In this document: positions 1 to 33,771 of the stretch, in pieces
Layout of the letters: each line of letters opens with the position of its first letter
How positions within the stretch are numbered: position 1 is the stretch's first letter
Assembly: GCA_021825805.1 (NCBI GenBank)
Contig: JAKAGF010000002.1
Span: 1 to 33,771, forward strand
Reading direction: 5' to 3'
DNA: 33,771 nucleotides
DNA from: Nitrospirota bacterium
Lineage (GTDB): Bacteria; Nitrospirota; Thermodesulfovibrionia; Thermodesulfovibrionales; UBA6898
Translations under genes and position numbers: made by a program
The notes under the pieces: model-generated
What the model was told of the DNA's origin: nothing
The model's input: the letters and a program-made list of their open reading frames with translations, nothing else
The model's database searches: none

Positions 1-22
1 CCGTTTGTGTCATCATTATTTC

Positions 23-88
23 ACCTCGTTGGTGATATGTTTTTGCGTCTATTCAACCTTAAACTTATCACATTAACGAGGTTTTTTT
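23..88 (+). terminator. possible rho-independent terminator of an upstream gene
   Basis: Inverted repeat ACCTCGTT-G-GTGATA (23-37) / TATCAC-ATT-AACGAGGT (66-82) followed directly by a T7 run (82-88); the loop is rather long (28 nt). Confidence 0.55.
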
Positions 89-136
89 ATCATCTCTTTT
101 TTTCTAATCGCGGATTTAGGGACGGCAAAGTTTCCC

Positions 137-166
137 TTGACCTTTTCTCTGCCGACTACATAGAAT
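137..166 (+). promoter_or_regulatory. sigma70-like promoter of the arsR-family gene
   Basis: TTGACC (137-142), 18 bp spacer, TAGAAT (161-166); ATG lies 8 nt after the -10 box. Confidence 0.5.
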
Positions 167-173
167 AGATACA

Positions 174-506
174 ATGAAACAGAACAGGACGCTTTTCGAG
201 CTGCAGTCCGAGGTGTGCAAGACCCTCGCCAGCGCCAAACGGCTCGAAATCATCAATGCCCTCAAAGAAGGCGAAAAGACGGTGGGCGAACTGGTTGAAA
301 TCCTCGGGGTCCCCAAGGCGAACGTCTCCCAGCACTTGGCGGTGATGAGGCATAAGGGGATCCTCTTTGCGCGGCGTGACGGCGTCAACATCTATTACCG
401 TATCGCAAACGTAAAGGTCATCCAGGCCTGCACGCTGATGCGGGAAGTCCTGACCGAACAGATGAAGGAGAGTTCGAAGCTCATCGATATTGTCTCAGGA
501 ACCTGA
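174..506 (+). CDS. ArsR/SmtB-family winged-helix transcriptional regulator
   Basis: 110 aa; LASAKRLEIINALKEGEKTVGELVEILGVPKANVSQHLAVMRHKGILFARRDGVNIYYRI is a typical ArsR HTH and wing. Confidence 0.9.
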   Translation: MKQNRTLFELQSEVCKTLASAKRLEIINALKEGEKTVGELVEILGVPKANVSQHLAVMRHKGILFARRDGVNIYYRIANVKVIQACTLMREVLTEQMKESSKLIDIVSGT

Positions 507-551
507 TTTTTCCCGCTGTTCCGCCTATCCCGCCGAGCAAGGAGGTAATCG

Positions 552-1598
552 ATGGACATCAAACTGACCAGTCTCTCAAGTTGCGCCGGCTGAGCGGCAA
601 AATTCAGTCCTTCGGACCTGTCCCACGTGCTGGGGCAGCTGCCCCCCATAACTGATCCCAATGTCCTCGTCGGATATTCCAATTCGGACGATGCGGGCGT
701 CTATCGGCTGACGGACGAGCTCGCGGTCGTATTGACAGCCGACTTCTTCACCCCCATTGTCGACGACCCCTACTGGTTCGGCGCCATCGCAGCAGCCAAC
801 TCTCTTTCAGACATCTACGCCATGGGGGCAAAACCCATGACAGCCCTCAATATCGCCCTGTTCCCCAGCCAGCCCGAGTTTTTCCCTGTTCTCAAACGCA
901 TCATGCAGGGCGGCATCGACAAGATGACCGAGGCGGGCGTCCCGATCATCGGCGGCCATACGATCAGGGACAAAGAGCCTAAATTCGGCTTCTCCGTCAT
1001 GGGGACCGTCCATCCCGGCCGGATACTCGACAACACGAAAGCGCAGCCCGGCGACTCTATCATCCTTACCAAGAAGATCGGCACCGGCATCATCTCGACC
1101 GGGATCAAGGCGGGCATGTGCAGCGATGCGGTGATAGATGAGTTCACCCGGTCCATGGCCGCCCTGAACCGGCGGGCGAGCGAGATCATGCTGGAGAAGG
1201 GCGTCAGCACGGCTACGGACGTCACGGGCTTCGGCCTCCTCGGCCACCTCGGCGAGGTCCTCGCCGCCAGCGGGAGGCTTGCGCGGGTTTATGCCGGACG
1301 AGTGCCCCTTTTTGACGAGGCGGTCCGTCTGGCCGAACTCAACAGGGTCCCCGGCGGCACTATCGCCAACTTAAAGAGCTTCAATCCGCAGATACGATGG
1401 GCTGCTGGCATCACCGACGCCGCGAGGCTCCTGCTCAACGACGCGCAGACCTCGGGCGGACTGCTCATCTTCGTGCCCGACGACAAGAGGGCGTCGCTCA
1501 TCGCCGGTCTTGAAAAAGAGGGTCTGCTTGCCTCATACATAGGGGATGTCCTCGATGACGGCGCGCGGGACGGGATCAGGATATTCGTCGAAAAGTAG
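552..1598 (+). CDS. selD: selenide, water dikinase (selenophosphate synthetase), Sec-containing with in-frame TGA at 591-593
   Basis: ATG at 552 after AGGAGG; reads MDIKLTSLSSCAG-U-AAKFSPSDLSHVLGQLPPITDPNVLVGYSNSDDAGVYRL... in frame with the 627..1598 ORF. The C-x-x-U/C region is the catalytic N-terminal loop of SelD. Confidence 0.93.
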
Positions 1599-1734
1599 CT
1601 CGCCTCATCTTCGTTCGCGCCGCGGCGTCCCCGCCACACCGCGGGCAGTGTTCTCCGGCACGGCCTATTTCCCTTTCCTTTTGCGGGGCAAGCATTTATA
1701 ATATTTTTTAGCTCTTTCGGAGCGTTACAGACTG

Positions 1735-2130
1735 ATGTTAGTCGGCTATAATACCAATATCCCCTATAAGGGCAAACTCTACCATGTCCAGACAGAGGAC
1801 AACGGCCTCAAGAACCCGGTTGTTATCACCCTTCTCTACTTCAAGGGGACCATCCTCGCTGCCAAGAAAATGAGCTACGCCCACCTCGCCTCAGACGCCG
1901 ACTACAAGCAACAGGTGAGGGAACTCATGAAGGAGCAGCACAAGAGCATGATGAAGGAGCTGATCCAGGGGAAGCATACCGGGCAGGTGGAGGAGGAAAA
2001 GCCCGGGGAACCGCAGGCTGCGGCACAGGAAACAGGCGGACAGGAGCAGGAGGAGACAACCGTCAAGGGCCGGATTTCGAAGAGCCTCGACGACGTCCTC
2101 CTTGACTATATCCTCAAACGGGGCGAATAG
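1735..2130 (+). CDS. conserved hypothetical protein
   Basis: 131 aa ORF directly upstream of ftsE and co-directional; no recognised domain. Confidence 0.6.
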   Translation: MLVGYNTNIPYKGKLYHVQTEDNGLKNPVVITLLYFKGTILAAKKMSYAHLASDADYKQQVRELMKEQHKSMMKELIQGKHTGQVEEEKPGEPQAAAQETGGQEQEETTVKGRISKSLDDVLLDYILKRGE

Positions 2131-2136
2131 AAGGCC

Positions 2137-2805
2137 ATGGACCTCATACAGTTCCAGAACGTAGGCAAAGACTACGACAACCAGACCGCTCTCAGGGACG
2201 TCACCCTGTCCGTGGGCAAGGGGGAGATGATATTCATCACCGGCCCCTCAGGCTCGGGAAAGACCACTCTTCTGAAACTCGTCTACCTCGCTGAAAAGCC
2301 CGACAGGGGCGCTATATATGTCGGAGACGTGGAGACGGAAACGCTCAGGGAATCCCAGATACCCCTGCTCCGGCGTACCATCGGCGTGGTCTTCCAGGAT
2401 TTCAGGCTCCTTGACAACAGGAACGTCTTCGAGAACATCGCCATAGCGCTGCGGATACGGGGCATCGCCGAAAAGGAGGTGAAGACAAAGGTCTTCGATA
2501 CCCTCAAGATGGTGAACCTCAGGCATAAGGCCGACGCCTATCCTCGGACCCTCTCCGGCGGGGAACAGCAGCGGGTGGTCATAGCGCGGGCGATCGTGGC
2601 CGACCCAACGGTGCTCCTTGCAGACGAGCCGACCGGCAATCTTGACCCAGGCACCGCGGAAGGCGTGATGCGGACCTTCAAGGAGATCAATGCGCGGGGG
2701 ACGACAGTGCTCATCGCCACGCACAACAGGGAACTCTACCGGAATACCGGGAGGCGGGTCTTCACCCTCGACTCCGGCAGTCTGGTCGGGGAGGTGCTCG
2801 GCTGA
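2137..2805 (+). CDS. ftsE: cell division ATP-binding protein FtsE
   Basis: Walker [14 protein letters not shown], signature [15 protein letters not shown], Walker [13 protein letters not shown]; followed by ftsX with 1-nt overlap (TGATG). Confidence 0.93.
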
Positions 2806-3680
2806 TGTCCCTTCCCTACAGCGTGACCCTTGCCCTGCAGAGCCTGACAAGGGAAAAGTGGATAAACCTGATCTCGGTCCTGACGATAGCCTCGGCCCTG
2901 CTTATCATCAGCATCGCCGCGTTTGTAGTCTATAACATCGACGCGGCGACACGGAGCCTGCCGGAACGGTTCTCCATGGTCCTGTATCTTGACGACGATA
3001 TCCAGAAAGACCGGATCGACGGCGTCATCACTGCGCTGCGCAGGAACAGCGCGGTGCGTTCGCTTCGATACATACCCAAAGAAGAGGCGCTCAGGGAACT
3101 CAAGTCCGTCCTGAAGAACTCCACCTATGTCTTCGAAGGCCTTGACGAAAACCCTCTCCCCGATACCCTTGAACTGAAGCTCAGGAAAGAGGCGATCGGG
3201 CCTGAGGCTGTCAGGAGGCTTTCGGACGAGGCGCTGAAGATCAAGGGTGTCAGGGAGGTGGACTACGGAGAAAAATTCCTCGCCGCCCTGCACAGCCTCA
3301 GGGCAGGGACCAAGACCGTCGGGATAGCGCTCATCGTCATCCTCTCCACGGGGATCATCTTCGTCTGTTACAGCACGGTGAAGATACTCTTTTACCGGAG
3401 GAAGGAGGAGATCGAGACCTTCAAGCTGCTCGGCGCGACCAGGGCGTTCATACGCGCGCCCTTTCTCATCGAAGGCGGCGCCATAGGCCTGGCTGGAGGC
3501 CTGATCAGCCTGTTCGGTATCTTTGCGTTCTATTATGCGATACTTCTCCGGCTGAGCGTCACCATGCCGGTCTTCAAGGCCGTGCTCTTTCCCTCCGGAC
3601 CCTTTCTCCTTCTGCCGGGGGTGGGTATTTTTCTCGGGGTCGCCGGCGCTGCCATCGCCCTGGGAAGGTTACGCTACTGA
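2805..3680 (+). CDS. ftsX: cell division permease FtsX
   Basis: 291 aa, N-terminal TM, extracytoplasmic domain, three C-terminal TMs (FtsX/MacB type); overlaps ftsE stop. Confidence 0.9.
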   Translation: MSLPYSVTLALQSLTREKWINLISVLTIASALLIISIAAFVVYNIDAATRSLPERFSMVLYLDDDIQKDRIDGVITALRRNSAVRSLRYIPKEEALRELKSVLKNSTYVFEGLDENPLPDTLELKLRKEAIGPEAVRRLSDEALKIKGVREVDYGEKFLAALHSLRAGTKTVGIALIVILSTGIIFVCYSTVKILFYRRKEEIETFKLLGATRAFIRAPFLIEGGAIGLAGGLISLFGIFAFYYAILLRLSVTMPVFKAVLFPSGPFLLLPGVGIFLGVAGAAIALGRLRY

Positions 3681-4810
3681 TGTTCGTTGCCGTTGCCTTT
3701 CTTCTGCTCTTCATACTGCCTGTCGCCGCACCCGCCGCCGGACCTGAGGAGGAATACAAGAGGCTTCAGGAACGTCTGCATGAGCACTCGCGGAAGCTGA
3801 GTGAGGCGCAGCGCCAGGAGTCCTCGATCCTCGGGGAGCTTGAGGACGTCAACAGGAAGATGGGAAAAATGGAGGCTGACCTCAGGAAACACCGCAAGAG
3901 TCTCTCACAGACCGAGGCGGAGATCGCCGCTCTCAACGCCGACATGACGGCGACCAAATTGTCGATCCAAAAACGGAAAGAATGGATGAAGCGCAAGCTG
4001 CGGGCGATGCACAGGTTCGGCTTTTCAGGGGACACGGTCATTCTGCTGCTGAGCGCGGCTGATATGTCACAGATGATGCGTGTATGGAAATACCTCGAAA
4101 GCATCTCTGTCTATGAACACGGCGTCCTGACAACCTACAACAACAATCTCCGGATGCTTCATGAAAAGGATGAAAAACTGAAGGTCCTGTTCGCACAGTT
4201 GAAAACAACAGCTGAAAAGATCAAGGACAAGGAGAACGAACTCGGCCGCCAGAGGAAGTCGAAAGAGACGCTCCTCTCCTCTGTCAGGACCGAGAAGGCA
4301 TCGCATCAGAAGATGATCAGCGAATTGCGGGAGGCCTCGCGAAGACTCCTCGACATCATCAGGGAGTCCTCAAAGACGGACACCTATGCAGGGACCGGCT
4401 TCCCCCGCCTCAAGGGAAGGCTCCTCTGGCCGGTTGACGGGAGGATCGCCGTCCCGTATGGCGCCCAGAAGGACCAGCAGTTTGAGACCCCGGTGTTCAG
4501 AAACGGCGTGCACATACAAACCTCCTCCAACTCCGACGCCCGCTCGGTCTATGAGGGCAGGGTGATCTTTGCCGAATGGTTCAAGGGGTTCGGACAGCTG
4601 ATCATCATCAACCACGGCGACGGCTATCATACCCTGTACGGAAATCTTTCCGAGATTTTTTCCCGGGTCGGGGATATAATAAAAGAAAACCAGGTGATCG
4701 GGAGGGTCGGCACGTCCGGCGTGCTCAGCGGGCCGGGGCTGTACTTCGAAGTGCGTTACAAAGGCAAACCACTCGATCCCACGCAGTGGCTGCGCCACAA
4801 ACGGAAATGA
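3680..4810 (+). CDS. EnvC-like murein hydrolase activator, coiled coil plus M23/LytM domain
   Basis: Signal peptide, long coiled coil, C-terminal LytM-like HGDGYHTLYGNLSEIFSRVGDIIKENQVIGRVGTSGVLSGPGLYFEVRYKGKPLDPTQWL; overlaps ftsX by 1 nt. Confidence 0.9.
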   Translation: MFVAVAFLLLFILPVAAPAAGPEEEYKRLQERLHEHSRKLSEAQRQESSILGELEDVNRKMGKMEADLRKHRKSLSQTEAEIAALNADMTATKLSIQKRKEWMKRKLRAMHRFGFSGDTVILLLSAADMSQMMRVWKYLESISVYEHGVLTTYNNNLRMLHEKDEKLKVLFAQLKTTAEKIKDKENELGRQRKSKETLLSSVRTEKASHQKMISELREASRRLLDIIRESSKTDTYAGTGFPRLKGRLLWPVDGRIAVPYGAQKDQQFETPVFRNGVHIQTSSNSDARSVYEGRVIFAEWFKGFGQLIIINHGDGYHTLYGNLSEIFSRVGDIIKENQVIGRVGTSGVLSGPGLYFEVRYKGKPLDPTQWLRHKRK

Positions 4811-4828
4811 TGCAGGAGGTTTTTCCAG

Positions 4829-6118
4829 ATGAGAAGTAAGAAAGCGGCGTTGATCTTCGCGCTCGTTGTTGCGGTGGCTGCAATCGGCATCTCCATAGGG
4901 AGACTGTCCATTACCAGCGTCAGCGCTGCGGGGGAAGGGTATGAAGAGCTCAAGACCTTCACCGAGGTGCTCTCGATGGTCAGGAAGCACTATGTTGAGG
5001 AGGTCAAGCCCAAGGACCTGATCTACGGCGCCATCAAGGGCATGCTGAGCTCCCTTGACCCGCATTCAGCCTTTATGCCGCCCGAGGCGTACAAGGAAAT
5101 GCAGGTCGAGACAAAGGGCGAATTCGGCGGCCTCGGCATCCAGATAGGGATGAAGGACAAGGCGATCACCGTCATAGCTCCGATTGAGGACACGCCGGCG
5201 TACCGGGCGGGGATCAAGGCGGGCGACAAAATCATCAAGATAAACAAGGAATCCACCCAGGACATGACCCTGCAGGATGCTGTCTCCAAGATGAGGGGCG
5301 CACCCAAGACCCCGGTGACGATCAGCATCATGCGCGAGGGACTGGATGCCCCCCGGGACTTTACGATCGTCAGGGACATCATCAAGATCAAGAGCGTCAA
5401 GTCCAGGGTCCTTGACAACAAGATCGGCTATGTAAAGATCAGCCAGTTCCAGGAGATGACCTCGTCCGACCTTTCGGCTGCCATGAAAAAGCTCGAGGCC
5501 GAGAAGATCGGCTCGCTCATCCTCGATCTCAGGAACAACCCCGGCGGCCTGCTCAACAGCGCGATCGACGTATCCAGCCAGTTCCTGCCGAAGGGCAAGC
5601 TGGTCGTCTACACCAAGACGAGGTCAGGAGACAAGTCCGAGTTCTTCACCGAGGGAGACCACGCCTTCACCTTGCCCATGATCGTGCTGGTGAACCAGGG
5701 ATCGGCAAGCGCGTCGGAGATCGTTGCCGGGGCTCTCAAGGACTGGAACCGTGCCGTTATCCTCGGGGTGCAGACCTTCGGCAAGGGGTCCGTCCAGACG
5801 GTAATACCCCTTTCGGACGGCGCGGGCCTGAGGCTGACAACCGCGAAATACTATACACCCAAGGGCACATCCATACAAAACACGGGCATCACTCCGGACA
5901 TCGTGCTGAAGCTCGAGGCCAAAAACGGCGCAAAGGAGCATCCTGTATTGAGGGAGAAAGACCTCCAGCGCCACCTGCAGAACGAGCAGAACGAGCCAAA
6001 GCCCGAGGAAATGGAGACAGCTCCCCTCGAAGTGGATGAGAAGGATGATATACAGCTCCAGCGGGCGGTTGACATCCTCAAGACCTGGAATGTCTTCAAG
6101 GAAATTCCCAAGTCATGA
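4829..6118 (+). CDS. ctpA: S41-family carboxyl-terminal processing peptidase (CtpA/Prc-like)
   Basis: PDZ domain plus S41 core LILDLRNNPGGLL and NQGSASASEIVAGALKDWNRAVILGVQTFGKGSVQ. Confidence 0.93.
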   Translation: MRSKKAALIFALVVAVAAIGISIGRLSITSVSAAGEGYEELKTFTEVLSMVRKHYVEEVKPKDLIYGAIKGMLSSLDPHSAFMPPEAYKEMQVETKGEFGGLGIQIGMKDKAITVIAPIEDTPAYRAGIKAGDKIIKINKESTQDMTLQDAVSKMRGAPKTPVTISIMREGLDAPRDFTIVRDIIKIKSVKSRVLDNKIGYVKISQFQEMTSSDLSAAMKKLEAEKIGSLILDLRNNPGGLLNSAIDVSSQFLPKGKLVVYTKTRSGDKSEFFTEGDHAFTLPMIVLVNQGSASASEIVAGALKDWNRAVILGVQTFGKGSVQTVIPLSDGAGLRLTTAKYYTPKGTSIQNTGITPDIVLKLEAKNGAKEHPVLREKDLQRHLQNEQNEPKPEEMETAPLEVDEKDDIQLQRAVDILKTWNVFKEIPKS

Positions 6119-6173
6119 GTCATCCTGTTTGCGCATTGCGCATCGCCTGTTACGCGCTGCCTCCATCCGCCCG

Positions 6174-6851
6174 ATGTCGCGGGTAGTCTTTGATATAGAG
6201 ACAGCGGGGAAGGACTTCGATTCCCTTGATCCGGCTGTGCGGGAATATCTCCTCCGCTGGGCCGGATCCGACGACGAGAAGACAGAGGTGAAGGAAAGCC
6301 TGTCTTTCTATCCCCTCACCGCCGAGGTGATCACTATCGGCATGCTCAACCCTGACACCGGAAAGGGGGTCGTCTATTTCCAGAACAACGGCGACCCGGT
6401 ACTGCCGTTTGAGGACGAGGGGCTCACTTATGAGAGCGGGACGGAAAAGGAGATTATCTCGAAGTTCTGGGAGAAGGTCAGGGCCTACGACCAGTTTGTC
6501 ACCTTCAACGGCAGAGGCTTCGATTGTCCCTTCATTCTCGTCCGGTCGGCGGTGCACCGCCTGAAGCCGTCACGGGAACTCATGCCGAACCGTTACGGAG
6601 ACGCGCATATCGACCTGTTTGACCAGCTCACCTTCTTCGGCGCCTCAAGGAGAAAGTTCAGCCTCGATATGTGGTGCCGGACCTTCGGGATCAAGAGCCC
6701 CAAGGCGGAGGGCATCACCGGGCACGAGGTGAAGGACCTCTACAGGGCAGGGAGACACCTTGATATCGCGCGGTACTGCGCCGGCGACCTCAGGGCAACG
6801 GCGGAACTGCTGTCTGTCTGGGAGAAACACATGAAGGTCTCTCACCGGTAG
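6174..6851 (+). CDS. predicted 3'-5' exonuclease, RNase H-like (DEDD superfamily)
   Basis: MSRVVFDIETAGKD..., FVTFNGRGFDCPFI, DLFDQLTFFGASRRKFSLDMWCRTFGI and RYCAGDLRATAEL motifs; start at 6174 preferred over the upstream ATG at 6036 that overlaps ctpA. Confidence 0.8.
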   Translation: MSRVVFDIETAGKDFDSLDPAVREYLLRWAGSDDEKTEVKESLSFYPLTAEVITIGMLNPDTGKGVVYFQNNGDPVLPFEDEGLTYESGTEKEIISKFWEKVRAYDQFVTFNGRGFDCPFILVRSAVHRLKPSRELMPNRYGDAHIDLFDQLTFFGASRRKFSLDMWCRTFGIKSPKAEGITGHEVKDLYRAGRHLDIARYCAGDLRATAELLSVWEKHMKVSHR

Positions 6852-6870
6852 CGCGGCGGCAGTCCCGCGG

Positions 6871-7920
6871 TCAGGGCCCCCTCAGATAGTCGTTCACCAG
6901 TTCCACATCAAACCGTTCAGCCAGAAGAACGCTGCGTGCAAAGTTGAAGATCATGCCCCGGCCGGCGGCAGAAAAGTCCGGATAGAAGAGAGGGTTCGCC
7001 ACCACCGCTGCCCTGAAGGCAAAAAAGGGAGCGAGCACGGAGAGCAGTTCTTTATCCCCGGACAGCCTTATATACTCATCAAAGAAGAGCCTCAGGCCGG
7101 AGAGGTAGGCGCCCCTGACATCCCCGTGGTGTCTCACCGAAAAAAATATGTAATTGATGGCGAGGGCGACGACATCATCGGCAGGCTCTCCCCAGGGCCC
7201 CCGTGACCGGTCGAGAAGGATGAAATCATCGTCACCGGTGAACCAGATATTGCCAGGGTGAAAATCTCCGTGGATCTGGGCGAGGCGGTGGGTCTTCCGT
7301 TTCAGCCGCGCGCGCCAGTCGATGCAGAGCTTCTCGATATCAGCCATCGCCTCGTAGGACAGCGCGCCGTCGGGATACGTATCAAAGACGCCCATCAGAC
7401 ATTCGCCGTGGCCTATGGTATCACGCACCTTGCGCCAGTAGAGCGGCCGGGATTCTTTCTTTTCGGCGTGAATTTCGGCGAGGTACGACGCCATGGTCCT
7501 GATCCTGGTTATGTCTGAAGGACCGGGACTCTCCTTTCCGGAGAATTCCTCCAGGTCGTGGAAGTAGTCCCTGCCCTTCCCCCGTTCCATGAGAAGGTAA
7601 TACTCCCTGCCGCCGCCGATGGACCTGATCGTCCCGTTATCCATTTCAGCGAGAACGTCGATCGCCCTGACGTGGCGGGGAAGGTTTTTGTATTCATCGA
7701 GGTCCAGGAGAAAAACGGCGGCCCTGTCAGAGGAGTAGTCATGGCCCAGCCCTTCAGGGAAGAGCCCCTTCACCACGTATGCCGCAACGCCGGCAGGCGT
7801 CTTCACCTCCACGAGAAACCCGGCGCCCTGGACCCCTTCGCCGAGCTTTCTGATATCAACCGTCTGGGCGTCCCTGAACTTTTCCCTCAGATAGGCCTTC
7901 AGCGCCTTTTCATTGATCAT
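6871..7920 (-). CDS. aminoglycoside phosphotransferase (APH)/choline kinase-family protein
   Basis: HGDFHPGNIWF Brenner motif plus FILLDRSRGPWGEPADD; start at MINEKALK preferred. Confidence 0.85.
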   Translation of the reverse strand: MINEKALKAYLREKFRDAQTVDIRKLGEGVQGAGFLVEVKTPAGVAAYVVKGLFPEGLGHDYSSDRAAVFLLDLDEYKNLPRHVRAIDVLAEMDNGTIRSIGGGREYYLLMERGKGRDYFHDLEEFSGKESPGPSDITRIRTMASYLAEIHAEKKESRPLYWRKVRDTIGHGECLMGVFDTYPDGALSYEAMADIEKLCIDWRARLKRKTHRLAQIHGDFHPGNIWFTGDDDFILLDRSRGPWGEPADDVVALAINYIFFSVRHHGDVRGAYLSGLRLFFDEYIRLSGDKELLSVLAPFFAFRAAVVANPLFYPDFSAAGRGMIFNFARSVLLAERFDVELVNDYLRGP

Positions 7921-8132
7921 GACTACTACATATACCAAAAAATTCGCCCCATGACAAGGTATAGCCCTGCCGCTCACAGAGATGAAACGAATTTAATTAT
8001 AACGGCAGGCAGTTCGAATACCCTGATACCCGCCCTCCGGAAAAAAAAGGGCAAAAGACAGAGCGTCTTGACACAGGGACCAACTGGTGCTTTGCTATTA
8101 GAAAGACTCTAATATCATACTCGGAGGCATGG

Positions 8133-8312
8133 ATGAAGATCGAACTTGAAGGGACGCTTATCACGATGACGCCTGAGAACGACCGTGAGCGGCAGGAGTT
8201 GAATCAGCTCTGGACGATCATAATCGGCTGCGTTAATGAAGGGAAAAAACTGGCCCCGGTGGGACAGTACCTTCCCGGGATCAAGGAAACAGCGACATTC
8301 AACATAGAATAG
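8133..8312 (+). CDS. small conserved-looking hypothetical protein (59 aa), absent from the ORF track
   Basis: MKIELEGTLITMTPENDRERQELNQLWTIIIGCVNEGKKLAPVGQYLPGIKETATFNIE with RBS TCGGAGG; followed by a strong hairpin terminator. Confidence 0.65.
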   Translation: MKIELEGTLITMTPENDRERQELNQLWTIIIGCVNEGKKLAPVGQYLPGIKETATFNIE

Positions 8313-8328
8313 GGGAAAGTAACGCCAG

Positions 8329-8352
8329 GGCCCGGCGCCATCCGGGCCTTTT
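8329..8352 (+). terminator. rho-independent terminator
   Basis: GGCCCGG-CGCCAT-CCGGGCC followed by TTTTGTTT, just after the 59-aa ORF. Confidence 0.75.
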
Positions 8353-8373
8353 GTTTATAAACCGCTCCTCAAT

Positions 8374-9642
8374 CTATAGAAGCTCCGCGGCTCTCTCCGC
8401 CAGGGCCGAACGGGCGCCCTTTTTCAGATTCAGATAGCAGAAGTTCTCCTCCTGTATAAACTTGTTGATGAGGTAGGCGAGGCCGTTGGAGGCTGCATCC
8501 AGGAAGGGAGAATCGATCTGCTCCAGGTCCCCGGTGAATACCACCTTTGTCCCTTCGCCGCACCTGGTGATGATCGTCTTGACGTCAAGAGGCCGGAGGT
8601 TCTGAGCCTCGTCGATGATGAGATACCGCCGGGGGAGGCTCCTGCCCCTGATATAGGTAAGGGGCTCGATATGCACGATACCCGATTCGATAAGATATTC
8701 TGAACTCTTGTAATGTCCGTTCTTGTCATCCCCTGTTTCAGTCGGCGTTCCGACGATGACGTCGAGATTGTCATAGATGGGCTGCATCCAGGGGAGCAGC
8801 TTCTCCCGGATATCGCCGGGGAGATAGCCCAGGTCATTGCCGAGAGGGACCACGGGACGGCCCACCACAACCTGGTCATAACGCCGTACTGTCTCGGGCA
8901 CGACCCGGTGGTTTGCCTTGGAGCATAGATAGAGACCGGCGGCTATCGCAAGAAGCGTCTTGCCGGTGCCTGCCCGGCCGGTAAGCGCGACTACATCCAC
9001 CTGGTCGGCGAGGAGCGCGTCGATAGCGCACTCCTGCTCCACGTTCTTCGGGCCGATGCCGAGGATAAAACGCTGCCGCCTGATGAGCTGCATGCGGTCG
9101 TCTCCATAGACGCGGAAAATCTTGTCGCCTGTTTTCAGATACCGCACCGACCGTATCCCGTTGGGCGACTCCTCGCCCTCTGATACGTTCCCGTATTTTC
9201 TGAAGACCGTTGTCTTGTCCGTAAGATAGTCCTGCGTCGGAAGCCCAAGCGCGTCCGCCTTGATCCGCACGGAGGTATCCTTTGAGACAAGGATCACCGG
9301 CTTGACGGCCCTGCCCCCGTTTCGGGCCAGGGTTATGGCTGCAGAGATGATCCTGTTGTCATTCGACTCTTTCAGGAGTTTCACCTCCTGGTCCATCATG
9401 ACCTTCAGTGCCCCGCCGCTCGGCAGGGAGACCCCTGCGGAGAGGTTGCCGGCCTCCCTGAAGGAATCGATCAGGCGCAGCGCGTGGCGGGCGGAAAACG
9501 GGATCTCCCCGTTGCCCTTCTTGAGATTGTCCAATTCCTCGATCACGGTAATGGGAAGGACAATATCGTTATCCTGAAAATGGAGGACCGCCTCGGGGTC
9601 GTGGATGAGAACATTGGTATCAAGCACAAAGGTCTTTTTCAT
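8374..9642 (-). CDS. PhoH-family ATPase with N-terminal PIN domain
   Basis: PIN start MKKTFVLDTNVLIHDP; PhoH Walker A GRAGTGKTLLA, Walker B RRYLIIDEAQNLRP; start at MKKTF preferred over 9711. Confidence 0.92.
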   Translation of the reverse strand: MKKTFVLDTNVLIHDPEAVLHFQDNDIVLPITVIEELDNLKKGNGEIPFSARHALRLIDSFREAGNLSAGVSLPSGGALKVMMDQEVKLLKESNDNRIISAAITLARNGGRAVKPVILVSKDTSVRIKADALGLPTQDYLTDKTTVFRKYGNVSEGEESPNGIRSVRYLKTGDKIFRVYGDDRMQLIRRQRFILGIGPKNVEQECAIDALLADQVDVVALTGRAGTGKTLLAIAAGLYLCSKANHRVVPETVRRYDQVVVGRPVVPLGNDLGYLPGDIREKLLPWMQPIYDNLDVIVGTPTETGDDKNGHYKSSEYLIESGIVHIEPLTYIRGRSLPRRYLIIDEAQNLRPLDVKTIITRCGEGTKVVFTGDLEQIDSPFLDAASNGLAYLINKFIQEENFCYLNLKKGARSALAERAAELL

Positions 9643-9844
9643 CTGGCGCCTCACGGATGGATTTTGGTTATTATAGCAAAAACGCATCTTCTCCCTGTTC
9701 CTTACAATCAAAATGTCTTTTGAAATGTTTCACATACATATCAGCGAAGGCGCTGAAAATGTATGTCATGAAGGCACGGTGACCGACCTCCCGGAGACTT
9801 GCAGATTTTTGATTATAGTTTAGGATATACTTAATCAATAACCT

Positions 9845-10363
9845 ATGAAGCTTTACGGTATCCTCACTGTCATATTTTGCCTCTCGCTTCTCTGCGGCGC
9901 GGGAAATGCGCCAGGCACGGAGACAGGACCTGAGGCAGGGAAGATCGCGCCTTCTTTTACGCTCAAGGATGTCGGCGGCAAGGATGTCTCCCTCTCCTTC
10001 TACAGGGGAAAGGTCGTGCTGCTGAATTTCTGGGCAACGTGGTGCCCGTCCTGCAAGGACGAAATGGTCCCCTTTAATAATATGTATGCAGCCCTAAAGG
10101 ACAAAGGGTTTGTTGTCCTGGCGGTCTCGGTCGATCCTTCGCTTCGTCCGCTGAAGTCTTTTGCCTCTGAAAAGGGGCTTGCCTTTCCGGTCCTGTGGGA
10201 CAAGGACAAGGAGGTCTATTTCGACCTCTACGCGGTCCTCGGCCTTCCGATCACCTTTCTCATCGACCGAAACGGCGTCATAACGGAGAAGATCATCGGA
10301 GACCGGGACTGGTCTTCTCCTGAAATGAAGAACAAGATACAATCCCTCATCAACAGGAAGTGA
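9845..10363 (+). CDS. TlpA/ResA-like thiol-disulfide redoxin
   Basis: Signal peptide, LLNFWATWCPSCKDEM active site, GLPITFLIDRNGVI. Confidence 0.9.
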   Translation: MKLYGILTVIFCLSLLCGAGNAPGTETGPEAGKIAPSFTLKDVGGKDVSLSFYRGKVVLLNFWATWCPSCKDEMVPFNNMYAALKDKGFVVLAVSVDPSLRPLKSFASEKGLAFPVLWDKDKEVYFDLYAVLGLPITFLIDRNGVITEKIIGDRDWSSPEMKNKIQSLINRK

Positions 10364-10366
10364 TAC

Positions 10367-10705
10367 ATGAATAGGTTTATCGGCTTTGCGGTCGTCGCGG
10401 CGCTTGCCGCCGTTGGATGCTCTTCCACGTTCCTCGTGAGCAAGAACGGGCAGGCGTATTTCCTGGGAAGCGATGCGGCTGCGGCCCGCAGGCTCCTCTG
10501 CGACTCAGGGGATTTGAAAAAGATATTGGCCGAGACCAGCCTGCCCGAGCAGACAAAGGGCGATCTCCTTCGCTACTCCTGCTCCGGCGATGGTTCACGG
10601 GAAAAGGTAAAGCAGGTATTCGCGGCCATGACACCCGAACAGCGGAAGGACCTCAGGACCGCGTTCAAGAACAATGACTACGATATAAACTATGTCCACT
10701 GCTGA
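10367..10705 (+). CDS. hypothetical lipoprotein
   Basis: MNRFIGFAVVAALAAVGCSS lipobox; starts 4 nt after the redoxin stop. Confidence 0.6.
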   Translation: MNRFIGFAVVAALAAVGCSSTFLVSKNGQAYFLGSDAAAARRLLCDSGDLKKILAETSLPEQTKGDLLRYSCSGDGSREKVKQVFAAMTPEQRKDLRTAFKNNDYDINYVHC

Positions 10706-11084
10706 GACCCTGTAAACACCTCAGCCGGTCGGCTGTAGAAGAAAAAAAACAAGGCCTTCATCACAGTGGTGAGCGCGTTCATCTCGTCCTTCTTCCTCCC
10801 TGTTGTCATCTGTCCGGTTGTCAGTCTCCATGATACTGTTCCACTGTCTTGCCGAATTGATATCCCGGACAACGCTTTAATATCTCTGAGAAAATCGTGT
10901 ATACTCTGTTCATGGTCTAATAGGTTTTCCCGACTTCTATTATCAAATAAATATAAAAAACAGGCCATATGTCTAAATATTTTTACCGGACACTATTGGG
11001 TTTAATTATATCGTAAAAACAATGTGGTCACCCTTAAAGGCAGGGAAGAGATAGTGTGTTATAATAAAAGACTTATTTCAGCCG

Positions 11085-11216
11085 ATGCGCTTGATCGTTA
11101 TTCCGGTGATCGCGCTGGTTGTTTTTGGCGCAGGCATCGGAAAAAGCATCAGGGGGTTCAAAAAGTCCCTGCCCGAGGAGAGCAAACCTGTGCCGGAAAC
11201 TGACAGGCAATACTGA
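11085..11216 (+). CDS. very small TatA/E-like protein (43 aa), absent from the ORF track
   Basis: MRLIVIPVIALVVFGAGIGKSIRGFKKSLPEESKPVPETDRQY; the FGAG...GKSIRGFKKSL segment resembles the TatA hinge and amphipathic helix. Confidence 0.5.
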   Translation: MRLIVIPVIALVVFGAGIGKSIRGFKKSLPEESKPVPETDRQY

Positions 11217-11218
11217 CG

Positions 11219-11971
11219 ATGGAACAAAAAAAACCGAGCAGCGTTATACAGAAGCGCCTGAAGGGGGAATTTTTCGTATCCATTGATTTTGACGGGACCG
11301 TAACCGACGCTGATATTACCGATGCGCTCATAAAGGAATTTGCCGGGCCCGGCTGGGAAGAAGCTGAGAGGTTATGGGAGGCCGGCATCATAGGTTCCAG
11401 GGAATGCCTTTTTCGCCAGATGTCGCTCATAGATGCTCCGATGGAAAGGATTATGGAGCATCTGAAAAATTTTTCAGCGAACAAGACCTTCGCGGATTTT
11501 GTCAGATTATTGAGACGGCTCGGCGTGCCCTTCTGTATCATCAGTGACGGTTTCAAGGTCATTATAGACAGACTGTTGTCTGATGCCGGATTGTGTGGAG
11601 TGCCGGTCTGTGCAAACGAGTTGATCGCTGATGAAAACGGACTTAAAGCTGTTTTTCCACATGCGGTCGGGCATTGCACTTCAGGTCTTTGCAAATGCGG
11701 GATTGCGAGTGAGAAAAGCAACGGACTTCCTGTCATACATATTGGCGACGGCAGGAGCGATTTCTGTCTTGCGGAAAAGGCGGCGTATGTTTTTTCAAAG
11801 GGCAGGCTGACCGATTTCTGTAACAGCAGGGGCATATGCCATACCCCTTTCGATGATTTCACTGTAATCGGCCAAAACCTGATGGCCCTGAGGATGATGA
11901 AGGAACCCCTTATCGCAGCCGGCACAAAAGACCCTCAAAAGGCATATAGCGATTTGAGATTGGAAATATGA
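11219..11971 (+). CDS. HAD-superfamily phosphatase, MtnX/SerB-like
   Basis: VSIDFDGTVTDADITDALIKEF and IHIGDGRSDFCLAEKA HAD motifs. Confidence 0.85.
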   Translation: MEQKKPSSVIQKRLKGEFFVSIDFDGTVTDADITDALIKEFAGPGWEEAERLWEAGIIGSRECLFRQMSLIDAPMERIMEHLKNFSANKTFADFVRLLRRLGVPFCIISDGFKVIIDRLLSDAGLCGVPVCANELIADENGLKAVFPHAVGHCTSGLCKCGIASEKSNGLPVIHIGDGRSDFCLAEKAAYVFSKGRLTDFCNSRGICHTPFDDFTVIGQNLMALRMMKEPLIAAGTKDPQKAYSDLRLEI

Positions 11972-13350
11972 AATCCAAAGAATTAACAGCAGAAGACCTT
12001 TTAAAGCTGGAGGCAAAATACTGCTCTTACGGAGATACAGTCCATTACCTGGACGAGCAGATCATTTTTGACAGGTGTGAGGGTCCGTGGCTGTTCGATA
12101 TGCAGGGCAACAAATTTCTGGATATGCAGATGTGGTATTCAGCGGTCAACTTCGGCTACAGGAATAAGGATATAGAGGAAGCCCATAACAGACAGATGGC
12201 CTCTCTTCCGCAGGTCGCCTCCCAGTACCTGCATAAAGGGAAAATACTCCTTGCCTCGACAATCGCGAAGGAGACTGAGAAGAGACTTGGAATGAAAGGG
12301 AGGGTCCATTTCAATGTCGGCGGCGCCCAGGCGATTGAAGACAGCCTGAAACTTGTTCGCAATTTCAAAAAAGGCAAGACACTGATGTTCGCTTTTATGG
12401 GCGGTTATCACGGTCGCACCCTTGCAGCTTCCGAGATAACCAGCAGTTTCAGGTACAGGAAGAGATTCGGCCATTTTTCGAACAGGGCCGCCTTCATCCC
12501 TTATCCATACTGTTTCAGGTGCTTTTACGGTCTGGACCCCAAAAAATGCGGTTATGAATGCGTGAAGCAGTTTGAAAAACTCTTTGAGACTGAATATTAC
12601 GGGGTGATTGACTCAAAGGACAAGGAGGTTGAATACGCTGCTTTTTATGTCGAGCCTGTTCAGGCAACAGGCGGCTACATAACCCCTCCTCCCGAATATT
12701 TTCAAAGGCTCTCGGAAATACTCAGCAGGTACGGCGTCCTGCTTGTGGATGACGAAATTCAGATGGGTTTTTACAGGACAGGCAAACTCTGGGCCATGGA
12801 GCATTATAATGTGAAGCCCGACATAATCGCCTTTGCAAAAGCCCTCACAAACGGTTTAAACCCGTTATCAGGCCTCTGGGCCAAAGAAGAGCTTATCAAT
12901 CCGAAGACATTCCCTCCAGGCTCCACGCATTCCACCTTCTCCAGCAATCCCCTCGGCACTGCAGCGGGGCTCGCTGTTATGGAATTCATAGGGAAAAACA
13001 ACCTTGAAAAGAGCGTGCCTGAGAAAGGCGCATATCTTTTGTCCAGGCTGAAAAAATTGCAAAAGAAACATAAGGTGATCGGAGATGTGGACGGGCTCGG
13101 CCTTGCGCTTAGGGTTGAGATGACGAAGTCCGACGGGTTTACGCCTGACAGGACGCTCACAGACAGGATCTTCCAGGAAGGAATGAAAGGCGGCATAGAT
13201 GTCGGCGGCAGGAAATACGGCCTTGTGCTTGATGTCGGCGGCTACTATAAAAATATCTTCACGCTTGCTCCAGCGTTGACTATAACGCTCAAAGAAATTG
13301 ACCTGTTCGCGGAGCTTTTTGAAAAACTGCTGAAAAGGTGCGCGGTGTGA
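11968..13350 (+). CDS. class III PLP-dependent aminotransferase
   Basis: NVGGAQAIEDSLKL, MGGYHGRTLAASEIT, LLVDDEIQMGFYRTGKLWAMEHYNVKPDIIAFAKAL; overlaps previous stop (ATGA). Confidence 0.9.
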   Translation: MKSKELTAEDLLKLEAKYCSYGDTVHYLDEQIIFDRCEGPWLFDMQGNKFLDMQMWYSAVNFGYRNKDIEEAHNRQMASLPQVASQYLHKGKILLASTIAKETEKRLGMKGRVHFNVGGAQAIEDSLKLVRNFKKGKTLMFAFMGGYHGRTLAASEITSSFRYRKRFGHFSNRAAFIPYPYCFRCFYGLDPKKCGYECVKQFEKLFETEYYGVIDSKDKEVEYAAFYVEPVQATGGYITPPPEYFQRLSEILSRYGVLLVDDEIQMGFYRTGKLWAMEHYNVKPDIIAFAKALTNGLNPLSGLWAKEELINPKTFPPGSTHSTFSSNPLGTAAGLAVMEFIGKNNLEKSVPEKGAYLLSRLKKLQKKHKVIGDVDGLGLALRVEMTKSDGFTPDRTLTDRIFQEGMKGGIDVGGRKYGLVLDVGGYYKNIFTLAPALTITLKEIDLFAELFEKLLKRCAV

Positions 13351-13370
13351 TGTCATGCGTGGGATAATAT

Positions 13371-13733
13371 ATGTCGCTCATTAAATGGGCTCCGCTCTTT
13401 ATACTTGGCGCGTCCATGGAAAGTGTCGCGCAGATCTGCCTGAAAAAGGGCGCTGTCGCCCACCAGGAGATCAGCGGCCCGGCATACTATTTCAAGCTTT
13501 TAAAGAACAAGTGGGTCATAACGGGGATACTTTCATATTTTGTAGAGATGGTCATATGGATTGTTCTGCTCTCTTATATTCCCCTCTCGGTTGCATTTCC
13601 GCTTACAGGCATTCAAAAAATAATAATAATACTTTTCTCAGTATTTGTTCTCAAGGAACATGTCAGCAATACAGAGTGGCTCGGCGTCGGAATAACAGCG
13701 CTGGGGATTGCAGTGATAGTCCAGGCCGGGTGA
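13371..13733 (+). CDS. SMR/EamA-like small membrane transporter
   Basis: 120 aa, four hydrophobic segments, LSVAFPLTGIQKIIIILFSVFVLKEHVSNTEWLGVGITALGIAVI. Confidence 0.75.
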   Translation: MSLIKWAPLFILGASMESVAQICLKKGAVAHQEISGPAYYFKLLKNKWVITGILSYFVEMVIWIVLLSYIPLSVAFPLTGIQKIIIILFSVFVLKEHVSNTEWLGVGITALGIAVIVQAG

Positions 13734-13747
13734 CCTCAACACGTTAC

Positions 13748-13777
13748 ATGGTCAACTGATAAATGGTCAACTGATAA
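13748..13777. repeat. perfect 15-bp tandem duplication
   Basis: ATGGTCAACTGATAA at 13748-13762 and 13763-13777. Confidence 0.85.
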
Positions 13778-13822
13778 AATAATGATATTAAGGGTCTCAT
13801 AATAGAATGCACATCATATGAC

Positions 13823-13893
13823 CGTCATTCCCGCGGTTCGTATAAGCGGGAATCCAGTCTCTGGATGCCCGACTGAAGTCCTCGGGCATGACA
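13823..13893. repeat. palindromic interspersed-repeat-like element (REP/MITE-like)
   Basis: Outer GTCAT...ATGAC, internal TTCCCGC/GCGGGAA, ATCCAG-TCT-CTGGAT and TGCCCGA/TCGGGCA pairs give a multi-hairpin structure. Confidence 0.65.
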
Positions 13894-13928
13894 GACTTTT
13901 GAAAATACTATTTTGAGACTGTTAATAA

Positions 13929-14183
13929 GTGGAGAGGAATATGTCTACTTCGGACAGATTAAAGAAGCTTTTTGTTGAAAACCTTGAACTCAGGGAAGAC
14001 GCGCTTTCCCCGGAGGTTACACTTGAAAGCCTCGGTCTCGATTCCCTTGATAAAATAGAATTCATGTTCGCTATCGAAGATGAGTTCAAGATAAAGGTCC
14101 CGGAGAGAGACGTAAAAATAAACACCATCCAGGATTTGATTGATATAATCGACAAATTTGTTTCGGAGAAGAAACAGGGGTAG
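13929..14183 (+). CDS. acyl carrier protein
   Basis: 84 aa with phosphopantetheine motif SLGLDSLDKIEFMFAIEDEF. Confidence 0.92.
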   Translation: MERNMSTSDRLKKLFVENLELREDALSPEVTLESLGLDSLDKIEFMFAIEDEFKIKVPERDVKINTIQDLIDIIDKFVSEKKQG

Positions 14184-14201
14184 ATTGTCAGGAGTTGATA
14201 A

Positions 14202-15431
14202 TTGAAAAAAGTGGCGGTGACAGGGCTGGGGATAATCTCACCCCTTGGAAACAGTCCCGAGGTCTTTTATGACAACCTGATTGCAGGCAGATCAGGGGTC
14301 AGGAGAACCTCTTCGGAAAATTCGCCTCAAGGCTCAACATACCTGGCTGCGCCGGCTGATTTTAATACATCTGACCATTTTTCAAAAAAGCAGGCTGGGA
14401 TTCTTGACAGGACAAGTCAGCTTGCGCTTGCTGCCGCGTCGCAGGCATGGAGCGATTCAGGGACATTTCTTGACGGGGCTGAAAAAGAGCGCGCCGGGGT
14501 TTACTTCGGCACAGGCATGGGCGGGGCCAGTTCTTTGGACGAAGCCTTTTTCCAGCTCTACAAAAAAGAGGTCTCAAGGGTAAGCCCGCTTTCTATCATA
14601 AAGATAATGAGCAACGCTCCCGCGTCCCACATCTCTATTAAGTACGGTCTTTCAGGTCCGTGCCTGACCTTTTCGACTGCCTGCTCATCTTCAGCCGTAG
14701 CCATAGGCGAGGCCTTCCGCCGGATCAAGGCGGGCTGCTGCGATGTCATGCTTGCAGGCGGCTCTGAGTGCCTTCTTACATATGTCTCTTTCAAGTGCTG
14801 GGAATCCTTAGGCGTATTGGCTGTAGAGGACCCGGAAGACCCGTCGTCTTCATGCAGACCCTTCTCAAAGGACAGGACCGGCTTTGTCCTCGGGGAAGGG
14901 GCGGCAGTCGTAGTGCTTGAGGAAATGGAGAGGGCAAGGAGACGCGGCGCAAAGATTTACGGCGAGCTTGCAGGATACGGGGCTGCCTGCGATGCATATC
15001 ATATAACCGCCCCCTCGGTTACAGGCCAGTCAAGGACCATGAGGCTGGCGATGGAAGAGGCCGGGGCTGGGATTGACGATATAGACTACATCAATGCGCA
15101 TGGAACAGCCACTGTGCTTAATGACTCGGTCGAAACCCAGGCCATTAAAACGGTGTTCGGCGAAAGGGCCTATAAAATACCGGTAAGTTCTACAAAATCC
15201 ATGCACGGGCACTTGATGGGCGCGGGCGGCGCAATCGAGTTTGTCACTTCTTTGCTTGCGATAAAAAACAGGAGCATACCGCCTACCGCAAATCTAAGGG
15301 TCCCTGACCCGGAATGCGACCTCGATTATGTCCCGAATATTGGAAGAACAGGGCTGGAAATCAAAACTGTGATGTCAAACTCTTTTGCCTTCGGCGGAAC
15401 CAACTCGGTACTTATTGCCAGAGAAGCATGA
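14202..15431 (+). CDS. beta-ketoacyl-ACP synthase, FabF-like
   Basis: Cys-His-His set: TFSTACSSSAVA, NAHGTATVLND, STKSMHGHLMGAGGA; TTG start after AGGAG. Confidence 0.92.
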   Translation: MKKVAVTGLGIISPLGNSPEVFYDNLIAGRSGVRRTSSENSPQGSTYLAAPADFNTSDHFSKKQAGILDRTSQLALAAASQAWSDSGTFLDGAEKERAGVYFGTGMGGASSLDEAFFQLYKKEVSRVSPLSIIKIMSNAPASHISIKYGLSGPCLTFSTACSSSAVAIGEAFRRIKAGCCDVMLAGGSECLLTYVSFKCWESLGVLAVEDPEDPSSSCRPFSKDRTGFVLGEGAAVVVLEEMERARRRGAKIYGELAGYGAACDAYHITAPSVTGQSRTMRLAMEEAGAGIDDIDYINAHGTATVLNDSVETQAIKTVFGERAYKIPVSSTKSMHGHLMGAGGAIEFVTSLLAIKNRSIPPTANLRVPDPECDLDYVPNIGRTGLEIKTVMSNSFAFGGTNSVLIAREA

Positions 15432-16222
15432 CCGACTACAAGATAGACCTCAACGGAGGCGACCACGCGGTACTGCTTATCCACGGCCTGACAGGCAGCC
15501 CCTTTGAACTCAAGCCCCTCGCCAAGAAACTCAACAAGGCCGGTTTTAGTGTGAAAGGCCCGTGTCTGGCAGGGCATTGCAGGACACTGGATGAACTCAA
15601 GGGCACGAGCTGGCAGGACTGGTATGGCACGGTTCATGCGACCTTCAAGGAATTAAAACGCAACTACAGGAATGTATCGGTTTCCGGGCTGTGCATGGGT
15701 TCGCTCTTCGCCTTGTACCTTGCGGCTGAGGTCCAGGAGGAGGTCTCATCAATAGCGCTCCTGTCCACGACCCTTTTTTATGACGGCTGGAGCCTGCCCT
15801 GGTACAAGTTTCTGCTGCCCCTGTCATACTATCCTCCGTTCAAATATTTTTATTCTTATGCGGAGCGCGAGCCTTACGGGATAAAAGACGAACGCATGAG
15901 GAAGCAGATAGCTCTTGCCCTGCGGGAAGGGTCAATAGCGCATCCGGAATTCCCGGCGCAATGCATACGCGAATTATTCATGCTCATAAAAGAAGTCAGG
16001 AAGATCCTTCCAAAGGTGGAGGCCCCGGCGCTGATCCTTCATGCGCTCGAAGATGACCTTGCAAGCATAAAAAATGCCGATTATGTTGAGTCTCATATAG
16101 GTTCGTCAGATGTGCGCAAGGTGTACATCGAGGACTCTTATCATATGCTGACACTGGACCACCAGAAAAACCTCGTGGCTGAAGAGGTCATAAATTTTTT
16201 CAGGAACCATTCCCGAAAATAA
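15428..16222 (+). CDS. alpha/beta hydrolase (carboxylesterase/thioesterase-like)
   Basis: MTDYKIDLNGGDHAVLLIHGLTGSPFELKPLAKKL, nucleophile GLCMGS, EDSYHMLTLDH; start overlaps KAS stop (ATGA). Confidence 0.85.
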   Translation: MTDYKIDLNGGDHAVLLIHGLTGSPFELKPLAKKLNKAGFSVKGPCLAGHCRTLDELKGTSWQDWYGTVHATFKELKRNYRNVSVSGLCMGSLFALYLAAEVQEEVSSIALLSTTLFYDGWSLPWYKFLLPLSYYPPFKYFYSYAEREPYGIKDERMRKQIALALREGSIAHPEFPAQCIRELFMLIKEVRKILPKVEAPALILHALEDDLASIKNADYVESHIGSSDVRKVYIEDSYHMLTLDHQKNLVAEEVINFFRNHSRK

Positions 16223-16230
16223 GCGGGTAT

Positions 16231-17454
16231 ATGTCAATTTTCAGGGAAATACCTCCGACTGCCGGATTCAGGCTTTCCCGCGGGGACGTTGCCTCGATGT
16301 TTTCGGGCAGCGGTGCGCAAAGCCTCCGTGATGATTTCAGGCAGTATCTGGGAATTGATTATGTGCGTGTCACATATTCCGGCACAGCCGCTTTTTATCT
16401 GCTCCTTGAAAGCCTGAAAAAAGTCTCCTCTAAAAAAACCGTTATCATTCCTTCCTGCATATGTCCACTCATACCTTTGGCGATCAGCAGGGCCGGACTG
16501 CGGGTCGAGGTCTGCGACATCAGCGGTTCTGACTTTAATTTCGATCCGCTCCGGCTTGAGAAATTATGCCGTGGAAAAGACGTGCTGGCTATTCTCGCTG
16601 TTCATCTTGCGGGTATGCCTGTTGATTTTGACGCGATAAAAACCATAGCAAAGGAATACGATGCCTTTACAATAGAGGACTGCGCACAATCGCTGGGGGC
16701 TGTTTATAAGGGCAAAAAAACCGGCGCCCTTGGAGACTTCTCCTTTTTCAGCCTTTGCCGCGGCAAAGGGCTGACGACTTACGAGGGAGGCATCATCGCC
16801 TCAAACAGGCAGGAATTGAACGCGGTCATAGACACCATGATAAAGGATATGGTTAAGCCCGGCCGCTTGTCCGAAGCCTCGTTGATTATGCTGCTCATGG
16901 GATACTGGATATTTTACAGGCCTCTTTTTTTCTGGTTCGTATTCAGGCTGCCCGAAATTTTCTGGACCTGGAGGGGGGATGAAGTAAAGGCCGCCATGGA
17001 GGACTTTGAGATTGATTTTCCGATTCATAAGGTTTCGGCAGTCAGACAAGCAATAGGCCACAGCCAGTTTGCCCGCATTGAAAAAGAGATAGAGAGCCAA
17101 AGGCAGAAGGCCGCGATCTATATCAACCGCCTTAAAAACATCAAGGGGATTAAGGTGATAGAAGAGTCTCCTGACAGCAGGGCCACTTACCCTTTTATGA
17201 CGATTATATTTGAGACACGCGAAAAAAGGGAAAAGGCGAAGAAGGCATTTGAAGGCAGCGGACTCGGCGTCTCAATCGTGTATGCAAGGGCCATTGCGGA
17301 TTATGATTATCTGAAGGATATAGTCCCTGACAGGAATTGCCCGAATGGACGCATTATGTCTGAGAGGTCTCTGACCCTCTCAACAAGTCTCTTTCTTGAA
17401 ACAGGTGATATTGAGACTATCGTGAAGAAACTTGAGGATATCTGTTCAGCATGA
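16231..17454 (+). CDS. DegT/DnrJ/EryC1-family PLP-dependent aminotransferase
   Basis: VIIPSCICPLIPLAISRAGL, FTIEDCAQSLGAVYKGKKTGALGDFSFFSLCRGKGLTTYEGGII. Confidence 0.85.
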   Translation: MSIFREIPPTAGFRLSRGDVASMFSGSGAQSLRDDFRQYLGIDYVRVTYSGTAAFYLLLESLKKVSSKKTVIIPSCICPLIPLAISRAGLRVEVCDISGSDFNFDPLRLEKLCRGKDVLAILAVHLAGMPVDFDAIKTIAKEYDAFTIEDCAQSLGAVYKGKKTGALGDFSFFSLCRGKGLTTYEGGIIASNRQELNAVIDTMIKDMVKPGRLSEASLIMLLMGYWIFYRPLFFWFVFRLPEIFWTWRGDEVKAAMEDFEIDFPIHKVSAVRQAIGHSQFARIEKEIESQRQKAAIYINRLKNIKGIKVIEESPDSRATYPFMTIIFETREKREKAKKAFEGSGLGVSIVYARAIADYDYLKDIVPDRNCPNGRIMSERSLTLSTSLFLETGDIETIVKKLEDICSA

Positions 17455-18542
17455 AAATAAACAGCGACCATTTGCTGAACATACTTGAACCCGAAGGTCT
17501 GGTAAGCGCTTTTATGGACCATCCTCCAGAGGGCTTCGGGCCTCTGATTCTGGAGGTAGACAAAAAGAAAGTCCCGGGGTTTTCCGCAAATCTCGATTTG
17601 TTCACTACTGCTGAGCCGAAGGTCAGGAGGTTTTTCAAGAAGTATGCTGACTTGTTGCCTGCCTCTATACAGAGGCTCCTGAAGCCGAGGATGATTTTTA
17701 TAGGCACAACGGTATCCGAATACGCCCTGATACCTGATGGAATTGAGCCTCAGGCACTGAAGGAATCAGCCGTCGTCCTGCTCAGAGAATCCGGACTGCA
17801 ATTTCTTATAGTAAAGGACATACCGTCTTCATCCCCGCTGCTTTCGGATGAGGAAAAGGCCTTTGGCGGGAGACTGATCTCATACCTCAGGGAAAACGGT
17901 TTCTACATTCTTTACGGCCAGGCCCTCGCCTATTTGCCGATAAACTTCGATTCTACGGACGAGTATCTCATGAGGCTGTCACACGCAAGGAGAAAGGACA
18001 TAAAGCGAAAACTCCGCTCTTCATCCGCCCTGTCGGTCGAGCGGATAAAAACAGGAGACGACTTTTTTTCGGATCCCAACATAGACCTTTTGTACGGGCT
18101 TTATCTGAATGTTTACGAAATGAGCGAAATACACTTCGACAAATTGACGAAGGCCTTTTTCAAAAGGGTGCTGCTGGATGAAAAAAACCAGGGGATACTG
18201 TTCCTGTACCGGGCCGGAGAAAAGATAATAGGATTTAATCTCTGTTTTATTGTAAAAGATTGTCTTGTTGATAAATACGTGGGCTTTCTCTATCCTGATT
18301 CCAGGGCTTTCAATCTGTATTTCTTGAGCTGGTTTTACAACCTTGAATTCTGCATCAGCAACAATCTCAAGACATTTGTGGCAGGCTGGACTGACCCCGA
18401 AATCAAGGCGTATCTCGGCGCTGAATTTACATATACCTTCCATGCCGTGTATCTGAAGAACCCTGTGCTGAGGTTTATCCTGGGCAGGTTTAAATCATTA
18501 TTCGAATCGGATAGAAGCGTGCTTGAGGCAAAGGGGATATAA
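17451..18542 (+). CDS. GNAT/FemAB-like acyltransferase
   Basis: LSHARRKDIKRKLR..., GILFLYRAGEKIIGFNLCFIVKDCLVDKYVGF-type GNAT core; overlaps previous stop (ATGA). Confidence 0.65.
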   Translation: MKINSDHLLNILEPEGLVSAFMDHPPEGFGPLILEVDKKKVPGFSANLDLFTTAEPKVRRFFKKYADLLPASIQRLLKPRMIFIGTTVSEYALIPDGIEPQALKESAVVLLRESGLQFLIVKDIPSSSPLLSDEEKAFGGRLISYLRENGFYILYGQALAYLPINFDSTDEYLMRLSHARRKDIKRKLRSSSALSVERIKTGDDFFSDPNIDLLYGLYLNVYEMSEIHFDKLTKAFFKRVLLDEKNQGILFLYRAGEKIIGFNLCFIVKDCLVDKYVGFLYPDSRAFNLYFLSWFYNLEFCISNNLKTFVAGWTDPEIKAYLGAEFTYTFHAVYLKNPVLRFILGRFKSLFESDRSVLEAKGI

Positions 18543-18619
18543 AAGATCAGATAGTTTTTACATTAAACTCTGATACCTGTTGGATACGCCCCGAAGTCTG
18601 TGGGGCTCTCAGGTCTCGC

Positions 18620-19561
18620 TTACGTTTCTATAGTAGCCGTCTGTCGCAAATTCGTGACGTCGCGTAACGGCGAATTGCCAAACAGACGGCTGTACTCCCG
18701 GCTGAATTGGGAGGGGCTCTCATAGCCGACCTGAAACGCCGCGGTTGTCGCATCCTGATTTTCGGCGAGCATCAATCGCCGCGCTTCGTTCAAACGCAGC
18801 CATTTCCGGTACTGCAGCGGGCTCATGGCCGTCAGCGCCCGGAAGTGATGATGGAAGGTCGAGGTGCTCATATTGACTTGCGCTGCGAGGTTATCGATAT
18901 GCAACGGCTGTGTGAAGTTACCCTTCAACCAATAGATCGCCCGCGCTATCTGATGACTCTGACTTCCCGCCGACGCCATCTGTCGCAGACGAGCGCCTTG
19001 ATCGCCCACAAGCAAACGGTAAAAAATTTCCCGCTGGATGATCGGCGCAAGGATCGGGATGTCTTTTGGCTCATCAAGCAAGTCGATCAACCGTTGAAAG
19101 GCGGTGAGCAGCGGCAATGTGACTTCGCCGGTCGCCATTCCACGGCTCGATTGCTGCGGACGCGGCGGGGGCAGATTGCTGTCCACCATCAGTTGTGAAA
19201 TCTCGCGCTGATCAAGTTTCAATATGAGCCCCAGGTAAGGCTTCTCCCGGCTCGCATTGATAACCTGCACAACCGTGGGCAGATCCACAGACGTGATTAA
19301 AAAATGCCGGGGGTCATACACATACGTATCGTCTCCGAGCAGCACGCGTTTGGCCCCTTGCGCGATCATGCAAATACGGGGTTCGTACATGATGCTCGTC
19401 GGCCGGCTCGGTTCGTCCCGGCGATAAAGTGACAAGCCCGGGACCGCGGTCATGCGCTGGTCGTCTTTATCGGTCCATCGGGCAATGCTCTTTCCCAACG
19501 TTTCGAGCGCAACTTCCACTGCATTATTTTCAAACGCCTGCTTGACAGCCTGCTTACCCAT
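18620..19561 (-). CDS. AraC-family regulator with AraC-type N-terminal domain
   Basis: C-terminal HTH LHIDNLAAQVNMSTSTFHHHFRALTAMSPLQYRKWLRLNEARRLM...AAFQVGYESPSQFSREYSRLFG. Confidence 0.92.
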   Translation of the reverse strand: MGKQAVKQAFENNAVEVALETLGKSIARWTDKDDQRMTAVPGLSLYRRDEPSRPTSIMYEPRICMIAQGAKRVLLGDDTYVYDPRHFLITSVDLPTVVQVINASREKPYLGLILKLDQREISQLMVDSNLPPPRPQQSSRGMATGEVTLPLLTAFQRLIDLLDEPKDIPILAPIIQREIFYRLLVGDQGARLRQMASAGSQSHQIARAIYWLKGNFTQPLHIDNLAAQVNMSTSTFHHHFRALTAMSPLQYRKWLRLNEARRLMLAENQDATTAAFQVGYESPSQFSREYSRLFGNSPLRDVTNLRQTATIET

Positions 19562-19627
19562 AAATAACTCCTGTTTGATATTACCAGATCCCGCTTCGCC
19601 GTAACAGCCCAATTATCAAAGATGTTG

Positions 19628-19680
19628 GATGATTAGGCAAGAAATGAACAGGATTGGTCTACCTGCCTTTGTTCTTTCAG
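19628..19680. promoter_or_regulatory. candidate AraC-regulator operator, copy 1
   Basis: GATTAGGCAAGAAATGAACAGGATTGGTCTACCTGCCTTTGTTCTTTCAG, nearly repeated at 27081-27130. Confidence 0.55.
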
Positions 19681-19758
19681 AAGTACAATATAATTATCAA
19701 CAGGGCGGCAAATAAATGTGAGCAACCTCTGCGAAACAGTTCGACCCTTAATAGATGA

Positions 19759-20751
<993 letters not shown>

Positions 20752-20783
20752 GCGCCGCCTTGTTAAGAAAGCGGCCTGAATTA

Positions 20784-20802
20784 GGGTTCTGTGGCAACTT
20801 TC
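20784..20802. mobile_element. possible solo IS6-family-like terminal inverted repeat
   Basis: GGGTTCTGTGGCAACTTTC resembles the GGTTCTGTTGCAAAGTT ends of IS6-family elements; no transposase and no partner end seen. Confidence 0.25.
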
Positions 20803-20895
20803 GATTTTGAGTGCCTACTCCTGAATTCAGCCGGAAAACACGCTGAGAACCAACCCCGTCAAATGCCTTCCTGACTGCTTTTCCACACAAACTGC

Positions 20896-20931
20896 TTGAC
20901 AATTGTCACGCGTCACGTTACAATTGTCACG
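20896..20931 (+). promoter_or_regulatory. higBA-like promoter with two overlapping operators
   Basis: TTGACA (20896-20901), 17 bp, TACAAT (20919-20924); ACAATTGTCACG repeated at 20899-20910 and 20920-20931, the first within the palindrome GACAATTGTC. Confidence 0.75.
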
Positions 20932-21212
20932 TGATAAAGACGTTTGCCGACAAACACACCTATGGCTTCTATGCCACCGGCAAGTCCAGGCGTTTGCCGG
21001 CTGACCTGTTGAAACGCGCCATGCGGCGGCTGGAATATATAGACCTGGCATCAAGACTGGAGGATTTAAAGGTCCCTCCCGGCAACCGGCTCCACGCTTT
21101 GAAAGACGACCGGGAGGGCCGGTACTCCATTTCAATTAACGACCAATGGCGTATCTGCTTTCGCTTTAAAGACGGCGATGCATATGACGTCGAAATAACC
21201 GACTATCATTAA
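20931..21212 (+). CDS. higB: HigB/RelE-family toxin
   Basis: RLHALKDDREGRYSISINDQWRICFRFKDGDAYDVEITDYH is typical of the HigB (RelE-fold) family; GTG start; paired with HigA. Confidence 0.92.
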   Translation: MIKTFADKHTYGFYATGKSRRLPADLLKRAMRRLEYIDLASRLEDLKVPPGNRLHALKDDREGRYSISINDQWRICFRFKDGDAYDVEITDYH

Positions 21213-21222
21213 GAGGTGTACG

Positions 21223-21537
21223 ATGGCTATTGCAAACAAAGAGGTGCGAACGGTGAAACCTACCCATCCGGGAGAAATGCTTCGCGAGGATTTTCTCCCC
21301 GATTACGAGCTTAGTGCGGCGAGCCTCGCCGATGCCCTTGGCGTTTCCCGTCAAACTGTCAACGAGATACTGCGCGAACGCCGGGCGGTTTCACCTGCCA
21401 TGGCATTGCTGTTATCGCGCCTGTTCGGCAATTCGCCCGAGTTCTGGCTGAATGCCCAGCGTGCAGTCGATCTTTGGGAAGCGAAAAAGCGCCAGGACAA
21501 GAAGCTCAAACGAATACAGCCTTTGAATGCCGCTTAG
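21223..21537 (+). CDS. higA: HigA-family antitoxin (XRE HTH)
   Basis: THPGEMLREDFLPDYELSAASLADALGVSRQTVNEILRERRAVSPAMALLLSRLFGNSPEFWLNAQRAVDLWEA. Confidence 0.94.
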   Translation: MAIANKEVRTVKPTHPGEMLREDFLPDYELSAASLADALGVSRQTVNEILRERRAVSPAMALLLSRLFGNSPEFWLNAQRAVDLWEAKKRQDKKLKRIQPLNAA

Positions 21538-21659
21538 GTTGACTGGCATGGTTGGAGCGAGCTGCTTAAACATCCGTGCAGACTTTCCTTAGAAGCTGTA
21601 TCGTGCTCAAACGGTCGAAGCTTCATGTAAAAAAAGACGTACGATGAGAGGAGTTAAAA

Positions 21660-23780
21660 ATGCCGGACATCATTAAGAATATAGCGTCGCAGCTGCCGCA
21701 GCCGTCTTTGCCTCAGCCAGAGCACGAAGCTGGCGAGATACTACGCAGTCTGGTTGATGAGGCCGCCTATGTTGGGGAGGTTGTGTCTCTCGGCTACAGT
21801 GAGGCCATACTTCAGATCCACGATTTTCATCGACAACGAGTCGGGGGTATCCCGGCACTCTGTTTCCTGCTCGGTTCGCGTGTGAATCCACAAGTTACGC
21901 CAGACCCAAGAGCTGAAGACTCATCAGTTATCCTGATGCGCGTTATGGATCATGCCGATCTACCAAACGCTGAAGAAGCCAAGCGTGTCCGCGTGGAAAA
22001 TGCACAAAAAGTGAGTGGCGAGGTAGGAGTGAATTGGGATGACCGCACAGTAATGGACGCGACAACACATCATCTTTTGAGTTATGCCGGTGTACGATGC
22101 CGCGTGATTGGTACTTTCTATATGGCTAATCTTGGTGATGATGCTGCACCGAACTGGCAATTGTGTTTCGGCTCGGACATCAGTAACTATTATCCAAACC
22201 GCGGCTTGAAAGTATTTAAACCTCGCGGAGACGTTTTGGAACGCATTGTAAATTACCGCGATCCGATGATATTTTCAGGATTACGAATACCAATGGTACA
22301 TACGGGCCATGTGCGTTATGCTTCCACTAATCGCCGATTTCAGCAGGTGGCCAATGTGCCAGTATCAGTAACACCTACAGATTTATTGGGTCAGAAGACC
22401 GCTTTGTTCGGGATGACGCGTACTGGTAAATCCAATACTACGAAAATTGTTTTGAAAGCTATTTTTGAATTACGTTGGGCAGCCACTGACGCCTTGAAGA
22501 TCGGGCAACTTATATTCGATCCAAATGGTGAATATGCAAATGAAAACACACAAGACGCGAGCACAGGCAGTGACAATCCAAATGCAATTAAGAACGTCTG
22601 GAAATGCGCGCCCCCTAACGTGCAAGCAGGTTTTCGAAAAGATGTCATTACTTATGGGATTACGAAACACCCGAACGATCCAGAGCGAATTCTGATGTTG
22701 CTTAATTTCTATCAAGATCAGAATTTACAGACCGGCAAAGAAATTATTAACGCCGCCCTAACTGAACGAGCTATTGGTCGCATTTATATTTCTAATTTCA
22801 TAGACGTTAACTTCCAATTGCCCGAAGACGCTGATAATGGTGACAAAGTGCGATATCGGCGACGGGTGATGTTCTATCGCGCATTACTACATGAGGCCGG
22901 CTTCGGAAAACCACCTCTAAAAGAAGCAAGATTGGAAGGCTTATTTAATAAAGATTTGAGAAAAGCGTTGAACTCAAGTAAATCAAAAGAGGCGCAAAAA
23001 TATCAGGCATGTGCAGCAATATTTGAAAAAGAGATGGCGTCTTGGACTGAAGTCGCACAAGCAGGAAAGATTCTACATGAATTTATTGAAGATAAAACGT
23101 CTGGCTATCAGGAATTTGAAGCTGAATATGTCAAACAGAGTTCGTCAGGATTTTGGGCTGATGATGCTTTGAAGAAAACTCTTGGCATTTGGGGGTACCC
23201 GAATGGCCCCAAGTTGATTAGTGCTGTTAAAGAGCAACATACCAGCGACACACACACAGACTATGCTGATGATATTTATGCACATTTGCAGGCTGGTCGG
23301 CTTGTTATCGTTGATCAGTCGAGTGGTAATGCGGAAATCAACAAAGCGGCAGCAGATAGAATTATTCTGAAAATATTTGAGAGAAATAAAGCGCTGTTCC
23401 GTCAGGGCGATAGAAGGCCGGAAATCCTGGTCTATATTGAAGAAGCTCATAACACCTTACCACCAGCAAAGGAAGACGATCTTACAGATATTTGGGTGCG
23501 TACGGCAAAAGAAGGTGCAAAATACAATATCGGATTGGTTTATGCGACTCAGGAAGTATCTTCAATTCAAAAGAATATTCTTCGGAACACTGCCAATTGG
23601 TTCATTGGTCATCTGAACAACACTGATGAGACGAGGGAGCTTCGAAAATTCTATGACTTCGCTGATTTCGAAAACAGCATTCTACGTGCACAGGACCGCG
23701 GATTCATCAGAATGAAGACACTGTCAAATCCCTATATTGTTCCGATCCAAGTTGATCGCTTCAACATTCAAGAGGGCTGA
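21660..23780 (+). CDS. herA: HerA-like FtsK/HerA-superfamily ATPase (DUF87)
   Basis: 706 aa; Walker [14 protein letters not shown], Walker [17 protein letters not shown]-terminal [30 protein letters not shown]. Confidence 0.88.
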
Positions 23781-23785
23781 GAACT

Positions 23786-25129
23786 ATGCCATACGAGGGA
23801 GAATACGCTCATTACCAACCGCTGAAACGCATTGTCGAGTCCGAGCGTGTCCAGCAATTACTCCGCAGATCCCGTGTGCTTGATCCGGCAACGCTGACGC
23901 ATCACGCGACGCCCAAAACGCCACCCGTTGCCGATAAAACGTTACCATCTCTCGTGTTGGCGATTGACGGGAGCAACGCAGAAGTAGATGTTCGTAATGG
24001 ATATCCGGGAGCAAAGGTCGGGTACTGTTCAGTGGCTTCTGTTGTCCTAAATCTCGATGAAGTTGAACGGCTTGATGAAAACCGGCCCGTGAACCCGATA
24101 GAATTTCGTCGCACAGAAGACTTGTCGTCTGATGCCTGTGCTCTTCCGGGTTGTAATGTTATTACTCGAGACCATGTTGCGGCAAAGGATTCTTTTCGAG
24201 AGGCAGTCTTCGACCTACTTCATGACGCAATTGTTGATGAAGAAGACAACACGCGGTTGCTTGCGACGTATCAAGCGCTTCTCAGGTATAAACCGGAAGG
24301 GACAATTAGCTGCCCTTACACGCATCTCGGTTGTGAGCGTCAGGTATCCATTATGGAACATCTTAGCACGTGCACATGTGGGAGAAAAAAACCTCTGTTT
24401 CCAACAGATGCGTTACGCATTCACGAGCGATTCAATGACGAATCGGGAAGCAATGGAGAAGCCTTTGGCTATGTGCGCGGCGTTTGGGAACACCTTCTGC
24501 TGATTCACTTATTGAGATGTTTCGAGCAACGCAATTGGTTTGATCGTCTCGGGTCCATTGCCTTTTTCCTCGACGGACCCTTGGCTGTATTCGGGCCGCC
24601 CGCTTGGATGAGTGCTGCTATGAAGAAGGAATTACAGCGTTTGAATGCGGTTGTTCGAGAGAAAACTGGCAATGACATGATTATTGTAGGTATTGAAAAG
24701 TCTGGTAACTTTGTCGCACATTTCGCGGATATTGACAAACGGGATGATGGCGGCCAGAACTTTCAACCTGAGTCATATTTCCTTCCGACAGATGCTTACA
24801 TCAAACAGCGAATTATTTTTTCAGACAGCGATAAACAATATGGTAAGGATACTTACTTTGGCAGAAAGTTATTCTATAAGACGAAGAGTGGGGCGCAAAT
24901 CGTAGCCAACATTCCATTTCTGTCATCTGAACAGGATACGCTTGATAGCGATGATCCTTCGCTTTATCCTCGTTTTGGAACAATCTGTGCGCTGCTTGAC
25001 AAGCTGGTAACTTCACGTTTTCCGAATGCGCTTGGTCCAATTGTCAGCGCACATGCGCAAGCCTCTATCCCGCTGCATCTAGGCCAGAAAGTGCTGAAAC
25101 AACTGGCTCAGGCGTTAATGCGAAAATGA
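23786..25129 (+). CDS. nurA: NurA-domain nuclease
   Basis: SLVLAIDGSNAEVDVRNGYPGAKVGYCSVASVVLNLDEVE and IAFFLDGPLAVFGPPAW; 5 nt after herA-like gene. Confidence 0.82.
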   Translation: MPYEGEYAHYQPLKRIVESERVQQLLRRSRVLDPATLTHHATPKTPPVADKTLPSLVLAIDGSNAEVDVRNGYPGAKVGYCSVASVVLNLDEVERLDENRPVNPIEFRRTEDLSSDACALPGCNVITRDHVAAKDSFREAVFDLLHDAIVDEEDNTRLLATYQALLRYKPEGTISCPYTHLGCERQVSIMEHLSTCTCGRKKPLFPTDALRIHERFNDESGSNGEAFGYVRGVWEHLLLIHLLRCFEQRNWFDRLGSIAFFLDGPLAVFGPPAWMSAAMKKELQRLNAVVREKTGNDMIIVGIEKSGNFVAHFADIDKRDDGGQNFQPESYFLPTDAYIKQRIIFSDSDKQYGKDTYFGRKLFYKTKSGAQIVANIPFLSSEQDTLDSDDPSLYPRFGTICALLDKLVTSRFPNALGPIVSAHAQASIPLHLGQKVLKQLAQALMRK

Positions 25130-26232
25130 TTAAAACTGAGATCACCATATCACGCTATGGAACTGCTGCAAGCCGATGGGCAGGCGTCGGCCCATACTAT
25201 GCCATGTTCCCAGTAAATTTTGCGACTGCGGCCGTGAGGGAATACACCAAGCCCGGCGATGGCGTCTTTGATCCGTTTGCCGGACGCGCTACTTCTCTAT
25301 TCGCAGCTGCTTCCGAGGGGCGTATTGGATTGGGAATTGAAATTAATCCTGTTGGATGGGTTTATGGCAAGGCAAAGTTGCAGACGGCAGCGCGAGCAGA
25401 TGTTGAACAGCGCATCGAATGGCTGGGCAAAAGGGCGAAGAATTACCGAGCCGCTGCAAAAGGATTGCCTGAGTTCTTTACGTACTGCTACTGTTCTAAG
25501 GTCCGGGAATTTCTTTTGGCGGCTCGCGATTTACTATGCTGGCGTCGTGCAAAAACTGATTGGACAACAATGGCGTTACTTCTTATCGATTTACATGGAA
25601 AGAGAGAAAGTGCCTTATCGAATCAGATGCGACAAACAAAAGCAATGTCGCCTCAATATGCGATTGGCTGGTGGAAGGAGAATAAACTGGAGCCGCCAGA
25701 GCGTAATCCCGTTGAGTTCATGCTTAAGAAAGTGGCGTGGCGATACGCAAGGGGACGTTTAGAGGCCAGCGAGGGGCGCGTTTATTTGGGAGATTCACAA
25801 CTCATTCTTGCAAGATGGGAAAACAATGCGCCAAAACAAAGGGCGACCCTTCTGCTCACGTCTCCACCTTATCATGGAGTTACAAATTACTTTTATGACC
25901 AATGGCTGCGGTTATGGTTGCTCGGTGGGTCGGAAAAGTTCTATAGCACTGGTGAACCTTGTAAACGAAAATTTGATAATAAGAAACACTACATTGCCAT
26001 GCTATGCCGAGTGTTCACGAAGTCAAAGCCTCTACTGAAGCGTAACGCAGTTGTGTATGTGCGCACTGACGCACGCCAATTTACCAGAGAAGCAACAATT
26101 GAAGCTCTTGAGACTGCTTTTCCTCAAAAGAGGTTGCGTGACGAGCGGTTCTCGTTGCCAGCATTCTCTCAAACCGCCTTGTTTGATTCAGCTCGGGAAC
26201 CGAAAGGTGAAATTGATTTCGTAATGTGGTAA
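25126..26232 (+). CDS. SAM-dependent DNA methyltransferase
   Basis: Motif I GVFDPFAGRATSLFAAASEGRIGLGIEINPVG and motif IV LLLTSPPYHGVTNYFYDQWLRLW; overlaps nurA stop by ATGA. Confidence 0.87.
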   Translation: MIKTEITISRYGTAASRWAGVGPYYAMFPVNFATAAVREYTKPGDGVFDPFAGRATSLFAAASEGRIGLGIEINPVGWVYGKAKLQTAARADVEQRIEWLGKRAKNYRAAAKGLPEFFTYCYCSKVREFLLAARDLLCWRRAKTDWTTMALLLIDLHGKRESALSNQMRQTKAMSPQYAIGWWKENKLEPPERNPVEFMLKKVAWRYARGRLEASEGRVYLGDSQLILARWENNAPKQRATLLLTSPPYHGVTNYFYDQWLRLWLLGGSEKFYSTGEPCKRKFDNKKHYIAMLCRVFTKSKPLLKRNAVVYVRTDARQFTREATIEALETAFPQKRLRDERFSLPAFSQTALFDSAREPKGEIDFVMW

Positions 26233-26271
26233 TAGAACCAAAGCGACATGCCAAAACTGTCCTCAAGACAA

Positions 26272-26899
26272 ATGACCAACACTCTCTATACCATCGGCTA
26301 TGCAACTCGTTCCCTCGACGATTTCATTGTTCTTCAGCCGCAATCCGCAATTCAACCGCGAACTGCTCAAACAGTCGCTGAAATCTCATAATATCGAGTA
26401 TGTATTTCTTGGCGAGGAACTTGGCGCACGGCCAAAAGACCTGTCATGCTATGTCGAAGGGAAGGCAATCTATGAAAAGATTGCTGCTACGCCGTTGTTT
26501 AAAAACGGGATAGAACGCGTTAAGCTCGGAATTAAGAAAGGTTACACTCTTGCTCTTATGTGCGCAGAGAAGGACCCGATGACGTGTCATCGAACGATAT
26601 TAATATGCAGAAATCTACGAGGACAGGGCATTGATATCCGGCATATCGTCGATCTGAAAACCATGGAGACGCAAACGGAACTGGAGAAGCGATTGATCGC
26701 TCAATTGAAGCTTCACCCCGATATATTCAAAGACACGGAACCGGATGCTCTCATCGAACGCGCTTATGAAGTGCAGGGCGACAAAATAGCTTTCGTAGAG
26801 AAAAGCAAACGGGAACCGGATAAAATAACGGCGGATACGGTGAAAGAAGAGCATGAGCATACGTCCCCTGAATTCATGACGAAAGTAAGAACGTATTGA
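26272..26899 (+). pseudogene. DUF488-family protein, apparently frameshifted with a small internal deletion
   Basis: Frame 1 from 26272 gives MTNTLYTIGYATRSLDDFIV; after a frame switch, the 26300..26899 frame gives SRNPQFNRELLKQSLKSHNIEYVFLGEELGARP...LALMCAEKDPMTCHRTILI. The typical DVR-containing segment between them is missing. Confidence 0.72.
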
Positions 26900-26919
26900 A
26901 AGGCGGCATCGCCGCTGTC

Positions 26920-27015
26920 GTCGCGGTCATTTGGGCAATGCTCTTTCCCATAGCTTCAAGCGCACTTTCCATGCTGGGATTTTAAAATGCCCGCTTTTAC
27001 AGCCGGCATACCCAT
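26920..27015 (-). pseudogene. remnant of the N-terminus of a second AraC-type regulator
   Basis: Reverse complement gives MGMPAVKAG... then, after a frameshift, MESALEAMGKSIAQMT, matching MGKQAVKQAFENNAVEVALETLGKSIARWT of the 18620..19561 gene. Confidence 0.8.
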
Positions 27016-27080
27016 TTAAATCTCCTCCCGTATTTTGCCACCTCACTTTGCAGAACACTCCATTAATCGAATAATCGGAC

Positions 27081-27130
27081 GATTAGGCAAAAAATGAGCA
27101 GGATTAGTCTACCTGCTATTGTCCTTTCAG
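27081..27130. promoter_or_regulatory. candidate AraC-regulator operator, copy 2
   Basis: GATTAGGCAAAAAATGAGCAGGATTAGTCTACCTGCTATTGTCCTTTCAG, nearly identical to the 19631-19680 segment. Confidence 0.55.
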
Positions 27131-27205
27131 GGGTAGGATATGATCATCCAACGAGGGTGATTTTGGTCCCCGGGCAAAATCTGTTTAACAACGGAGGAAA
27201 AAACA

Positions 27206-28270
27206 ATGACAATGAATGTACTTGGTTACGCAGCACAGTCCGCAAAGGACACCCTGGCCCCATTTCGCTTTGAACGCCGCGATCAGCGGCCTGACGACGT
27301 GGCTATCGAGATACTCTACTGTGGCGTATGTCATTCTGACCTGCATACCGTCCGCAATGACTGGGCCAGTTGGTTTCCCACGACGTACCCAGTCGTGCCC
27401 GGCCATGAAATTATTGGCCGCGTGACAAGCGTCGGAAAGGATGTCAAACGCTTCAAACCGGGAGATCATGTCGGTGTCGGCTGCATGGTCGATTCCTGCC
27501 GGAAGTGCACAGCCTGCGAACAGGGACATGAACAGTATTGCTCGGAGATCGCGACATTCACCTACAACCATCTTGACCGCCGTGACAAGATGCCGACCTA
27601 TGGCGGGTATTCAGAAAAAATCGTGGTATCGGATAAGTTTGTCCTGAAGATCCCCGATGGGCTGGACCTGAAAGGGGCAGCGCCTCTCCTGTGCGCAGGC
27701 ATCACCACATGGTCGCCGCTTCGCCACTGGAAGGTGGAAAAGGGCAGCAAGGTGGCGGTTGTCGGCCTCGGCGGACTGGGTCACATGGCGCTGAAGCTTG
27801 CGAATGCGCTGGGCGCCGATGTCACGCTGTTCACCCGTTCAGCGGGCAAAGAGAAGGACGCGCGCCGTCTGGGCGCCCACAATGTCGTGCTCTCTACCGA
27901 CAAAGGCCAGATGGCATCCGTGCAGGGACGTTTCGATCTGATCATCGATACCGTGCCCTATGTCCATGACCTCAACCACTATCTGCCGACGCTGACGATC
28001 AACGGCACGCTGGTGCTTCTCGGGTACGTGGGCGATCTGGAGTCGATGCTGAGCACTGTTCCCTTGGTGATGGGGCGGAGATCGGTCGCAGGGTCCGTCA
28101 TCGGAGGCATTGCCGAGACCCAGGAGATGCTCGACTTCTGCGGCAAGCATGGCATCACGTCCGATATTGAAGTGATCAATATCCAGGATATCAATCAAGC
28201 GTATGAACGCATGCTGAAAAGCGATGTGAAATACCGCTTTGTGATCGATATGGCATCGCTGAAGGCGTGA
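27206..28270 (+). CDS. zinc-dependent NAD(P) alcohol dehydrogenase (YahK/cinnamyl-ADH-like)
   Basis: CGVCHSDLHTVRNDW, VPGHEIIGRV, GCMVDSCRKCTACEQGHEQYC, VVGLGGLGHMALKLA. Confidence 0.93.
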   Translation: MTMNVLGYAAQSAKDTLAPFRFERRDQRPDDVAIEILYCGVCHSDLHTVRNDWASWFPTTYPVVPGHEIIGRVTSVGKDVKRFKPGDHVGVGCMVDSCRKCTACEQGHEQYCSEIATFTYNHLDRRDKMPTYGGYSEKIVVSDKFVLKIPDGLDLKGAAPLLCAGITTWSPLRHWKVEKGSKVAVVGLGGLGHMALKLANALGADVTLFTRSAGKEKDARRLGAHNVVLSTDKGQMASVQGRFDLIIDTVPYVHDLNHYLPTLTINGTLVLLGYVGDLESMLSTVPLVMGRRSVAGSVIGGIAETQEMLDFCGKHGITSDIEVINIQDINQAYERMLKSDVKYRFVIDMASLKA

Positions 28271-28298
28271 TAGACTTGATAGAGAAGGAGAAAATACA

Positions 28299-28406
28299 AT
28301 AGAGATAAAACGAAGCGGCTCACAACCATCCGGCAAAGGACCGGCAGAGTATCTCACCGGAACGGTGCGTGTTGATCCGCTGTTCAACCCGCCCGATCCC
28401 GTCCGC
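28299..28406 (+). pseudogene. truncated cupin-family gene remnant
   Basis: Frame reads (ATA)IEIKRSGSQPSGKGPAEYLTGTVRVDPLFNPPDPVR, the typical N-terminus of cupin proteins linked to such ADH/AKR genes; start codon is ATA and the cupin core is missing. Confidence 0.7.
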
Positions 28407-28507
28407 CCTCGCCGGGCTCCTTGGGAAAAAGCGGAACTCAAAGCGTGTGGCACAAGCTGCTCGAAAACTCAAAGGCAATTCCGAAAGACGCAACAATGAA
28501 AAAATGC

Positions 28508-28539
28508 TTGACTCTGGACTTTACTCCAAGGTTTATAAT
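28508..28539 (+). promoter_or_regulatory. MerR-type promoter with long spacer
   Basis: TTGACT (28508-28513), 20 bp, TATAAT (28534-28539), with imperfect dyad CTCTGGACTTTACTCCAAGG in the spacer. Confidence 0.8.
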
Positions 28540-28556
28540 TAAAGCAGAGGAAGAGA

Positions 28557-29033
28557 ATGAAATACCTCTCAATAGGACAACTGGCAAAACAGGCGGAAGT
28601 CAATATCGACACGATCCGCTACTATGAGCGAAGAGGGCTGCTTTCCCCTCCCCGGCGAAAGGAATCCGGGTACCGGCAATATCTTGACGATGCCATCGTC
28701 CGCATCCGCTTTATCAAACATGCTAAGGAGCTCGGCTTTTCCCTTGATGAGATAGCCGAACTTCTCTCCTTAAAGCTCAATCCTAAGACGAAGTGCGGGG
28801 ACGTCAAGAATAGGGCACAGGAAAAGATCAGCGAGATCGAGGGTAAAATTCAGATGCTTGAGAGGATGCGGCTGACCCTTGTTCGGCTGACGAAGATGTG
28901 CGAAGAGGGGAAGCAAGTGAGCGAATGTCCGATACTGGACGCGTTAAACCAGAACGTGGGGAAGGAAATTGAAATGACTCTAAAATCGGGGATGATAACT
29001 ATTCGTCCCCTCTTAGAAAGGAGCAAGCGATGA
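28557..29033 (+). CDS. merR: mercury-responsive regulator MerR
   Basis: MerR HTH IGQLAKQAEVNIDTIRYYERRGLLSPPRR; metal-site Cys pattern KCGDVK ... MCEEGKQVSECPIL. Confidence 0.88.
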   Translation: MKYLSIGQLAKQAEVNIDTIRYYERRGLLSPPRRKESGYRQYLDDAIVRIRFIKHAKELGFSLDEIAELLSLKLNPKTKCGDVKNRAQEKISEIEGKIQMLERMRLTLVRLTKMCEEGKQVSECPILDALNQNVGKEIEMTLKSGMITIRPLLERSKR

Positions 29034-29296
29034 CGAAACGCAAAATTGAAGTCTTCAGCGCCGGATGCCCTGTGTGTGAGGACGCGATAACGCTGGTTAA
29101 GGGAATGGCCTGCCCCTCATGTGACGTTCAGGTCCTCGACATGAAGAATCCGGAGGTGACGGAAAGGGCCAAGAATCTCGGAATCCGTTCCGTGCCCGCT
29201 GTTGTCATCGACGGCAGGATCGCGGATTGCTGTGCAGGACGGGGCATTGATGAGAACACGCTGAGAGCGGCAGGGGTCGGTAGCCCGCTAAAATGA
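29030..29296 (+). CDS. thioredoxin/glutaredoxin-like protein in mer operon
   Basis: KIEVFSAGCPVCEDAITLV with CPVC, IRSVPAVVIDGRI; ATGA overlap with merR. Confidence 0.8.
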   Translation: MTKRKIEVFSAGCPVCEDAITLVKGMACPSCDVQVLDMKNPEVTERAKNLGIRSVPAVVIDGRIADCCAGRGIDENTLRAAGVGSPLK

Positions 29297-29345
29297 GAGC
29301 ACGTGGACAAACGACCGCAGTCCACACAGGCGGAGGAACACTTTT

Positions 29346-29681
29346 ATGAAGAAAGAAAACATATCAAGCATAGGAACCGTGATCGCATCGTTGCTTGCGA
29401 CATCATGCTGCATCGGTCCGGCTATCTTCGTAATCTTCGGAACCTCGATAGGGTTTCTCTCGAAACTGGCGTTCCTGACTGCCCTGAGGCCGTATCTTCT
29501 GGGGGGCGCATTTCTCATGCTCTCGTATTCTTTCTGGAAACTCTATCTCAAGAAGCCGCATTGCGCCTGCGCTGAGGACATACGTACGCGAAAGATTGCC
29601 CGCGTGATCTTCTGGATAGGCTTTGCCGGATTAGTCTTTGCCTCTTCATTCCAGAAGGTCATTGTCTGGATTTATGGATAG
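29346..29681 (+). CDS. merT: mercuric transport protein MerT
   Basis: IASLLATSCCIGPAIFVIFGTSIGFLSKL, three TM segments, CAC loop. Confidence 0.87.
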   Translation: MKKENISSIGTVIASLLATSCCIGPAIFVIFGTSIGFLSKLAFLTALRPYLLGGAFLMLSYSFWKLYLKKPHCACAEDIRTRKIARVIFWIGFAGLVFASSFQKVIVWIYG

Positions 29682-29690
29682 GAGGTTGCT

Positions 29691-30017
29691 ATGATGGAAA
29701 AGAGGATGGGAAGATGGATAGTGAATATTATTACGGTGTCACTGTTGTCCTTGTTGCTTATCACGGCATACGTTGAAGCAGCCGAACGGCAGGTAGTCAT
29801 AGAGATCGAGGGAATGACCTGCGAGTTATGCCCCGTTGCGATCAAAAAATCCATGGAAGGGATTAAGGGTGTCAAAACGGTTAAGGTGTCTTTCGAGGAT
29901 AAAAAGGCGTGGGTGACAGCGGAAGAAACGATCACTGACGATATGCTTTTGACCGCTGTTCAAAAGACAGGACCGTATACAGGCAAAGTAATAGAAAGGA
30001 AGCCTGCTGACAGATAA
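29691..30017 (+). CDS. merP: periplasmic mercury-binding protein MerP
   Basis: Signal peptide and HMA motif IEGMTCELCPVAIKKSMEGIKGVKTVKVSFEDKKAWV. Confidence 0.87.
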   Translation: MMEKRMGRWIVNIITVSLLSLLLITAYVEAAERQVVIEIEGMTCELCPVAIKKSMEGIKGVKTVKVSFEDKKAWVTAEETITDDMLLTAVQKTGPYTGKVIERKPADR

Positions 30018-30038
30018 ACTTTTGATGAGGAACATGCA

Positions 30039-30269
30039 ATGAAGAAAGAACAAACTCCACCAAGGTCTAGACTATACGTCACGATTGCAGGGACAATACT
30101 CGTGGCAGTATGCTGCTTCGCAACGATCATGGCCGTTACCTTCGGTGCAACAGGGCTGAGCGCTCTTACGCCCTATTTTTATTATGTCCTTTTTCCGGCC
30201 TTAGCCGCGCTCGTAATTTTTATTTATCTTCCTTACAGGAAATGGAAAGATATCCGGAAGCGACAATAA
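30039..30269 (+). CDS. MerF-like small membrane protein
   Basis: LYVTIAGTILVAVCCFATIMAVTFGATGLSALTPYFYYVLFPALAALVIFIYLPYRKWK; one CC pair, two TMs. Confidence 0.72.
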   Translation: MKKEQTPPRSRLYVTIAGTILVAVCCFATIMAVTFGATGLSALTPYFYYVLFPALAALVIFIYLPYRKWKDIRKRQ

Positions 30270-30292
30270 TCGAAGCTTAATGGAGGTGGAGT

Positions 30293-31699
30293 ATGAAAAC
30301 TACGTTTGATCTGATCATTATCGGCGGCGGGGCGGGCGCCTTTGGCGCGGCTATCCGGGCCAATGAGCTCCATGCAGATACAGCAGTCATCAACGGCGGG
30401 CTGCCTCTCGGCGGCACTTGCGTGAATGTCGGTTGTGTCCCATCAAAGACGCTCCTTTACGCAGGCGAGATATTGCATCTTGCAAGGCATCACGGCATTC
30501 CGGGAATCGATATTGAGATAAAAAACTTCGATTTCCAGAAGGTTGTTCAGGATGAACTTGCCTTAGTAGAAATGCTGCGCAAAGAAAAATACGACAAGGT
30601 GTTCAATAGTCTCAAGCATGCAACGTTCTTTGAAGGGAAAGCTCAGTTCATCTCTAAAAATGAGGTGGACGTAAACGGCCGGATACTCAAAGGAGACAAA
30701 TTCATCATCGCTACCGGATCAACAACATCAGTACCGCCGATTGAAGGCATCCACGACGTAGGTTTCTTGACCCATATCGAGGCATTGAAGCTGGAGAAGC
30801 AACCAAAGGAACTGATTGTGATCGGCGCAGGACCCCTTGGACTCGAATTCGGACAGATGTATGCCCGCTTCGGCACAAAGGTAACGATTCTTGAACGTCT
30901 GAATACCGTCTTCCCTCCCTCCGAAAAGGAATTGGTGGACCGCCTTGCTCAAGTCATCATCCGGGAAGGCATAACAGTCAGGACAGGAGTTACCGTCAAG
31001 ATGGCATGGAAGCAAAACGGAAAGAAGATACTTTCATATGTGGCTGACGGTAAAGAGGAAGAGGTCTCGGGTGATGAGATATTGCTGGCGACAGGTAAAA
31101 CTTCCAATACCCAGGGACTCGGACTTAAAAATGCCGGGGTCGAAATCGACAAAAGACAAGTAATTATTGTGAACCGATTCATGCAAACATCTCAGCCGCA
31201 CATTTTTGCGGCCGGCGACGTGATTAACCTTCCTTTGCGCCTTGAGATAACCGCCGGGCATGAGGGGACGCTTGCCGCTGAAAATGCCCTGAGTGATGCG
31301 CAAAAGGGCATCGATTATGACACCGTGCCTTACACCATTTTTACCGATCCCCAGCTTGCCGGGGTCGGCTTCACGGAAGAGGAGCAGATGAGGAAAATTG
31401 GTGTATGTGAGTGTCGCACTGTCTCGTTTGCCGATGTGCCGAAGGCGATAATCACGAAACGAACAGAAGGACTGATCAAAATGGCTATTCATCCTGAAAC
31501 GCGACAGATCATGGGCGTCCATATTCTTGCACCTTACGCAGGCGAATTGATTGCCGAAGCGATGATGCTGGTGAGGAATAAGAATACTGTTGACGATGTT
31601 GTAGATTCGCTCCCCATGTTTCCGACGCTTTCGGAGTCGATAAAACTTGCGGCTCTTTCCTTTACCAAGGACATTTCAAAATTGAGTTGTTGTGTATAG
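30293..31699 (+). CDS. merA: mercuric reductase, lacking N-terminal HMA domain
   Basis: GGTCVNVGCVPSK redox site, FAD/NAD domains, C-terminal KLSCCV. Confidence 0.92.
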   Translation: MKTTFDLIIIGGGAGAFGAAIRANELHADTAVINGGLPLGGTCVNVGCVPSKTLLYAGEILHLARHHGIPGIDIEIKNFDFQKVVQDELALVEMLRKEKYDKVFNSLKHATFFEGKAQFISKNEVDVNGRILKGDKFIIATGSTTSVPPIEGIHDVGFLTHIEALKLEKQPKELIVIGAGPLGLEFGQMYARFGTKVTILERLNTVFPPSEKELVDRLAQVIIREGITVRTGVTVKMAWKQNGKKILSYVADGKEEEVSGDEILLATGKTSNTQGLGLKNAGVEIDKRQVIIVNRFMQTSQPHIFAAGDVINLPLRLEITAGHEGTLAAENALSDAQKGIDYDTVPYTIFTDPQLAGVGFTEEEQMRKIGVCECRTVSFADVPKAIITKRTEGLIKMAIHPETRQIMGVHILAPYAGELIAEAMMLVRNKNTVDDVVDSLPMFPTLSESIKLAALSFTKDISKLSCCV

Positions 31700-31713
31700 G
31701 CACAGGAGGAATC

Positions 31714-32106
31714 ATGAGAATCGACTGCTATATATCACAGGGATGCGGCTCCGAGGAGGCGTTAAAAGAGAACATCGCGCGTGCCCTGGAGGCTGAAAAG
31801 ATTCATGCCGAGGTAAATATTCACCGGATCAGCGATGCAAAGGCGACTGAATTAAATCTCAGCGGATCGCCCTCGATATTTATTGACGGGAAGGAATTGC
31901 AGCCATCGGGCATTGCCGGATTCTCTTGAAGGATGTTCGCTGACGAGTCAGGAAGGCTCGTGAATGTGCCGTCAGTGGAGACGTTGCGAAAGGCGATGAA
32001 AGATAATGACTGCGAAAGAAGGGATGCATTTGGCAAGGAGCAGCCTCCGAAAAGTCCCATAGATCAGAGCGGCGAAACGGTTAGGGGCAGACCGGGGGAA
32101 TTTTGA
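31714..32106 (+). CDS. thioredoxin-fold mer-associated protein, putative selenoprotein (in-frame TGA at 31927-31929)
   Basis: ATG at 31714 after AGGAGGA; MRIDCYISQGCGSEEALKENIARALEAEKIHAEVNIHRISDAKATELNLSGSPSIFIDGKELQPSGIAGFS-U-RMFADESGRLVNVPSVETLRKAMKDND..., open for 58 codons past the TGA; hairpin follows the TGA. Confidence 0.72.
31936..31954 (+). promoter_or_regulatory. candidate bacterial SECIS hairpin
   Basis: TTC-G-CTGA-CGAG-TCAG-GAA (7 paired bases, one bulge, 4-nt loop with G at position 2); loop begins 14 nt after the TGA. Confidence 0.5.
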
Positions 32107-32155
32107 TTTTGAAAGGCGTTCACAATCCCTGTAATGTATCTACACATTGATAGGG

Positions 32156-33001
32156 TTAAGCATTAAGCATCGAGAGCAGCTTTATATTCAGGTCCGCGTG
32201 TCTGAGTTGTTCCTCTTTGGTCACGCCGGATGTTTCCTCTCCGTCCAGTCTGCGGACAAACCTCTTTAAAAGGCTGCGATAGTTGTAAATAGAAAGGTCC
32301 CCGACAATATCCGCTCCAATAATATTTTTTGAAAGCGCCCTGATACATTTCAATAATTCAGATTGCTTCATTAAGCCCTGGTCCCATGTTGTTACAATCT
32401 CATCCTGGGCGAGCACATCTTTGTCCACTGAGAGGTAAACCGGCCTGCCTTCATCAACTATGTCTTCGAGAATCCGCACGGCGCTGTTAACTGACGGATC
32501 TATATGTTTGATCCCGTTGTTGCTCAGCATGGAGGCTGTTTTTGATACAGGGCAAAGGCAATAATATTTCACCTTGCCTGACCGCAGGGCCGAGAACCGG
32601 TTTTGCAACAGACTCAGACCGCGCATATCTCCGGAGGTAATACCGACTACAGTGATATTTGAGACATTCGGCAGTTTGCTCGCATGATAAACCCATGAAC
32701 CGCAATGGATGGCAGCTGGAAAATACATATTGTCCGGATGGTTGTCTAATACAACCACATGGAGATTTTGATAAGGAAGCAGTTGCAACAAAAGATAACT
32801 GATATGGTGGAAATCTCCACTACCGCAGAAAAAGGTGCGATAGCGCGGGACGACATCTTCGATATCCGACTTCAGTTTTTCAATATCACCGAATCGGGCA
32901 TAGTAACGGACCCGTTCCTCGTACGATCGCAGATCCAGCCGTTCAGCAGTTTCCGGCAGCAAGATCGATCCGTCAAAATCCAGAATCAGCGCTTTCGGCA
33001 T
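32156..33001 (-). CDS. arginase/deacetylase-fold (ureohydrolase-like) protein
   Basis: GSGDFHH, VVLDNHPDN and YLSVDKDVLAQDEIVTTWDQG resemble GGDH, DAHxD and SxDxDxxDP metal motifs of the arginase superfamily. Confidence 0.65.
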   Translation of the reverse strand: MPKALILDFDGSILLPETAERLDLRSYEERVRYYARFGDIEKLKSDIEDVVPRYRTFFCGSGDFHHISYLLLQLLPYQNLHVVVLDNHPDNMYFPAAIHCGSWVYHASKLPNVSNITVVGITSGDMRGLSLLQNRFSALRSGKVKYYCLCPVSKTASMLSNNGIKHIDPSVNSAVRILEDIVDEGRPVYLSVDKDVLAQDEIVTTWDQGLMKQSELLKCIRALSKNIIGADIVGDLSIYNYRSLLKRFVRRLDGEETSGVTKEEQLRHADLNIKLLSMLNA

Positions 33002-33110
33002 TATTGTTATAATAATGGATCAGACTGGATTGTTCAAAGAATAGTGATAGTTATATAATAAATCCTCTTCGGCGACATCAGGGTAAAAACTCTTAAAGAT
33101 TGGGAGATGA

Positions 33111-33494
33111 ATGGCTGAATATAGGACGCTGAAAGCTGCTTTCTTCTGGTCTCTCCTGGTGACGTCCGACACAGCAGCACAGTTACTGGTCAAGCTGGGC
33201 GCCACTCAAAAAACTCCCGCGAAATGGCCCGCGCATCCCCTTATTTTCATCGGATACAGCTTCTATATCCTCTCTTTCATCGCATGGATGCAGATACTAA
33301 AGCACACGCGCCTCTCCATCGCCCTCTCCGCAGCTTCAGTGCTCTATGTGACCGTTGCCTTCTGTTCCTACTTTTTCCTTGGAGAGGCAATCACCATCAA
33401 TATAGTGATCGGCACTATTCTGATCTCCATCGGCATCTTCATCCTCAGCTGGAACGAGAGTAAAAAACAGACAACGCCTGACCACTATCGATAA
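33111..33494 (+). CDS. SMR/EamA-like small membrane transporter
   Basis: 127 aa, four TMs, RLSIALSAASVLYVTVAFCSYFFLGEAITINIVIGTILISIGIFIL. Confidence 0.75.
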   Translation: MAEYRTLKAAFFWSLLVTSDTAAQLLVKLGATQKTPAKWPAHPLIFIGYSFYILSFIAWMQILKHTRLSIALSAASVLYVTVAFCSYFFLGEAITINIVIGTILISIGIFILSWNESKKQTTPDHYR

Positions 33495-33539
33495 AACCCT
33501 TTATCCCTGCCTTTTACGGGGGTTTCCTTAAAGCAGCAA

Positions 33540-33568
33540 GGCGGGGCGGGTACAGCACCCACCCCGCC
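33540..33568 (-). terminator. terminator-like hairpin downstream of pstS
   Basis: GGCGGGGCGGGT-ACAGC-ACCCACCCCGCC, 11 of 12 paired, 9 nt past the stop on the minus strand. Confidence 0.6.
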
Positions 33569-33577
33569 GTTTGCAGG

Positions 33578-33771
33578 TTATTGCAGCCCGTTGGCCTTCC
33601 AGTAAGCCCTGATCTTGTCCTTCAGCGACTTGGGAAGGGGGACGTACACAAGTTCTTTAGCCTTCGTGTCGCCGTTCTTGAATGCCCAGTCAAAGAACTT
33701 CATGACATGCTTGTTGCTCTCGGTCTTTTCCTTTGCCAGGAGAATGAAGGTCGCCCCTGCGATCGGCCATG
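33578..33771 (-). CDS. pstS: phosphate ABC transporter substrate-binding protein, C-terminal part (runs off window)
   Basis: Reverse complement reads WPIAGATFILLAKEKTESNKHVMKFFDWAFKNGDTKAKELVYVPLPKSLKDKIRAYWKANGLQ*, a typical PstS C-terminus. Confidence 0.88.
   Translation of the reverse strand, partial: WPIAGATFILLAKEKTESNKHVMKFFDWAFKNGDTKAKELVYVPLPKSLKDKIRAYWKANGLQ

Follow-up and report, generated by a model that had tools for sequence, protein, structure and literature searches.

An AraC-type gene remnant and its divergent operator between defence-type cargo and an alcohol dehydrogenase gene in a Nitrospirota bacterium

The locus analysed in this study raises the question of how the first codons of a regulator gene, together with a divergent control region, came to lie between a block of unrelated genes and an intact alcohol dehydrogenase gene (ADH). 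The window, the whole stretch of DNA that was analysed (33,771 nucleotides), is one entire contig of its assembly, and its features are collected in Table 1. A sequence-only reading had claimed that a frameshifted homolog of the first ~30 codons of the intact AraC gene (AraC1) lies upstream of ADH on the minus strand, with a BLAST comparison as the check. Significant similarity is indeed present. The sole significant off-diagonal match of 26401-27600 within the window runs by BLASTN from 26924 to 27148, or to 27157 under looser scoring, against 19471-19698/19705 on the same strand, with 73% identity over 230-239 columns (E 1e-27 to 1e-35). The similarity as a whole spans 26924-27157 and is weaker up to ~27186. 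A search of the genome to which the window belongs (2.69 Mb in 253 contigs) returned no third copy of this AraC 5' region, giving two copies in total.

Table 1. Coordinates of the features discussed, in window positions.
Feature	Position	Strand	Remark
AraC1, intact paralogue	18620..19561	-	AraC_N PF06719 + AraC HTH
AraC1/AKR divergent control region	19562..19770	.	other operator copy, core 19629-19692
AKR, aldo/keto reductase	19771..20751	+	adjoins ADH in G042, G021, G173
Interposed cargo, six ORFs	20752..26899	+	between AKR and stub
Candidate 10-bp direct repeat CCTGAATTCA, left copy	20820..20829	+	weak
HigB (HigB-like)	20931-21212	+	cargo
HigA	21223-21537	+	cargo
HerA-like ATPase	21660-23780	+	cargo
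NurA-like nuclease	23786-25129	+	cargo
DNA methylase	25126-26232	+	cargo
DUF488	26272-~26861	+	cargo; 53-bp internal deletion, ORF continues to 26899
Junction zone	26861..26924	.	from where DUF488 similarity stops to the first secure AraC2 match
Candidate 10-bp direct repeat CCTGAATTCA, right copy	26867..26876	+	weak
AraC2 stub	26924..27019	-	second AraC gene of PF06719 type, codons 1 to ~32 (perhaps 40)
AraC2 leader	27020..27078	-	ribosome-binding site (TCTCCTCC on + strand); 2-bp deletion, shared with the G014 stub alone
Divergent operator/promoter region	27079..27142	.	retains 33/33 positions invariant in the intact control regions of ten relatives
ADH 5' leader + ribosome-binding site	27143..27205	+	promoter-type similarity fades within it
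ADH, zinc alcohol dehydrogenase (PF08240/PF00107)	27206..28270	+	intact

Reading the frames bears out the homology that BLASTN detected. On the minus strand (27015-26925), frame 0 opens with MGMPAVKAG and then goes out of frame, with a +1 frameshift near codon 8, and frame +1 carries on with MESALEAMGKSIA, for which the counterpart in the intact AraC1 is MGKQAVKQAFENNAVEVALETLGKSIA. All of this second AraC gene (AraC2) except its start has been lost, as had been proposed, with ~30-40 N-terminal codons left. The AraC_N and HTH domains are both gone, and no single frame encodes one followed by the other. Judged by what is left of it, AraC2 is a relic of an AraC_N-type (PF06719) regulator gene and no member of that group, and the coding part of the stub is dead. 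The frameshift alone was not necessarily fatal, because an in-frame ATG lies downstream of it at codon ~14. AraC1 itself is an AraC_N regulator that passes the Pfam cut-offs (AraC_N 194 bits, HTH_18 78 bits).

The best-conserved section of the match is the operator part, which is a conserved control region between an AraC start and its presumed target gene, as in divergent operators. Within it, 27081-27130 nearly repeats 19631-19680, much as the sequence-only reading had stated, with ~7/50 positions differing in the control-region alignment. The coding stub and leader retain 38/44 of the invariant positions, and the extra conservation of the operator over the rest of the stub (0/33 versus 6/44 lost) is marginal. 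Towards ADH, promoter-type similarity fades at ~27157-27186, and likeness to the DNA upstream of relatives' ADH genes begins at 27175-27193. Purifying selection acts on ADH (dN/dS 0.07), AKR (0.06) and AraC1 (0.14-0.18), and for ADH it is strong; the nearest NCBIfam model for ADH is the aldehyde reductase Ahr (314 bits, below the cut-off of 470). Given an intact operator and the selective constraint on ADH, the relic operator likely serves at present as a second AraC-responsive promoter, through which intact AraC1 would drive ADH in trans. It may be speculated that a leftward transcript from the AraC-side promoter of the stub would run antisense into DUF488.

Gene order in relatives shows what is displaced in the window. 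ADH protein identity is 93-96% in G042, G021 and G011, and 86% in G025. Both G042 and G021 possess a single AraC divergent from AKR-ADH-SDR-cupin, with an AKR-ADH gap of <100 bp and no cargo, and in G173 the order is again AraC divergent from AKR-ADH, without cargo or a second AraC. As AKR and ADH are adjacent in these relatives, the cargo in the window separates genes that are neighbours elsewhere. A short piece after ADH (28252-28399) matches the start of the cupin gene, which lies downstream of the SDR gene in G042 and G021; SDR is lost in the window and cupin cut off, and the right end of the operon has therefore decayed too. Beyond it, at 28557-31929, lies a mercury-resistance-like group consisting of MerR, a thioredoxin-like protein, MerT, a MerP-like small protein and a pyridine nucleotide-disulphide oxidoreductase.

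The earlier interpretation holds in part, and its proposal that an ancestral AraC-operator-ADH unit existed here is supported. AraC lies directly divergent from ADH at four GTDB loci (L040, L046, L047 and L063), and in G025 an AraC split into two frames directly faces ADH, so that an AraC start facing ADH is a known alternative arrangement that supports such a unit; the locus is best read as having had a second AraC that faced ADH. The predicted empty site, with AraC-ADH intact beside AKR, was not found in 177 order-level genomes; in the cargo-free relatives AKR and ADH instead adjoin, accompanied by a single AraC. Searches with the AraC protein covered 177 order-level genomes, and those with the stub DNA covered 177 at order level plus 396 at phylum level; as none returned an intact AraC1-AKR-AraC2-ADH tandem, we infer the ancestral state. 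Several genomes carry the AraC of this operon in broken form: G206 has an internal deletion of codons 31-256 (L158 1878-2129), 3' pieces of AraC and AKR have been brought together in G014 (L037 1485-2142) and G112 (L197 6744-7607), and the frame is broken in G025 (L036 5769-6664) and G042b (L136 8307-8586). Draft-assembly errors may lie behind some of these copies.

Within the cargo, the DUF488 gene has a 53-bp deletion that shifts the frame relative to G239, which belongs to another family of the phylum; the ORF runs from 26300 without the N-terminal part and overruns the natural end, and in all probability the gene is broken or truncated. In G239 a similar AraC-AKR operon is followed by HigA and an intact DUF488, which adjoin with ~50 bp between them (window 21208-21536 and 26335-26790 versus L156 1388-2395), whereas in the window HerA-NurA-methylase separates the two. 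This set may possibly be a nested insertion in the window, or may have been lost in G239. The idea that such an insertion removed the first ~36 codons of DUF488 was dropped, since alignment shows the start of the gene (26272) to be present. Just before HigB, at 20897-20929, lies an inverted repeat (TGACAATTGTCACG / CGTTACAATTGTCA), through which the TA pair likely regulates itself. Comparison of the cargo with known plasmids gave weak matches only.

The TA and HerA block does abut the remnant, and the junction zone encloses the 26900-26920 interval suggested earlier. DUF488 similarity reaches 26834 against G219 and ~26858-26861 against G167. Below the secure start of AraC2 similarity, an extension towards ~26905 is only suggested, its score being reached by 2/300 shuffles against AraC1 and by 4 to 50/300 against other references. 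At the left edge (20752-20930), comparison of the window with relatives gave no match to AraC genes that could represent the remaining part of AraC2, and no alignment was obtained with the corresponding stretch of G014.

G014, a genome from the same family as the window and another genus, carries a homologous stub. Its order is the 3' part of AKR, 2.2 kb of different cargo (a Gp49-like toxin with an HTH_37 antitoxin, an HSDR_N protein and a PRiA4_ORF3 protein), an AraC 5' stub with operator, and the last 77 codons of ADH. In an alignment of twelve control regions, an extra T near AraC codon 8 and the 2-bp deletion in the AraC leader are confined to these two stubs. Both stubs break off in the range of codons ~32 to 40, only a few codons apart. 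The control-region tree pairs them with moderate support (88/83), and single-base indels can arise twice; the AKR piece of G014 groups with the AKR genes of the window, G206 and G198 (90/90). As the G014 stub is broken at almost the same codon and has the two indels in common, beside unrelated cargo, decay of AraC2 probably predates both cargoes. On the simplest reading, the common ancestor had an AraC2 that was damaged and perhaps cut by then, and each cargo arrived or was altered afterwards. These findings point either to an event of greater age, after which the cargo turned over, or to a spot prone to insertions.

The stub had been described as the scar of this particular TA and HerA insertion, such that the present island entered an intact AraC2-ADH unit, deleted the body of AraC2 and left its mark at 26900-26920. 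The block directly abutting the stub agrees with this, as does the candidate 10-bp direct repeat CCTGAATTCA near both edges. That repeat, however, is weak and was the only product of the search for target duplications and inverted repeats at the edges, and 10 bp was reached in 22/1500 shuffled zones and 33/1500 random zone pairs of the window, meaning that it is expected by chance in ~1.5-2.2% of comparisons. None of the six cargo ORFs encodes a recombinase or transposase of the kind that a transposon or integrative element would carry. The G014 stub, with its other cargo, its nearly identical end and the two private indels in common, further counts against the island as the cause, and we regard this origin of the stub as unlikely. 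It is likewise doubtful that TA and defence cargo lands repeatedly in the gap between AKR and the stub in this family and is tolerated there since the relic operator keeps ADH under AraC1, with the stub being a selected rescue promoter and no passive scar.

AraC2 may, on the other hand, never have been whole at this site, if the ancestor was AraC1-AKR-ADH and a foreign piece of AraC 5' end and operator, which came with the cargo or recombined with it, is now the ADH promoter. The window ADH is by sequence in the AKR-ADH group, being closest to the ADHs of AKR-ADH operons (G042, 92% nucleotide identity) and not to that of the AraC-ADH arrangement in G025. This counts against the reading preferred below and would fit capture of a control region too, and the likeness to ADH upstream DNA of AKR-ADH operons begins only beside the ADH ribosome-binding site. 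The same order in G014, however, would require capture to predate the common ancestor, and AraC directly facing ADH recurs elsewhere, making capture quite improbable. That the contig instead joins pieces of two related AraC loci is very improbable indeed: whilst the assembly is fragmented into 253 contigs and broken AraC copies are frequent in the draft genomes here (G206, G112, G042b and G025), the stub differs by 27% from the only other copy in its genome, too far apart to confuse, another, independent genome has a similar layout, and ADH and stub are joined through a shared leader.

We therefore consider it probable, with real room for doubt, that 26924-27186 is the remains of AraC2 and of a divergent control region that once stood back-to-back with ADH, followed by decay, filling with cargo and control of ADH in trans. 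The ancestral locus would have held two AraC control regions, with AraC1 facing AKR and AraC2 facing ADH, or else AraC2 may have faced an AKR2-ADH pair from which AKR2 has since been lost. AraC2 would then have decayed through the frameshift and the loss of ~90% of the gene, and foreign cargo (HigBA, the HerA-NurA-methylase set and DUF488) would have filled the space between AKR and the stub. ADH, severed from the AKR transcript, would now probably be switched on by AraC1 in trans through the surviving operator. The homology, the frameshift, the conservation of the operator, the gene orders in relatives, the indels in common with G014 and the constraint on ADH are observed directly, whereas the order of these events, the mechanism of deletion and the control in trans are what we infer.

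The stub by itself is ordinary, routine genome decay with a plausible regulatory twist. The locus does, however, offer a readable case of operon break-up, in which a regulator paralogue dies and defence-type cargo fills the gap, and in which the surviving operator may keep the distal part of the pathway within the regulon. The G014 stub with its unrelated cargo makes the order of events testable through more relatives. The single AraC_N regulator divergent from an alcohol dehydrogenase and an aldo/keto reductase resembles YqhC and yqhD-dkgA of Escherichia coli, where such a regulator lies opposite genes for an aldehyde reductase and an aldo/keto reductase. YqhD is an iron-type alcohol dehydrogenase, whereas the ADH here is zinc-type, and unlike yqhD-dkgA the two enzymes are split by 6.4 kb of cargo and stub, each with its own copy of the control region. 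In E. coli, one YqhC binding site lies in the divergent spacer (PMC8249747), and this site was bound in gel shifts (EMSA; PMC8262776). A DNA-level link to that operator was set aside, as the operator described here has no match in E. coli genomes.

The cargo also resembles HerA-NurA anti-phage modules, with adjacent genes for a HerA-like ATPase and a NurA-like nuclease accompanied by a methylase and a DUF488 gene, yet the HerA here falls far below the NCBIfam cut-offs for anti-phage HerA, and its DUF488 is broken by the 53-bp deletion. A truncated native gene beside TA and defence-type genes is, moreover, what is seen in pseudogene remnants at the borders of genomic and defence islands. Unlike the usual border remnants, this one retains what looks like an intact operator, and its homologue in a second genome adjoins unrelated cargo.
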